DNA of 64,000 nt, from positions 1,860,001-1,924,000 of the forward strand of contig NZ_JAUSQK010000001.1 in assembly GCF_030811115.1 (NCBI RefSeq), written 5' to 3'. The notes beneath the pieces were generated by a model. It did no database searches and had not been told where the DNA came from. It saw only the letters and a list, made by a program, of their open reading frames with translations. This stretch comes from Olsenella profusa DSM 13989. GTDB taxonomy: Bacteria > Actinomycetota > Coriobacteriia > Coriobacteriales > Atopobiaceae. A program made the position numbers and the translations under genes. Of the stretch, positions 1 through 64,000 are shown piece by piece (positions within the stretch are counted from its first letter, which is position 1; every line of letters begins with the position of its first letter).

Positions 1-1412
1 CTGCTCTCGTCATCCCACAGCTCGAGCAGCTCGTCGCTCACGTAGCTGCGATGGGCGTCCACCTCGCCGCCGTAGAGGCGGAACCAGTCGGCGCTCATGA
101 TGAGGTAGCCGTCCTTGCCGGCGTCCTTGCCCCAGCTGTTCTCCACGCGCCAGGCCTTGGGCGTGCCCTTTGCGTCCAGCTCGACGCCCTGGAAGGTCAT
201 GGCGTGGGTCAGCTCGGTCTCGCAGACGTCGATCATGCCCGCACGATCCATGTCGAGGTCGACGCCAAACAGGCCGCTCACGTCCACGGCGTCCGTGGAG
301 AGGACGTGCTTGAAGTCCTCGATGTGGCGGGGGAACTGCTGCATGACGTCGCAGGCCATCGCCACGGGCCTGCCGTCCTTCAGGCTGGCGATGGCCGCCC
401 GCTCGAGCACCTCGGGCGCCACGTTGAGGCAGCGGGTCTTGAGGCCGCCGAGGACGGAGTCGCTGCGCAGCACGCGGTAGACCCTGCCATAGGGGAAGCG
501 CCTTGAGGGGATGGAGACGAGCGCCACGTAGGCATCGGGGTCGAACGGCACGTAGCGCCTCACGAACTCGCGCGGCGTCAGGTGGGCGTCGCGCAGGATC
601 TGTTGGGGTTTCTCGTCATCCCTATCGTCTTTGTCACCCGTGTCGGACGTCCTGGGCTTGGGGTCAGGCACGATGGGGGAGAGCCGGCTGGCGTCCGCCT
701 TGCAGTCCTTGCCCACCTTGAGCTCCAGGTCAAAGGTCGTCGGTGGCTCGCCCAGGCACACGCAGAGGATCTGGTGCACGCCAGCCAGCAGCTCCTGCTT
801 CCTGGCCGCAAGCTCGTCTGCAGCCGCGCCGCCGGCGGCCAGCGCGCGCAGCTCGAAGGCGCCCTTGTGCGTCACGCGGTCGAGCTGGTCATCCATCTGG
901 GTGGAGCTCTTGGAGCAGGCGGTCTCGGGCATGGCGTCCTTGGGAACCAGGCCCCACTTCCTGATGATGTTCATGGCAAACGGGTACCAGCCGCCGTCAC
1001 CCATGCCCTCCTGGAGGATCTCCTGTACCTCACGCGAGTCGGTGGGCTTGTCCGCGGTCTCGATGACATGCTCGAACAGGGCGTTGGCCTTCTCGAGCTT
1101 GTCATAGAACATGCCGTATGCCTGGCTGAACTCGAAGCTGTCGACGTCCAGGAAGCGCATGGTCGCCTGGCGCGCCACGTTGAAGGCGGAGAACATCCAG
1201 CAGCGGCCACTCTGGCGCTGGTTGGTGACCTCGCCCGTCTTGGGGATGGAGATGCCATAGGTGTCATGGTAGGTGCGCATCTGGGAGATGTCGCGGGCGG
1301 CGGCCATCACGTCCATGGAGGTCACGGAGTTGCGGGCCACACGGTTGGCGCGCTCCCGTGAGAAGGAGTCGTTACGCTCGGTTGCCCAGCTGGTGTCGAG
1401 TTCGGTGGTCAT
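1..1412 (-). CDS. pepC: C1-family aminopeptidase (PepC / bleomycin hydrolase type), C-terminus cut by window edge
   Basis: Cytosolic papain-fold cysteine aminopeptidase that trims peptides. About 470 codons are present. The oxyanion Gln65 and catalytic Cys71 sit in NQRQSGRCWMF. Further on are the His motif TELTHAMTFQG and the Asn motif VENSWGKD, completing the Cys-His-Asn triad. The start is the ATG at 1412. The reading frame is still open at base 1; against the paralogue at 20517-21866, which ends ...LLPWDPMGSLAH, roughly 15 residues are missing. It is transcribed away from the HAD gene at 1613. Family assignment is firm from the three motifs; substrate preference is not visible. Confidence 0.93.
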   Translation of the reverse strand, partial: MTTELDTSWATERNDSFSRERANRVARNSVTSMDVMAAARDISQMRTYHDTYGISIPKTGEVTNQRQSGRCWMFSAFNVARQATMRFLDVDSFEFSQAYGMFYDKLEKANALFEHVIETADKPTDSREVQEILQEGMGDGGWYPFAMNIIRKWGLVPKDAMPETACSKSSTQMDDQLDRVTHKGAFELRALAAGGAAADELAARKQELLAGVHQILCVCLGEPPTTFDLELKVGKDCKADASRLSPIVPDPKPRTSDTGDKDDRDDEKPQQILRDAHLTPREFVRRYVPFDPDAYVALVSIPSRRFPYGRVYRVLRSDSVLGGLKTRCLNVAPEVLERAAIASLKDGRPVAMACDVMQQFPRHIEDFKHVLSTDAVDVSGLFGVDLDMDRAGMIDVCETELTHAMTFQGVELDAKGTPKAWRVENSWGKDAGKDGYLIMSADWFRLYGGEVDAHRSYVSDELLELWDDES

Positions 1413-1612
1413 GCCTGGTCCCTTCGATGTGCGGCGCGGTCTCTCTGTAGCCACGCCATCATACGGCATTGCCCGTGGGTCGGACGTGTGGGGGATGCCG
1501 CCGCCCCGCCGCGTACCTGTGGTTTGGGATCGTTGGGTGTTTGCGACGTCCCATCGGCCTCCACCTTGCTACGATGAGCCCATCCGCAACGCGACGATGG
1601 GAGCCAGGTACC

Positions 1613-2473
1613 ATGATCAAGCTCATCCTGACCGACATGGACAACACGCTGCTGCCCTTTCAGCAGCCGGCGAGCGAGCGGGCAATCGACGCCATCCACC
1701 AGCTCACCGAGCAGGGCGTGTTCTTCGGTCCCGCTTCGGGCCGCGACTGGGACTCCGTCCTGGAGTCCTTCAGGGGCGACAGCCGATGCATGCAGACGGC
1801 CCTGCTCTCCAACGGTAAGAAGATCTACGCCCACGGGTGCCTCATCAACGAGACGGCGGTGGACCGCGACAGCATGGTGACCATGGCCCATATGGTCTAC
1901 GACCTGCCCGGCGTGTACGTGAGCGGCAGGGGAGACACAGGTGGCTTCATCTCGGGCACCACGTGCAAGAACCTCATGGGCACGTTCTGGGGCTCCAAGC
2001 GCGCGAGCGAGCTCTGCGCACCCGATGACATCCCCGAATTCCCCATCATCACGGCGGGTCTGCACTTCGAGGAGGGCTCCGAGGACGTCGACAACGTCGC
2101 CTGGGGCCAGCGGGTGCGCGAGGCGTGCCCCAAGCTCGACCTCATCTCGCCGGGCTCGCGCATGTTCGATGTCGTGCCCAGGGGCTGGTCGAAGGCGTCC
2201 GGCCTGCGCGTCCTGCAGATCCTGCTGGCCATCGATGCCAACGAGATCGTCTGCTTTGGCGACTCGGACAACGATGCGCAGATCCTGCGGGCCGCGGGCC
2301 ATTCGGTCGCCGTCGCCAACGCCAACGACAAGGTGAGGGGCATCGCGCGCCATCACATCGGCCCCTGCGACGAGGACGCTGTGGGCCATGCGCTCGAGGA
2401 CCTTGCCGATCTGGGAGAGGACGCCTTCGAGAAGTGGGACGAGGCCTACGCCGCGTCCCGACGGGGGGAGTGA
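1613..2473 (+). CDS. HAD-superfamily hydrolase, Cof-like
   Basis: Predicted cytosolic phosphatase of 286 residues, the usual Cof/YidA size. Motif I is DMDNT at residues 8-12 (nucleophile Asp8, acid Asp10). Lys194 lies in GWSKASG, and motif IV is GDSDND at 216-221; the large cap between motifs I and III marks the C2-capped Cof group. I chose the ATG at 1613 because the family begins directly with the MIKLILTDMD strand; an upstream in-frame extension to 1469 has no family resemblance. The gene stands alone and ends in a shared terminator hairpin. The substrate, probably a sugar or cofactor phosphate, cannot be told from sequence. Confidence 0.9.
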   Translation: MIKLILTDMDNTLLPFQQPASERAIDAIHQLTEQGVFFGPASGRDWDSVLESFRGDSRCMQTALLSNGKKIYAHGCLINETAVDRDSMVTMAHMVYDLPGVYVSGRGDTGGFISGTTCKNLMGTFWGSKRASELCAPDDIPEFPIITAGLHFEEGSEDVDNVAWGQRVREACPKLDLISPGSRMFDVVPRGWSKASGLRVLQILLAIDANEIVCFGDSDNDAQILRAAGHSVAVANANDKVRGIARHHIGPCDEDAVGHALEDLADLGEDAFEKWDEAYAASRRGE

Positions 2474-2500
2474 GGCAGGGCCGGGCGGACGGGCCCTGCC
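2474..2500. terminator. Hairpin between convergent genes
   Basis: A perfect 9-bp stem (GGCAGGGCC at 2474-2482 with GGCCCTGCC at 2492-2500) starts right after the HAD stop codon and lies 20 bp before the end of the opposing GH32 gene. There is no T-run, so it may act as a bidirectional factor-assisted terminator or only as an mRNA end protector. Confidence 0.55.
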
Positions 2501-2521
2501 GCCTGAGCGGGCGTCGTGGGC

Positions 2522-4003
2522 CTAGGCCAGCTGGATCTCCTCGTTCCAGCCGGGCATCTTGATGTCGGGCGTCCTGGCGGTCGCGTACATCTCGGCCATC
2601 GCGTCCTGCAGGGGGTAGGCAAAGCTGCGTGCCGCGCGCAGCGTGGTCTCCACGGTGAGGTCGGGCTTCTCGTCGGGGAACCAGCGACAGGAGAAGACCT
2701 CCTCGCCCCCATTGGCATAGACCTCCACGACCGAGCCATCCACCAGCACACGCAGGCTCGTCAGTCGCTGCAGGCGGATGAAGCGGTCCGTGCGCCCCGC
2801 CGCATGCCTAGCCTCCAGGTAGTTGATGGCCAGGCGGCCCTGCACGTAGCTGATCTGGAACGAATCATCCAGCGTGAGGGTCCCCACGGCGGAGGCGATC
2901 TGCTCGAGTGTGATGTCGGCCAGACGCCCCTTGATGTCAAGCGGTTCGTGGCTCTTCAGCACGCACTGCGTGCCCCTGAGCTGCCTGAGTTCGGGGACGG
3001 GGTTCTGTTTGAGCAGGTCGGTCTCCTCGTCGCGGGTGACCTCGCGCGGGACGGTCAGGCAGTGCCACCATGCCAGGTTGTCAGGCGTGGCGGAGTAGTT
3101 GCCATCGAAGGTGCCCAGCCATCCCACCAGGATCCAGCGGCCCTGCTCGTCCAGGAAGGTCTGTGGCGCATAGAAGTCATGGCCATGATCCCACTCCACG
3201 AACTGGCGCTCGTCCACCTCGCGTGTCTCCAGGATACGGCCCTGCAGCGGGAAGTAGCCCGACTGCCACATGTTCTGCCAGCGGTCATAGAGGCTGGGCA
3301 GGCCCTGCGGGTTCACGGCGAGGTACTCGTTGCCCTCTATGTGCACGATGTTGGGGCACTCCCACACATAGCCAAAGAAGTACCTGGGGTTGATGGCGTG
3401 CGAGAACGTCCAGGTGTACCCATCGGTGGAGTCATAGACAAGCACCATGCCATGGTTGTCGATGTGGCGGGCTCCCAGCAGCATATGGAGCCTGCCGTCC
3501 TCCTTCCAGACCTTGGGATCCCGCACGTGCATGGAGCACATGTCGGGATACTTCTCGGCAGAGATGACGACACGCTTGCCCGAGAAGGTGGTGCCATCCT
3601 CGCTCTCGCAGGTCAGCACATCGGCATGACGGCCGGCATAGACGAAGTCGAAGTCCTTGTGGTTGTGGTCGGGAGCGGGGCAGATCACGTTGCCGGTATA
3701 GAACACGCGCAGCTTGTCGCCACCGTCAGACGCGGTGCCCTTCTCCACGTAGGACGTTCCGGTAAAGACGCCATGCTTGTCATCCTCGCAGGAGGGTTCG
3801 AGGGGCATGCCGTCATACGTCCAGTGGATGAGGTCGGTGCTGGAGAACTCGCCCCATGCCTTCTGGTCGATCTCGGGCCAGCCGTGATCGTACTGGTAGA
3901 AGAAATGGTAGACGCCGCGGAACTGGCAGCAGCCGTTGGGGTCGTTCATCCAGGCGCGGGGAGAGCGAAGGTGAAACCCTACGTTCCAGGTGCTGTTGGG
4001 CAT
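2522..4003 (-). CDS. Glycoside hydrolase family 32 (sucrose-6-phosphate hydrolase / beta-fructosidase)
   Basis: Cleaves beta-fructosides such as sucrose, sucrose-6-phosphate or short fructans. The protein has 493 residues and no signal peptide, so it acts on imported sugar. GH32 signatures are in order: WMNDPNG at 18-24 (nucleophile Asp21), RDP at 161-163 (transition-state stabiliser), and WECP with acid/base Glu215. A beta-sandwich domain follows. The start at 4003 is preceded by AGAAGGAG; a longer reading frame upstream lacks family similarity. A TATAGT -10-like box lies at 4034-4039 without a convincing -35. It lies downstream of the AraC regulator on the same strand and belongs to the msm-like locus. 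A second GH32 gene is at 51287. Confidence 0.93.
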   Translation of the reverse strand: MPNSTWNVGFHLRSPRAWMNDPNGCCQFRGVYHFFYQYDHGWPEIDQKAWGEFSSTDLIHWTYDGMPLEPSCEDDKHGVFTGTSYVEKGTASDGGDKLRVFYTGNVICPAPDHNHKDFDFVYAGRHADVLTCESEDGTTFSGKRVVISAEKYPDMCSMHVRDPKVWKEDGRLHMLLGARHIDNHGMVLVYDSTDGYTWTFSHAINPRYFFGYVWECPNIVHIEGNEYLAVNPQGLPSLYDRWQNMWQSGYFPLQGRILETREVDERQFVEWDHGHDFYAPQTFLDEQGRWILVGWLGTFDGNYSATPDNLAWWHCLTVPREVTRDEETDLLKQNPVPELRQLRGTQCVLKSHEPLDIKGRLADITLEQIASAVGTLTLDDSFQISYVQGRLAINYLEARHAAGRTDRFIRLQRLTSLRVLVDGSVVEVYANGGEEVFSCRWFPDEKPDLTVETTLRAARSFAYPLQDAMAEMYATARTPDIKMPGWNEEIQLA

Positions 4004-4121
4004 GGTGCTCCTTCTGTCGAAAAGCTCGCAAGAACTATACGGTATCCAGCACAGGGAAGGAGGGGCGAGAATGATTACACGGTTGCGCCAAACCACGAGC
4101 CTCGGTTGGATGCCGGGAAAC

Positions 4122-4982
4122 CTACCCCGTGCCTTCCGTCGTGCCCGTCTGTCGCCTCCACTGCCGGGGCGAGACGCCTCGCGCGTTCTTGAAGGCGCAC
4201 GAGAAGTGCAGCTGCTTGGAGTAGCCCACCGCCCGACCGATGGCCGCAATCGGGAGCGACGTGCATTCGAGCAGTTCGCAAGCGCGATCCATACGATATC
4301 CCATGAGGAAGCGCTGTGGGGTCGTTCCCACGGAGCGCTTGAAGAGGCTGCCAAAGTAGCTACGGTCAAGGCCGGAGTTTGCGGCGATGTCCTCGACCGT
4401 GATGTCCTCTTGGTAATGCGCCCCCACGAACTCCAGCGCCTCCCTCACATAGAACTCGCTCATGCCGCCGTTCGTGTCCTCCCGTGGCTTGAAGGAGGAC
4501 CTGATGAGATGATCCAGGAACAGATAGGCGTGGCCGACCACGCCTAGGGTGCTTTCGCGCCCATGTGCCACGATGTAGAGCATCTCCTGCATCATCATAT
4601 CCCGCTCGTACTGGGATGTGGGCTGGTAGAGGGGGTAGTCCTGCGAGAAGCCCGCCTGCGACAGCCTCTCGGCCATGCGCAGGCCATCGAACTCGATCCA
4701 GAGGTACTGCCAGGGGTTGTCGCCATCCGCCTGGTAGGTGGTCACCACGCGGGGAAAGATTATGAATCCCTGGCCCGCATGGATGGGCATGCTGCCCTCC
4801 TGACCGTCTGACCGTGTGAAGTCGAGCCTTCCCGTCCCATTGATGACGTAGTGAAAGAGGAAGTGATTGCGCCGTGCCGGACCAAAGGAGTGGTTGGCGG
4901 AGCAGCTCTCATGACCGTATTCGTAGGGGACAAGGTCTATGAAGTGACCACCCATGAAGGTGGTGTACACGAAGTCGGGCAT
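4122..4982 (-). CDS. AraC-family transcriptional regulator (MsmR/RafR-like)
   Basis: 286-residue regulator. The N-terminal half (about 20-110) is a cupin-type sugar-sensing domain with the family pattern HFLFHYVINGTG...PIHAGQGFIIFP. The C-terminal 195-280 carries the two AraC helix-turn-helix units (ITVEDIAANSGLDRSYF and LPIAAIGRAVGYSKQLHFSCAFK). The start at 4982 has GGAGG six bases upstream; an in-frame ATG at 5000 lacks a ribosome site. It is divergent from the MsmK-EFG-Aga operon, the arrangement of msmR in Streptococcus mutans, and is likely its activator, responding to an alpha-galactoside. The effector is inferred from context. Confidence 0.92.
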   Translation of the reverse strand: MPDFVYTTFMGGHFIDLVPYEYGHESCSANHSFGPARRNHFLFHYVINGTGRLDFTRSDGQEGSMPIHAGQGFIIFPRVVTTYQADGDNPWQYLWIEFDGLRMAERLSQAGFSQDYPLYQPTSQYERDMMMQEMLYIVAHGRESTLGVVGHAYLFLDHLIRSSFKPREDTNGGMSEFYVREALEFVGAHYQEDITVEDIAANSGLDRSYFGSLFKRSVGTTPQRFLMGYRMDRACELLECTSLPIAAIGRAVGYSKQLHFSCAFKNARGVSPRQWRRQTGTTEGTG

Positions 4983-5122
4983 GGCCCCTCCGTAGAACAT
5001 GCGGGAAAATCTAGCATCTGGATATATTTGTATAGCAAAATCCTATATGGAATCCCCTTCATAGTTTGTACATTTATGCCAGTCCGATTGCTTGGGAGGC
5101 GTAGACGTAAGGGGAGAGCACT
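4983..5122. promoter_or_regulatory. A+T-rich divergent control region, AraC regulator / msmK operon
   Basis: About 140 bp between divergent starts. 5015-5080 is strikingly A+T-rich for this genome (runs such as GGATATATTTGTATAGC), as expected for promoters. No hexamer pair with proper spacing stands out, and no clean AraC direct repeat could be picked by eye. Confidence 0.45.
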
Positions 5123-6229
5123 ATGGCAGAGGTTATGCTCGAGCACGTCTGCAAGACGTACCCAAATGGGTTTGAGGCGGTCAAGGACTTCAATCTTGAC
5201 GTAGCCGACAAGGAGTTCATCATCCTCGTGGGCCCCTCTGGCTGTGGCAAGTCGACGACGCTGCGCATGATCGCAGGACTCGAGGGCATTACCTCGGGAA
5301 CGCTCAAGATTGATGGCAGGGTCGTCAACGGCACGGAGCCCAAGGATCGCGACATCGCGATGGTCTTTCAGAACTATGCCCTCTACCCCCACATGAACGT
5401 CTATGACAACATGGCGTTCTCCCTCAAGATGCGCAAGACTCCCAAGGACGAGATCGACCGCAAGGTGCGCGAGGCGGCACGCATCCTCGACCTTGGGCCG
5501 CTGCTCAAGCGCAGACCCAGTGCCCTTTCGGGTGGTCAGCGGCAGCGTGTGGCCATGGGTCGTGCGATCGTGCGCGATCCCAAGGTGTTCCTCATGGATG
5601 AGCCGCTCTCCAACCTGGACGCGAAGCTTCGCGTCCAGATGCGTACCGAGATCTCGAGACTGCACGATCGTCTTGGGGCAACGATCATCTATGTCACGCA
5701 CGACCAGACCGAGGCCATGACCTTGGGAACGCGCATCGTCGCCATGAAGGACGGTGTCGTGCAGCAGGTCGATACCCCGCAGAACCTCTATGGCAGGCCC
5801 AGCAACCTCTTTGTCGCCGGCTTCATCGGGTCGCCCCAGATGAACTTCATGGATGTCCAGGTGAGCCTAGTGGGCGACAGGGCAATCCTTACCGTGGGCA
5901 CGCATGCCATCACCTTGGAGGGCGATTGCGCAAGGGCACTCGCTCCCTACGACGGGAAGGTCGTTGTCATGGGCGTGCGTCCGGAGGACGTGCACGAGGC
6001 CGGCACGACCGAGGGCCTGCGTCTGAGCGAACCGTTTTCCGCAAAGGTGAGCGTGTACGAATTGCTGGGTGCCGAGGTGATGCTCTACTGCGACGCCGAT
6101 GGCCTCTCGCTCTCCGCACGAGTGGGTCCGGAGACCAAGGCGGGCGTCGGCCAGACCGTTGGCCTGTGCCTCGACCTCGAGAAGATCCACCTCTTTGACA
6201 AGGCTGGCGAGTACGCCATCGCGCACTAG
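5123..6229 (+). CDS. msmK: Sugar ABC transporter ATP-binding protein (MsmK/UgpC family)
   Basis: 368-residue ATPase that powers a carbohydrate importer from the cytoplasmic face. Walker [10 protein letters not shown] at 37-45, Q-loop [10 protein letters not shown], signature LSGGQ at 135-139, Walker B VFLMDE at 155-160 and the H-loop VTHDQTEA are all intact. The C-terminal 130 residues form the OB/TOBE regulatory domain typical of MalK/MsmK. It is first in the operon, before the binding protein and two permeases, and divergent from the AraC regulator. In streptococci one MsmK serves several importers; here a second copy lies at 49974, so each locus may have its own. Confidence 0.95.
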
Positions 6230-6245
6230 GTTGGGGGTCTGTGAC

Positions 6246-7580
6246 ATGACGAGACACGATGACAGGACAGTTCCCGTCACCTCGGGAGGGCCGTCGCTCA
6301 CCAGGCGCTCCCTTATGAGGCTTGCCGCCAGTACGACCGCCGTGGGGGCGAGCGTCGGGCTGGCCGCGTGCGGATCCTCCTCCGGTAGGACCGAGATCGA
6401 GGTCATCCAGTACAAGCAGGAGGCAGTCAAGGTGTTCGAGGAGCTTGAGGGAAAGTTCAATGCCACGCATGATGACATCCACCTCACCATCACCTCGCCC
6501 AACGATGCCATGACCGTCATCAAGACGCGCTTCATCCGTGAGGACTATCCGGACATCATTGGCATCGGTGGAGATATCAACTACTCCAACTTCGTCGATG
6601 CCAACATCCTGGCGGACCTGTCGGACTATGCGGGCCTTGACAACGTAAAGCAGTCCTATCGGGACATCCTCGAGAGCCTGGAGTATGTGCCCACGGAGGG
6701 AAGCTTTGGCGTTCCCTACATGTCCAATGCCGCGGGCATCCTTTACAACCGCCAGATGTTCGAGCAGCATGGTTGGGCCCTACCCGGAACCTGGACGGAG
6801 CTCTGCGAGCTCTGCGAACGCATTCGGGGGGAGGGGGTTCTCCCCATCTACTTTGGCTTCAAGGATACCTGGACCTGTGCGGCGCCGTGGAACGCGCTGG
6901 CCGTCGAGCTGGCGCCGACCGATCTCTACCAGCAGGTCAACGAGGGGAGGGCCACGTTCTCCGACTACTACCGTGAGCCTGCGGAGAAGTTGCTCAAGCT
7001 CTGTACCTATGCCGAGGACGGTCCGGTGGCCTTTGACTACAACTCCGCATGCACGGCCTTCGCGAACGGCGAGGCGGCCATGTACCCCATCGGCTCCTAT
7101 GCGGTCCCTCAGATCCTCTCGGCCAACCCTGACATGGACATCGACTCCTTTGTGATGCCGGGATCCGATGACACGGACAAGCTCGTGCTCAACTCGGGGG
7201 TCGACCTCCAGTTCTGCGTGTGCGCTGCCTGCAGGGACAAGGAGGCCGCCTATGAGGTGCTCGACTTCTTCCAGGAGCATGGCTCTCAGCAGGGATATGT
7301 GGACGAGCAGAACGCCGTGCCCTGTTCCACGGGCGACTTCCGGCTGCCAGGCATGCTGGACGGCATGAGGGACTACATCAATGATGCCAAGGTCGCCGAC
7401 TACCAGGACCATCACTATCCCGACGAGATGTCCGTCCCGGCCATGCTGCAGACGCTTGTCATCGACGGTGACGTCGATGCGTTCCTCGCAAAGTTCGATG
7501 CCGATTGGACACGCTACAACCGTGATGTCATCCGTAAGGTCCAGGAGTACAGCCAAGCGCATGGCCAGGGAGGCAACTGA
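6246..7580 (+). CDS. msmE: Extracellular sugar-binding lipoprotein (MsmE-like)
   Basis: 444-residue solute-binding protein, family 1. The leader has twin arginines (R20-R21), a hydrophobic stretch and a lipobox LAAC with lipidated Cys42, so it is anchored on the outer face of the membrane; the double Arg hints at Tat export. The mature part shows the SBP_bac_1 pattern, including ALPGTWTEL and FANGEAAMYPIGSYA. The start at 6246 has a G-rich site (TTGGGGGT) upstream. Its stop overlaps the permease start by one base. Gene order suggests raffinose/melibiose-type ligands. Confidence 0.92.
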   Translation: MTRHDDRTVPVTSGGPSLTRRSLMRLAASTTAVGASVGLAACGSSSGRTEIEVIQYKQEAVKVFEELEGKFNATHDDIHLTITSPNDAMTVIKTRFIREDYPDIIGIGGDINYSNFVDANILADLSDYAGLDNVKQSYRDILESLEYVPTEGSFGVPYMSNAAGILYNRQMFEQHGWALPGTWTELCELCERIRGEGVLPIYFGFKDTWTCAAPWNALAVELAPTDLYQQVNEGRATFSDYYREPAEKLLKLCTYAEDGPVAFDYNSACTAFANGEAAMYPIGSYAVPQILSANPDMDIDSFVMPGSDDTDKLVLNSGVDLQFCVCAACRDKEAAYEVLDFFQEHGSQQGYVDEQNAVPCSTGDFRLPGMLDGMRDYINDAKVADYQDHHYPDEMSVPAMLQTLVIDGDVDAFLAKFDADWTRYNRDVIRKVQEYSQAHGQGGN

Positions 7581-8452
7581 TGGGCAAAGAGGAGAGGGCG
7601 CAGGAGCGCTCGACAGACAGGAGCAGGACCTTCCGGTGGATGCTCGTTCCCATCCTCATCCTGTTCTTCGTGTTCAATACGGTGCCGCTCATCCAGGGGT
7701 TCGTCTACAGCTTCACCAACTTCAAGGGCTACGGCAGCTTCGAGTGGGTTGGCCTCAGGAACTACGCCGACCTCTTCACGGACGGTCGCGTGGGTAACTC
7801 GTACCTCTTCACCTTCAAGCTGGCCATCGTCACGACCATCGTCGTGAACGTGCTGAGCCTCATCCTGGCGCTCGCCCTCAACGGCAGGATTCGCCTCAAG
7901 AGCACGCTCAGGGGGCTGTACTTTGTGCCCGCCATCCTGGGATCTTTGGTCGTGGGCTATGTCTTCAACTACTTCTTCACCTACATCGTGCCCTTTCTCA
8001 CCAAGGCGACCAGCATGCTCGCTGACAGGAACACTGCCTGGATAGCCGTCGTGATCGTGTGCGCCTGGCAGTCCATCGCCATGAACACGATCATCTACAT
8101 CGCGGGCCTGCAGACGGTGCCCGAAGACGTGTACGAGGCGGGCGCGCTTGATGGCGCGACGGGCTGGAACAGGTTCCGCCACCTCACGTTTCCGCTGATC
8201 ATGCCCTTCTTCACGATCAACGTGGTCCTGTGCATGAAGAACTTCCTGATGGTGTTCGATCAGATCCTCTCCCTGACCTCCGGTGGGCCCGCCCAGTCCA
8301 CGGAGTCCATCTCGTACCTCATCTACAACAATGGCATGTCCGGGGGGCAGTTTGGCTTCCAGAGTGCCAACGCCGTGCTGTTCTTCATCGTCATCGTCGC
8401 CATCTCGGTGTTCCAGATGAGGGTTCTGGGCACCAGGGAGGAGCAGCTGTAA
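7580..8452 (+). CDS. msmF: Sugar ABC transporter permease (MsmF-like)
   Basis: 290 residues with six predicted membrane helices, the first at about 24-42. The MalF-type EAA loop that docks the ATPase is EAGALDGATGWNRFRHLTFP in the second half. The start ATG shares its A with the TGA of the binding-protein gene, and the stop TAA shares its last A with the next ATG, so translation of the three genes is coupled. It pairs with the MsmG-like permease that follows. Confidence 0.94.
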   Translation: MGKEERAQERSTDRSRTFRWMLVPILILFFVFNTVPLIQGFVYSFTNFKGYGSFEWVGLRNYADLFTDGRVGNSYLFTFKLAIVTTIVVNVLSLILALALNGRIRLKSTLRGLYFVPAILGSLVVGYVFNYFFTYIVPFLTKATSMLADRNTAWIAVVIVCAWQSIAMNTIIYIAGLQTVPEDVYEAGALDGATGWNRFRHLTFPLIMPFFTINVVLCMKNFLMVFDQILSLTSGGPAQSTESISYLIYNNGMSGGQFGFQSANAVLFFIVIVAISVFQMRVLGTREEQL

Positions 8453-9303
8453 TGTCTGCACACGTCAAGGACGCTCGAGAGCGTACCAACTGGCCCGTCA
8501 CCGTCCTGCTCGTCCTGGGGCTCGTGACCATCCTGTTCCCGCTGTACATGACCATCGTCATCGCCTTCAAGCAGCCCAGCGAGATGACGAACGACATAGG
8601 GGGCATCCTGTCCCTGCCCAAGGTCTGGAGCTTTGACAACTTCGCCCAGGCCATCGAGGTCACCGACTTCTGGGGCGCCCTCGGTGCGAGTCTCGTCATC
8701 ACGGGCGTCACCGTTGGGCTCGCCATTGTCATCCACTCGCTGGCAGGCTATGCCATAGCGCGCAACATGCAGGCGAAGCGCTGGTTCAAGTGGTCGTACT
8801 ACTACATCGTGAGCGGCATGTTCGTGCCCTTTGCCATCCTCATGATGCCGCTCATCAAGCAGACGGCATACCTACACATCGACAACATCGTGGGTGTCAT
8901 CATTCTCTACGTGGTGTTCTACATGCCCATGAACGTCCTTCTGTACACCGGCTACCTCAAGAACATCCCCCTGGCCCTCGAGGAGGCCGCCCATGTGGAT
9001 GGCGCCTCCACGTGGTCGACGTACTGGAGGATCATCTTCCCCCTCATGAGGCCCATGCATGCGACCGTTGCCGTCATCACGGCCCTCAGCGTATGGAACG
9101 ACGTCATGACACCGCTGGTCATCATGAGCGGTTCGGGCATCGTCACCCTGCCCCTCGCGCAGCTGACGTTCCAGACGCAGTTTGGCACCAACTACAACCT
9201 GGCCTTTGCCTCGTACCTGCTGGCGCTCCTGCCCATGCTGGTCTTCTACGTCTTCGCCCAGAGGCAGATCATCAATGGCGTCGTGAACGGCGCCGTGAAG
9301 TAG
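8452..9303 (+). CDS. msmG: Sugar ABC transporter permease (MsmG-like)
   Basis: 283 residues, six predicted membrane helices, with the EAA loop EEAAHVDGASTWSTYWRIIF. It forms the MalG-type half of the transport channel. The ATG at 8452 overlaps the preceding TAA by one base; a longer in-frame extension back to 8230 would lie inside the upstream permease gene and is rejected. It ends 112 bp before the alpha-galactosidase gene. Confidence 0.94.
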   Translation: MSAHVKDARERTNWPVTVLLVLGLVTILFPLYMTIVIAFKQPSEMTNDIGGILSLPKVWSFDNFAQAIEVTDFWGALGASLVITGVTVGLAIVIHSLAGYAIARNMQAKRWFKWSYYYIVSGMFVPFAILMMPLIKQTAYLHIDNIVGVIILYVVFYMPMNVLLYTGYLKNIPLALEEAAHVDGASTWSTYWRIIFPLMRPMHATVAVITALSVWNDVMTPLVIMSGSGIVTLPLAQLTFQTQFGTNYNLAFASYLLALLPMLVFYVFAQRQIINGVVNGAVK

Positions 9304-9325
9304 GGCCGAGCCAGGGGCGTGCAAC

Positions 9326-9350
9326 GACGCGCGCGGACGGCAGGCGCGTC
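9326..9350 (+). other. Stem-loop between permease and alpha-galactosidase genes
   Basis: GACGCGC at 9326-9332 pairs with GCGCGTC at 9344-9350 around an 11-nt loop, with no T-run after it. It may partly terminate the transcript or separate mRNA stability of the transporter and enzyme parts of the operon. Weak call. Confidence 0.3.
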
Positions 9351-9415
9351 TATCCCCGTACGTACCTTTTCGCAGCGTGTTCGCCTGTCGCAAAGACCAA
9401 CCCCGAGGAGGGACG

Positions 9416-11614
9416 ATGCCCATCGTCATCGACGAGCAGAGCAGCACGATGACCCTCGTCACCGACCACACGAGCTACCAGATGCAGGTGGACATGCTGG
9501 GCTATCTGCTGCATCTCTATTGGGGTCCCAGAAGCAGAGGCTGCATGGACTATCTGCTGACCTATGCGGATCGAGGCACCTCGGCAAATCCGGCGGTAGC
9601 CCATGACAGGCGCAGCTACTCCCTGGATGCGCTGCCTCAGGAGGCCTCCTTTGCGGGAGGGGGCGATTGTCGCAGCCCCATGCTGCGCGTTCGGGACGCG
9701 CGGGGGGCCTTCGGGTGCGACCTGCGCTTTGCCGGGTTCGAGATAGAGGAGGGCAAGTACGCCCTTCCGGGCATGCCCGCCGTGTACGCCGAGCCAGGGG
9801 ACGGTGCCCAGACGCTCAGGGTGAGGCTGCACGACGTCCGCCTCGGCCTTGAGGTGGAGCTGCTCTATGGCGTGATGCCACACCAGGATGTCATCTGCCG
9901 TGCCACACGCGTGACGAATGCCGGCGGCGCGGGCGTGACGATTGACAAGCTGCACAGCGCCTGCCTGGACTTCGTGCATGGTGACTTTGACCTCATGAGC
10001 TTCTATGGGCGCCATGCCATGGAGCGTCAGCCCCTGCGTGAGCATCTCGATCATGGCCTGCATGTCATAGGCAGCAGGCGGGGCACCTCCTCGCACCAGT
10101 ACAATCCCATGCTCATCCTCTCCGACCATACGACATCCGAGACGGCAGGACGCTGCTGGTCCATGCAGTTCGTCTGGAGTGGCTCCTTCCGTGCGGAGGC
10201 GGAGCGTGACCAGTACGACCAGACGCGCTTGCAGATGGGGCTGGCGGAGGAGACGTTCTCCTATCCGCTTGCCCCCGGTCAGAGCGTGACCAGTCCCGAG
10301 ATCATCATGAGCTTCACCGATCGGGGCTTCGAGCGGCTCTCACACAGCCTCCATGACATCATCCGCACGCGCGTGTGCCGGGGCTGGTGGAGGGACAGGG
10401 TGCGTCCCATCCTCCTGAACAGCTGGGAGGCCTTCTACATGGACTTCAGTGGGGATGACATCGTCTCGCTGGCCAGGCGGGCAGCCGAGCTTGGCATCGA
10501 CATGCTGGTTCTGGATGACGGCTGGTTCTCGCGGAGGAGCACGGACGACAGGGCGCTCGGCGACTGGTGGGTCAACGAGGAGAAGCTTGGCGGGACGCTG
10601 AGGGACCTCATCGGGCGCGTGAACGACCTAGGGGTCAGGTTTGGCATCTGGATGGAACCCGAGATGGTGAGCCAGGACAGCGACCTCTTCCGCGCCCACC
10701 CCGATTGGGCGCTCACCATTCCCGGCAAGGAGCCCGTGGTGGGCCGTAGCCAGCTCGTGCTCGACTTCTCGCGCCCCGAGGTCGTGGATGCCCTGTTCGA
10801 TCAGGTCTGCAGGCTCCTTGACCAGGGAAACATCGAGTACCTCAAATGGGACTACAACCGTTCGATCATCGACGTGTACTCTCCGTGCGCCAAGGACCAG
10901 GGTAGCGTTACCTACGACTACATGCTGGGCCTCTACGACATGCTCGAGCGCATCACCGCCCGCTATCCCAAGCTGCTCATAGAGGGCTGCGCCGGTGGGG
11001 GCGGACGCTTCGACGCGGGCATGCTCTACTACACGCCACAGATCTGGTGCAGTGACAACACCGATGCCATCGATCGGCTGAGGATCCAATACGGCACCTC
11101 GTTCGGCTATCCCTGCTCTGTGGTGGGGTCGCACGTCTCTGCCTGTCCCAACCACATGAGCGGACGCAGCGTGCCGCTTTCCACACGCGCCTGCGTGGCC
11201 ATGGCCGGCACCTTTGGCTTCGAGCTCGACCTCGCCGAGCTGCCCGCGGAGGCGTATGACTCCATACGCGGACAGGTGGGGGACTTCAGGCGCTATGCCT
11301 CCCTCGTTCAGCGGGGGAGGTACTACCGCCTCACCGACCCCCTGCGCGATGCCGTGACGGCCTGGGAGCTTGTGGCTCCTGATGGCTCGGAGGCGCTCGT
11401 GAGCGTGGTCATGAACAGGATGGAGGTCAACAGGGGGTCGCTCTATGTGGTACCACGGGGGCTCACGCCGGACGCGCTCTACAGGGACGAGGAGACGGGC
11501 GGGATCTATCCGGCCGATGCCCTCATGTGCATGGGAATGCCGCTCCCATCCGGCCTGCATGAGTATCAGAGCCACAGGTACCACCTGCTGCGCTGTGACA
11601 CATGCGGCGGCTGA
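9416..11614 (+). CDS. aga: Alpha-galactosidase, GH36
   Basis: Releases terminal alpha-1,6-galactose from melibiose, raffinose and stachyose. The protein has 732 residues and no signal peptide, so it acts inside the cell. The N-terminal beta-supersandwich is followed by the TIM barrel with LLNSWEAFYMDF, VLDDGWF, WMEPEMV and the nucleophile Asp479 in YLKWDYNR. Acid/base Asp547 lies in WCSDNTDAIDR. Spacing and numbering agree with characterised bacterial GH36 enzymes (nucleophile near 478, acid/base near 548). The start at 9416 follows GAGGAGGG. The galactose it frees is handled by GalT and GalK directly downstream. Confidence 0.96.
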   Translation: MPIVIDEQSSTMTLVTDHTSYQMQVDMLGYLLHLYWGPRSRGCMDYLLTYADRGTSANPAVAHDRRSYSLDALPQEASFAGGGDCRSPMLRVRDARGAFGCDLRFAGFEIEEGKYALPGMPAVYAEPGDGAQTLRVRLHDVRLGLEVELLYGVMPHQDVICRATRVTNAGGAGVTIDKLHSACLDFVHGDFDLMSFYGRHAMERQPLREHLDHGLHVIGSRRGTSSHQYNPMLILSDHTTSETAGRCWSMQFVWSGSFRAEAERDQYDQTRLQMGLAEETFSYPLAPGQSVTSPEIIMSFTDRGFERLSHSLHDIIRTRVCRGWWRDRVRPILLNSWEAFYMDFSGDDIVSLARRAAELGIDMLVLDDGWFSRRSTDDRALGDWWVNEEKLGGTLRDLIGRVNDLGVRFGIWMEPEMVSQDSDLFRAHPDWALTIPGKEPVVGRSQLVLDFSRPEVVDALFDQVCRLLDQGNIEYLKWDYNRSIIDVYSPCAKDQGSVTYDYMLGLYDMLERITARYPKLLIEGCAGGGGRFDAGMLYYTPQIWCSDNTDAIDRLRIQYGTSFGYPCSVVGSHVSACPNHMSGRSVPLSTRACVAMAGTFGFELDLAELPAEAYDSIRGQVGDFRRYASLVQRGRYYRLTDPLRDAVTAWELVAPDGSEALVSVVMNRMEVNRGSLYVVPRGLTPDALYRDEETGGIYPADALMCMGMPLPSGLHEYQSHRYHLLRCDTCGG

Positions 11615-11629
11615 GGGAGGAGGAACGCT

Positions 11630-13207
11630 GTGAGTGTGACCGATGGGGATGCACGGGCTTCCAGGGACGTCGAGGGTACCGTTCTCGAACTCGTCTCGTA
11701 TGGGGTCGAACGGGGGCTGATGAAGGAGGACGACCGCACCCTTGTTGCCAACCAGCTGCTGGATGTGCTTGAGGCGAGGCCCTCCGCGACGTTCGACCCT
11801 ACGGCGACGGTCATGGCCCGCCCGCTGGAGGACATGTTGGCGGACCTCTTGGACGACGCCGTTGCGCATGGGGTCATCGAGGACGGCATCGCGAGTCGTG
11901 ACCTGTTCGACACGCGTCTCATGGGTTGCCTCACGCCACGTCCGAGCGAGGTCATCCGTACGTTTTGGCAACGCTACGAACGGTCCCCCGAGGCCGCGAC
12001 CGACTACTTCTATCGGTTGGCTCAGGACTCCGACTACATTCGCACCTACCGTGTGGCACGAGATCTCACCTGGGTGGCGAAGACCGCCTATGGCAACCTC
12101 GACATCACGATCAACCTCTCGAAGCCCGAGAAGGATCCACGCGCCATCGCGGCTGCCCTCAAGGCGGGGGCAGACGGCGAGCGCTACCCCCGCTGCCTGC
12201 TCTGTCCCGAGAATGTGGGCTATGCGGGTGCGCTCGATCGCCCAGCGCGCCAGACCATCAGGCTCATCCCGCTCACGTTGGGCGGAAGCCAGTGGTTCCT
12301 GCAGTACTCGCCCTACGTCTACTACAACGAACACTGCATCGTGCTCTCACGCGAGCACACCCCCATGCTCATCGATCGACAGGCCTTCGTGCGCCTGCTC
12401 GACTTTGTGCGGATGTTCCCCCACTATACGGTGGGATCCAATGCCGACCTGCCCATCGTGGGCGGTTCCATCCTCACGCACGAGCACTTCCAAGGTGGCC
12501 GCTATGAGTTTGCCATGGCACGCGCGGCGGCACGTGAGCGGCTCTCGTTCGTGGGCTTTGATGACGTGCATGCCTGTGTGGTGGACTGGCCGCTCTCGGT
12601 GATCAGGCTCGATGGTGCGAATCCGGCACGGCTGGTCGAGCTGGCGGATCGTGTCCTCACGACCTGGCGCGCCTATAGCGATGAGTCGGCTGGCATCCTG
12701 GCCGAGACGAACGGCAGGCCCCATAACACCATCACGCCCATCGCGCGCCGACGTGGGGACGACTATGAGCTCGACCTCGTGTTGCGCAACAACCGCACGA
12801 GCGAGGAGCACCCCCTGGGAATCTTCCACCCACACGCAAAATACCATCACATCAAGCGCGAGAACATCGGCCTCATCGAGGTCATGGGTCTTGCGGTGCT
12901 GCCTGCGCGTCTCAAAGGGGAGATGGCGCGGGTGCGTGAGGCCATCTGTGCGGGCGAGGACGTCTCGTCGATTCCTGGGGTCTCGGACCATGCCCCATGG
13001 GTAGGCGAGGTCTTGACGCGCCATCCCGAGATCGGCAAAGGTGCAGATCCCGCAGTGGTGGGCGCGGTCCTCAAGGAGGAGATAGGGCTCGTCTTTGCGC
13101 TGGTGCTCGAGAACTGCGGCGTCTTCAAGGCGGACGAGGCTGGTCGGACAGCCTTCCATGCCTTTGTCGATACGGTCAACCGCTGGCACGGAGAGGGGCA
13201 ACGATGA
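11630..13207 (+). CDS. galT: UDP-glucose--hexose-1-phosphate uridylyltransferase, type II
   Basis: Leloir pathway enzyme exchanging UMP between UDP-glucose and galactose-1-phosphate. 525 residues, the long low-homology type found in Firmicutes and Coriobacteria rather than the 350-residue E. coli type. GGSQWFLQYSPY and the histidine motif GGSILTHEHFQGG, with the uridylylated His, identify the family. It starts with GTG at 11630 behind GGGAGGAGG. The stop overlaps galK by four bases. Confidence 0.94.
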   Translation: MSVTDGDARASRDVEGTVLELVSYGVERGLMKEDDRTLVANQLLDVLEARPSATFDPTATVMARPLEDMLADLLDDAVAHGVIEDGIASRDLFDTRLMGCLTPRPSEVIRTFWQRYERSPEAATDYFYRLAQDSDYIRTYRVARDLTWVAKTAYGNLDITINLSKPEKDPRAIAAALKAGADGERYPRCLLCPENVGYAGALDRPARQTIRLIPLTLGGSQWFLQYSPYVYYNEHCIVLSREHTPMLIDRQAFVRLLDFVRMFPHYTVGSNADLPIVGGSILTHEHFQGGRYEFAMARAAARERLSFVGFDDVHACVVDWPLSVIRLDGANPARLVELADRVLTTWRAYSDESAGILAETNGRPHNTITPIARRRGDDYELDLVLRNNRTSEEHPLGIFHPHAKYHHIKRENIGLIEVMGLAVLPARLKGEMARVREAICAGEDVSSIPGVSDHAPWVGEVLTRHPEIGKGADPAVVGAVLKEEIGLVFALVLENCGVFKADEAGRTAFHAFVDTVNRWHGEGQR

Positions 13208-14454
13208 GGGTTCCCACCATTGAGGAGCTGGGCAGGGTCTATGGCAATGGGGCGGTGGGTGCCCTGCCGCGCTTCGAGACGCTGGCCGGTGCCTTCGAGG
13301 AGCGCTTCGGCGTGCCGACGGATGCGGTCTCGTACTTCTCCGCACCGGGTCGCACGGAGATCATCGGCAACCATACCGACCACAACGGGGGCAAGGTTCT
13401 GGCGGCAAGCATCACCATGGACAGCATCTGCGTAGCCGTCCCCGCGACAGGATCGCAGGTGCGCATCGTGAGCGAGGGCTACGACGAGCCCATCGTCATC
13501 GCCCTGAACCATCTGGACGAGGTCAAGCCAGGGCCTGGGTCCATGACGCTCGTGGCGGGCATGCTGGTGGCGCTCAGGCAGGCGGGCTTCACGGTGGGTG
13601 GCCTCGATGCCCATGTCTCCTCCGAGGTCATTCCCTCGGCGGGTGTCAGCTCGTCCGCCTCGTTCGAGATGCTTGTCGGCACGGTCGTGAGCCATCTGTT
13701 CAACGGGGGAGGCATCGATTGCGCGACCATCGCGCGTGCCGGACAGTTTGCCGAGAATCATTTCTGGCTCAAGGCATCGGGCCTCATGGATCAGATGGCC
13801 TGTGGTGTGGGGGGCACGATTCTGCTTGACTTCTGCGACGGCGCCCGGTACCAGAAGGTCAGGTTCAGCCTTGACGACGTGGGCTACGACCTCGTGATCG
13901 TGAACACGGGCAGGGGACATGCGGATCTCTCCGCCGAGTATTCTGCGATTCCCGATGAGATGCATGCCGTCGCCCATGCCCTTGGCGTTGAGCAGCTCTG
14001 CCAGACCAGTGAGGATGCCTTGCTTGAGGCCCTGCCGCACCTGCGGAGGGAGCTGGGATGTGACCGCGCCATCCTGAGGTCGCTCCACTTCTTCGAGGAG
14101 TGCAGGCGTGTGGACGAGGCTGCCGCCGCACTTGGTGCCGGAGACGAGGGGCGCGTACTCGATCTCATGCGCGCATCTGGCAACTCCTCCTGGAAGTGGC
14201 TGCAGAACACGGTGGTCCCGGGCTCTGCCCAGGACCAGTCCATCCCGCTCGTGCTTGCACTCACGGAGCTGTACCTGAGACGTATTGGCTCTGGCGTGTG
14301 CCGCGTGCACGGCGGGGGCTTTGCGGGCGTCATCATGTGTGCGCTCCCCAAAAGGGAGACGGCAGGTTACGTGGACTTCATCTCCTCATGCGTCGGCCGC
14401 GAGAACGTGCACCCCATGGGCATACGCCAGGCGGGAGCGGTACGCATCTGTTAG
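13204..14454 (+). CDS. galK: Galactokinase
   Basis: Phosphorylates galactose to galactose-1-phosphate. 416 residues of the GHMP kinase fold: substrate motif PGRTEIIGNHTDHNGG near the N-terminus, ATP loop VIPSAGVSSSASFE, and a C-terminal GGGFAGVI glycine motif. The ATGA overlap with galT indicates translational coupling. It is the last gene of the plus-strand operon; its TAG stop overlaps by three bases the TAA of the opposing GH13 gene, leaving no space for a terminator. Confidence 0.96.
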   Translation: MRVPTIEELGRVYGNGAVGALPRFETLAGAFEERFGVPTDAVSYFSAPGRTEIIGNHTDHNGGKVLAASITMDSICVAVPATGSQVRIVSEGYDEPIVIALNHLDEVKPGPGSMTLVAGMLVALRQAGFTVGGLDAHVSSEVIPSAGVSSSASFEMLVGTVVSHLFNGGGIDCATIARAGQFAENHFWLKASGLMDQMACGVGGTILLDFCDGARYQKVRFSLDDVGYDLVIVNTGRGHADLSAEYSAIPDEMHAVAHALGVEQLCQTSEDALLEALPHLRRELGCDRAILRSLHFFEECRRVDEAAAALGAGDEGRVLDLMRASGNSSWKWLQNTVVPGSAQDQSIPLVLALTELYLRRIGSGVCRVHGGGFAGVIMCALPKRETAGYVDFISSCVGRENVHPMGIRQAGAVRIC

Positions 14455-16220
14455 CCCTTGGGGTCACCAGCCGCCGTGCAGACGGCCTCGAGCTCCCCGT
14501 ACGTCATGGCACGTGCGACGACGATGGACTCGTAGGGCCTGAGCGCCAGACGTCCGTCGGCGCACTTCCCTGTGGGCCCATCCGGGTAGTTGGAGAGGAG
14601 GAGCGCGCTATCGTCGCGATAGGCGACAGGCAGCCCCACCGTCGTCCCGTGTGCGCAGAAGTTGCAGGCAACCAACAGACCCTGCTTGTCGAGGACGCGC
14701 TCGTACGTGAGGCTCTCCTCGTTCGTGGGGTCGAGCATGCGGAACGTCCCGTGCACGATGAGGTCGCTCGCATGGCGCAGGGCGATGAGCATACGATAGA
14801 ACGCGAGCACGGAGTCCGTGCGTCCGCGCTCCTCCTCCATGTTGACGGACGGGTAGTTGGGGTTGACGGGCATCCAGGGCGTCCCGCAGGTGAAGCCCGC
14901 CTCGTGCCCAGCGTCCCACTGCATGGGCGTGCGGGCGTTGTCGCGGCTGCGTGCCCTGAGCGCCGCCAGTGCCTCCTCGTCCCCCTCGCCGCAGTCCTCC
15001 CTGAGCATGCGCCAGGCGTCCTTTGACTCCAGGTCCCTGAAGTCGTCGATGCACGCAAAGGGGTAGTTGCACATGCCCAGCTCGTCGCCCTGAAAGATGT
15101 AGGGCGTCCCCTTCATGAGCATGAGACAGCAGGCAAGCATCTTGGCGCTCGTCTCGCGCCACTCATCGCTGTCGGAACCCCAGCGTGACACGGCACGGGG
15201 CTGGTCGTGATTGCCCCAGAAGAGGCTGTTCCATGCCCTGCCCTCGAGGCCCTCCTGCCAGCGCCTCACCGTCTGCTTGAGCTCGCTCAGGCGTGGGCGG
15301 GCGCAGGTCCACTTGCCATGCGTGGCGTCATCCCCCAGGCTCGTGTGCTCGAACTGGAAGATCATGTCCAGTTCGCTGCCGTCGAGGTTCGCATAGCGGC
15401 AGGCCTCCTCCATGCCCACGCCAGGGCACTCGCCGACGCACATGGTGTCATGCCCTGCCAGTGCCCGCGTACGCATCTCACGCAGGTACTCGTGCTCGTG
15501 CGGGCCACTCGACGGGATGGTGTCCATGGCGTAGCCGCTGGGGCCGGGGGTGCCGTCCTCGAACGTCGGCCCCTTGGAGATGAGGCTGATGACATCCATG
15601 CGGAAGCCGTCCACGCCCTTGTCCAGCCACCAGCGCATCATGGCATACACGTCATCCCTCACGGCGGGGTTGTCCCAGTTGAGATCAGGCTGCTCCTTGG
15701 CAAAGAGGTGCAGGTAGTACTGCTGGCAGGTCTCGTCCCACTCCCAGGCGCTTCCACCAAAGCACGAACCCAGGTTGCTGGGCTCGTGCCCATCGACTGC
15801 GGCACGCCAGATGTAGTGGTCGTGCAGGGGATTGTCCCGGCCCGACCGCGCGGCCACGAACCAGGGATGCTCGCTTGAGGTATGGTTGACCACCAGGTCC
15901 ATGACCACGCGGAGTCCGAGCCCATGGGCCTGGGCCAGGAGCTCGTCGAAATACGCCATCGTGCCAAACTCCGGCGCGATGCCTTGATAGTCGCTGATGT
16001 CATAGCCCATGTCCACCATGGGCGAGCGGTAGATGGGCGAGAGCCAAAGCACGTCAACGCCCAGCCACGCCAGATAGGGCAGGCGCCTGATGATGCCGCG
16101 CAGATCGCCCACGCCATCGCCGTCGCTGTCCTGGAAGCTCCTAGGCCAGATCTGATAGACGACCGCGCGTTGCCACCAACGCTCCGTCGTGAGGGGTTGT
16201 GGGATTGTATCGGTCATCAT
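14451..16220 (-). CDS. GH13 alpha-glucosidase (oligo-1,6-glucosidase / DexB-like)
   Basis: Intracellular 589-residue exo-alpha-glucosidase likely acting on isomalto-oligosaccharides, panose or maltose. Catalytic triad: nucleophile Asp209 in GFRMDV, acid/base Glu264 in VGECPG, and Asp339 in NHDQPRA. Its length, QIWPRSF and the calcium-site-like DSDGDGVGDL place it with MalL/DexB enzymes. The start at 16220 overlaps the upstream phosphoesterase stop (ATGA) and has AGAGGCG before it. It is the third gene of an operon led by the ParB/BMP protein. In S. mutans dexB also lies in the msm region, which fits. Confidence 0.93.
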   Translation of the reverse strand: MMTDTIPQPLTTERWWQRAVVYQIWPRSFQDSDGDGVGDLRGIIRRLPYLAWLGVDVLWLSPIYRSPMVDMGYDISDYQGIAPEFGTMAYFDELLAQAHGLGLRVVMDLVVNHTSSEHPWFVAARSGRDNPLHDHYIWRAAVDGHEPSNLGSCFGGSAWEWDETCQQYYLHLFAKEQPDLNWDNPAVRDDVYAMMRWWLDKGVDGFRMDVISLISKGPTFEDGTPGPSGYAMDTIPSSGPHEHEYLREMRTRALAGHDTMCVGECPGVGMEEACRYANLDGSELDMIFQFEHTSLGDDATHGKWTCARPRLSELKQTVRRWQEGLEGRAWNSLFWGNHDQPRAVSRWGSDSDEWRETSAKMLACCLMLMKGTPYIFQGDELGMCNYPFACIDDFRDLESKDAWRMLREDCGEGDEEALAALRARSRDNARTPMQWDAGHEAGFTCGTPWMPVNPNYPSVNMEEERGRTDSVLAFYRMLIALRHASDLIVHGTFRMLDPTNEESLTYERVLDKQGLLVACNFCAHGTTVGLPVAYRDDSALLLSNYPDGPTGKCADGRLALRPYESIVVARAMTYGELEAVCTAAGDPKG

Positions 16221-16831
16221 GCTCGCCTCTCTTGTCCTCCTGGAAGCTCGATGAGTTGGGAGCCACACACGTTGATGATCCTCGTGCCGCTGGGGTGTAT
16301 GAGCTCCCGCTGAATGCGGCCGTACTGCACATGGATGTGTCCATGGAGCATGAGCGTGGGCCTGTACTGGTTCAAGGTCTCGTTGAACGCCTCGAAGCCA
16401 TGATGCGCCAGGTCATCGAGATCCCCATAGCCACGGGGCGGCGCATGGGTCACCAGGATGTCGACGCCCTGCGCAAGCTCGGATCTCGTCTTGAGCCTGC
16501 ACATGCGCCTGCGCATCTGTGCCTCGGAGTACAGGAAGGGACCCACGCGATAGCGCATCGCACCGCCCGCCCCAAAGATGCGGAGTCCCTTGCCCTCCCA
16601 GAGCCTGCCATCGATGCTCGTGCATCCCCCGGGCGCACGCGTCAGGTACGCCTCGTCATGGTTGCCCGGCACATAGAGCAGGGGGACGCGCGCCATGGTC
16701 ACGATGAACTCCAGGTAGTCCGCCGAGAGGTCGCCGCAGGAGATGATGAGGTCGGCCTCGTCGAGGCGATCCCGATCGAGGTACTCGTACAGCCAGGGCT
16801 CCTCCACGTCCGATAGGGCAAGTATCCTCAT
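16217..16831 (-). CDS. Calcineurin-like metallophosphoesterase
   Basis: 204-residue predicted phosphoesterase with the dimetal motifs GDLS, GNHDE, THAPPRG and HGHIH. The first motif reads SDVEEP, so the usual D-x-H has Glu in place of His, a variant that may change metal preference. There are no signal or membrane segments. It sits between the ParB/BMP gene and a GH13 alpha-glucosidase with 4-nt overlaps on both sides, so the three are probably made together. The substrate (phosphodiester, nucleotide or phospho-sugar) is unknown. Confidence 0.88.
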   Translation of the reverse strand: MRILALSDVEEPWLYEYLDRDRLDEADLIISCGDLSADYLEFIVTMARVPLLYVPGNHDEAYLTRAPGGCTSIDGRLWEGKGLRIFGAGGAMRYRVGPFLYSEAQMRRRMCRLKTRSELAQGVDILVTHAPPRGYGDLDDLAHHGFEAFNETLNQYRPTLMLHGHIHVQYGRIQRELIHPSGTRIINVCGSQLIELPGGQERRA

Positions 16832-18870
16832 GCGCCCATCCCGCCTTGTCGGGGCTCGTCACTCTGCGGGCCGCATGGGTCGTCATGGTTCCGTACGCCC
16901 GCCAACGAGGTGCGCAGAACCGCCTCGTCGGGTGGGATGTCGATGACGCCGCTGATGCGGACCATCGCCTTTCCCTGGTCGGTGAGCTCATCGTAGGAGG
17001 GGAGGCTCCCCTCCACGTTTTGGGCGAGCCACCGCATACTGGCGATCTGTGCGTCCGAGAGCGATGATCCCTCATGGCCGAGGGATCCCTGCCGCGTGTC
17101 GATCACGCCCCCGAAGGGGGAGAGCATGCCCTTGACGATGGCCTCCTTGAGCAGCGTCGCAAGTGTGTGCGAGCCGCGGGGCAGGTCGTCCATGAGGCGA
17201 ATGTCCACGGCGCCCGTGCCCATGCCCCACCAGTAGTTTGTCGGCCTACGACGCACGGAGCCGCCCCGCTGCCAAAGGTCCTCCATGAGGTAGCGACTGA
17301 CCAGCTCATAGCAGCGGCCCCATCCCCAGAGAGGGTAGGCGAGCATATGGGGCCCATCGCCCGTCTCGCGCCAGATGCCAAACGAGGCCAGACTCGACGT
17401 GGGGTCAAAGTAGTCGCTGCCCGAGATGACGCGGGCGCCCTCGGCGAGCATGTCCTCACGCCAGCCCAAGCCACGGCCCCGTACGGACGCCCACCTCAGG
17501 TGTATGCGTGCCTGGGGATCAATCAGCTGGGCGCCCAAGGCAAATGCGTTGACCTCTGCCACGCTGCCATAGACGGGATAGCTGGCAAGGTAGCCAATCT
17601 GATGGTTCTCCGCGGCACTGGCCGCCAGTGCCCCTAGGATGAACTTGGGCTCGTACATCCTGCCGTAGAGCGTGCGCACGCGCGCGCTTGCCAGATTGAG
17701 GGAACAGTTGAGGAACTCCAGGGCGGGGTGCGTGATGGCGGCCGTGAGAGTCAGCTCCATCTGTCGGGGCGACGTAGTGACGATGAGGTCATCACCATCG
17801 GCAACCGCAGCGTCGATGGCCGCCGCGAAGCGCTCGGGACGGTCGCAGTCGTAGAAGGGCACGGTCTCGATCTGGTCACCCAGCTGCTTCTCGAGATATG
17901 TGCGGCCATCGTCATGCGCGAGTGTCCAGCCCGAGACCAGAGGGTCCCCCTCGTACAGGAAGGCGATGCGCAGGGGCGCACGCCTGCGCTCGGTCCCCTC
18001 ATGGACCCTCACCAAGCTCGACACCATGCGGGATACGGCGCCCGTCTCGGTCTTTGGGACGTCCACGAAGTCCACATCCTCCTCGCCCATGCCGAGGGCC
18101 AGCTCGTCCCAGATGGCACCAAGGTGCTCGTCGATGCGCGCGGGAGAGCACTCGTGCAGGGCGGCGGGGCCAAAGACCTTGAGATAGATCAGCAGCGCGT
18201 CCCCATCCGTGAGGTCCACGGGAGCGGCCTGCTCCGCCCTATGCCAGAAGCGCTCCCTGAAGGTCACCGCAAACGCGTGGAGGTCGCGGACGTCGTCCTC
18301 GGGCCACGGCTCCGTGAGCGTGTGACCCAGCTCGCGGGCGAGCAGCGCATAGGAGCCTTCGCGCGTGAAATTGATCCCATACAGGGGACAGACCTGCCAG
18401 AAGTCAAGGAACTCCCGGTACAGGCGGTAGGAGGGGTCACGGGAGGGATGGGGCAGCAGACGCGTGACCTCGGCGTGCACGGTGGGCGTCCCCAGAAACT
18501 TGCCTACGGAGACACGCTTGTTGCCCTCCAGGACATAGAAGTGCTGGAGGTACTCATAGACGCGGATGGACTCGCGGATGCCCTCGGCGACCTGGGACTC
18601 GCAGAGGGCCTCCCACTTTCCCGCGAACTCGCTTCCCGCATCTGCCAGTGGCATGAAGCTCCGGGAGAAGACATTCTGCCTGCCGCGCGTGCGTGTGCCA
18701 ATGACCAGGTAGAGGGGGATCTCCATGGTCCCCAGGGGTACCTCGTGCATGGTGGCGACGCTGTCCACCATGCCCTCGAGCGCGGGCAGATAGGGGTATG
18801 CTCCCCGTGCGATGTCGGAGCGCGCCTCTCGCCGTCCCCTGCTGTGTGCCCTGTGGTAGTAGTCCGCCAT
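16828..18870 (-). CDS. Cytoplasmic BMP-family binding protein with N-terminal ParB-like domain
   Basis: 680 residues. Residues 45-140 resemble a ParB/sulfiredoxin-like domain (IPLYLVIGTRTRGRQN, then FYVLEGNKRVSVGKFLG at 111-127). Residues 300-500 resemble the Bmp/Med periplasmic-binding fold (RIAFLYEGDPLVSGW, DLIVTTSPRQM, GYLASYPVYG). There is no signal peptide or lipobox, so unlike transporter BMP lipoproteins it should stay in the cytoplasm as a ligand sensor or scaffold. The start at 18870 follows AAAGGGGCAGG. It leads the operon with the phosphoesterase and GH13 enzyme and is divergent from sucrose phosphorylase. Domain calls are by eye; function is unknown. Confidence 0.78.
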   Translation of the reverse strand: MADYYHRAHSRGRREARSDIARGAYPYLPALEGMVDSVATMHEVPLGTMEIPLYLVIGTRTRGRQNVFSRSFMPLADAGSEFAGKWEALCESQVAEGIRESIRVYEYLQHFYVLEGNKRVSVGKFLGTPTVHAEVTRLLPHPSRDPSYRLYREFLDFWQVCPLYGINFTREGSYALLARELGHTLTEPWPEDDVRDLHAFAVTFRERFWHRAEQAAPVDLTDGDALLIYLKVFGPAALHECSPARIDEHLGAIWDELALGMGEEDVDFVDVPKTETGAVSRMVSSLVRVHEGTERRRAPLRIAFLYEGDPLVSGWTLAHDDGRTYLEKQLGDQIETVPFYDCDRPERFAAAIDAAVADGDDLIVTTSPRQMELTLTAAITHPALEFLNCSLNLASARVRTLYGRMYEPKFILGALAASAAENHQIGYLASYPVYGSVAEVNAFALGAQLIDPQARIHLRWASVRGRGLGWREDMLAEGARVISGSDYFDPTSSLASFGIWRETGDGPHMLAYPLWGWGRCYELVSRYLMEDLWQRGGSVRRRPTNYWWGMGTGAVDIRLMDDLPRGSHTLATLLKEAIVKGMLSPFGGVIDTRQGSLGHEGSSLSDAQIASMRWLAQNVEGSLPSYDELTDQGKAMVRISGVIDIPPDEAVLRTSLAGVRNHDDPCGPQSDEPRQGGMGA

Positions 18871-18906
18871 GCCTGCCCCTTTGGATGAGTCTCCCACGCC
18901 CCTGAG

Positions 18907-18935
18907 ACGACAATCTGGAATCGATTCCATCATAA
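18907..18935 (+). promoter_or_regulatory. LacI-type operator inside the divergent gtfA / BMP-operon promoter region
   Basis: TGGAATCGATTCCA at 18916-18929 is a perfect 14-bp palindrome with the central CG typical of LacI/GalR-family sites. A plausible plus-strand promoter is ACGACA (18907-18912), a 17-bp spacer, then CATAAT (18930-18935); the palindrome fills the spacer, so a bound repressor would block it. The cognate regulator is not adjacent; the only LacI protein in the window is at 44228, whose nearby site differs. Confidence 0.6.
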
Positions 18936-19004
18936 TCAAAGCAGGGCGCTCGTGCCCCTGCAGCATCGATGTGTGACCCACGTGTCAGGTTGGAAGGGAC
19001 CCCC

Positions 19005-20435
19005 ATGAAGCTCAACAACAAGATCATGCTCATCACCTATGCTGACAGCCTCGGCAAGGACCTCACGGACCTGCGCGAGGTGCTCGACAGCCACTTCGAT
19101 GCGGCCGTGGGCGGGGTGCACATCCTGCCGTTCTTCCCCTCCTCGGGAGACCGCGGCTTCGCCCCCCTGCGCTACGACGTGGTGGACGAGGCCTTTGGCA
19201 GCTGGGACGACATCAGGCGCATCGGCGAGCGGCGCTACCTCATGTTCGACTTCATGATCAACCACATCTCGCGCCACAGCCCCTACTTCGAGGACTTCAT
19301 GGCCAAGAGGGACGCCTCGGAGTTTGCCGACTTCTTCATACGCTACAAGGACTTCTGGGCGGCGGAGGGCGGCTTTCCCACGCAGGGGCAGGTGGATGCC
19401 ATCTACAAGCGCAAGCCGCGCGCGCCCTACGTGGACGCCACCTTCGCCGACGGCTCCACCGAGAAGCTCTGGTGCACCTTCGGCGAGGAGCAGATCGACA
19501 TCAACGTGAGAAGCGAGCGCGCCCAGCGCTTCTTTGCCGAGACGCTCACCACCATGGCCGAGAACAACGCCAGCATCATCCGCCTGGACGCCTTCGCCTA
19601 TGCGGTCAAGAAGCCCGGCACCAGCTGCTTCTTCGTCCAGCCCGAGACGGGTGAGCTCCTCGAGGCCATGCAGCGCATCATCGAGCCCTATGGCACCATG
19701 GTGCTGCCCGAGATTCACGAGCACTACACGATGCAGATGAGGGTCTCAAAGATGGGCTACTGGGTCTACGACTTCGCCCTGCCCGTGCTCACGCTGCACG
19801 CCCTCTACGACGGGGACGCCACCTACCTTCAGAGGTGGCTCGAGATGAGCCCCGCACATCAGTTCACCACGTTGGACACCCACGATGGCATCGGGATCGT
19901 GGACGTGAGGGACCTCATGCCCGACGACGTCGTGGATGCCACGAAGGAGAAGATGTTCTCCGAGGGCGCCAACGTCAAGAAGGTCTACAACACCGAGGCC
20001 TACCACAACCTGGACGTCTACCAGGTGAACACCACCTACTACTCGGCGCTCGGCAACGACGATGACGCCTACCTGCTCGCCCGGGCCATCCAGTTCTTTG
20101 CCAAGGGCGTTCCCATGGTCTACTACGTGGGCCTGCTGGCGGGCAGGAACGACCTCGAGCTGCTCGAGGCCACCAAGGAGGGGCGCAACATCAACCGCCA
20201 CTACTACAGCCGCGAGGAGATCGACCGCGAGGTGGAGCGTCCGGTGGTGCGCGAGCTCATCAGGCTCATGGAGCTGCGCAACAGCCATCCCGCCTTCGAC
20301 GTGGACGGAGGCTTTGAGGCCACGATTCCCGAGGAAGGTAGGCTCTCCATCCGCCGCACCTCTGCCGATGGCGGCGCCTGGGCCCAGCTCGACGCCAACC
20401 TGGCCCATCGTTGCTTCGGGATCTCGCACTCATAG
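19005..20435 (+). CDS. gtfA: Sucrose phosphorylase (GH13_18)
   Basis: Phosphorolyses sucrose to glucose-1-phosphate and fructose, saving one ATP. 476 residues, cytosolic. Nucleophile Asp195 (IIRLDAFAYA), acid/base Glu236 (VLPEIHEHY) and Asp294 (TLDTHDGIG) sit at almost the same positions as in the Bifidobacterium enzyme (192, 232, 290). The N-terminal HILPFFPSSGDRGFAPL is diagnostic. The ATG at 19005 follows GGAAGGG. It is single-gene, divergent from the BMP operon. In S. mutans gtfA lies within the msm operon; here it is a few genes away. Confidence 0.93.
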   Translation: MKLNNKIMLITYADSLGKDLTDLREVLDSHFDAAVGGVHILPFFPSSGDRGFAPLRYDVVDEAFGSWDDIRRIGERRYLMFDFMINHISRHSPYFEDFMAKRDASEFADFFIRYKDFWAAEGGFPTQGQVDAIYKRKPRAPYVDATFADGSTEKLWCTFGEEQIDINVRSERAQRFFAETLTTMAENNASIIRLDAFAYAVKKPGTSCFFVQPETGELLEAMQRIIEPYGTMVLPEIHEHYTMQMRVSKMGYWVYDFALPVLTLHALYDGDATYLQRWLEMSPAHQFTTLDTHDGIGIVDVRDLMPDDVVDATKEKMFSEGANVKKVYNTEAYHNLDVYQVNTTYYSALGNDDDAYLLARAIQFFAKGVPMVYYVGLLAGRNDLELLEATKEGRNINRHYYSREEIDREVERPVVRELIRLMELRNSHPAFDVDGGFEATIPEEGRLSIRRTSADGGAWAQLDANLAHRCFGISHS

Positions 20436-20465
20436 GGAGCCGTGGCAGGAGGCCGCCTACCGGAA

Positions 20466-20494
20466 CGGCGCCGCAGGGGTTCCCTGCGGCGCCG
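20466..20494. terminator. Perfect 13-bp hairpin between convergent gtfA and peptidase genes
   Basis: CGGCGCCGCAGGG (20466-20478) pairs completely with 20482-20494 around a GTT loop. It is extremely stable and symmetric and lies in the 80-bp gap between two converging genes, so it probably ends both transcripts, although neither side has a T-run. Confidence 0.7.
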
Positions 20495-20516
20495 CCGTGC
20501 GCCGTGGCGTATGGTG

Positions 20517-21866
20517 CTAGTGCGCGAGCGATCCCATGGGATCCCAGGGCAGAAGCTCGATGGGCTTCGCGTCGTAGGCGGCGCGCTCCTCGTCGGTGAG
20601 GTATTTCCTGTCCACGACCACCTGGTAGACGTACTCGTCGAACCACGCATCGGAGAGGGTGTCGAAGCCGTCGCGGCCGTGGTCCTTGCCCCAGCTGTTC
20701 TCCACCTTCCACATGACGGGCGTACCGGCGTCGTCCAGGCGCACGCCCTCGAGCACCATGGCGTGGGTCATGAGGCTCTCGCCATAGTCCAGGCGCTCGC
20801 CCCTGTCGAGCGCGCCGGCCACGGGGAAGCCCATGAGCGTGTCGATGTCGATGGCCGCCGGATCCATGATGCCCTCGTCGCGCAGGTAGCTCTGATCGAC
20901 GTCACAGCCAAACCACACGGGCAGGCCGTCCTTGAGCTGGGCGATGGCCACGCGCTTGAGCTCGTCGATGGGGAGGTTGAGGTGGCGCACGGTGCCATCC
21001 TCCCACACGTTGCCCAGGCGGCTCACGGTGAAGCTCCTGTGGTAGGGCTTGTCGGCGGTGGGGGCGCTGATGAGCGAGACGTAGTCGTCGAGCTCCATGC
21101 CCACGGCCGCCTCGAAGAACTCCTGGGGCGTGAAGGTGCCACAGAGCACGACCTTGTCGTCCTTGTCGCGCAGGCGCACGTCAAAGTGGAGGGGAGGTTC
21201 GCCCAGGCAGGTCACGAGCAGGTGATAGACCTCGTCCATCATCTCCTTCTTCATGGCGCGCAGGTCATCCTCGCCGGTGCCGGAGGCGGCCGTCTCTCTC
21301 AGGCGCCTGGTGGCGCCACGCAGGTAGCGCGTGAGATAGGCGTCCATCTCGTGCGTGTTGCGCGAGCAGGCGGTCTCGGGCATGGCCTCCTTGGGCACCA
21401 CGCCGTACTTCCTCACGAGGCTCCGGAACATGTCCCACTGCCCGCCATCGCCGATGGGGTCGGACAGGAGGTGGGCCATCAGGCGGTCGCCAAGGGGCTC
21501 GTCGAGCGTGTCCAGGATGTTCTCGAGAAACCAGTTGCTCTTCTCGAGCTTGTCGAAGAGGAGGGGGTAGGCCTGCGAGAGCTCGAAGGTCTTGAGGTTG
21601 AACCTCTTGATGGTGCGGTAGCGCATGGTGTTGAGGCTTGCGAACATCCAGCAGCGGCCGGAACGTTCCTGGTCGGTGCGGTCTCCCTGGGTGACCTCGA
21701 TGTCGAACTGAAGCGTGTTGTTGGCGATGGCCTCGGGCACGCGTGCGGCAGTGCGGATGCCGGCGGAGCTTACGGCATTCTTGGCGACGACGCTGGTACG
21801 GTCGGTGTCGAAGGCCTCGCGCGAGGCCGTGATGTCGTCGGGGGTGATGCTCTTCATGGTGTCCAC
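20517..21866 (-). CDS. pepC: C1-family aminopeptidase (PepC / bleomycin hydrolase type), second copy
   Basis: 449-residue cytosolic cysteine aminopeptidase with Gln66 and Cys72 in DQERSGRCWMF, His in SLMTHAMVLEG and Asn in VENSWGKD. It ends WDPMGSLAH, the conserved C-terminal tail that self-processes or occupies the active-site cleft in this family. GTG at 21866 is preferred as start because AAAGGAG lies six bases upstream; the alternative ATG at 21857 would be 14 bases away. It is a diverged paralogue of the gene at 1-1412. It converges on gtfA and diverges from the CCA-adding enzyme. Confidence 0.92.
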   Translation of the reverse strand: MDTMKSITPDDITASREAFDTDRTSVVAKNAVSSAGIRTAARVPEAIANNTLQFDIEVTQGDRTDQERSGRCWMFASLNTMRYRTIKRFNLKTFELSQAYPLLFDKLEKSNWFLENILDTLDEPLGDRLMAHLLSDPIGDGGQWDMFRSLVRKYGVVPKEAMPETACSRNTHEMDAYLTRYLRGATRRLRETAASGTGEDDLRAMKKEMMDEVYHLLVTCLGEPPLHFDVRLRDKDDKVVLCGTFTPQEFFEAAVGMELDDYVSLISAPTADKPYHRSFTVSRLGNVWEDGTVRHLNLPIDELKRVAIAQLKDGLPVWFGCDVDQSYLRDEGIMDPAAIDIDTLMGFPVAGALDRGERLDYGESLMTHAMVLEGVRLDDAGTPVMWKVENSWGKDHGRDGFDTLSDAWFDEYVYQVVVDRKYLTDEERAAYDAKPIELLPWDPMGSLAH

Positions 21867-22026
21867 AGGGACTCCTTTCGGATGGTGGAAGGCGGACGGG
21901 CGTACATGTCGAGGATAGCGCACGCGCCGTGACCAGGCTCCGCCGGCTGGCCGCGCCGAGCGCTATACTCAGGGCACCTTCTACCCCTTTGGCGTCACTG
22001 CGTGCCACCTGTCTTGGAGAGGCCTC

Positions 22027-23427
22027 ATGACCCCGTCCGCCGCCGAGCTCGCCCACGGTCTGCCGCCCGCCGCCCGCCGGGTGCTCTGCGTCCTTGAGGC
22101 GGCGGGCTTCGAGGCGTGGGTCGTGGGCGGTTGGGTGCGTGACGCGCTGCGGGGCGACACCGCACACGATGTGGACGTCACGGCGAGCGCGCCCTGGCAG
22201 GAGACGGCTCGCGTGGCGCGATCGGCAGGCCTCGTCGTGCACGAGACGGGCTGTGCCCACGGCACGGTGACCGTGGTGGCCGATGGCATGCCCATCGAGG
22301 TGACCACCTTCCGCCAGGAGGGCGCCTACAGCGACCATCGCCATCCCGACAGCGTGAGCTTCGTGGACGACGTGCGGCTCGACCTTGCGCGACGCGACTT
22401 TACCATCAATGCGATGGCGTTCCATCCCGAGCGTGGTCTGCTTGACCCCTTTGGTGGGAGGGCTGACCTCGCCCGTGGCGTCATCCGTGCGGTGGGGGAG
22501 CCGGCGCTCCGCTTTGGCGAGGACGCCCTGCGCGTGCTGCGTGCCGTGCGCTTTGCCTGCCGCCTGGGCTTTGTGGTGGAGCCCGCCACCCAACGGGCGC
22601 TTGAGGTGGCCGCGCCAGAGCTCGCCCATGTGGCACGGGAGCGCATCGGACAGGAGCTGGACGGCATCGTGAGCTCGGGCCGGGCGGGCTGGGCGCTCGA
22701 GCATGAGACGGCGGTGCTCGTGGCCGCGCTGCCGGAGCTGGAGTCCTGTGTGGGCTTCGACCAGCGCAGCCCCTACCATGCCTTTGACGTGCTCACCCAT
22801 ACGGCCCACGTGTGTGCTGCGGTGGAGGAGTTCACCTGTGGGCTGGCGTCACGAGAGCTGAGGTGGGCGGCGCTCCTGCATGACATCGCCAAGCCCGAGA
22901 CGTTCACGCTGGATGCCAAGGGCAGAGGCCACTTCTATGGGCATCCCAGGGTCGGGGCCCAGGTGGCGCGTGGGGTGCTCAGGCGGATGGCGCTCTCCAG
23001 CGAGGTCGTCGATCCCGTGGTGGCGCTCGTCCGCCGCCACGACCACGTGACGACGGCAAGGCGCTCCTTGCTGAGGAGGCTCCTGATGCTGCTCGACCGT
23101 GCCTGTCCCGGTCGTGCGGCGGAGCTGGCCTTCGAGGTCATCGACCTCAAGCGGGCGGACGCCGTGTCCAAGGCCCCCGCTGCCGCCGGCTATGCCGTGG
23201 AGCTTGACCGCGTCACCAGGGCACTGCGTCGGGAGCTTGCGTCGGGCGGTTGCTATCGCGTACGCGACCTGGCCGTGGGCGGTGCGGACGTCATAGGCGA
23301 GCTGGGCCTGGCGCCGGGTCCCGCCGTGGGCGACGTGCTGGCGGGCCTGCTCGAGGCCGTCATAGGCGATGAGGTTCCCAACGACCGAGGTGCCCTTCTC
23401 GCCTATGCCCATACGCTTCGCAGGTGA
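22027..23427 (+). CDS. cca: CCA tRNA nucleotidyltransferase (class II poly(A) polymerase family)
   Basis: 466 residues. The head domain has WVVGGWVRDALRG and the catalytic HDVDVT acidic pair, followed by RRDFTINAMAF and RFGEDALRVLRAVRFA. The C-terminal half has an HD-type domain (LLHDIAKPE, HPRVGAQVA). It adds or repairs the 3' CCA of tRNAs; since all three tRNA genes in this window encode CCA, repair may be the main task, though a poly(A) polymerase or A-adding role cannot be excluded. A TATACT -10-like box is at 21964-21969. The TGA stop forms the first bases of a repeated motif. Confidence 0.92.
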   Translation: MTPSAAELAHGLPPAARRVLCVLEAAGFEAWVVGGWVRDALRGDTAHDVDVTASAPWQETARVARSAGLVVHETGCAHGTVTVVADGMPIEVTTFRQEGAYSDHRHPDSVSFVDDVRLDLARRDFTINAMAFHPERGLLDPFGGRADLARGVIRAVGEPALRFGEDALRVLRAVRFACRLGFVVEPATQRALEVAAPELAHVARERIGQELDGIVSSGRAGWALEHETAVLVAALPELESCVGFDQRSPYHAFDVLTHTAHVCAAVEEFTCGLASRELRWAALLHDIAKPETFTLDAKGRGHFYGHPRVGAQVARGVLRRMALSSEVVDPVVALVRRHDHVTTARRSLLRRLLMLLDRACPGRAAELAFEVIDLKRADAVSKAPAAAGYAVELDRVTRALRRELASGGCYRVRDLAVGGADVIGELGLAPGPAVGDVLAGLLEAVIGDEVPNDRGALLAYAHTLRR

Positions 23428-23501
23428 GTCGTTCGCATTTCTCGGCGGCATCCGACCGAGTCGTTCGCACTTTCCGACGACGCTAGATTGAGTCGTACGC
23501 A
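23426..23501 (+). repeat. Three direct 12-bp repeats at exact 32-bp spacing (left arm, cluster 1)
   Basis: GAGTCGTTCGCA at 23426-23437 and 23458-23469, then GAGTCGTACGCA at 23490-23501. Starts are exactly 32 bp apart. The first copy overlaps the cca stop codon. Inverted copies lie beyond the IS at 24806 and 24828, and a second cluster is at 34571-34739. See findings. Confidence 0.85.
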
Positions 23502-23512
23502 TTTTTCTGAGA

Positions 23513-23536
23513 CATGGCTCCCAAGCTCGCGCATAA
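23513..23536 (+). repeat. Left terminal inverted repeat of the IS
   Basis: Starts CATGGCTCCC and ends CGCATAA; it matches the right end in 23 of 24 positions. The differing base is T at 23519, opposite the C implied by the right end. Confidence 0.92.
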
Positions 23537-23612
23537 GGGCAGCTAATTTGTGTCGCGCCCCCGTCGCACAATCGGTGCCGCAGGGCGAGGGCGTCGAGAG
23601 GGGCTGGGCGGC

Positions 23613-24699
23613 ATGACGAGCATGAGCGCGCGGATGGTGGCGGCGGCGGACGGCGGCGGCGGGGACCTCCTGTCCTGGGTCGCGAGGCACGGGGACGAGG
23701 CGTCGTGCGAGGAGGGGCTGATGCGGCTGCGCTTCCCGGGCGGCTGGGTCTGCCCGAGGTGCGGCAACCGCAGGTGCAGCCCCGTAGCGGGCAGGCCGAG
23801 GAAGCGGCAGTGCACCCGCTGCAGGCTCCAGTTCTCGGTGACCTCCGGGACCCCGATGCAGGGCTCGAGGCTGCCGCTGCCGAAGTGGTTCCTGGCGTTC
23901 CGGCTCGTCGCCGGCTCGAAGAGGGGCGTCTCGGCCGCCGAGCTGGCCCGCGCCCTGGGCACGAGCGAGACCACCGCGCGATACGTGGTCCTGAGGCTGC
24001 GCGGCGCGATGTCCGCCGGATTGGGGCGCCTTCGGCCGGGTCTCGGGTGAGGCCGAGGTGGACGACTTCTTCGTGGGGGCCGCGGCCGCAGGGACCGTGG
24101 GCAGGGGGACCACCAGGCAGCCGATGATCTGCGCGGTGTCGCGCGGCGGCCGGGGCGGCCCCGGGACGTGCGCCCTCAGGGTCGTCCCCGACGCGGCGGG
24201 CGGGGCGTACTCGCGCTTCGCCGAGGAGCACGTGGGGGTGCTCTCGCACGTCCGCGCCGACATGTGGCAGGGCGTCACCGCCGGCCTGCGCGGCTGGCCG
24301 GGGCTCGACCAGCGCCCGTTCGACGCGTCGGACCCGGCCTCCTCGCTCGCGCTCGTGCACCACGTGATATCGGACTTCAAGGCGTACGCCCTCGGCACCT
24401 TCCACGGGCTGTCGCGGGCGAGGCTGCAGGGCGTGTGCGACGAGTTCAGCTGGAGGTACTGCCACAGGGGCCCCGCGCCGGCGTCCGCGCTCGCCGCCGA
24501 CGTCGCGGCCGCCCCGCACGTCCCCCGCGCCGAGCTCGAGGCCTCGTTCGGCCCGCAGCCCCGCGTCGCGAGCCCGAGGGCGCGCACGGGGGCGAGGGTC
24601 AGGCAGCGCGAGCGCGTCGAGGAGCTGCTGCGCGAGGCCGGGCCGGGCGACGGCCTGCTGGGGCTGCTCGACGACGGCTTCCGGGAGCGGAGGGAGTGA
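23613..24699 (+). pseudogene. IS1595-family transposase, frameshifted
   Basis: Frame 1 (23613-24050) encodes the zinc ribbon CPRCG...CTRCRLQFSVTSGTPM and the helical domain. A +1 shift near 24023-24048 is needed to continue into the DDE nuclease (24058-24699) with VDDFFVG, SHVRADMW, ISDFKAYALGTFHG and DEFSWRYCHR. Correctly joined, the junction reads AFGRVSGEAEVDDFF, as in intact family members, so one extra base is present close to a GGGG run at 24023. The catalytic residues look intact. Probably inactivated; programmed frameshifting is possible but is not usual in this family. Confidence 0.85.
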
Positions 24700-24704
24700 G
24701 GGGG

Positions 24705-24728
24705 TTATGCGCGAGCTTGGGGGCCATG
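24705..24728 (-). repeat. Right terminal inverted repeat of the IS
   Basis: Reads TTATGCG...GGCCATG on the plus strand, the reverse complement of the left end with one mismatch, followed directly by the second TTCTGAGA target copy. Confidence 0.92.
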
Positions 24729-24805
24729 TTCTGAGAACTGCATCTGCAAATGCGCAGTTCATCGAGGTGCATACTCACTTTTCAGCGAGCAAATCCGTGA
24801 TATTT

Positions 24806-24839
24806 TGCATACGACTCCCACCAGGAATGCGTACGACTC
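24806..24839 (-). repeat. Two inverted copies of the 12-bp repeat (right arm, cluster 1)
   Basis: TGCATACGACTC at 24806-24817 and TGCGTACGACTC at 24828-24839, reverse complements of the left-arm motif with one or two changes, spaced 22 bp (32 minus 10). With the IS and one target copy removed, the cluster would be about 190 bp. Confidence 0.75.
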
Positions 24840-24966
24840 GTGGGCGTGGCCGGACGTCGCCTGTGGAATTGTTTCGCGTTGGATACGTGTGCGCCGCTGG
24901 GGGTGGCGCGGCGTGGCCCCGTGCCGTACACTGCTCGTCAATCGAATAGCTCCACCAAACCTGTGA

Positions 24967-25230
24967 GGCGGAAGGTAGACGTCGCACGCGCGTACAGAGA
25001 GTCCGGGCAGCTGAGATCCGGGCCGAGATGCGGGGCGTCGAGTGGGCCGCCGAGGGCGCAGCGAACGGGCCTTGCCCCAGTAGCCTGCGACGTCTGGCAC
25101 GCGTGAGCTGCCAGGGATGTGTCGGCATCCCGCAAAGTGCACGGATAACCGTGAATCAAGGTGGCACCGCGAGCCTCAGAGCCCGTCCTTGACGTTCTGT
25201 ACGCGCAGTTCGTTGGGGACGGACTTTTTT
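24967..25230 (+). promoter_or_regulatory. Tryptophan T-box riboswitch
   Basis: Stem I: GGCGG (24967-24971) pairs with CCGCC (25047-25051), GACG (24978-24981) with CGTC (25036-25039), and CGCA (24983-24986) with TGCG (25029-25032). The conserved AGAGAG-hairpin-GAGA segment lies above. The specifier loop reads GAG then TGG at 25043-25045, the Trp codon, followed by a purine. The T-box core AAGGTGGCACCGCG is at 25158-25171, and CGTCCTT completes the antiterminator. The competing terminator is CCGTCC (25183-25188) with GGACGG (25217-25222) followed closely by TTTTTT (25225-25230). Uncharged tRNA-Trp should therefore switch trpEGDCFBA on by transcription antitermination. Confidence 0.92.
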
Positions 25231-25253
25231 CGTCCCCGAAAGGAGGCCTACCG

Positions 25254-26756
25254 ATGCATCCCTCCCTTGCCGAGGTCAAGGAGATTGCCGCTTCGGGCCC
25301 CTACTGCCGGGTGCCGGTGCGACGCGAGCTCTATGCCGATGCCTTCACCACCATCGAGGTGTGTCGGCGCCTGCGTGCGGTAAGCCATCACGTGTTCCTG
25401 CTCGAGAGCGCCGAGCCCGACCAGCACCTGGGCCGCTACTCCTTCATCGGCTTCGATCCCAGCCGGGAGATCACCTGCCTGGATGGCGAGCTGCGCGTGC
25501 GCACCAACGTGGAGGGCGGCGAGCCCACCCTCGAGGTGCGCCAGGTGGAGCACCCCGGCACCTACCTGCGCCAGGTGCTCGCCGAGCACCGGGCACCGCA
25601 GCTTTCCGGCTTCCCACCGTTCTGCGGTGGCCTCGTGGGCTACTTCGCCTACGACTACCTCAAGTACGCCGAGCCCACCCTGCGCCATCCGGACCTCGCA
25701 CACGAGGACTTCCTCGACATGGACCTCATGCTCTTCGACAGGCTCGTGGTCTTCGACTCCTACCGCCAGCGCGTCGTGCTCATCGCCAGCGTGGACGTGA
25801 CGGGCGACGACGTGGCGGTCGCCACCTCCTATCAGGCGGCCGCACGTCAGCTCGACGCCCTGGAGAGCCTCATCAGGAACGGTGAGAGCGCGGAGTTCGA
25901 TCCGCTCCGCCTCGAGGGCGACCTCACGCCGAAGCTCTCCGAGGCGGAGTATGTGGACATGGTCGCCACGGCCAAGCACCACATCCATGAGGGAGACATC
26001 TTCCAGGTGGTGCTCTCGAACCCCCTGCGCGCGCCCGCCACGGGCAGCCTCCTCGACACCTATCGCGCGCTGCGCAGCATGAACCCGTCGCCGTACATGT
26101 TCTACTTCACGAGCGATGACATCGAGATCGCCGGCGCCTCGCCCGAGACGCTCGCGCGCCTCACCGACGGGCGGCTCTTCACCTATCCCCTGGCGGGCAC
26201 GCGGCCACGTGGCGCCACGCCCGAGGAGGACGCGCGGCTCGAGGAGGACCTGCGTGCCGACGAGAAGGAGCTTGCCGAGCATAACATGCTCGTCGACCTG
26301 GGGCGCAACGACCTTGGCCGCATCGCCGCGCTGGGCTCCGTGCACGTGGACGCCTACCACCAGGTGTTGCGCTTCTCGCACGTGATGCACCTTGGCTCCA
26401 CGGTGTCCGCAACGATCGATCCACAGGCCGATGCCGTGGACGCCGTGGACTCCATCCTGCCGGCGGGCACCCTCTCGGGGGCACCCAAGCTGCGCGCCTG
26501 CCAGATCATCCAGGACCTCGAGGGCGCCAAGCGCGGCATCTACGGCGGGGCGATCGGCTACCTGGACTTTGCCGGCAACCTGGACACGTGCATCGGCATC
26601 CGTCTGGCCTACAAGAAGAACGGCCAGGTGTGCGTGCAGTCCGGCGCGGGCATCGTGATGGACTCGGTGCCCGAGCGCGAGTACCGCGAGTGCGTGAACA
26701 AGGCGCGCGCCGTGGTGGAGGCGCTGCACGAGGCGGAGGGAGGGCTCGACCGATGA
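25254..26756 (+). CDS. trpE: Anthranilate synthase component I
   Basis: Chorismate plus ammonia to anthranilate, the committed step of tryptophan synthesis. 500 residues with the chorismate-binding core: FQVVLSNPLRAP, YPLAGTRPRG, DLGRNDLGRIA, LPAGTLSGAPKLRA and GGAIGYLDFAGNLD. The start at 25254 has AAAGGAGG eight bases upstream; the open frame further upstream runs through the T-box and is not coding. Its TGA overlaps trpG by four bases. Regulation is by the T-box, probably with feedback inhibition by Trp through the N-terminal domain (LLESAEPDQHLGRYSFIG). Confidence 0.96.
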   Translation: MHPSLAEVKEIAASGPYCRVPVRRELYADAFTTIEVCRRLRAVSHHVFLLESAEPDQHLGRYSFIGFDPSREITCLDGELRVRTNVEGGEPTLEVRQVEHPGTYLRQVLAEHRAPQLSGFPPFCGGLVGYFAYDYLKYAEPTLRHPDLAHEDFLDMDLMLFDRLVVFDSYRQRVVLIASVDVTGDDVAVATSYQAAARQLDALESLIRNGESAEFDPLRLEGDLTPKLSEAEYVDMVATAKHHIHEGDIFQVVLSNPLRAPATGSLLDTYRALRSMNPSPYMFYFTSDDIEIAGASPETLARLTDGRLFTYPLAGTRPRGATPEEDARLEEDLRADEKELAEHNMLVDLGRNDLGRIAALGSVHVDAYHQVLRFSHVMHLGSTVSATIDPQADAVDAVDSILPAGTLSGAPKLRACQIIQDLEGAKRGIYGGAIGYLDFAGNLDTCIGIRLAYKKNGQVCVQSGAGIVMDSVPEREYRECVNKARAVVEALHEAEGGLDR

Positions 26757-27325
26757 TCGTGCTCATCGACAACTACGACAGCTTCTCGTTCAACCTGTAC
26801 CAGCTCCTGGGTGCCGTCCGTCCGGACATCAGGGTCGTGCGCAACGATGCCCTGGCGGTGGATGAGCTCGCCGCGCTCGCGCCCGCGGCCATCGTGCTCT
26901 CGCCGGGTCCGGGACGACCGGCTGCGGCGGGCATCTGCGAGGACGTGGTGCGTCGCCTGACCGGGAGCGTGCCCATCCTGGGGGTCTGCCTGGGCCATCA
27001 GGCCGTCTGTGAGGCGCTGGGCGGCGTCGTCACCTATGCGGCGGAAATCATGCACGGCAAGGCATCCCCTGCGCACGCCCGCGACGACTGCCCGCTCTTT
27101 GACGGCATCGCCCAGCCCATGCAGGTGGGACGCTACCATTCGCTCGAGGCGGACGCCACGCGCCTGCCCCCGTGCCTCAAGGTGACGGCACAGACCGAGG
27201 ATGGCGCGGTCATGGCCGTGCAGCACGTGGAGCACCCCACGTTTGGCCTGCAGTTTCATCCGGAATCCATCCTCACGCCCGCAGGCGCACAGTTGGCCAG
27301 GAACTTCCTGGCGCTCGTGCGCTAG
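26753..27325 (+). CDS. trpG: Anthranilate synthase component II (glutamine amidotransferase)
   Basis: 190-residue class I amidotransferase supplying ammonia to TrpE. IDNYDSFSFNLYQ opens the protein; Cys79 lies in GVCLGHQ and the His-Glu pair in LQFHPES. Not fused to TrpD. The start overlaps the trpE stop (ATGA), which suggests coupled, equimolar synthesis. Confidence 0.96.
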   Translation: MIVLIDNYDSFSFNLYQLLGAVRPDIRVVRNDALAVDELAALAPAAIVLSPGPGRPAAAGICEDVVRRLTGSVPILGVCLGHQAVCEALGGVVTYAAEIMHGKASPAHARDDCPLFDGIAQPMQVGRYHSLEADATRLPPCLKVTAQTEDGAVMAVQHVEHPTFGLQFHPESILTPAGAQLARNFLALVR

Positions 27326-27358
27326 CCATCGAGCCATACGACGAGAAGGGACATGACC

Positions 27359-28381
27359 ATGATCAAGGAAGCCATCGACAAGGTCGTCCAGCACGGAGAC
27401 CTCAGCTACGACGAGGCCTACCAGACGATGGGCGAGATCATGCGTGGCGAGACCACGCCCACGCAGAACGCGGCATTCCTCGCGGCGCTCTCCACCAAGA
27501 ACACCCGGGCCGAGACCATCGAGGAGATCAGCGGCTGTGCCTGCGCCATGCGCGAGATCGCCACGCCCGTCGAGCATCCGGGCGTAGAGACCCTCGAGAT
27601 CGTGGGCACGGGCGGTGACCGCTCCAACACCTTCAACATCTCCACCACGGCGGCCCTCCTCTGCGCCGCGGCGGGCGCCAAGGTCACCAAGCACGGCAAC
27701 CGGGCGGCCAGCTCCCAGAGCGGCACGGCCGACTGCCTGGAGGCCCTGGGTGTCAACCTGGATCAGGACCCGGGCAAGGTGCGTGCGGAGCTCGACGGCT
27801 GCGGCCTGAGCTTCCTCTTCGCCCAGAAGTACCACCCCGCCATGAGGTACGTGGGCCCCATCCGCAGGGAGCTGGGCTTCCGCACCGTCTTCAACATCCT
27901 GGGCCCGCTCACCAACCCCGCCAGGCCTCGCTTCTTCCTTTTGGGTGTCTACGACGGCTACCTCTGCGAGCCCTTGGCCAACGTCCTGTCCGACCTGGGC
28001 GTGCGCCGTGCCTTCGTGGTCTATGGCGAGGACCGGATGGACGAGATCTCCATCTCGGCTCCCACCAAGGTCTGCGAGCTCAGGGATGGCTACTACCGTA
28101 CGATCACCATCACGCCCGAGCAGTTTGGCCTCACGCGTGCCCAGAAGTCCGCTGTGATGGGTGGCACGCCCGCCGAGAACGCGCAGATCACGCGCGACAT
28201 CCTTGCAGGTGAGGAGACGGGGCCGAAGCGCGATGTGGCCGTGCTCAATGCCGGCGCGGCCCTCTATCTGGCCGAGCGGGCTTCCACCATCGCCGACGGC
28301 ATTGCACTGGCCCAGGCGCAGATCGACTCCGGTGAGGCCACCAGGACGCTTGGGGCCTTCGTCAGGGAGAGCAACGCGTGA
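27359..28381 (+). CDS. trpD: Anthranilate phosphoribosyltransferase
   Basis: Transfers phosphoribose from PRPP to anthranilate. 340 residues: glycine loop [15 protein letters not shown], then [21 protein letters not shown] and the [20 protein letters not shown] signature. The ATG at 27359 is preferred because GAAGGG lies eight bases upstream; an ATG at 27353 would sit almost on the ribosome site. The TGA shares one base with the trpC ATG. Confidence 0.95.
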
Positions 28382-29187
28382 TGGCAGAGAACATCCTCCA
28401 GACTATCGCCGCACACAACCGCCGGCTCGTGGCGGCGGCCAAGCTCCGCGTGAGTGAGGGCGAGCTGGCCGAGCGGGCGCAAGCGCTGTCCCCAGGAGAT
28501 CCGCGTGCCTTCGAGCGTGCGCTGTGCGGGCCGGGTCTCTCCCTCATCTGCGAGGTCAAGCGGGCCTCCCCCTCCAAGGGCCTCATTGCGCGGGACTTCT
28601 CGCCAGTGGACATCGCCCGCACCTACGAGGAGGCCGGTGCCGATGCCATCAGCTGCCTCACGGAGCCCCGGTGGTTCCGGGGGTCCCTCGACCACCTGCG
28701 GGAGATTGCCGCGACGGTGCCCGTGCCCGTCATGCGCAAGGACTTCGTCGTGGACGCCTACCAGCTCTATGAGGCAAAGCTCGCCGGCGCCAAGGCGGTG
28801 CTGCTGCTCACCGCCATCCTGGACGATGAGGAGCTGGCGCGGCTGATGGCGCTGGCCGAGGAGCTGGGCCTGGGCACGCTCGTGGAGGTCTACAGCGCCG
28901 AGGAGGTCCGGCGTGCCGTGGGCGTGGGTGCCCGCGTGATCGGCGTCAACAACCGCGACCTGCGCGACTTCTCCGTGGACTTCGGGAACGCACGGCGCAT
29001 GCGCGCGCTCATCCCCTCCGATGCCGTCTACGTGGCCGAGAGCGGGGTGGGGAGCTTGGATGACGTGGCGACCATCGCCCGCATGGGCGCCGACGCCGCG
29101 CTGGTGGGGGAGTTCCTCATGCGTGCCGGGGACAAGGTATCCCTACTCGCCCAGATGCGCACCGTGGCGGGAGGTGAGCTGCGATGA
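28381..29187 (+). CDS. trpC: Indole-3-glycerol phosphate synthase
   Basis: 268-residue TIM barrel that closes the indole ring. Motifs: CEVKRASPSKG, ISCLTEPRWFRGS, MRKDFVVDAYQLYEA, VEVYSAEE, IGVNNRDLRDFSVD and AESGV. Not fused to TrpF. Overlaps trpD by one base and trpF by four. Confidence 0.96.
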   Translation: MAENILQTIAAHNRRLVAAAKLRVSEGELAERAQALSPGDPRAFERALCGPGLSLICEVKRASPSKGLIARDFSPVDIARTYEEAGADAISCLTEPRWFRGSLDHLREIAATVPVPVMRKDFVVDAYQLYEAKLAGAKAVLLLTAILDDEELARLMALAEELGLGTLVEVYSAEEVRRAVGVGARVIGVNNRDLRDFSVDFGNARRMRALIPSDAVYVAESGVGSLDDVATIARMGADAALVGEFLMRAGDKVSLLAQMRTVAGGELR

Positions 29188-29858
29188 GGGACGTGAGCGC
29201 GGCGCGCGATCGCGCCCACGAGCTCCTTGCCACGGTGCGGGATGGCGCGCCAGGGGCCACGCACGTCAAGCTCTGCGGCATGTCCCGCGAGGCGGACATC
29301 ACCGCCGTCAACGAGGCCGCGCCCGACCTCTGCGGCTTTGTCGTGGACTTCCCGCGCTCGCATCGCAGCGTCTCGCCGGAGCGCCTGCGGGAGCTGGTGG
29401 CGGGCCTGGAAGCTGCCATCTGTGCCGTGGGGGTCTTCGTGGACGAGGAGCCCGAGCGGGTGGCGGCGCTCACGCAGGGGGGCATCGAGGTGGTGCAGCT
29501 GCACGGCGGTGAGGACGAGCGCTATCTCGCGCGCCTGCGCACGCTCACGGATGCCCCCATCATCCAGGCATTTCGCGTGCGCACGAAGAGGGATGTGGAG
29601 CGGGCGAACGCCTCCGGGGCCGACCTCGTGCTGTTGGACAACGGCTGGGGCACGGGGGAGCGCTTCGACTGGGCGCTCGCTGGCGGCATCCGGCGTCCCT
29701 TCATGCTCGCAGGCGGGCTCACGCCCGAGAACGTGGGGGAGGCCGTGCGCACCTTCTCACCCTGGGGCGTGGACATGAGCTCTGGCATCGAGACGAACCG
29801 ACACAAGGACCCACAGAAGATCAAGGCGGCGGTGGCCGCAGTGAGGAGCGCACGATGA
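29184..29858 (+). CDS. trpF: Phosphoribosylanthranilate isomerase
   Basis: 224-residue TIM barrel. [13 protein letters not shown] carries the catalytic Cys, [15 protein letters not shown] follows, and Asp of [11 protein letters not shown] is the general acid. The C-terminal [10 protein letters not shown] and GVDMSSGIE bind phosphate. An N-terminal extension of about 25 residues precedes the usual start, which could make a later initiation site possible. Four-base overlaps on both sides. Confidence 0.94.
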
Positions 29859-31054
29859 GCAACTCGCCCGACTCGCGGGGGCGCTTTGGCATCCACGGAG
29901 GCCAGTACATCCCCGAGACCCTGATGAACGCGGTGCTGGAGCTGGAGGAGGCCTACGACCGGTACAGGGACGACCCCGCCTTCGTGGCCGAGCTCGAGAA
30001 CCTGTTCAATACCTATGCAGGTCGTCCCAGCCTGCTGTACTGTGCCCGGAACATGACGCGCGACCTTGGGGGCGCCAAGGTCTACCTCAAGCGTGAGGAC
30101 CTCAACCACACCGGTGCCCACAAGATCAACAACGTGCTAGGACAGGCCCTGCTCGCCCAGCGCATGGGCAAGACGCGCCTCATCGCCGAGACGGGCGCCG
30201 GTCAGCACGGCGTGGCAACCGCCACGGCCGCGGCCCTCTTCGGCATGGAGTGTGTGGTCTACATGGGCGTGAAGGACATGGAGCGCCAGGCCCTCAACGT
30301 GTATCGCATGCGCCTTCTGGGTGCGGAGGTGCGCGGGGTCTCGTCGGGCACCGGCACCCTCAAGGACGCCGTCTCCGAGACCTTCCGCGAGTGGACGAGC
30401 CGCATCGACGACACCCACTACTGCCTGGGATCCGTCATGGGGCCACACCCGTTTCCCACGATGGTGCGCGACTTCCAGGCCGTCATCTCGCGCGAGGCGC
30501 GCCAGCAGTGCCTGGAGGCCGAGGGCAGGCTGCCCGACGCGGTGCTGGCCTGCGTAGGCGGCGGTTCCAACGCCATCGGCAGCTTCTACCACTTCATCGA
30601 TGACGAGGGCGTGCGTCTCATCGGCTGCGAGGCGGCCGGTCGTGGCGTGGACACCACCGAGACGGCAGCCACCATGTCCGTGGGGTCGCTCGGCATCTTC
30701 CATGGCATGAAGAGCTACTTCTGCCAGGACGAGTACGGGCAGATCGCGCCCGTGTACTCCATCAGTGCCGGCCTGGACTACCCGGGCGTGGGGCCTGAGC
30801 ACGCCATGCTGCGCGACTCCGGCCGCGCGGAGTACGTGCCCGTCACCGATGACGAGGCCGTGGACGCCTTCGAGTACCTGAGCCGCACCGAGGGGGTCAT
30901 CCCCGCCATCGAGAGCGCCCATGCGGTGGCCCACGCCATCAAGATCGCGCCCACCATGGACAAGGACCAGGTCATCATCGTCACGCTCTCGGGCCGTGGC
31001 GACAAGGACGTCGCGGCCATCGCCCGCTATCGGGGAGAGGATCTTCATGACTAG
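29855..31054 (+). CDS. trpB: Tryptophan synthase beta chain
   Basis: 399-residue PLP enzyme joining indole and serine. The PLP lysine lies in [11 protein letters not shown]; the substrate motif [13 protein letters not shown] and phosphate loop GGGSNAIG are intact. TrpB1-type length and sequence, so it should partner TrpA encoded next. It overlaps trpF by four bases and trpA by eight. Confidence 0.97.
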
Positions 31055-31844
31055 CATCGCCTCCGCCTTCACCGCTGCCGACGGCAGCCGCGCCAAGGCC
31101 TTCATACCGTTCATCACCTGCGGTGACCCCACCATCGGGGTCACCGAGGAGCTCGTGGTTGCCCTGGAGCGTGCCGGGGCCGACCTCATCGAGCTGGGCA
31201 TCCCCTTCTCCGACCCCACGGCGGAGGGCTCCACCATCCAGGAGGCCAACATCCGTGCGCTCAGGGGTGCCGTGACCACCGATGACGTGTTTGAGCTGGT
31301 GGCGCGCCTGCGCGCGCGGGGCGTGCGGGTGCCCCTGGCGTTCATGACCTATGCCAACGTGCTCTTCTCCTACGGTCTCGAGCGCTTTGCCGCCCGCGCG
31401 GCCGGGGCGGGTGTGGATGGCGTCATCCTGCCCGACGTCCCCCACGAGGAGAAGCCCGAGTTCGCGGAGCCCCTAGCGGCTGCGGGCCTGGAGCTGGTCT
31501 CGCTCATCGCGCCCACCTCGCACGACCGCATCCGCGAGATCGCGGTTGATGCCCAGGGCTTCGTCTACATCGTGAGCTCGCTGGGCGTGACGGGTGTGCG
31601 CTCCCGGATCACCACGGACATCGATGCCATGGTCGCCCTCATCCGCGAGGCAAACCCGAGCGTCCCCTGCGCCGTGGGCTTTGGCATCTCGACGCCCGAG
31701 CAGGTGGCCATGATGGCCGCATCGTCGGACGGTGCCATCGTGGGCTCCGCCATCGTGCGGCTCGTCGCCGAGCACGGCGAGGGCAGCGTGCCGGTGGTGG
31801 AGGAGTACGTGCGACGGATGGCCGAGGCCACCCATCAGGCATAG
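31047..31844 (+). CDS. trpA: Tryptophan synthase alpha chain
   Basis: 265-residue TIM barrel that cleaves indole-3-glycerol phosphate and channels indole to TrpB. Catalytic Glu in [15 protein letters not shown] and Asp in [11 protein letters not shown]. The start at 31047 lies inside the trpB end (8-nt overlap). Last gene of the operon; a candidate terminator is at 31879. Confidence 0.96.
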
Positions 31845-31878
31845 CGGGGGCACTTGCGGTGCCGTGTGCCGGCCCGTG

Positions 31879-31915
31879 GTGCCCGCTGGCGCAGGCTGCC
31901 TTGTGGCGGGCACCC
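31879..31915 (+). terminator. Candidate trp operon terminator hairpin
   Basis: GGTGCCCGC (31879-31887) pairs perfectly with GCGGGCACC (31907-31915) around a 19-nt loop, 35 bp after trpA. No T-run follows. Confidence 0.4.
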
Positions 31916-31994
31916 GTGCCAGGGCGGGGACCCTGCCGGAACCGTCCCTCCGCCAGCGCCCCGCTGCCATCGGATACGCCTGTGGAACCCGTTC

Positions 31995-32190
31995 GTCCGA
32001 CCCGATGGCACGCTTAGGCCCCAAGTGCGTGCTGGGTCGGACGGTCTCCCGTCCTTCGACCCGTGTTCCTCCCGTAAAAGAGGCGTCTTATCCCCTCCGC
32101 GGGCACGCTATGGTGCCATACGAGGCGACCCAGAGCTACCCATCCGGACGGCGCCGTGCAGAGCATCGCGCACTTGGGGCCTAAGCGTGC
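31995..32190. repeat. 22-bp perfect inverted repeat pair in a 486-bp gene-free stretch
   Basis: Bases 32008-32029 (GCACGCTTAGG...AAGTGCG) recur as the exact reverse complement at 32169-32190, enclosing 183 bp. The left copy also sits in its own hairpin: GTCCGACCC (31995-32003) and GCACGC (32008-32013) pair with GCGTGC (32027-32032) and GGGTCGGAC (32034-32042). No coding gene is seen between trpA and 32331. It may be a MITE-like element or a structured RNA; no flanking target duplication was found. Confidence 0.7.
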
Positions 32191-32330
32191 ACCTCCGCGC
32201 GATTTCCGGTGCCACAAGGATCAGTGCGAGGCAAATTATTCGTTCCGGCGAATATGCGTTTCCGTCTCAAGGAGAGGGTGCTGTACAATCGTCACGCCCA
32301 TCAGCGGTGAGAGCGGAAGAAGCGGTTGTC

Positions 32331-32667
32331 ATGGCGCTACCAACCCAGACGGACATGTTCGGCATTGTCCTCAAATATATGGGGAACGGAGAGAAGCGCA
32401 GTCGCAAGCAGGTAAGGAACCTAGCGGCGGAAAGGTTAGGCCTCACCTCAGACGAGCTTGCGGAGGCCACGTCGAGCGGCGTACCTGTCTACGAAAGCCG
32501 CGTTGGCTGGGCAATCTCCTATCTCAACCGCGCGAAGCTTTTGGATCGTGTGTCCCGCGGGGTCTATCGCATATGTGGGCGTCTCGACCGAGTTTTCCTT
32601 CGAGGTCAAGCGCCTTGACATTGACTACTTTGAGAATGAATGGCTAAATTTGGCTGTTACGCTATAG
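32331..32667 (+). pseudogene. mrr: Remnant of an Mrr-type restriction endonuclease gene
   Basis: The frame from ATG 32331 gives 95 codons to a stop at 32618. Residues 1-83 match the Mrr N-terminal winged-helix domain (MALPTQTDMFGIVLKYM, VYESRVGWAISYLNRAKLL, SRGVYRI). Immediately after, in the next frame (about 32570-32667), the sequence reads YVGVSTEFSFEVKRLDIDYFE, resembling the extreme C-terminus of Mrr (VGVSSRLLKVPKLDMDYFE in E. coli, from memory). The whole nuclease domain is missing, so an internal out-of-frame deletion joined the two ends. A shortened DNA-binding product could still be made. Confidence 0.75.
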
Positions 32668-32725
32668 ATATCAGAATTGCTGCCTTGTTCGTAACTGACA
32701 GAGATCGGAGGATGACGGCCACTGC

Positions 32726-32762
32726 AAAAAGGCAGGCTATCGGGCTGTGCCGATAGCCTGCC
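32726..32762 (-). terminator. Intrinsic terminator of the tRNA operon
   Basis: On the minus strand a 13-bp stem GGCAGGCTATCGG / CCGATAGCCTGCC with a 6-nt loop is followed by TTTTT, seven bases after the last tRNA. A textbook rho-independent terminator. Confidence 0.95.
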
Positions 32763-32769
32763 TACCTTG

Positions 32770-32846
32770 TGGTAGCCCGTACCAGATTCGAACTGGTGAT
32801 CTCCGCCTTGAGAGGGCGGCGTCCTAAACCGCTAGACGAACGGGCC
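32770..32846 (-). tRNA. tRNA-Glu (CUC), copy 2
   Basis: 77 nt including encoded CCA. Acceptor GGCCCGU/ACGGGCU, anticodon stem CCGCC/GGCGG with loop CUCUCAA, T-arm ACCAGUUCGAAUCUGGU. Anticodon CUC reads GAG. Identical to the copy at 32857; the two repeat with an 87-bp period. Confidence 0.96.
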
Positions 32847-32856
32847 GAGCAACAGA

Positions 32857-32933
32857 TGGTAGCCCGTACCAGATTCGAACTGGTGATCTCCGCCTTGAGA
32901 GGGCGGCGTCCTAAACCGCTAGACGAACGGGCC
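32857..32933 (-). tRNA. tRNA-Glu (CUC), copy 1
   Basis: Same 77-nt sequence as 32770-32846, with encoded CCA. It lies 24 bp downstream of the tRNA-Gln gene in the same transcript. The gene for its synthetase, gltX, is 1.9 kb away. Confidence 0.96.
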
Positions 32934-32957
32934 ATATCTGCCTGTCACAGGAGCACA

Positions 32958-33031
32958 TGGCTGAGCCGGAGAGAGTCGAACTCCCACTGACGGAACCAGA
33001 ATCCGCTGTCCTACCATTAGACGACGGCTCA
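32958..33031 (-). tRNA. tRNA-Gln (CUG)
   Basis: 74 nt with encoded CCA. Acceptor UGAGCCG/CGGCUCA, anticodon loop UUCUGGU giving CUG for codon CAG, T-loop GUUCGACUC. First gene of the three-tRNA operon. It is in the same cluster as two tRNA-Glu genes, which fits an organism that may make Gln-tRNA by amidation of Glu-tRNA(Gln). Confidence 0.95.
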
Positions 33032-33064
33032 ATGCTGTGTCCAGGCGCGTGAGCGCAAGATGGA

Positions 33065-33093
33065 ACTATACGGGAAACGTGCCTTGTACGCAA
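33065..33093 (-). promoter_or_regulatory. Promoter of the tRNA operon
   Basis: On the minus strand: TTGCGT (33093-33088), a spacer of exactly 17 bp, then TATAGT (33070-33065), about 35 bp before tRNA-Gln. Confidence 0.75.
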
Positions 33094-33240
33094 GAGTTGT
33101 GGGTGAATATCTTTTGTCCATAACTCCTGCGTGACTCTTGCCGCCCGGTCGCCCCAGGCACCGCGAGAGGGTACACTTCTACTGTCAATTCATTGCAACT
33201 CTTGCGCCGCTCTGCCGGCAGATTGGGGACGCTGGGACGC

Positions 33241-34563
33241 ATGTCCACGGAAACGCCCAAAGCACAGGACGTCAAGGCTGCCGTCTCAGAGAACCCCACG
33301 GCAAGGCCCCAGATGAAGGCGGCGCATCCCAAGGTCGCCGTCAAGGTCGCGGCACCGCATGTCGCCCCCGAGAACATTCCCGAGGGGGTCTCTGACGATC
33401 GCGAGCGTGACGCCAAGGCGCGCAAGGGGGCGCTCTTCCTCGCGGTCGTCGTGGGCATCTACATCGTCTACCTCATCTTCTCCGGCCAGATGGCCACCTT
33501 CTTGGACGCGCTCTCATCGGTTGCCCTGCCGTGGGTCGTCGCCGCATGCGGGTGCTACCTGCTCTACTTCATCTTCGGCGTGCTCGCCTATGTGATCGCC
33601 GTCTACCTCGACCACGATTCGCCGGTGGGCGTGCGCGACCTCATGAGCGTCGAGAGCTCGGGCGTGTTCTTTGGCAACCTGACGCCCATGATGGCCGGCG
33701 CCGTGCCGTCACAGATCTATCGCCTCACGCGCACGGGGCTCGATGTGGGCGAGGCCGGTGCCACGGAGTTCACGCGCTTCATCATGTTCCAGTTTGGCGT
33801 GGTGCTCTTTGCCGCCATCATGCTCGTCGCCAAGCTCGAGTACTTCTTCGAGACGTTCGGGGACATCATCATCCTCAACCTCGTGGTGTTTGGCGTGCAC
33901 TTCGTCGAGCTGGCGGGCCTCTTCGTGATATGCCTGTGTCCCCGCTTCGTCATGCGCGTGGGCAACGCCCTGCTGCGCGTCGCCACCCGTCATAGGTGGC
34001 TCAAGGACCCCGAGCACTGGAACGACATGGTCAACGTGCAGGTGCGGGAGTTCTCCGAGACCTTCCGCCACGCCGCGCGCGACCTTCCCAACATGGGGCT
34101 GACCCTTGTGGTGACCATGCTGCAGCTGGCGTGCCTCTACATGATCCCCTGGTTCGTGCTGCGTGCGTTTGACGTTGAGGCGGACTTCCTGGACTGCCTG
34201 GCGGCAGGCTCCATGGTGCAGATGGTGGCGTCCGCCGTGCCGCTGCCCGGTGGCACGGGTGGTGCCGAGGGCGGCTTCCTCATGTTCTTTGGTGGCCTGT
34301 TCGGGGAGGCGGCATCCGCGGGCTTCCTCGTATGGCGCATCGTCACGTTCTTTGGCCCCACGCTTCTGGCCGCCCCCATCCTGGGCCTGCGCTCCACTGG
34401 GGGGGAGAGCATCTACCATCGCGTGCGCAAGCTGCGCATGCGTCTGCGCGCCCGTCGTCGTGGCAGGAGTAGGCCCGGTAGGCCCTCGGGCGGCTCTGCC
34501 TCCGGAGGCGTCACGCTGAGCGGGGCCGCCGTGCGCAAGCGCATCTCCCGACACCGTCCCTAG
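33241..34563 (+). CDS. Flippase-like / lysylphosphatidylglycerol synthase TM family membrane protein
   Basis: 440-residue integral membrane protein. A hydrophilic N-terminal region of about 60 residues is followed by six to eight membrane helices. PGGTGGAEGGFLMFFGG near 340 is the conserved glycine/glutamate loop of the UPF0104 / LPG-synthase transmembrane family, and NLTPMMAGAVPSQIYRL is its earlier motif. There is no soluble aminoacyl-transferase domain, so it is not MprF itself but a lipid-flippase-like relative. The tail is very basic (RRRGRSRPGR). I chose ATG 33241 after GGGACG; an upstream in-frame start at 33193 is possible. Confidence 0.85.
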   Translation: MSTETPKAQDVKAAVSENPTARPQMKAAHPKVAVKVAAPHVAPENIPEGVSDDRERDAKARKGALFLAVVVGIYIVYLIFSGQMATFLDALSSVALPWVVAACGCYLLYFIFGVLAYVIAVYLDHDSPVGVRDLMSVESSGVFFGNLTPMMAGAVPSQIYRLTRTGLDVGEAGATEFTRFIMFQFGVVLFAAIMLVAKLEYFFETFGDIIILNLVVFGVHFVELAGLFVICLCPRFVMRVGNALLRVATRHRWLKDPEHWNDMVNVQVREFSETFRHAARDLPNMGLTLVVTMLQLACLYMIPWFVLRAFDVEADFLDCLAAGSMVQMVASAVPLPGGTGGAEGGFLMFFGGLFGEAASAGFLVWRIVTFFGPTLLAAPILGLRSTGGESIYHRVRKLRMRLRARRRGRSRPGRPSGGSASGGVTLSGAAVRKRISRHRP

Positions 34564-34570
34564 CCTCATC

Positions 34571-34739
34571 GAGTCGTTCGCAAAAGTACCCCACCCGTTT
34601 GGGAGTCGTTCGCAGACTATCACTCGGTATCTGCAGATAATGATGTGACCACACTACGGCTACCTGGCCTTTAACATCCTGAGAGCCATCAGCATTGCGA
34701 ACGACTCAGGCGATGGGGGCGAGAGACTGCATACGACTC
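34571..34739. repeat. Repeat cluster 2: two direct and two inverted 12-bp motifs at 32-bp spacing
   Basis: GAGTCGTTCGCA at 34571 and 34603; TGCGAACGACTC at 34696 and TGCATACGACTC at 34728. Both pairs are spaced exactly 32 bp and face each other across an 81-bp centre. The element fills the 256-bp gap between the flippase-like gene and gltX. Same architecture as 23426-24839. Confidence 0.85.
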
Positions 34740-34819
34740 GTCAGGCACGCCTGGTGCAGAGAGAACAGTGGGCCTAGGCCGCTCGCCAGTCGGCGCCCGT
34801 CCGCCGCATCCACCGCTCC

Positions 34820-36310
34820 CTAGCGTGCGAGCGGCAGCGCCTTCTCCAGGCGCGCGAGCGCAAGGCCGCGGCCCAAAAGCTCCAGCGACTCGCCAAGGGG
34901 CGGCGACACCTGGTTGCCGCAGACGGCGACGCGCACGGCCCCGTAGAACTTACGCTTGGTGGTGCCCAGGCGCTCGGGCAGCGGCTCCAGGGCGGCGTCG
35001 ATGGCGGCGGCGTGCCAGCCGTCCGCCGCAACGTCAAGGAGCGCCTCACGCGCGGCCTCGAGGGCGGCGTGCGCTCCGTCCCTGGAGAGGTTCCTGCTCA
35101 CGGACTTCTCGTCGAACGTCACGTCCTCGCCCTCGTAGAGGAAGCGGGACTTCTCCACCACGTCGGGCGCGAGGGTGGTGCGGGGCTTGAGGATGCTGGC
35201 GAGCAGCAGGTACCAGGCCTTGGGATGCGCCGGATCCGCCTCGCGCTCCAGGCCGGCCCCCACGAGCTCGGGCATGAGCAGCTGGAACACGAACTCCTCG
35301 TCGCTCATGGCCTGCACGTACTGCTGCTGGATCCAGTCGAGCTTCTTGAAGTCGAAGGTGGCGGGGTTCTTGGACACATGCTCCAGGGAGAACTCGCGGG
35401 CGAGCATGTCGCGCGGCACGATGGTGGTCTCGCCGTCGGGCGCCCATCCCAGAAGGGCCAGGTAGTTCACCAGCGCGTCGGCATCATAGCCGCGGTCGCG
35501 GTACTCCTCCACGGAGGTGGCCCCATGGCGCTTGGAGAGCTTCTTGCCATCAGGCCCCAGGATCATGGAGATGTGTGCGAACGCGGGCGTGGGGGCTCCG
35601 AGCGCCTCATAGACCATCACCTGGCGCGGCGTGTTGGAGAGGTGGTCATCGCCGCGGATGACGTGGGTGATCCTCATCAGGGTGTCATCGACCACGGTCG
35701 TGAAGTTGTAGGTGGGAGTGCCGTCGGTGCGCACGATGATGAAGTCGTCCAGCTCACGGGCATTGAAGGTCACGGTGCCGTGCACGGCGTCATGGATGGC
35801 CACGTCACCACGATCCTCGGGCACCTTGATGCGGATGGTGTGTGGCTCACCGGCATCCACGCGACGCCGTGCCTCGACGGGATCGATGGAGCGACAGGTG
35901 CGCTGGTACCCCTGGAAGGGATCATGGCGCTCTTCGGCCGTCTTCCGGTCCGCGGCGAGCCTCTCGGGCGTGCAGAAGCAGTAATAGGCCCTGTCTTTTG
36001 CCACCAGACGCTCGGCTGCCTCGTGATAGAGGGCGAGGCGCTGCGTCTGCCAGTAGGGGCCATAGTCGCCTCCTACCGCGGGCCCCTCGTCCCAGTCCAG
36101 CCCCAGCCAGCGCATGGCGCGCAAGATCACCTGCGTGTTCTCCTCGGTGGAGCGGGTGGGGTCGGTATCGTCGATACGCAGGATGAAGGTACCGTGGTTG
36201 GCACGGGCGAAGGCCCAGTTGTATATGGCCGTCCGTGCGCCGCCTACGTGCAGCTTGCCGGTGGGGGAGGGTGCGAAGCGCACGCGCACGGGAGTGTTCT
36301 GGTCGCTCAA
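34820..36310 (-). CDS. gltX: Glutamyl-tRNA synthetase
   Basis: 496-residue class I synthetase charging tRNA-Glu. The HIGH-equivalent is in APSPTGKLHVGGARTA near the N-terminus, the KMSKS-equivalent is KLSKRHGA. The gene begins with TTG at 36310: no in-frame ATG or GTG precedes the conserved start, and GAGAGG lies seven bases upstream. If the organism lacks glutaminyl-tRNA synthetase the enzyme may be non-discriminating and also charge tRNA-Gln; this is not decidable here. A TATACT box is at about 36347-36352 on the minus strand. Confidence 0.95.
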   Translation of the reverse strand: MSDQNTPVRVRFAPSPTGKLHVGGARTAIYNWAFARANHGTFILRIDDTDPTRSTEENTQVILRAMRWLGLDWDEGPAVGGDYGPYWQTQRLALYHEAAERLVAKDRAYYCFCTPERLAADRKTAEERHDPFQGYQRTCRSIDPVEARRRVDAGEPHTIRIKVPEDRGDVAIHDAVHGTVTFNARELDDFIIVRTDGTPTYNFTTVVDDTLMRITHVIRGDDHLSNTPRQVMVYEALGAPTPAFAHISMILGPDGKKLSKRHGATSVEEYRDRGYDADALVNYLALLGWAPDGETTIVPRDMLAREFSLEHVSKNPATFDFKKLDWIQQQYVQAMSDEEFVFQLLMPELVGAGLEREADPAHPKAWYLLLASILKPRTTLAPDVVEKSRFLYEGEDVTFDEKSVSRNLSRDGAHAALEAAREALLDVAADGWHAAAIDAALEPLPERLGTTKRKFYGAVRVAVCGNQVSPPLGESLELLGRGLALARLEKALPLAR

Positions 36311-36420
36311 GACAATGCCTCTCGCCGAGATTGCAAATCACTTGAGTATAGCTTGCTCCCTTGACGAGAGGGCACGAGCCGCGTTGGGGATTGTCGCGTG
36401 TTCCCCTCTGTCTTTTTTTG

Positions 36421-36457
36421 AATCGACGTTGAAAAATTTTCGACTTCGATTTAAAAT
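36421..36457 (+). promoter_or_regulatory. Strong promoter overlapping a 31-bp TetR-type operator
   Basis: TTGAAA at 36429-36434, a 17-bp spacer, and TAAAAT at 36452-36457: close to consensus and rare in this G+C-rich window. A 31-bp dyad centred on 36436 spans 36421-36451 with 13 of 15 positions matched (arms begin AATCGA and end TCGATT; core GTTGAAAAATTTTCGAC). The dyad covers the -35 and the spacer, so a repressor would block polymerase. The TetR gene two genes downstream is the natural candidate. Confidence 0.75.
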
Positions 36458-36514
36458 TCTTGGGCATTCGTCACGATACCGTTGCGGAGCCCCTGTGAAG
36501 GCGGAGGGGCTCGC

Positions 36515-37258
36515 ATGTACGAGGAGGAGAACGTGGAAGCCAGCAGACCACAAGGGGCTTTGGCTGCAAGGCCCTTCATTCGGGCACGGGGGCTGTCGCA
36601 GCTGAGTGCGCGCGTGAAGTCGTACGAGAACGTTGACATCGACGTTGCCGCCGGTACGGCACATGCCGTGTGCGCCGCCGACAACAGCGGCAAGACCGAG
36701 CTTCTGCTCACGCTCGCAGGGCGCATGCGACCCACTCGCGGCACGCTCACGGTGGGTGGCGTCACGGCGGACACGCTCGTCGGGCTGTCGCACGTGCGAC
36801 CCTTTGCAAGCCTGGGCTTCTTCGAGAACGTCAACGACGTGGAGATGGTTCTGCGCGTGCATGTGGTGGCCTCTGCGGAGCTGGGGCTTGCGGGCAAGCG
36901 CTCCGGTCACGCGGCGACGCAGGCGTTCCTGGAGGCCTGGGACCTCGCCGACGTGGCCGACACCAGCATCGAGGAGCTCGATCGCTACACCTTCGACCGG
37001 CTGGGCATCGCGCTGGGCATGGCCCACGACCCGCGTCTCCTGGTGGTCGATGACATCGAATCCTCGCTCACGGAGCACCAGTCGCACAAGCTCATCGGCG
37101 AGCTGCGCGGCATTGCCCACACGATGGGTACCACCATCTGCTGCGGTGTGACCGATTACGACCTCGCCGTCCTCTTCGACGGCGCGACGTGCATCAACGA
37201 CGATGCCCGCGCCCAGGCGGCCGCCTGGGCGCGCAAGCACGACAAGGAGGTTGCCTAA
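36515..37258 (+). CDS. Degenerate ABC-type ATPase associated with YhgE/Pip protein
   Basis: 247 residues with ABC-ATPase architecture but eroded motifs. Walker A reads CAADNSGKT at 53-61 (Lys60 and Thr61 kept, first Gly lost). Instead of LSGGQ there is IEELDRYTFDRLGIALG. Walker B ends VVDDIES (Asp179-Asp180), with Asp where the catalytic Glu is normal. Nucleotide binding is likely but hydrolysis doubtful. The ATG at 36515 follows GGAGGGG. One base separates its stop from the YhgE gene, so the pair may form an ABC-2-like complex. It is not a normal importer ATPase. Confidence 0.8.
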   Translation: MYEEENVEASRPQGALAARPFIRARGLSQLSARVKSYENVDIDVAAGTAHAVCAADNSGKTELLLTLAGRMRPTRGTLTVGGVTADTLVGLSHVRPFASLGFFENVNDVEMVLRVHVVASAELGLAGKRSGHAATQAFLEAWDLADVADTSIEELDRYTFDRLGIALGMAHDPRLLVVDDIESSLTEHQSHKLIGELRGIAHTMGTTICCGVTDYDLAVLFDGATCINDDARAQAAAWARKHDKEVA

Positions 37259-37259
37259 C

Positions 37260-40148
37260 ATGGAAAACCCATTCAGGGGACTGCGCTTCTCCCTCCTCGA
37301 CTTCCACTCCGCCCGCGCCAACGTTGGCATGAAGCTGGCCATGGCTGCCATCGCCATCATCCCGCTGGTCTATGGCGTGCTCTATCTCATGGCGTTCTAC
37401 GATCCCTATGGCAAGCTCGACACGCTGCCCGTGGCTGTCGTCAACGAGGACCAAGGCGCCACGCTCTCGGATGGCAGCACCATCCATGCAGGGGAGGACC
37501 TGGTGGCCCGCCTGCGTGACAGCAAGTCGCTCGACTACAGCTTCGTGGATGACGGCACGGCACAGCGCGGCATCGAGGATGGCACCTACTACCTCAAGGT
37601 GGTCATCCCCCAGGACTTCTCGCAGAACATCGCCTCGGCGGACGGCAGCGAGCCCACGCAGGCCAAGCTCGTGTTCGTGGCGAACGAAGCCAACAACTAC
37701 CTCTCGTCCATCCTGGGCAAGTCGGTGTTTCGCGAGGTGACGGCCCAGACCAACTATGCCGTGGGTGACAACTACTACGTGCAGATATTCGACAAGATCA
37801 ACGCGTCGGGTCGCGATATCCGTCGTGCGGCGGATGGGGCCTTCGACCTCGAGGACGGGCTGGGCCAAATCTCTGATGGTGCCGCCACGCTCGCCCAGGG
37901 CGCGGGCACGGCACGGGACGGTGCGAGTGCGCTTGCCGCCGGCGTGGGCTCCGCCCAGGCCGGCTCCCAGAGGATAACGACCAACTTGAACACCGCCGCC
38001 CAAGGCGCCCGTGCCCTTGCGGACGGTACGGATGCCGCGGCCGCCGGCGCGCAGACGCTTGCCAGCGGCACTGCAGCGGCAGCGAATGGCGCCACCCAGC
38101 TCTCCGGTGGCATGACCACGCTCATGGACGGCCTGGGTCGCGAATTTCAGGGCTCCAAGGAGCTTGCGAGCAAGCTGAGCCTGCTGCAGAGACAGGGCAC
38201 CGGACAGGTGGCTCAGGGCGCCCAGGCGCTGCAGGCGCAGCTCATGGCCCAGCGCGACACCATCTCCAAGCTTGGGCCCGGTGCCCAGCAGGTGTCTGAT
38301 GGCGTGAGCGAGCTCTCGGACACCCTCGGTGGCCTCCAGGATCAGGTCAGCAGCCTCGACAGTACCACCACCGACCTGCAGCATCAGATGGGGGAGCTCG
38401 AGGAGGGGCCGGGGAAGTCCCTCACGCAATCGGGGAAGTCCCTCCAGAGCCATGCGCAGGCGGCCCACGACGATGCCGCCGCGCTCACCAAGGGCATGGC
38501 TGGTGCCTCGAGCGACCTGAGCAGCGCGGGCACGCAGGCCGGAGATGCCGCGAAGTCCGCCGGCGCGGCCGCCCAGGCCCTGTCGCAGATCTCACCTCAG
38601 CAGAGCAAGGACGGCACGAACACCTACACCATCACCGCCACGGAGTATCAGGCGCTCCAGAGTGCCCAGAAGAGTGCCGCCAGCGCGTCGGACAGTGCAA
38701 AGAGGTCCGCGGCGTCCGTGCGGTCCGCGGGGGACAAGATGAAGGCGTTGAGTTCATCCTCCCTGAGCCAAGATCTCGAAAGCCTCAAGAAGGACCTCGA
38801 AGGCATCCAGCAGAGCTCCACGTCGCTGGTTGACGGTGCGAGCAAGCTGCTCAAAAGCTCGAAGCAGGCCATTTCCGGTGCGCAGAAGCTCGTCAGTGGC
38901 CTTTCGGACAAGAAGGACGACCTCAAGAAGCTGACCGATGGCGCACAGGAGGTGGCCAAGGGTGCCACCACGGTGACCCAGCAGCTTACCCAGGCCACCG
39001 ACGGCACGGGCGCACCCACCATCTACGGTGGCATCGTACGTCTCTCGCAGGGGGCCACGCAGGTGGACAACAACATGAGGGCCGCCGTGGGTGGGGCGGA
39101 GGAGCTCTCGATGGGCGCGCGCCAGCTCTCCGATGGCGCGCAGTCCGCGAAAGGGGGCGCGACCACCCTCGCCGAGGCATTGGGCCTGCTGAACAGGGGC
39201 TCGAACACGCTCGCCGCGGGCCTGGGCTCCGTTCGCCCGGGCGCCCACACCCTCGCCGACGGCCTTGGCCTGCTGTCCCGGGGCTCCGCCACGCTCACGA
39301 GTGGGCTGGGCACGGCGGCGGATGGCGCTACCTCTCTCGCGAAGGGTGCCGCGGCACTCTCCGATGGCGCAACCACGCTCGCAGGGGCGACCGACACGGC
39401 ATATGACGGATCCAAGACCCTTGCCGACGGCCTGGAGAGTGGTGCGGCCACGGTGGCCGACCAGACGGCCCACGCTGACGAGCGGGCCAGCATGATGAGC
39501 CAGCCGGTGGCCCTTGCCACCGACAACTACACCACGGTCGCCAACTACGGCACGGGCTTCGCCCCCTACTTCATTGCCTTGGGGCTCTGGGTCGGCGCCC
39601 TCGTGATGACGTTCATCCTGAAGCCGCTCAATCGCAGGCTCATCTGCTCGGGCGCCAACCCCGTCGTCGCCGCGTTCTCGGGCCTCGTGCCCTGGCTCAT
39701 CGTGGGCATCATCCAATCCATCATCCTCGGTCTCGTCGTTCAGTTCCCGCTCCAGCTTGACATCATCCACGTCGCCGCCTTCTACCTGCTCATCATCCTT
39801 GCGAGCGCCGTGTTCTGCGCGATGATTCAGATGATCACGGCCGTTCTGGGCTTCCCCGGAAAGTTCGTCGCCGTCATCCTGCTCATGCTGCAGCTTACGA
39901 GCGCGGCAGGAACGTTCCCCATCCAGACGGAGCCCTCCGTCTTCCAGGCGATCAGTCCCTACATGCCCATGACATACGTCGTTCACGCGCTCAGAATCGC
40001 TACTCGCGGCATTGACCTCTCCCTTGTGACGGGGGATGTGGCTATCCTGTTACTGTTTGGTGGCATATCGTTCCTCATCACCTGCCTTGCGGCGCGCCGT
40101 CGCCGTCTCGTGACCATGAACGACCTGCACCCGCTGGTTGATCTGTAG
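37260..40148 (+). CDS. YhgE/Pip-domain membrane protein
   Basis: 962 residues. One helix at 24-46 is followed by the YhgE/Pip N-terminal domain (LPVAVVNEDQGA, DGTYYLKVVIPQDFSQNIAS). About 570 extracellular residues of repeated small-residue heptads follow (LADGTDAAAAGAQTLASG and similar), predicted as a long coiled stalk. Five to six C-terminal helices from about residue 768 resemble ABC-2 permeases (ALGLWVGALVMTFIL...). The family includes the phage-infection protein Pip and ESX-like secretion components of Gram-positives. AAGGAGG lies before the ATG at 37260. Export of a protein or lipid through this pair is inference. Confidence 0.88.
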   Translation: MENPFRGLRFSLLDFHSARANVGMKLAMAAIAIIPLVYGVLYLMAFYDPYGKLDTLPVAVVNEDQGATLSDGSTIHAGEDLVARLRDSKSLDYSFVDDGTAQRGIEDGTYYLKVVIPQDFSQNIASADGSEPTQAKLVFVANEANNYLSSILGKSVFREVTAQTNYAVGDNYYVQIFDKINASGRDIRRAADGAFDLEDGLGQISDGAATLAQGAGTARDGASALAAGVGSAQAGSQRITTNLNTAAQGARALADGTDAAAAGAQTLASGTAAAANGATQLSGGMTTLMDGLGREFQGSKELASKLSLLQRQGTGQVAQGAQALQAQLMAQRDTISKLGPGAQQVSDGVSELSDTLGGLQDQVSSLDSTTTDLQHQMGELEEGPGKSLTQSGKSLQSHAQAAHDDAAALTKGMAGASSDLSSAGTQAGDAAKSAGAAAQALSQISPQQSKDGTNTYTITATEYQALQSAQKSAASASDSAKRSAASVRSAGDKMKALSSSSLSQDLESLKKDLEGIQQSSTSLVDGASKLLKSSKQAISGAQKLVSGLSDKKDDLKKLTDGAQEVAKGATTVTQQLTQATDGTGAPTIYGGIVRLSQGATQVDNNMRAAVGGAEELSMGARQLSDGAQSAKGGATTLAEALGLLNRGSNTLAAGLGSVRPGAHTLADGLGLLSRGSATLTSGLGTAADGATSLAKGAAALSDGATTLAGATDTAYDGSKTLADGLESGAATVADQTAHADERASMMSQPVALATDNYTTVANYGTGFAPYFIALGLWVGALVMTFILKPLNRRLICSGANPVVAAFSGLVPWLIVGIIQSIILGLVVQFPLQLDIIHVAAFYLLIILASAVFCAMIQMITAVLGFPGKFVAVILLMLQLTSAAGTFPIQTEPSVFQAISPYMPMTYVVHALRIATRGIDLSLVTGDVAILLLFGGISFLITCLAARRRRLVTMNDLHPLVDL

Positions 40149-40178
40149 GACGACGAGGCTACGCGAGGGGGTTGCGGT

Positions 40179-40916
40179 ATGAGTTCCCTGTCACAGAACC
40201 TCCTCTTGGACGCCACCGGTGGCACCCTGCTCGATGGGGTGCACGACGTCCGAGAGGCCACGCACCAGGCAATCGAGAGGCACATCGAGAGTATCGGCAA
40301 GCACCATAGCCCGCGCTTTTCGTCAAAGACCAAGAAGAGCGCCGCCACGCGCGAGCGCATCATCAAGGCCGCCTCGAAGCTGATCATGCGGCGGGTGGGC
40401 ACCAACTTCCAGATGAGCGAGATCTCCGAGATGTGCCACATGTCCAAGGGTGCCCTGTACTATTACTTCCGCAACAGGGATGACCTCGTGGAGGCCGTGT
40501 TCTCGCAGGCGCTCGAGGACTTCTCGCAGCGTCTGCGCGAGGTGGGGGATGGCGCAGAAAGTGCGTGCGATGCCCTCTGCGACATGTGCGATGCGTTCGA
40601 GCAGTCCCTCATCGGGGAGGGCACGCTCGTGCTCGCGGTCATCCGCGAGCTGCTGCAGGCGCGTGACAACATGCTGCCTCAGATCGAGGAGCGCTTCGGG
40701 GGCCTGACGTCCATCATCTGCGACCAGGTCGAGCGTGGCAAGCGCGAGGGTCTCATCAGCGAGAGCGTGGACAGCGAGCTTGCTGCCAGCATGCTCTGCG
40801 GATGCATGAGCTTCGCGACCATCAGTGTCTCGTTGCGGGAGGGCCGTGCTGCGGGCTCCGAGAGCCTGGGAACGACGCTCTTTCGGCAGCTCATGGAAGG
40901 CATCGGCGTCAGATAG
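40179..40916 (+). CDS. TetR-family transcriptional regulator
   Basis: 245 residues. The helix-turn-helix lies at about 55-105 (ATRERIIKAASKLIMRRVG, MSEISEMCHMSKGALYYYFRNRDDLVEAVF), preceded by an unusual 55-residue N-terminal extension. The C-terminal helical domain would bind an inducer. Third gene of the ABC-YhgE operon, 30 bp after it, so likely autoregulating through the dyad at 36421. An alternative start closer to the HTH is possible, but no better ribosome site is seen. Confidence 0.9.
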   Translation: MSSLSQNLLLDATGGTLLDGVHDVREATHQAIERHIESIGKHHSPRFSSKTKKSAATRERIIKAASKLIMRRVGTNFQMSEISEMCHMSKGALYYYFRNRDDLVEAVFSQALEDFSQRLREVGDGAESACDALCDMCDAFEQSLIGEGTLVLAVIRELLQARDNMLPQIEERFGGLTSIICDQVERGKREGLISESVDSELAASMLCGCMSFATISVSLREGRAAGSESLGTTLFRQLMEGIGVR

Positions 40917-41025
40917 GCAGCCCTGTCCTGGGCGGCGCGTGCGACTTCCTGCCTTTGACCAAGGTTCGAAATTCTTGCCCCTGCCTATTTACAAGGACAG
41001 GCAGGTTGCCGTAGGCTTAGCCCTG

Positions 41026-41152
41026 CTCGTCGAGAGGCGCATGCCCTGGTGCAGCGCATAGAGCCGAGGGACCGAGCCCGTTGACGCTCCGACAACCAGC
41101 ATCCGCATGGTGCCACATCTCGGCAGCGCACGGGCGTGCGCTGGAAGACGGG
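41026..41152 (+). promoter_or_regulatory. SAM riboswitch (SAM-I-like)
   Basis: P1 pairs CTCGTC (41026-41031) with GACGGG (41147-41152). Inside are the clan motifs: CGAGAGGCGC, then GAGGGACCGAGCCCGTTGA and CTCCGACAACC, then ATGGTGCCACATCTCGGC. GAGCCC for GGCCC and GACAACC for GCAACC depart slightly from the SAM-I consensus. Downstream are GTGGGG/CCCCC and GGCGCG/GCGCC hairpins, then the GGAAGGGAAC ribosome site and no T-run, so translational control is likely. It leads metK, the SAM synthetase gene: product feedback. Confidence 0.85.
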
Positions 41153-41235
41153 GGAGCGGTGCCAGTGACACGGTATCCCCTCATATAGGTGGGGCTCTGC
41201 CCCCAAGAGGCGCGTCGCGCCGGAAGGGAACGTTC

Positions 41236-42486
41236 ATGGCACACCAGAACTACCTCTTTACCTCGGAATCCGTTACCGAGGGCCATCCCGACAAGATCTG
41301 CGACCAGATATCGGATGCCGTGCTCGATGCCATCCTCGAGAAGGAGGCGCGGCTGGAGAAGAGGGGGTACGTCTCCCCCACGGGCATTCCCGCTCGCCTC
41401 GATGACGTGCGCTGCGCCGTGGAGACCTTCACGACCACGGGCACCATCGCCGTGATGGGCGAGGTGCGTACCCAGGCCTACGTGGACGTGCAGCAGGTCG
41501 TCCGCGAGACGCTGCGCCGCATTGGCTACGACCGCGCCAAGTACGGCTTCGACTGCGACACCTGCGGCGTCATCAACATGATCCACGAGCAGTCTCCCGA
41601 CATCGCGCAGGGCGTGGACGGCACGTTCGCGCGTGCGGACGACGAGGACGCCATCGACAGGATCGGTGCCGGGGATCAGGGGATGATGTTCGGCTATGCC
41701 ACCGACGAGACCGACGTGCTCATGCCCATGCCCATCTACCTCGCGCAGCGCCTGGCCCAGCGCCTGGCCGAGGTGCGCAAGAACGGCTCGCTCTCCTACC
41801 TGCGCCCCGACGGCAAGACCCAGGTGACGGTGCGCTACGAGCACGACCGTCCCAAGGAGGTCATGGCCATCGTGGTCTCCACGCAGCATGCCGCCGATGT
41901 GGAGCTGGGCCAGATCCGCGAGGACATCATCGCGCATGTCATCCGGCCCATCTTGGATGGGGTCGGCATCGCCTGGGAGGACGCCGCCATCTACGTGAAC
42001 CCCACCGGGCGCTTCGTCGTCGGCGGTCCCATGGGTGACACCGGTCTCACCGGCCGCAAGATCGTCGTCGACACCTACGGTGGCATGGGCCGTCACGGCG
42101 GCGGTGCCTTCTCGGGCAAGGATCCCACCAAGGTCGACCGCTCCGCCGCCTATGCGGCCCGTTGGGTTGCCAAGAACATCGTCGCCGCAGGCCTTGCCCG
42201 CAAGTGCGAGGTGGAGCTCGCCTATGCCATCGGCATCAGCCAGCCGCTCTCCATCATGGTGGACAGCCTCGGCACCGCGACGGTCGATGACTCCGTGCTC
42301 GACAGAGCCGTGAGCGAGGTCTTCGACCTGCGTCCCGGCGCCATCATCCGCGACCTCAGGCTGTGCCGCCCCATCTATGGGAAGACGGCTGCCTATGGCC
42401 ACTTCGGCCGCACCGATCCCGACTTCACCTGGGAGGCCGTCAACCGAACGGACGAGCTCAAGGCTGCGGTGGCCGCGCTCTCGTAG
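41236..42486 (+). CDS. metK: S-adenosylmethionine synthetase
   Basis: Makes SAM from methionine and ATP. 416 residues with [51 protein letters not shown] and [19 protein letters not shown], all canonical. The start at 41236 is seven bases from GAAGGG. It lies behind the SAM riboswitch. Single gene, converging on the GH13 gene at 42588. Confidence 0.97.
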
Positions 42487-42587
42487 CATGGCTCGTGGCA
42501 TGCGGGGTGCTTGGCGCGCGGGTTCCGCCATGCACCCACGGCATGAACGGCATCCCGTGGGACGGGACGTGGGTCGTTGCGCCTTCC

Positions 42588-43874
<1,287 letters not shown>

Positions 43875-44067
43875 GGGCGTCCGTTTCGTGGGGGTTGGGA
43901 ACGTAGGTGCCCACGAGCTTACTCCGGTCTTGCCCCAGATGGCCCTCACGAGCGCGTCATCCGCTCCCGTCACTACCGTCTGACGGCGAAATCGTGACGC
44001 TCGACGGAGCGAGCGCTCATCCTGGCGTGACACCGAAGTGAACTCCGTAAAATGCGAACTACGGACT
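43875..44067. other. Gene-free divergent region upstream of the GH13 gene
   Basis: Part of a 353-bp gap between the divergent GH13 and LacI starts. Apart from the operator at 44068 I see no clear hexamer pair; a CCCTAT/AGGG inverted repeat with an embedded TATGAT lies at about 44148-44160 near the LacI start. Confidence 0.4.
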
Positions 44068-44091
44068 GGAAACGTTACCAGTAACGTTTCC
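44068..44091. promoter_or_regulatory. 24-bp LacI-family operator
   Basis: GGAAACGTTAC (44068-44078) and its exact reverse complement GTAACGTTTCC (44081-44091) flank a central CA. Each arm contains AACGTT with a central CG, so two overlapping LacI half-site pairs about one helix turn apart are possible. It lies in the divergent region between the GH13 gene and the LacI gene, 137 bp before the latter. Confidence 0.8.
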
Positions 44092-44227
44092 AGGAGACGT
44101 TGGGGGATGGCCCGTGTTGGCCGCGTCGTCGCGCCATGCGGCTCCATGCCCTATGATAGGGATGTGCCCTATGTGCGTGTCCGCATACGGCCCCGCGCAT
44201 GGCGTCGAGGCGAAAGGGGTGACAGGC

Positions 44228-45259
44228 ATGGTGACCATCAGGGATGTCGCGCAGCAGTGCGGCGTGTCCGTGAGCACGGTGTCACGTGTCATCAACGATC
44301 ACCCCGACGTGAGCGAGCGGGTGCGCAGGAGGGTGCATGTTGCCATCGATGAACTCAGCTACGTGCCCAACAAGGCCGCCCAGGATCTCGTGCACCCTCA
44401 GGGGGATTCCATCGGCGTCATCGTCCGCGGTGCCGACAACCCCTTCTACGTGCCTATCGTTCGTGCCATCGAGGAGGTGTGCGAGCTCGCCGGCTATGCG
44501 ATGGTCATGTGCCAGCTGTCCGACGACGCCGACGAGGTGGGGCAGGCAGCTGCGCTCGTCAAGTCAAAGCGTCTCAAGGGCGTCATCCTGCTGGGCGGCC
44601 ACTTCGACTACGACGCGTCGACGGGGGCCGTCATCGGCGTGCCCTTTGCCTGCTGCACCTTCACCAACTGTTTCGGGAGTCTCGACCGCGGCACCTACTC
44701 GTCCGTATCCATCGATGACGTGGCGGAGGCCGAGCGCGCCACGCAGCTGCTGCTGGATACGGGTCATCGTACGATAGCCCTGCTGACGCCGGCCACGGAC
44801 GACCAGTCCATCAGCGAGTTGCGCTACAAGGGCTTCAGGAGCGCCTTGGGGAAGGCCAAGGTCCCACTGGACGAGGGACTCGTGCTCGAGACGGGGAGCT
44901 TCTCCATGGCCTCCGCCTACGAGGCGACGGCCGGCCTCGTGGGCCGTCGCCGCGATGTGACGGCCATCTTTGCCATATCCGACGCCATGGCCCTGGCCGC
45001 GATGAAGGCCCTGGCCGAGGCTGGGCGCCGCGTTCCCGAAGACGTGTCGCTCGTGGCCATCGATGGCCTCGAGGTCTCGCTCTACAGCGTCCCGACGCTC
45101 ACCACGCTCGTGCAGCCCACCCAGACGATGGGCGAGCGCGCGGCACAGATCCTCATCGACCAGATCGAGGGACGCGGCCAGGCGCGGCACGTGCGCCTGG
45201 CCACCGACCTTCGCACGGGGGGCACCCTCGTGCGCCCCCCTGGCACATCCACGCCCTGA
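44228..45259 (+). CDS. LacI-family transcriptional regulator
   Basis: 343 residues. N-terminal helix-turn-helix TIRDVAQQCGVSVSTVSRVINDHPDVSE (3-30) with hinge SYVPNKAAQDL, then a periplasmic-binding-like sensor domain (IGVIVRGADNPFYVPIVRAIEE, ... FAISDAMALAAMKAL, VAIDGLE). ATG 44228 follows AAAGGGG; a longer frame back to 44114 contains the spacer only. It probably represses the downstream importer operon and the divergent GH13 gene through the 44068 palindrome; the inducer is likely a maltose- or sucrose-type sugar. Confidence 0.93.
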   Translation: MVTIRDVAQQCGVSVSTVSRVINDHPDVSERVRRRVHVAIDELSYVPNKAAQDLVHPQGDSIGVIVRGADNPFYVPIVRAIEEVCELAGYAMVMCQLSDDADEVGQAAALVKSKRLKGVILLGGHFDYDASTGAVIGVPFACCTFTNCFGSLDRGTYSSVSIDDVAEAERATQLLLDTGHRTIALLTPATDDQSISELRYKGFRSALGKAKVPLDEGLVLETGSFSMASAYEATAGLVGRRRDVTAIFAISDAMALAAMKALAEAGRRVPEDVSLVAIDGLEVSLYSVPTLTTLVQPTQTMGERAAQILIDQIEGRGQARHVRLATDLRTGGTLVRPPGTSTP

Positions 45260-45311
45260 TGGCGTGTGTATGCGAGCAGAAAGACATAAGGAACCGTGGA
45301 AGGAGAAGGAC

Positions 45312-46640
45312 ATGGACATCAGCGCAGGGCGGGTAACGAGGAGGACGTTTCTGGGCGGTGCCGGCTTGGTGGCCGCGGCGGGCCTGGCGGCGTGCGGCAA
45401 TGGGGGCGGTGGCGGCTCGTCCTCTGACGACTCCAATCGTTCGGGCAACGTGTACTGGCTCAACTTCAAGCCCGAGATGGACGGGGCAATCCAGGACCTG
45501 GCGAAGAAGTACATGGACAAGTACCCCAACGTCAAGGTGAAGATCACCACGGCGGCCTCGGGCACCTACGAGCAGACGCTCACCTCCGAGATGGACAAGT
45601 CCGACGCTCCGACGCTCTTCGTCATCGGCAACACCGCCGGCGTCAGGGAGTGGGGCGACTACGCGATGGACCTCAAGGACACCGACATCGCCAAGCTGCT
45701 GTCCACCGAGGACTACAACCTCAGCGACGATTCCGGCAAGCTCGTCTCCATCCCGTACTGCTACGAGTGCTTCGGCATCGTCGTCAATCCCGACCTCGTC
45801 AAGAAGGCCGGACACTCGGTGGACGAGATCAAGGACTTCGCGTCCCTGAAGGCGGTCGTCGAGGACATGCACAAGAAGGCCGCGGCCAACGGCTTCGACG
45901 CCTTCGTCGCCACCGACATGGACTCCTCCTCGAGCTGGCGCATCACCGGCCACCTCACGAACCTCGCCCTGTTCTACGAGGCGCGGGATGACGGTGGCTG
46001 GAAGGAGGCTCCGTCCACCATCAAGGGAACCTATCTTCCCAACTACAAGAACCTCTACGACCTTGCCATCAACAACAGCACCGTCGAGCCCAGCTCGCTC
46101 GCGACGGGCGGCCACGACCCGCTGACCCAGTTCACCGACGGCAAGGCCGCGTTCTTCTTCACGGGAACCTTCGGCTATGCCGACATCAAGGACAAGGTCC
46201 CCAACGCCGTCTGCATCCCGTACTACGGTGGCGTCGAAGGTGAGGAGAAGGCGGCGCTCAACTGCGGCACCGAGAACTGCTGGGCCATCAGTGACAATGC
46301 GTCCGACGAGGACAAGAAGGCTACGATGGACTTCATGTGCTGGCTCGTCTCCGACTCCGAGGCCGCACAGACCCTGGTCGATCAGCTTGGCGTCCTGCCC
46401 TACAAGGACGCCCCCGAGTCCGCCGACCCCTTCTATGCCCAGGAGCAGACGTACGAGGACAGGGGCAACTACATCATGACCTGGAACTTCAGCTACACGC
46501 CCAATGTGGACGAGTTCCGCTCGAATCTGGTCTCCGCCCTCAACGCATACAACGACAGCCCCTCCGACTCCACGTGGGAGGGCGTCAGGACCGCGTTCGT
46601 CGATGGCTGGGCCGAGCAGTACAAGAAGGCCAACGGCTAG
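45312..46640 (+). CDS. Extracellular sugar-binding lipoprotein
   Basis: 442 residues. The leader has R10-R11 in VTRRTFLGG, a hydrophobic core and lipobox GLAAC with Cys28, again Tat-like, then a flexible GGGGGSSSDD linker. The mature domain follows the SBP_bac_1 pattern. The start at 45312 follows AAGGAGAAGG. It opens the second importer operon 52 bp after lacI. A strong hairpin after its stop may raise its yield over the permeases. Ligand class (alpha-glucan or sucrose-like) is inferred from MalQ and GH32 in the operon. Confidence 0.92.
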   Translation: MDISAGRVTRRTFLGGAGLVAAAGLAACGNGGGGGSSSDDSNRSGNVYWLNFKPEMDGAIQDLAKKYMDKYPNVKVKITTAASGTYEQTLTSEMDKSDAPTLFVIGNTAGVREWGDYAMDLKDTDIAKLLSTEDYNLSDDSGKLVSIPYCYECFGIVVNPDLVKKAGHSVDEIKDFASLKAVVEDMHKKAAANGFDAFVATDMDSSSSWRITGHLTNLALFYEARDDGGWKEAPSTIKGTYLPNYKNLYDLAINNSTVEPSSLATGGHDPLTQFTDGKAAFFFTGTFGYADIKDKVPNAVCIPYYGGVEGEEKAALNCGTENCWAISDNASDEDKKATMDFMCWLVSDSEAAQTLVDQLGVLPYKDAPESADPFYAQEQTYEDRGNYIMTWNFSYTPNVDEFRSNLVSALNAYNDSPSDSTWEGVRTAFVDGWAEQYKKANG

Positions 46641-46682
46641 CCCCCGGCTCCCGTGACCGTCCTGTGTCGTGAGCGATTCGAT

Positions 46683-46716
46683 GGGAGGTTGGGTGCCGGC
46701 GGCATCCCAGCCTCCC
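46683..46716 (+). other. Intra-operon stem-loop after the binding-protein gene
   Basis: GGGAGG (46683-46688) pairs with CCTCCC (46711-46716), continued by TGGG/CCCA and TGCC/GGCA with one bulged T and a GGC loop: about 15 bp in total. No T-run follows. It is placed between the abundant binding protein and the permeases, like the stabilising elements between malE and malF. Confidence 0.6.
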
Positions 46717-46738
46717 TCTCTCAAGGGGAAGCGATGCC

Positions 46739-47614
46739 ATGAACATCAAACCACAGCGAGGTACTTCCCAGATGCGTGCGACCAAGCGCTGGAGCTGGCT
46801 CTTCATGGGGCCCGTGACCATCGCCTTCGTCATCGGATTCGTCTGGCCCTTCATCCAGGGAATCTACCTCTCGTTCTGCAACTTCAAGACCACGAGCCAT
46901 GCGACGTTCGTGGGCCTCTCCAACTACGTCGCGGCCTTTGCGGACTCCAGCTTCCAGTACTCGTTCTGGTACACGGCCGCGACGGCCATCATCAGCCTCG
47001 TGGTCATCAACGTGATCGCCTTCGCGGTGGCCTACACCCTCACCCAGAACATCAAGGGGTCCAACCTTTTCCGCACGGTCTTCTTCATGCCCAACCTCAT
47101 CGGTGGCATCGTGCTGGGCTACATCTGGTCGATGATCTTCGATGGCATCCTGCAGGCCTATGGCACGTCGATCCTGCTGGACACGACCTATGGCTTCTGG
47201 GGACTCATCATCCTCATGTGCTGGCAGCAGATCGGCTACATGATGATCATCTACATCGCCGGGCTCCAGGCGGTGCCCGAGGACATGATCGAGGCCGCCA
47301 AGATCGATGGCGCCACCAAGATGCAGACGCTCTTCAAGGTCATCATTCCCAACGTGATGCCTTCGATCACCATCTGCACCTTCCTGTCGCTCACCAACGG
47401 CTTCAAGCTCTTTGACCAGAACCTCGCGCTCACGGGTGGCCAGCCCTTCAGGTCGACCGAGATGCTGGCCCTCAACATCTACAACACGTTCTACACCTCG
47501 GGCGCGACGACCCGTGGCGTGGCCCAGGCGAAGGCCGTCGCCTTCTTCGTCCTGGTGGCTGCCATGGGCCTGGCGCAGCTCGCCTACACCCGCAAGAGGG
47601 AGGTGCAGCAGTAA
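46739..47614 (+). CDS. Sugar ABC transporter permease (MalF-type)
   Basis: 291 residues, six predicted helices; EAA loop EAAKIDGATKMQTLFKVIIP. The start at 46739 has AAGGGGAAG upstream. Stop and next start overlap by one base (TAATG). Pairs with the permease at 47614 and the ATPase at 49974. Confidence 0.93.
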   Translation: MNIKPQRGTSQMRATKRWSWLFMGPVTIAFVIGFVWPFIQGIYLSFCNFKTTSHATFVGLSNYVAAFADSSFQYSFWYTAATAIISLVVINVIAFAVAYTLTQNIKGSNLFRTVFFMPNLIGGIVLGYIWSMIFDGILQAYGTSILLDTTYGFWGLIILMCWQQIGYMMIIYIAGLQAVPEDMIEAAKIDGATKMQTLFKVIIPNVMPSITICTFLSLTNGFKLFDQNLALTGGQPFRSTEMLALNIYNTFYTSGATTRGVAQAKAVAFFVLVAAMGLAQLAYTRKREVQQ

Positions 47615-48480
47615 TGGCTACCACGTCCTCGACGGCCGTGGGGGGCGAACGGCGCACGCAGACCATCCTGTCGGTGATCCTTGCCGTCGTATGCGTCATC
47701 TGGGTGCTGCCCGTCGTCTCCGTCATCATCAACTCGTTCAAGCTCAACACCTACGTCAAGACCGACACCTTTGCACTGCCCACGGAGGAGAGCTTCGCGG
47801 GCCTCTCCAACTTTGTCAATGGCATGACCTTTGGCAACTATCCCTTCCTGATGTGCATCTTCTACAGCGCGCTCATCACCATCGTGTCCACCTTCCTCAT
47901 CCTGCTCTTCTGCTCGATGGCCGCCTGGTACGTCGCGCGCGTCAACTCCAAGTTCTGCAAGGTCATCTACTACCTGTGCATCTTCTCGATGGTCGTGCCG
48001 TTCCAGATGGTCATGTTCACGCTCTCCAAGACCGCGGACACCCTGAAGCTCAACACCCCCTACACCATCCCCATCGTCTACCTCGGCTTTGGTGCGGGCC
48101 TGGCCATCTTCATGTTCGTCGGCGCCATGAAGACCATCCCCATCGAGATCGAGGAGGCGGCCGCCATCGATGGGTGTGGACCTCTGCGCACGTTCTTCTC
48201 CGTGGTTCTGCCCATACTCAGGCCAACGCTCATCTCCGTGGGCATCCTGGAGATCATGTGGGTGTGGAACGACTATCTCCTGCCCTACCTGGTGCTCGAC
48301 ATCAATACGTACCGGACCATCCCCATCCACATCCAGTATCTCAAGGGTAGCTATGGCACGGTCGACCTCGGCGCCACGATGGCCCTCGTCCTTCTGGCAA
48401 TCGTCCCGGTCATCGTCTTCTACCTGTGTGCCCAGAAGTACATCATCAAGGGCGTCGCGGCCGGCGCCGTGAAGGGATAG
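47614..48480 (+). CDS. Sugar ABC transporter permease (MalG-type)
   Basis: 288 residues, six predicted helices; EAA loop EEAAAIDGCGPLRTFFSVVL. One-base overlap with the upstream permease and only three bases to malQ, so it is translated as part of one tight operon. Confidence 0.93.
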   Translation: MATTSSTAVGGERRTQTILSVILAVVCVIWVLPVVSVIINSFKLNTYVKTDTFALPTEESFAGLSNFVNGMTFGNYPFLMCIFYSALITIVSTFLILLFCSMAAWYVARVNSKFCKVIYYLCIFSMVVPFQMVMFTLSKTADTLKLNTPYTIPIVYLGFGAGLAIFMFVGAMKTIPIEIEEAAAIDGCGPLRTFFSVVLPILRPTLISVGILEIMWVWNDYLLPYLVLDINTYRTIPIHIQYLKGSYGTVDLGATMALVLLAIVPVIVFYLCAQKYIIKGVAAGAVKG

Positions 48481-48483
48481 GCC

Positions 48484-49973
48484 ATGGGACGCTCGTGTGG
48501 TGTCATTGCGGCCATCTCGTCGCTGCCATCGCCGTACGGCATCGGCACGATCGGTGCGGCGGCCCGCTCGTTCGTGAACTTTCTCGCGCAGGCGGGACAG
48601 TCGTGGTGGCAGGTGCTGCCGGTTGGCCCCACCAGCTATGGCGACTCGCCCTACCAGAGCCCCTCCAGCTTTGCGGGCAACCCCTACCTCATCGACCTTG
48701 ACCAGCTCATCGAGGAGGGCCTGCTCGACAAGGAGGAAGTCACGGCCATCGGGTGGGGAAGCGACCCCGAGCGCGTGGACTATGGCGTGCTCTTTCGGGA
48801 GCGCCTCCCGCTTCTGCGCAGGGCCTATCGGCGCGGATGGAGGCGCGACCAGACCGAGGTGGCCGCCTTTGCCCAGGAGCACGCCTCCTGGCTTGATGAC
48901 TACGCGCTCTTCATGGCGCTCAAGCAGCACTTCGGCATGACCGCCTGGACGCAGTGGCCCGACGAGGAGGCGCGTCTGCGCACGTCCGAGGCGTTCACGC
49001 GCTATCGCGTGGAGCTGGCGGACGACATACGGTGCCATACCTACCTACAGTACCTGTTCTTCAAACAGTGGGACGCCCTGCGTGCCCATGCCCATGGGCG
49101 GGGGGTGCGCATCATCGGTGACATGCCCATCTATGTGGCGCTCGACTCGGCGGACGCCTGGGCGGACCCCCAGTGGTTTCAGCTGGACGAGGACAACCTG
49201 CCGACGCGGGTGGCGGGAGTGCCCCCCGACTACTTCAATGCGGATGGGCAGCTGTGGGGTAACCCGCTCTACGACTACGATGCCATGCGCTCCGATGGCT
49301 TCGGCTGGTGGGTGCGCAGGATGGGTGGCATAGCCTCGCTCTATGACATGGTGCGCCTCGACCACTTCCGCGGATTCGAGAGCTACTGGTCTGTCCCTGC
49401 CGGCGAGCGGACGGCCAAGCATGGCAGATGGGTCAAGGGTCCCGGCATGGAGCTCGTGGGGGCGCTGCTCGGCAGCTTCCCGCAGCTGTCATTCATCGCG
49501 GAGGACCTGGGCTATGTGACCCCCGAGGTCGCGCGCCTGCTCGAGGACTCGGGACTACCCGGCATGAAGGTACTTGAGCTGGCCTTTGATTCCCGCGAGG
49601 CCACGAGCTACCTTCCGCACCTCTATGACCGGCATTGCGTGTGCTACACCGGCACGCACGATAACGCGCCCATCATGGGATGGCGCGATGAGGCGGCCCC
49701 AGCCGATGTCCAGACGGCCATAGACTACCTGGGCCTCAATAGTGATGAGGGCTTCAACTGGGGCGTCATACGTGGCGGCATGGCGAGCGTCGCGGATCTC
49801 TTCATGGCACAGATACAGGACTACCTGGGACTCGGCAGCGCGTCACGCATGAACACGCCGGGGTACGTGGGTGGAAACTGGCAATGGCGCCTCACGGAGG
49901 GGCAACTCACGGACCAGCTGGCCATGCGCATGGCCAAGATGGTCCGACTGTACGGACGAAAGGAAGGAAGCTC

Positions 49974-49986
<13 letters not shown>
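48484..49986 (+). CDS. malQ: 4-alpha-glucanotransferase (amylomaltase, GH77)
   Basis: Transfers maltosyl/glucosyl units between maltodextrins, releasing glucose. 500 residues, cytosolic: SSLPSPYGIGTIG, VLPVGPTSYGDSPYQSPSSFAGN, nucleophile Asp in MVRLDHFRGFESYW, acid/base Glu in FIAEDLG, Asp in TGTHDNAPIMGW. Its presence inside the importer operon points to alpha-glucan uptake. The last 13 bases overlap the ATPase gene. Confidence 0.95.
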
Positions 49987-51164
<1,178 letters not shown>

Positions 51165-51286
51165 CGGGATGTGGCATCCGCGTCCGCCCCAGCATGCACT
51201 ACTATCATCATAGGACGTGAGAGCGATGTGCCGTCTGCCGCCCATCCTGCCCAGCGGGGTGGGCGGTGGCGAAGGGGGAGGGCATC

Positions 51287-52731
51287 ATGGGAAATCCACT
51301 GAGCTCAGACTTGAATGCGCTTCGGCAGGCCATGGAGCGCCTTGCCACGCCGGGGCACTATGCCCAATCCTTCCACCTGGTTCCGCCTGTGGGCTGGCTC
51401 AATGACCCCAATGGCCTCTGCCAGATGGGAGACACCTACCATGCCTACTTCCAGTACTCGCCCTTCAATCCCGAGGGTGGCGTCAAGATGTGGGGCCACA
51501 GCACGAGCAAGGACCTCGTGCGCTGGTCCTATGAGGGCACGGCCATCTACCCTGACCAGCCCTTTGACGTCTCCGGTGTGTACTCGGGCTGCGCCTATGT
51601 CGAGAACGACCTGATGCACATCTTCTATACGGGCAACGTCAAGCGCGAGGACGAGGATCACTACGACTACGTGACCAGCGGGCGTGAGGCCAACACCATC
51701 TATGTGACGAGTCGCGACGGTCGTACCTTTGGGCCCAAGCGCCTCATCATGACCAACGCGGACTATCCCGCGGATGACACCGAGCACGTGCGCGATCCCA
51801 AGGTATGGCGCCAGGATGGAACGTACCTCATGGTCCAAGGGGCTCGACGCACGGACGACAAGGGCGAGGTGCTGGTGTTTCGCTCCGACGACCTCAGGCA
51901 CTGGAGCCTTGCCAACCGCGTGAGCACGGAGTATCCCTTTGGCTACATGTGGGAGTGCCCCGACTACTTCGAGCTTGCCGATGATGGCGACCTCACCGCA
52001 AGCGAGCATGTCAAGGTGCTGAGCATCTCGCCACAGGGGCTCAGGGGCAGCGACTGGGAGCATCGCAACGTATATCAGAGCGGCTACTTCGTGATGCGCG
52101 GCGACCTTCTGGGCGAGAACTACCTGTCGCCCTTCGCCCTGTGGGACGCGGGATTTGACTTCTATGCGCCCCAGACCTTCCAAGCCTCCGACGGCCGCAG
52201 GATCCTCATCGGCTGGATGGGCATGCCCGACACCAAGGAGTACACCAACCTCACCCTGCGGGATGGCTGGCAGCACTGCTTCACCATCGCGCGCGAGGTG
52301 ACGGCCTTCGATGGCCGCGTCCTGCAGAGGCCGGTCAGCGAGCTGGACGCCCTGCGCACCAACGAGCGCAGCGCAAAGGACGAGCTCGATGTTGATGGAT
52401 GCAAGGAGTTCGACCTCACCGTCGAGGGCCTCACCGGCAGGATCGATGTCATGCGCGCCCATGTGGGACGGGAGCTCATGCTCAGCTGGGGCAGCGGGAT
52501 CTTCGAGATGCGCTTCCTCGACGAGTCGATGGAATCCGTGGGCGCGGGCCGCAAGGTGCGCTTCGAGCGTCTGGACGAGCTGCGCAACGTTCGCATCGTC
52601 GGTGACGTCTCCTCGGTGGAGGTCTTCGTGAACGATGGCGAGCTCACGTTCTCCACGCGCTACTACCCAACTGCATACGGCGTCGACGTGGAGGCGCCCG
52701 GCACGCGCATCACGCTCTGGGACCTGCTGGC

Positions 52732-52735
<4 letters not shown>
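51287..52735 (+). CDS. Glycoside hydrolase family 32 (sucrose-6-phosphate hydrolase / beta-fructosidase)
   Basis: 482 residues, cytosolic. WLNDPNG at 37-43 (nucleophile Asp40), RDP at 169-171 and WECP with Glu223. Diverged from the GH32 enzyme at 2522; both lack export signals. The ATG at 51287 follows GGGGGAGGG; an in-frame GTG at 51266 is less well placed. 122 bp after the ATPase, with a TATCAT -10-like box at 51203-51208, so it may have its own promoter. Its stop overlaps priA by four bases. Confidence 0.93.
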
Positions 52736-55065
<2,330 letters not shown>

Positions 55066-55070
55066 CGCTG

Positions 55071-55094
55071 CGTGGGCGATGAGCGCAGCCCACG
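55071..55094 (+). terminator. Hairpin after priA
   Basis: CGTGGGC (55071-55077) pairs with GCCCACG (55088-55094), five bases after the priA stop. No T-run; weak terminator candidate. Confidence 0.4.
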
Positions 55095-55441
55095 TGACGG
55101 TCTGGGTGGCGCATCTGGAATGAAGACTCGCACACCGAGGCATTCTGCCACGGGCGGACACTCCGTTGCATGAGGTTTCGCATGTCCGGCGGGCAAATGA
55201 CAAGGATTGTGTCACCCCACCGCAAACATGGCGTTGTGCGGCACGTCAGCGCACGGGATCTCATTCCGCATTGGCCTGCCGCAGGGTGTCGAAGCCCTCC
55301 GCATGTGCGGTCTGGCACACCCTTCCATGAATCGTCGTCTTGCGATGCGGTGGAAGGATCCCGCCCTTGTTGGGTAGTATGGGAAAGGTTGTCCAAGCCA
55401 TGGCGTGACGGCGTGCCCATCTCGCCTGAAAGGAACTTTCC
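55095..55441. other. Gene-free stretch before def
   Basis: About 350 bp with no credible gene. It contains the perfect palindrome CCGCATGTGCGG near 55300 and a TAGTAT -10-like box at 55375-55380 with no good -35; def probably starts transcription here. One 94-codon frame crosses it but overlaps the def start and lacks a ribosome site. Confidence 0.4.
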
Positions 55442-55990
55442 ATGTCTGGAATGAAGGATATCGTCTGTGCGCCGGATGATCGGCTCATGACCGAGTGCGC
55501 TCCCATCGAGAGGGTGGATGGCAGTGTGAAGGCCCTGGCTAAGCGCATGCTCAAGGACATGTATGCCTCCGACGGCTGCGGCCTTGCCGCACCGCAGGTG
55601 GGTGCACTGGTGCAGCTGGTGGTCATCGACGTGGACCATGCTGATGGCGAGGGTTCCAAGAACCCCTATGTGCTCGTCAATCCCAAGGTGGTCGTGGCGG
55701 ATGGTCCCGAACGCACCACGAGTGAGGGCTGTCTGTCGTTCCCCGGCATCAGTGTGGAGGTGAGCCGTCCCAGCCACGTGGTGGTGGAGGCGCGCAACCT
55801 CGATGGCGACCTCATGCGCTATGAGGCCCAGGACAACCTCCTTGCCGTGTGCCTGCAGCATGAGATCGACCACCTGCATGGTATCACGATGGTCGACCAT
55901 CTGTCTCCCGCCAAGCGCATCGCCGCCCTGCGTGACTATCAGGAGGCGGTCGCTGCAGGCGCGCTTCCAGGCGAGACGTCGACAGAATAG
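55442..55990 (+). CDS. def: Peptide deformylase
   Basis: Removes the N-formyl group from new proteins. 182 residues; motif 1 GCGLAAPQVG, motif 2 EGCLSF (metal Cys), motif 3 HEIDHLHG (metal histidines and catalytic Glu). AAAGGAAC precedes the start. Eleven bases before fmt, the classic def-fmt pair. Confidence 0.96.
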   Translation: MSGMKDIVCAPDDRLMTECAPIERVDGSVKALAKRMLKDMYASDGCGLAAPQVGALVQLVVIDVDHADGEGSKNPYVLVNPKVVVADGPERTTSEGCLSFPGISVEVSRPSHVVVEARNLDGDLMRYEAQDNLLAVCLQHEIDHLHGITMVDHLSPAKRIAALRDYQEAVAAGALPGETSTE

Positions 55991-56001
55991 GGGGGAACGT
56001 C

Positions 56002-56913
56002 ATGCGCATCGTCTTCATGGGAACTCCCGACTTCGCCGTGCCATCCCTGCGCGAGCTCGCGTGCACCAACGAGGTCACCCTGGTGCTGACCAGGCCGGAT
56101 GCCGTGCGAGGACGCGGTAGGAAGCTCGTGGCCTCCCCCGTCAAGGCGGCGGCGCTCGAACTTGGCCTTCCCGTGGTGGAGACCAAGCGCATCACGTCAG
56201 AGCTGCTCGCCCGGATCCGCGCCGCCCAGCCCGATGCCCTTGCCGTTGCGGCCTTCGGTTGCATCCTGCCGGACGAGCTGCTCGACATGGCCCCCCTGGG
56301 CTGTGTGAATGTGCACGGGTCACTCCTGCCGCGCTGGCGTGGCGCCGCGCCCATCCTGCGTGCCGTGCTGGCGGGGGATGAGCGGGTGGGCGTCTCCATC
56401 ATGCGCATCGTCCACGAGTTGGACGCCGGCGCGTATTGCCGTCAGGCGTCCGTTGCGCTCACGGATCAGACGTGCCCCCAGCTCATGGACGAACTGGCGC
56501 GGCTGGGAGCCCATGAGCTGGCGGGCGCACTCAGCGAGATCGCGGCAGGCACCGCCGTGTGGGTGGAGCAGGATCCCCTGCGAGTTACCTATGCGCCCAA
56601 GATCGAGAAGGTGGAGATGCACCTGGATCCCGCGGCACGCGCATGGGAGAATCGTCGGCGCGTCCAGGCATCGCTTGACGAGGCCCCGGCGCGTCTTTCG
56701 GTTGGCGGCAGGGGACTGCGCGCACTCGATGCGCGTGTCGCGGACGCGTCCGTTGCCGAGGGCCGTGTGCTCGTGCGCGGGGGACATGTGTACCTGGGCT
56801 GCGTGGACGGTGCGTTGGAGCTCACGCGCGTGAAGCCCGACGGCAAGCGCGAGATGGCCGCCTCCGCCTGGGCATCCGGTCTGAGGGGCGCCATGTCCTG
56901 GGATACCCTCTAG
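56002..56913 (+). CDS. fmt: Methionyl-tRNA formyltransferase
   Basis: Formylates initiator Met-tRNA. 303 residues: FMGTPDFAVPSL, then NVHGSLLPRWRGAAPI with the catalytic Asn-His and SLLP loop, and the C-terminal OB-like domain. Start at 56002 follows GGGGGAAC. Operon with def. Confidence 0.95.
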   Translation: MRIVFMGTPDFAVPSLRELACTNEVTLVLTRPDAVRGRGRKLVASPVKAAALELGLPVVETKRITSELLARIRAAQPDALAVAAFGCILPDELLDMAPLGCVNVHGSLLPRWRGAAPILRAVLAGDERVGVSIMRIVHELDAGAYCRQASVALTDQTCPQLMDELARLGAHELAGALSEIAAGTAVWVEQDPLRVTYAPKIEKVEMHLDPAARAWENRRRVQASLDEAPARLSVGGRGLRALDARVADASVAEGRVLVRGGHVYLGCVDGALELTRVKPDGKREMAASAWASGLRGAMSWDTL

Positions 56914-56914
56914 C

Positions 56915-57244
56915 ATGGCCGGCACGGGCAGGGCGGCAGGCCCGCACAGGGAGGGTGGCGCGAGGACGGGCGCTCGATGCGCCTCGCGGGTCGCCCTCGG
57001 GCTCCTGACAGAGCAGCGGCGCCATGCGGCGCGTATGTGCGATCTGCTGTGTGCGTCCCCTTCTCTGGGGACGGAGGCATTCCTCGCGAGCGCTGCCGGC
57101 AGGGGCTTCGAGAGGAAGCCCCTGCCCCGTCTCGGCACCGTGGTGGACGAGGACGCCGCCTCCACCGAAGGCTCGCTCTGCCTTGCCCAGCGGCGTGGAG
57201 GCCCCGACGCGCACTACCTTTCCCTGCTCGTGCGCACGGCCTAG
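56915..57244 (+). CDS. Small unrecognised ORF after fmt
   Basis: 109 codons starting one base after the fmt stop. The product is rich in Arg, Ala and Gly, with no recognised motif, signal or membrane segment. There is no separate ribosome site; it would depend on reading through from fmt. In DNA this rich in G+C an open frame of this length can arise by chance, so it may be non-coding. Confidence 0.3.
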   Translation: MAGTGRAAGPHREGGARTGARCASRVALGLLTEQRRHAARMCDLLCASPSLGTEAFLASAAGRGFERKPLPRLGTVVDEDAASTEGSLCLAQRRGGPDAHYLSLLVRTA

Positions 57245-57297
57245 CCCCGAGCCCCTGTAGCGTCGGGTATCCGTACCGTGTCGCACGACTGTCCGCG

Positions 57298-58230
57298 CTA
57301 CTCCACCCTGGGTAACGGTTCCCTCAGCAACTCCCTGATGGCGTTGATGCATGCGTCGTCGCGGTAGTAGGGGCGCGTCAGGTCCTGGAAGGCGTAGACG
57401 TTGAAGGAGGGGGCGCCCGTTCCCACGATGGGTGTCATGGTCACCTCGTGGTCGTTGTCGCCCAGCGAGACGGTGGACATGAAGCCGATGCCCACTTCGG
57501 CGGCGACAAGTGCCTTGAGCAGCGGCAGCTGGTCTATCTCGGCGATGATTCTGATGTCGCGCCCATACGCGTCGAAGAGGCGTTCGAGCGTCGTGCGCTG
57601 GAGGTAGTCACTGGTGAAGGTGACCAGGGGAAACTGGGGCAACCACTCGAGGGCCGCGGGCTCTATCGGCCTGCCGGTGAGGAATGGGTGTCCCGCTGGC
57701 GTCACGAAGCAGAAGGGAAACGAACCCACCTTGCGGGCCCTGACGTTGGGAATCGTGGGAAACGAGCCGGTGCAGGCCACGACGCCGGCATCGAGCGCGT
57801 GACGCGAGATCTCGTGCAGCGTGCGGGAGGAGCCAAGGGACTGCACGACGAACTTGTTCTTGTGGTAGGTCCTCTGCAGCGTGACGATGGCACCCTTGTA
57901 GAAGCGAGACAGGAGAATGGGCGGTATGCCCAGATAGATGGTGCGACGCCCCTCCAGGTCATCGATCGTTCTGCGGGCCTCGCGGAGCTCTTCCACGATC
58001 CTCTCCGCATGCGCCTCGAAGATGTGGCCCGATCTTGTCAGCCTGATGCCGCCTGTCCCAAACGACTGCCGTTCGAAGAGCACGGTGCCCAGCGTCCGCT
58101 CCAGGCGCTTGACGGCGTGCGAGATGGTCGGTTGAGAGATACCAAGGGCCCGTGCCGCCTCGGTGAAGCTCCCCGTGCGCACTGCCTCCAAGAAGATCTC
58201 GATGTCGTGCAGGTTGTCGATTTCCAGCAT
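57298..58230 (-). CDS. LysR-family transcriptional regulator
   Basis: 310 residues. N-terminal HTH: IEIFLEAVRTGSFTEAARALGISQPTISHAVKRLERTLGTVLFER. The C-terminal half is the two-lobed effector domain, including FVTPAGHPF and ALVAAEVGIGFM. It lies downstream of a malic/malolactic enzyme gene and a DASS transporter gene on the same strand, the gene set of mleR-type malate regulation, so malate or another dicarboxylate is the likely effector. Confidence 0.92.
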   Translation of the reverse strand: MLEIDNLHDIEIFLEAVRTGSFTEAARALGISQPTISHAVKRLERTLGTVLFERQSFGTGGIRLTRSGHIFEAHAERIVEELREARRTIDDLEGRRTIYLGIPPILLSRFYKGAIVTLQRTYHKNKFVVQSLGSSRTLHEISRHALDAGVVACTGSFPTIPNVRARKVGSFPFCFVTPAGHPFLTGRPIEPAALEWLPQFPLVTFTSDYLQRTTLERLFDAYGRDIRIIAEIDQLPLLKALVAAEVGIGFMSTVSLGDNDHEVTMTPIVGTGAPSFNVYAFQDLTRPYYRDDACINAIRELLREPLPRVE

Positions 58231-58468
58231 GGCTTCTCACCAGCTCCCTGCCTGCATGGCCCAACGGTAGACCCTCGTCACTTAATGAGCGTTCATGAAT
58301 CGGGGAGATGCACCGCACGTTCGCCCATCGGTCATCATGTCGTGCCGCCCATGGTCGCGAGATGCCCTGCGGGTCGTCCGTGATGCCTCGGGAGGCATGC
58401 CGTCACGCTTCCACGTGGCGGCATGGGGCATGGGGCGGGTGACGTGGGTGGCTCGAGGCTGTCCGGGG

Positions 58469-60100
58469 CTAGTATCTTGGGTCCCAGGCGGCGTCAGCAA
58501 TGGCCTGCTCGACGTCAGCCACCTCGATGCGGTTGAGTCCCTCCTCGATGGACTCGAGTGCGACGGCGCGTGCGACGGTGCGCGTGATCTTGGGAAGCTC
58601 GGCCATGGAAGGCAGTATTGCCGCGCCAGGGGTGTCGAGGTCGACCATGTCGGCGAGGGCCGACGCGCCGGCGAGGAGCATGCCGTCGCTCACGATCCTG
58701 GACCGGGGAATCAGGGCACCCAGGCAGAGCCCGGGATACATGAGGGCGTTGTTGCCCTGGCCGATGTGGTAGGTCTGCCCACCGTACTCGAAGGATGCCG
58801 AGGGCGTGCCCGTCACGACGAGGGCCCTGCCCGCGGTCCAGGTGACGACGTCCTTGGCGGTCGCCTCGGCGAGCTTGGTGGGGTTGGAGATGGGCGCGAT
58901 GAGGGGACGGTCACACTGCGCCGCCATGTTCTTGCAGACCCCCTCGGTGAAGGCGCCATGGACCGTGGAGGTTCCGATGAGCGCGGTGGGCGCGATGGCG
59001 TTCACGATGGCGGCGAGGTCATGGGTGTCCAGCCCCTGCGGGAACTCGGACGCCCCGTGCGCATAGAGCCGCTGTCCATCGGTGAGGCCGTCCATGCCCT
59101 TGAGGATGAGCCCCTGGCGGTCGACCAGGTAGATGCGGCTGCGGGCCTCCTCGAGGCTCAGGCCGCCGAGATGCACGAGCCCATCGACGATCTGGTCGTC
59201 GATGCCGATGCCGGCGGTGCCCGCCCCGAAGGTGACGACCTTGGTGTCGGCAAGCTCCCGCGCGGCCACCTTCGTCGCGGCGATGAGCGCGCCGAGCACC
59301 GTGACGCCCGTCCCCTGGATGTCGTCGTTGATGGTCAGGATCTTGTCGCGGTACCGCTCGAGGATGGGTGCCGCGCAGGGGCGGCCGAAGTCCTCCCAGT
59401 GCATGAGGGCATCGGGGTAGAGCCCGAGGGAGACGTCCACGAACCGCTGGATGAAGTCGTCGTAGCGCCGTCCCCGCACGCGCTCGAACCGGTTGCCCAG
59501 GTAGCGTGGGTCATCGAGCAGCTCCCTGCGGTTGGTGCCCACGTCCACCATGACCGGCAGGATCTGGGCCGGGTCTATGGAGGCGGCTGCCGTGTAGACG
59601 GCAAGCTTTCCCGTCAGGATCTCCGCGCCATTGGCACCCCAGTCGCCGATGCCCAGGATACCCTCGGCATCGGTGGCGACCACCAGACGGATGTCGGTGC
59701 GCTCTCCTGCGAAGGCCCTCAGGGACCGCTCGATCTCCTCGGGATGGTCGATGGAGATGTAGGCGACCTTCGAGCCGAAGTAGTGGTCGCTGTAGCCCTC
59801 GATGGACTGTGCCACCGTGGGCGCATAGACGATGGGCATGTACTCGGTGAGGTGCTTGGACATGCTGTAGAAGAACAGGCGGGCGTTGTCGTCGCGGACG
59901 CTCATGAGGTACATGCGCCGTGCGAGGTCGGTGGGCTGCGCGAGGAAGCGCTCGTACACCATGGCCTCCTGCTGGTCGATGGTCAGCACGGCCGCGGGCA
60001 GAAGCCCCGTGAGGCCAAGCTCCTCACGCTCATCGGGCGTGAAGGCGCATCCCTTGTTGAGCAGCGAATCGTTGAGTACCGCAAAGCCTTGCTTGGTCAT
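58469..60100 (-). CDS. NAD-dependent malic / malolactic enzyme
   Basis: 543 residues, the length of MleS/MaeA enzymes. Catalytic Tyr92 is in MPIVYAPTVAQ, the catalytic Lys region is TGKLAVYTAAA, metal ligands lie in HWEDFG, the NAD loop is TFGAGTAGIG near 290, and ISNPTKLAEATA and NALMYPGLCLG close the site. Malic enzyme (malate to pyruvate) and malolactic enzyme (malate to lactate) cannot be separated by eye. The transporter upstream on the strand supplies a dicarboxylate. Confidence 0.9.
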   Translation of the reverse strand: MTKQGFAVLNDSLLNKGCAFTPDEREELGLTGLLPAAVLTIDQQEAMVYERFLAQPTDLARRMYLMSVRDDNARLFFYSMSKHLTEYMPIVYAPTVAQSIEGYSDHYFGSKVAYISIDHPEEIERSLRAFAGERTDIRLVVATDAEGILGIGDWGANGAEILTGKLAVYTAAASIDPAQILPVMVDVGTNRRELLDDPRYLGNRFERVRGRRYDDFIQRFVDVSLGLYPDALMHWEDFGRPCAAPILERYRDKILTINDDIQGTGVTVLGALIAATKVAARELADTKVVTFGAGTAGIGIDDQIVDGLVHLGGLSLEEARSRIYLVDRQGLILKGMDGLTDGQRLYAHGASEFPQGLDTHDLAAIVNAIAPTALIGTSTVHGAFTEGVCKNMAAQCDRPLIAPISNPTKLAEATAKDVVTWTAGRALVVTGTPSASFEYGGQTYHIGQGNNALMYPGLCLGALIPRSRIVSDGMLLAGASALADMVDLDTPGAAILPSMAELPKITRTVARAVALESIEEGLNRIEVADVEQAIADAAWDPRY

Positions 60101-60179
60101 GACATGCTCCTATCCCCTAGGTGTTGCCGCTGAGAGCCGAACGTCGTGGTGCTTGGGCAGCGCCCTCCCGTCGGGACGA

Positions 60180-61625
60180 TTACCAGATGCCAATGATATG
60201 CCACCAGCCGAGACCCACGGTGAGCCATGTCGCAAGCATGACCACGCCGCAGACGGCGCCGATCCTGAAGTACTCGGGGGTGGTGAGATAGCCTGCGCCA
60301 AAGATGAGCGCCGCGGGTCCGGAGGCGTAGTGGGTCATCGCACCCATGAGCGCCGAGGCGGCACCGAGCATGAGGGCGGCCAGCAGGGAAGGGACGCCCG
60401 CCGCGATGGCCACGGTCAGGAAGAGCGTGTAGAGGGCGCTGATCTGGGAGAGCTCGGATGCGAACAGGTAGTGGAGCACGAAGTAGAAGATGGTGAGCAG
60501 GACGAGAACGACGGGCCACGACATCCCCTCGATGCCGCCTGCCAGAAAGCCACCGATCCAACTGATGACACCGAGCGTGTTGAGCTGCGATGCCATCCCA
60601 ATCAGGATGCCGAAGAAGATCAGCGTCTGCCAGGCGGACTTGTTGGCGGCCATGTCCTTCCAGTCGATGACGTGGGTCACGAGCAGGATTGAGACCCCGA
60701 GGAACGCGACGGTGACGGCAGCCATGTCGAGCGTGGAGCCCAGGCACCAGAGCACGAGCATAGCCAGGAAGGTCATTCCCATGATGCGCTCCTGGACACT
60801 CATCCTGCCCATGCTCCTCTGCTCCTGGATGGCGTTCTGCCGTGCCTCGGGTGTGTCCTTGAGGGTGGGCGGGAAGATCGCGTGCACGACGCGGGGGAGG
60901 AGGGCAAGGGCGACGAGGCCGGGGACGATCCCGCCGAGCGCCCAGGTGACCCAGTCCAGCGTGATGCCCTGCTCGGCCGCCAGGCCCATGCAGATGGGGC
61001 CGCCGGCCATGGCCGTGAGGAACATCGCGGAGGTCACGGCGTTGACGTTGTTGGCGGTCGCGCACAGATAGGCACCGATGCGCTTGCGCGACGCATCGCC
61101 GCCCTCGGGTGTGGAGTCCTGCAGCTTGCCGATGGAGGTGATGATGGGGAAGAGCACACCCCCCAGGCGTGCCGTGTTCGAGGGCATGGCGGGCGAGAGG
61201 ATGAGGTCGGTGACGGCCAGGCCATAGGCCGTGCCCAGTGACGATCCCCCGAGCTTGGAGAGGAACCAGATCGCGATGCGCCGACCCAGTCCCGTCTTGA
61301 CGAAGCCCTGGGCGATGAAGTATGCGGCGACGATGAGCCACACCGACCCGCTGCCGAGACCGGAGAAGGCCTCCTTGGTGCTCATCGATCCGGTCGCCAT
61401 AGCCAGCGCGAGTCCTATGATCGCGACGGCGGACGTGGGCAACGGCTGCAGGATGAGCGCCAGTATCGTCCCGATGAAGATGCCGAGCATGTGCATGCCA
61501 CGCGGGTCGACCCCAGCGGGAACGGGGAGGAAGAAGAGGATGAGACCAAGGGCGACGCACACGATGCCCTTGATGAGGCCCGTGCGTCCCGTGCCCGTCG
61601 ACCATCTGCCTGCCGTACCAGTCAT
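60180..61625 (-). CDS. DASS-family anion (dicarboxylate/citrate) transporter
   Basis: 481 residues with 11-13 predicted membrane helices. The two conserved substrate loops are SPAMPSNTARLGGVLFPII and the C-terminal GAMTHYASGPAALIFGAGY, as in CitT/SdcS-type carriers. ATG 61625 lies eight bases from AAAGGGG. 80 bp upstream of the malic/malolactic enzyme gene and probably cotranscribed. Malate uptake is inferred from the neighbour. Confidence 0.92.
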   Translation of the reverse strand: MTGTAGRWSTGTGRTGLIKGIVCVALGLILFFLPVPAGVDPRGMHMLGIFIGTILALILQPLPTSAVAIIGLALAMATGSMSTKEAFSGLGSGSVWLIVAAYFIAQGFVKTGLGRRIAIWFLSKLGGSSLGTAYGLAVTDLILSPAMPSNTARLGGVLFPIITSIGKLQDSTPEGGDASRKRIGAYLCATANNVNAVTSAMFLTAMAGGPICMGLAAEQGITLDWVTWALGGIVPGLVALALLPRVVHAIFPPTLKDTPEARQNAIQEQRSMGRMSVQERIMGMTFLAMLVLWCLGSTLDMAAVTVAFLGVSILLVTHVIDWKDMAANKSAWQTLIFFGILIGMASQLNTLGVISWIGGFLAGGIEGMSWPVVLVLLTIFYFVLHYLFASELSQISALYTLFLTVAIAAGVPSLLAALMLGAASALMGAMTHYASGPAALIFGAGYLTTPEYFRIGAVCGVVMLATWLTVGLGWWHIIGIW

Positions 61626-61932
61626 ATGCACCCCTTTCCGAGGGAGGCGGCTGCCGTGTGCCGCCCGATTGCCTATGACTATCAGCCTGGTCGATCGATC
61701 CCACAAATATTGATTCATTATGCCCCCATAAAGATGCCTGCGACCGTCCTGTGGCTCGGCGCGAGCGGTAGGGTGGGGCAGAGGATTTCCCGTGAAAGGG
61801 AACGATGGGCTGGCGAGCGGTCATGTCCGGCGCAACGCCGTCGGGGACTCGGCCCGACGTCCTCGGGCTCCCGGGGATGCGATCGTGGCCGTGCCTTGCC
61901 GAGGCTCTGCCGGTGCGGCTGCGCGCAGCCTG
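61626..61932. other. Gene-free control region of the dicarboxylate operon
   Basis: 307 bp. The part next to the transporter start is A+T-rich (AATATTGATTCATTATG at about 61706-61722, containing an imperfect dyad) and has a minus-strand CATAAT, so it probably holds the operon promoter and LysR site. No gene is seen; frames crossing it are not convincing. Confidence 0.4.
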
Positions 61933-62115
61933 TCACTTGCTCTTCTGGTCGGTGTTGTAGAAGCCAGGGCCCGAGAGCACGATGTCGGAGGGCACGATCG
62001 TGAGCTCGGCCTCGTTCCCGCAGTCGGGACAGGTCGCCGTGGGATGTATGCCCATGGGCCTCTCGACCTCGAACCGCTTGCCGCACGTCGTGCACCGGTA
62101 GTCGTACAGAGCCAT
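61933..62115 (-). CDS. FmdB-type zinc-ribbon protein
   Basis: 60 residues. MALYDYRCTTCGKRFEVERPM with CxxC, then ATCPDCG: a four-cysteine zinc ribbon of the FmdB/CxxC_CxxC_SSSS putative regulatory family. ATG 62115 follows AGGGAGA; an upstream in-frame start at 62142 is less likely because the family begins at M-x-x-Y-x-Y. Function unproven. Confidence 0.85.
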   Translation of the reverse strand: MALYDYRCTTCGKRFEVERPMGIHPTATCPDCGNEAELTIVPSDIVLSGPGFYNTDQKSK

Positions 62116-62259
62116 CGAACCAGTCTCCCTTGCCTGTCGCATCCGCCTGTTCCGTAGCCACTGTACCCGTTGTGCCTCGTGGGTGGGTGGTCGATGGCGC
62201 CCACCATGCTGCTATCATATTCGGCGTCCGAGAGATGACGAGGTCAAGGTGGTACTGCC

Positions 62260-63612
62260 GTGCGCATAGAGGGTGCGATATTCGATCTGGACGGGACCAT
62301 CGTCGACTCCATGGGCGTGTGGCATGACGTCACCGTCGAACTGCTGCGGCAGGAGGGCGTCCCCGACGAGGAGGCCGTCTTTGACAGGACGGAGCCCGAG
62401 CCAGTGGAGATCATGTGCCGTCACTTCCACGACGTGTACGGGGCGCCCGATTCCGCCGAGGTGATGCAGGAGAGGCTGCTCGCCTGCGTGCGCGATGCCT
62501 ACCGCACCTCCGTACACCTGTATCCGGAGTGCGAGCGCTTCCTGCGGGAGCTCGAGGCGGCGGGCGTGAGGCTCTGCGTCGCATCCGCCACAAGCGTCCC
62601 TGAGGTGACGGCTGCCCTTGTGGCCCAGGGCATCGATGACCTCTTTGAGTTCGTCATCAGTGCCGATGAGGTGGGGGTGGGCAAGGAGGAGCCGGACATC
62701 TACCTCGAGGCCTGCCGTCGCCTGGGGACGCCCCTGGGGGCGAGTTGGGTCTTTGAGGACTCGCCGGTCGGCCTTGCGTCCGCCCATGCGGCGGGCCTTC
62801 CCACGGTCTGCGTCTTCGACGACGGCGGCACCCGTAGCCTGGTGGCATCGTCCGCCCCTGCGGACATCCTCGTGCATGGGTATGGCGAGCTGTCACTGTC
62901 GCTGCTCGAGGACTACGAGAGGCCCGCTGCCAGGCCAAGGGGCGTCACGCGTGTGCTGGTGGTGGATGGGTCACCCCAGCCCAGCAGCCCCGAGCTCGTG
63001 CGGCGCCTGGCGGGGGAGAGCGACTACGTCATCGCCGTCGATCGCGGCGCGCAGACGCTGCGGGCGGCGGGGGGGACGCCCGATGCGTTCTGTGGCGATG
63101 CCGACTCCGTGGCGCCCGAGACGGGTGCGTGGGCGCGGAACGCCGCACGGCGCATCATCGAGTTTCCCAGGGACAAGTACGCGACCGACCTCGCCCTGTC
63201 CCTGGACTGCGCACGTCACGAGGCCGCACGACGGGGTACGGCGCTCATGCTCACGCTCACCTGTGCCTCGGGGGGTCGGCCCGACCACGCCCTGGCCGTG
63301 CTGGGGCAGCTTGCCTGCCTGGCGCGCGAGAGACATGCGTCCGTGAGGCTTGTGGAGGATGGCTTCGAGTGCCGCGTGCTGCGTGCGGGGGGATGCGACC
63401 GCTGGCGGCTGGATGCGACTGCGCGGGGCAGGACGCTCTCTGCCATTGCCCTGGAACCGGACAGCATGCTCTCGGAGCGGGGGCTCAAGTGGGAGCTTGA
63501 CCAGCGGGAGCTGCCGCCTTTGGGCGATGAGGGCGTCTCGAACGTCGTGACCTCCGCTGCGGCCGAGGTCGTGTGCCATGCGGGCACGTTGGCGGTGTTC
63601 CTGCTCGCATAG
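62260..63612 (+). CDS. HAD hydrolase fused to thiamine pyrophosphokinase
   Basis: 450 residues, two enzymes in one chain. Residues 1-215: HAD of the beta-phosphoglucomutase/DOG type, with Asp9 and Asp11 (FDLDGT), Lys142 (VGKEEPD) and EDSPVG. Residues 230-450: thiamine pyrophosphokinase with GDADS (279-283), KYATD (306-310) and GGRPDH (338-343). The TPK half should make thiamine diphosphate; the HAD half might dephosphorylate thiamine phosphates or sugar phosphates. GTG start at 62260 after AAGGTGG. A TATCAT box is at 62213-62218. Confidence 0.9.
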   Translation: MRIEGAIFDLDGTIVDSMGVWHDVTVELLRQEGVPDEEAVFDRTEPEPVEIMCRHFHDVYGAPDSAEVMQERLLACVRDAYRTSVHLYPECERFLRELEAAGVRLCVASATSVPEVTAALVAQGIDDLFEFVISADEVGVGKEEPDIYLEACRRLGTPLGASWVFEDSPVGLASAHAAGLPTVCVFDDGGTRSLVASSAPADILVHGYGELSLSLLEDYERPAARPRGVTRVLVVDGSPQPSSPELVRRLAGESDYVIAVDRGAQTLRAAGGTPDAFCGDADSVAPETGAWARNAARRIIEFPRDKYATDLALSLDCARHEAARRGTALMLTLTCASGGRPDHALAVLGQLACLARERHASVRLVEDGFECRVLRAGGCDRWRLDATARGRTLSAIALEPDSMLSERGLKWELDQRELPPLGDEGVSNVVTSAAAEVVCHAGTLAVFLLA

Positions 63613-63626
63613 CGGCATACGGATGC

Positions 63627-63666
63627 GGGAGAGCCGTGGACGCTCATGGAACCCGCAGGCTCTCCC
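63627..63666 (+). terminator. Hairpin after the HAD-TPK gene
   Basis: GGGAGAGCC (63627-63635) pairs perfectly with GGCTCTCCC (63658-63666) around a 22-nt loop. No T-run. Confidence 0.45.
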
Positions 63667-63710
63667 CCGGTTCGCGTCCCTGCGAGCTGATGAGGTCTGC
63701 CAGACCCACC

Positions 63711-63735
63711 AAAAGGGGAGCCCGAAGGCTCCCCC
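63711..63735 (-). terminator. Intrinsic terminator of rpmB
   Basis: On the minus strand GGGGAGCC, loop TTCG, GGCTCCCC, then TTTT; 24 bases after the rpmB stop. Confidence 0.85.
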
Positions 63736-63758
63736 GATCGAGCTATGGGGGAAGACGC

Positions 63759-63959
63759 CTACGCCTGCTGGGCGCTGCGGGCGACGGTGCCCTTCTTGAG
63801 GCAGCGGGTGCAGACGTTCCTCTTGACGGCGCGACCGTTCTCATACACGGTGACGCGCTGGATGTTAGGCTTGAACGTACGGTTGACGGTGCGGTGGGAG
63901 TGACTCACGGAACGACCGGCAACGGCGTGCTTGCCGCAGATATCACAGACCTTCGACAT
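63759..63959 (-). CDS. rpmB: 50S ribosomal protein L28
   Basis: 66 residues. MSKVCDICGK and NVCTRCLKKG supply two CxxC pairs, so this is the zinc-binding form of L28; GRSVSHSHRTVNRTFKPNIQ is the family core. ATG 63959 follows GGAGG; a longer frame upstream lacks family similarity. Single gene with its own terminator. Confidence 0.96.
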   Translation of the reverse strand: MSKVCDICGKHAVAGRSVSHSHRTVNRTFKPNIQRVTVYENGRAVKRNVCTRCLKKGTVARSAQQA

Positions 63960-64000
63960 GTTACGACCTCCAAAGGGCGACGCGCGGGGCGCCCGCAATT

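What the first reader, a model, noticed from the sequence alone, without database searches (positions are those of the whole stretch)
36421..36457. Near-consensus promoter covered by a 31-bp dyad upstream of the ABC-YhgE-TetR operon
TTGAAA-17-TAAAAT is the best promoter in the window; the dyad (13 of 15 matched, centre 36436) spans its -35 and spacer. Together with a TetR gene at the end of the operon it predicts a tightly repressed, inducible system.
Basis: partly seen in the sequence, partly recalled or inferred. Interest (0 to 1): 0.52.

Follow-up and report, generated by a model that had tools for sequence, protein, structure and literature searches.

The report
Tandem repressor sites over transporter promoter

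Summary
Observation confirmed. In Olsenella profusa the 31-bp dyad (36421-36451, 13 of 15) and TTGAAA-17-TAAAAT (36429-36457) exist and exceed chance: 0 of 5000 local shuffles reach the dyad, 0.12% the promoter. Relatives change the reading. In the window and 21 relative loci upstream of the ABC gene, and in 10 loci between a YhgE pair and the same TetR, the locus's best match to a leave-genus-out motif (TTTTTGAA-N5-TTCAAAAA type) lies in this region: 32 of 32, against 3-17 of 32 with shuffled regions. The window holds two such sites, 36415-36435 and 36437-36457, its two best in 64 kb. The dyad is their inner part: it falls to 8 of 15 in the sister species, while the 45-bp island is 35 of 45 identical, against 8-15 of 45 in flanks. 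Best explanation: two operators, four half-sites at 11-bp steps, through which the co-transcribed TetR represses its own operon. Binding, inducer and tightness are untested. New member of a known kind. Side findings: a degenerate ABC subunit; the motif before metK in three relatives.

The parts
36415..36435 (.). operator-like element 1, TTTTTGAATCGACGTTGAAAA (half-site boxes TTTGAA at 36417 and GTTGAA at 36428)
   Evidence: second-best position of the window to a PWM trained without this genus, 14.6-14.7 bits
36437..36457 (.). operator-like element 2, TTTTCGACTTCGATTTAAAAT (boxes TTCGAC at 36439 and TTTAAA at 36450)
   Evidence: best position in the window, 15.75-15.8 bits; single-site score reached in 32 of 1000 local shuffles, two sites >=14.6 in 0 of 5000
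   Evidence: 13 of 15 pairs; 8 of 15 at the same place in L056
36429..36457 (+). predicted sigma-70-type promoter TTGAAA-17-TAAAAT
   Evidence: 10 of 12; in L056 TTGAAA-17-CAAAAT, 9 of 12
36413..36457 (+). 45-bp conserved island shared with sister species L056
   Evidence: 35 of 45 identical without gaps; flanks 8-15 of 45
36515..37258 (+). degenerate ABC-ATPase-like protein (start ATG 36515 or GTG 36534, not settled)
   Evidence: PF00005 24.9 bits against cut-off 25; LSGGQ and H-loop His missing, Asp at the catalytic Glu position (read by eye)
37260..40148 (+). YhgE/Pip family membrane protein
   Evidence: TIGR03061 170.3 and TIGR03062 205.1 bits, both over cut-off
40179..40916 (+). TetR-family regulator, the protein proposed to bind the two elements
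   Evidence: TetR_N 41.5 bits, TetR_C_4 25.1 bits; AlphaFold2 model mean pLDDT 79.3, best fold matches FadR and other TetR proteins
40953..40973 (.). weak third copy of the motif in front of metK, CTTTGACCAAGGTTCGAAATT
   Evidence: 8.4 bits, next best separate place in the window; 100 of 5000 local shuffles reach it

Best explanation
36413-36457 is the control region of the ABC-YhgE-TetR operon. It holds two tandem operators, each two TTYRAA-like half-sites 11 bp apart. In this genome the four half-sites follow one another at 11-bp steps (36417, 36428, 36439, 36450), so they lie on roughly one face of the helix. The TetR protein encoded last in the operon binds them, probably one dimer per operator and possibly cooperatively, and blocks RNA polymerase at the overlapping -35, spacer and -10. 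This is negative autoregulation. A ligand entering the C-terminal pocket, likely a hydrophobic or acyl compound by likeness to FadR, would release it and switch on the YhgE exporter. Shown: the sequence elements, their conservation, gene order and protein families. Inferred: co-transcription, binding, which protein binds, dimer number, repression, ligand.
For: Leave-genus-out motif: the best site of the whole locus lies in the control region in 22 of 22 ABC-type loci (window included) and 10 of 10 YhgE-pair loci. The procedure repeated on shuffled regions gives 3-17 of 32, and sites >=12 bits in 0-1 of 32 against 31 of 32 real. Against local shuffles that keep the AT content, 14 of 19 distinct ABC-type and 6 of 9 distinct pair-type loci score at <=10 of 1000, but 1 of 8 loci where TetR has no recognised adjacent transporter. 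A second site >=9.6 bits lies 19-32 bp from the first in 17 of 22 ABC-type loci. The window's pair is reached in 0 of 5000 local shuffles. Footprint: 35 of 45 against 8-15 of 45 in flanks. ABC-YhgE-TetR run the same way, TetR last, in 16 of 21 relatives. The best predicted promoter overlaps an element in 16 of 19 loci, one by 2 nt.
Against: No binding data. The window's own sites are among the weaker ones: the best single site is reached in about 3% of local shuffles, and each differs from TTTGAA-N5-TTCAAA at 3 of 12 positions (counted by eye). Local shuffles exceed 10 of 1000 in 5 of 19 ABC-type loci (window 32, L056 20, L066 60, L073 12, L075 28) and 3 of 9 pair-type loci. The EM seed was chosen after I had looked at these same regions. 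In the own genome the pattern with 3 mismatches gives 214 places against 142 for the reversed control, so it is not specific by itself. AT-rich hexamers near a promoter may partly be promoter elements. L070, counted as a hit at 12.5 bits, really carries another palindrome (TTTCTACCCGGTAGAAA). In L057, L065, L066 and L073 no second site >=9.6 bits was found.
Confidence: 0.78

Rival explanations
1. The 31-bp dyad itself is a single operator bound symmetrically about 36436.
For: 13 of 15 pairs, 0 of 5000 local shuffles, so the symmetry of this copy is real; a two-dimer operator could be symmetric as a whole.
Against: 8 of 15 at the homologous place in the sister species although the boxes are kept; in 13 of 20 ABC-type loci of other genera the two sites are 28-32 bp apart, which removes this axis; in L081, L090 and L095 only one strong palindromic site was found (second 7.6, -0.3 and 9.0 bits).
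Confidence: 0.12
2. The AT-rich boxes are promoter and UP-type elements read by RNA polymerase, with no repressor.
For: Local GC 0.34 against 0.65 in the window; boxes resemble TTGAAA and TAAAAT; best predicted promoters overlap them in 16 of 19 loci, which is also what AT-richness alone would favour; shuffled regions also rank top in up to 17 of 32 loci.
Against: Scores exceed local shuffles that keep AT content in most loci (14 of 19 and 6 of 9 at <=10 of 1000); the motif lies between divergent genes in the 10 YhgE-pair loci, and in 6 of 8 loci without a recognised transporter the region upstream of tetR does not hold the best site.
Confidence: 0.1
3. The sites belong to another DNA-binding protein, not to the linked TetR.
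For: Linkage is not proof of binding.
Against: The motif keeps company with this TetR in two gene arrangements; in other families of the order, where the linked TetR is 21-28% identical (found in 12 of 15 stretches), a site >=12 bits within 300 bp upstream of the ABC gene was seen in 1 of 15 loci, L123.
Confidence: 0.08

Closest known systems
TetR-family autorepressed exporter operons (TetR, QacR, AcrR type; recalled)
   Same: TetR regulator beside a transporter with palindromic sites over the promoter; two adjacent sites recall QacR, where two dimers bind one operator (recalled)
   Different: regulator is the last gene of the operon, not divergent; four half-sites at 11-bp steps; binding not tested
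FadR (YsiA) of Bacillus, TetR_C_4 type
   Same: best solved relatives by sequence 3whb, 1vi0, 5gpa, 5gp9; 5gpa, 5gp9 and 3whb also among the first five fold matches
   Different: 60.5 bits against the NCBIfam FadR cut-off of 200; 19-23% identity in the fold matches; different neighbours; about 50 extra N-terminal residues (FadR profile starts at residue 59)
YhgE/Pip proteins with a neighbouring TetR (B. subtilis YhgD-YhgE, neighbourhood recalled)
   Same: YhgE membrane protein with a TetR gene; PMC3814354 (passages) names YhgD as a TetR/AcrR member
   Different: a degenerate ABC subunit is added; the locus lies between gltX and metK; the listings and passages I saw name no operator for such a TetR, but most listed papers were not opened

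Membership tests
TetR family | TetR_N helix-turn-helix domain over Pfam cut-off | tested here: met
   PF00440 41.5 bits against 24
TetR family | palindromic or tandem operator-like sequence overlapping the predicted promoter of the linked operon (sequence level only) | tested here: met
   motif in 32 of 32 loci with a recognised adjacent transporter; predicted promoter overlaps an element in 16 of 19
TetR family | DNA binding relieved by a ligand | not testable with these tools
   needs gel shift or reporter
FadR acyl-CoA regulator | TetR_C_4 domain | tested here: met
   PF08359 25.1 bits against 21
FadR acyl-CoA regulator | NCBIfam FadR equivalog score | tested here: not met
   NF053878 60.5 bits against 200
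YhgE/Pip family | N- and C-terminal YhgE domains over cut-off | tested here: met
   TIGR03061 170.3 against 96.15, TIGR03062 205.1 against 102.2
ABC transporter ATPase | Pfam score, signature LSGGQ, Walker B Asp plus catalytic Glu, H-loop His | tested here: not met
   PF00005 24.9 against 25. Read by eye: no LSGGQ and no H-loop His in the 22 family members and 15 order relatives aligned; Asp at the catalytic Glu position, except L075 and L076, which have Glu there but Gln for the Walker B Asp
QacR-type two-dimer operator | two dimers bound per operator | not testable with these tools
   only the tandem sites were seen

The most novel reading that the evidence does not exclude
One TetR, standing between gltX and metK in this bacterial family, controls both a YhgE exporter that uses a non-hydrolysing ABC-like subunit and, in some members, the SAM synthetase gene metK through the same operator. 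That would link envelope or lipid stress to SAM supply.
Probability: 0.15. Interest if true: 0.55.

Novelty: new member of a known kind. Interest (0 to 1): 0.33.

Why it matters
It gives a concrete, testable operator, TTTGAA-N5-TTCAAA and its tandem form, for a widespread regulator of YhgE-type exporters in this family of Coriobacteriia. I did not find such an operator in print, but the search was thin: one search returned one paper (on Bifidobacteria, listing only), and one search listed 10 of 337 papers, its term 'tetr' also matching tetracycline. YhgE/Pip function is poorly known (my own knowledge). An operator and reporter would give a direct way to find what induces these exporters.

Tried and rejected
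Genome-wide regulon: with TTTGAANNNNNTTCAAA and 3 mismatches the own genome gives 214 places against 142 for the reversed control; only the first places were listed. Of the 12 two-mismatch places listed, three score 11.2-14.5 bits at the matched place (L106, L102, L100), L100 inside a 101-aa ORF. From the ORF lists, not scanned with Pfam, I recognised no transporter beside them; no regulon is claimed. The second, weak YhgE-like hit of the genome (L132) has no site: best 2.7 bits. The same motif upstream of ABC genes in other families of the order: 1 of 15. Rfam at gathering threshold: nothing in 36000-42600. Literature, passages only: PMC5816558, a methanogen under lauric acid, YhgE/Pip-like gene log2 -1.31; PMC11728337, butanol response table; PMC8754111, a YhgE gene changed in ginkgolic-acid-selected E. 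faecalis; PMC9634178, licochalcone-A-selected E. faecalis with changes in a TetR and a YhgE/Pip gene among others. These suggest amphiphiles as inducers or substrates but prove nothing here. Considered and rejected: motif ranking explained by AT content alone. The window-L056 alignment printed was one base out of register, as was the L056 box line; the 45-nt comparison replaces the first, and I read the L056 boxes from it.

Caveats on counts: four near-duplicate loci (L063, L068, L076, L085) were left out of training and of the local-shuffle table but counted. I used 39 relative loci, 21 with the ABC gene and 18 chosen by me from the TetR table (88 of 140 genomes); not a random sample. The same-species genome G039 was not counted; L003, the public record of that species, has an identical island. 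One search leaves out the 8 loci without a recognised adjacent transporter; two of these, L087 (11.3 bits) and L093 (5.8 bits), also had their best site in the region, and six did not.

Full report
Setting. The window is Olsenella profusa (TetR 100% identical to that of strain F0195; window = bases 1860001-1924000 of a 2.6 Mb single contig). gltX (34820-36310, minus strand) is followed by an ABC-like gene, a YhgE/Pip gene (37260-40148) and a TetR gene (40179-40916), then metK.

Observation. The dyad has 13 of 15 pairs. The window has 2 such dyads with this arm and gap, 20 shuffles of the window average 0.15, and local shuffles never reach it (0 of 5000). TTGAAA-17-TAAAAT is the only + strand match of 10/12 in 64 kb and arises in 0.12% of local shuffles. 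So the feature is real.

Relatives. The TetR is found in 88 of 140 family genomes (E <= 1e-15) and the ABC-like gene in 23 of 140. I fetched 39 relative loci. Three arrangements were seen: ABC and YhgE with TetR (21 loci besides the window; TetR last and in the same direction in 16, TetR upstream in 3, TetR not in the stretch in 2); a YhgE pair divergent from TetR (10 loci); TetR without a recognised adjacent transporter (8 loci). gltX and metK flank these where the stretch reaches them in most loci.

The motif. Reading the upstream regions shows repeated TTTGAA-N5-TTCAAA-like 17-mers, often two per promoter. I trained a symmetric 21-column matrix, always leaving out the tested genus. In 22 of 22 ABC-type loci (window included) and 10 of 10 YhgE-pair loci the best site of the whole locus lies in the control region. 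With the regions shuffled and the procedure repeated 20 times this happens in 3-17 of 32 loci, and sites of 12 bits or more in 0-1 of 32, against 31 of 32 real. A stricter control with shuffles of the local AT-rich island (up to 71 nt) gives <=10 of 1000 in 14 of 19 distinct ABC-type loci, 6 of 9 distinct pair loci and 1 of 8 loci without a recognised transporter. The window is among the weaker cases (32 of 1000 for its best single site), but two sites of its strength occur in 0 of 5000 shuffles. The seed of the matrix was chosen after looking at the regions, which these controls reduce but do not remove.

What the dyad is. In the window the two sites are 36415-36435 and 36437-36457, ranks 2 and 1 of the window. 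Boxes TTTGAA, GTTGAA, TTCGAC, TTTAAA start at 36417, 36428, 36439, 36450, steps of 11 bp. The sister species L056 keeps the island ungapped at 35 of 45 while flanks are at 8-15 of 45; read from that alignment its boxes are TTCGAA, GTTGAA, ATTGAC, TTCAAA. In 13 of the 20 ABC-type loci of other genera the second site is 28-32 bp away, in L075 and L076 19 bp, in L070 43 bp, and in four none was found. The 31-bp dyad is therefore a property of this copy, made from the inner parts of two operators.

Promoter. TTGAAA lies in the right half of site 1 and TAAAAT in the right half of site 2. In L056 the -10 reads CAAAAT. In several other genera a TAGACT- or AATACT-like -10 lies further downstream. The best predicted promoter overlaps an element in 16 of 19 loci (one by 2 nt), using approximate recalled sigma-70 weights; AT-richness alone favours this. 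The exact start is not settled.

Mechanism. The TetR has a normal TetR_N domain and a TetR_C_4 domain. The nearest solved relatives are Bacillus FadR proteins by sequence, and FadR is among the best fold matches, though it is not FadR by the NCBIfam cut-off. The most likely scheme is autorepression through two operators on one helical face, relieved by a hydrophobic ligand, switching on YhgE. Co-transcription, binding, stoichiometry and ligand are inferred.

Side results. The ABC-like subunit has 24.9 bits to PF00005 (cut-off 25). Read by eye, it lacks LSGGQ and the H-loop His in all 22 family members and 15 order relatives aligned; the catalytic Glu is Asp except in L075 and L076, where Glu follows a lost Walker B Asp; Walker A is near canonical in 14 of the 15 order relatives and altered in this family. 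TetR also stands by ABC and YhgE in 12 of the 15 stretches fetched from other families of the order. Between tetR (or YhgE) and metK the motif scores 18.0-18.7 bits in 3 of the 6 loci without a recognised transporter that I scanned there (L079, L080, L091; not in L086, L092, L093) and at most 8.1 bits in the other 19 relatives scanned; in those three it precedes a TTTAC(A/T) hexamer. The window has a weak copy at 40953-40973 (8.4 bits, 100 of 5000 local shuffles).

Verdict. Observation confirmed, interpretation partly supported, ordinary kind of system, interest 0.33.

Noticed in passing
36515-37258: The ABC subunit is a degenerate ABC ATPase: no LSGGQ, no H-loop His, Asp at the catalytic Glu position, altered Walker A. 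Relatives occur in 59 of 395 genomes of the order at E<=1e-25.
   Followed up: partly
40953-40973; L079, L080, L091 between tetR and metK: The TetR-type motif also stands in front of metK, strongly (18.0-18.7 bits) in 3 of 6 scanned relatives without a recognised adjacent transporter and weakly in the window.
   Followed up: partly
41044-41154: SAM-I riboswitch-like leader of metK, 30.5 bits, below the Rfam gathering score of 44.4 (E 5e-5).
   Followed up: no
36487-36512: Perfect 8-bp hairpin GAGCCCCT...AGGGGCTC just before ATG 36515 that would cover a possible Shine-Dalgarno; fold z-score -1.86. The start may instead be GTG 36534 after AGGAGG.
   Followed up: no
gltX-metK interval in L056-L095: The same chromosomal slot carries either ABC+YhgE with TetR, a divergent YhgE pair with TetR, or TetR without a recognised transporter.
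   Followed up: partly
L070, about 70-130 nt before the ABC gene match: Two copies of a different palindrome, TTTCTACCCGGTAGAAA and a variant, replace the usual sites; L080 and L087 have forms that look hybrid. Possible change of TetR specificity.
   Followed up: no
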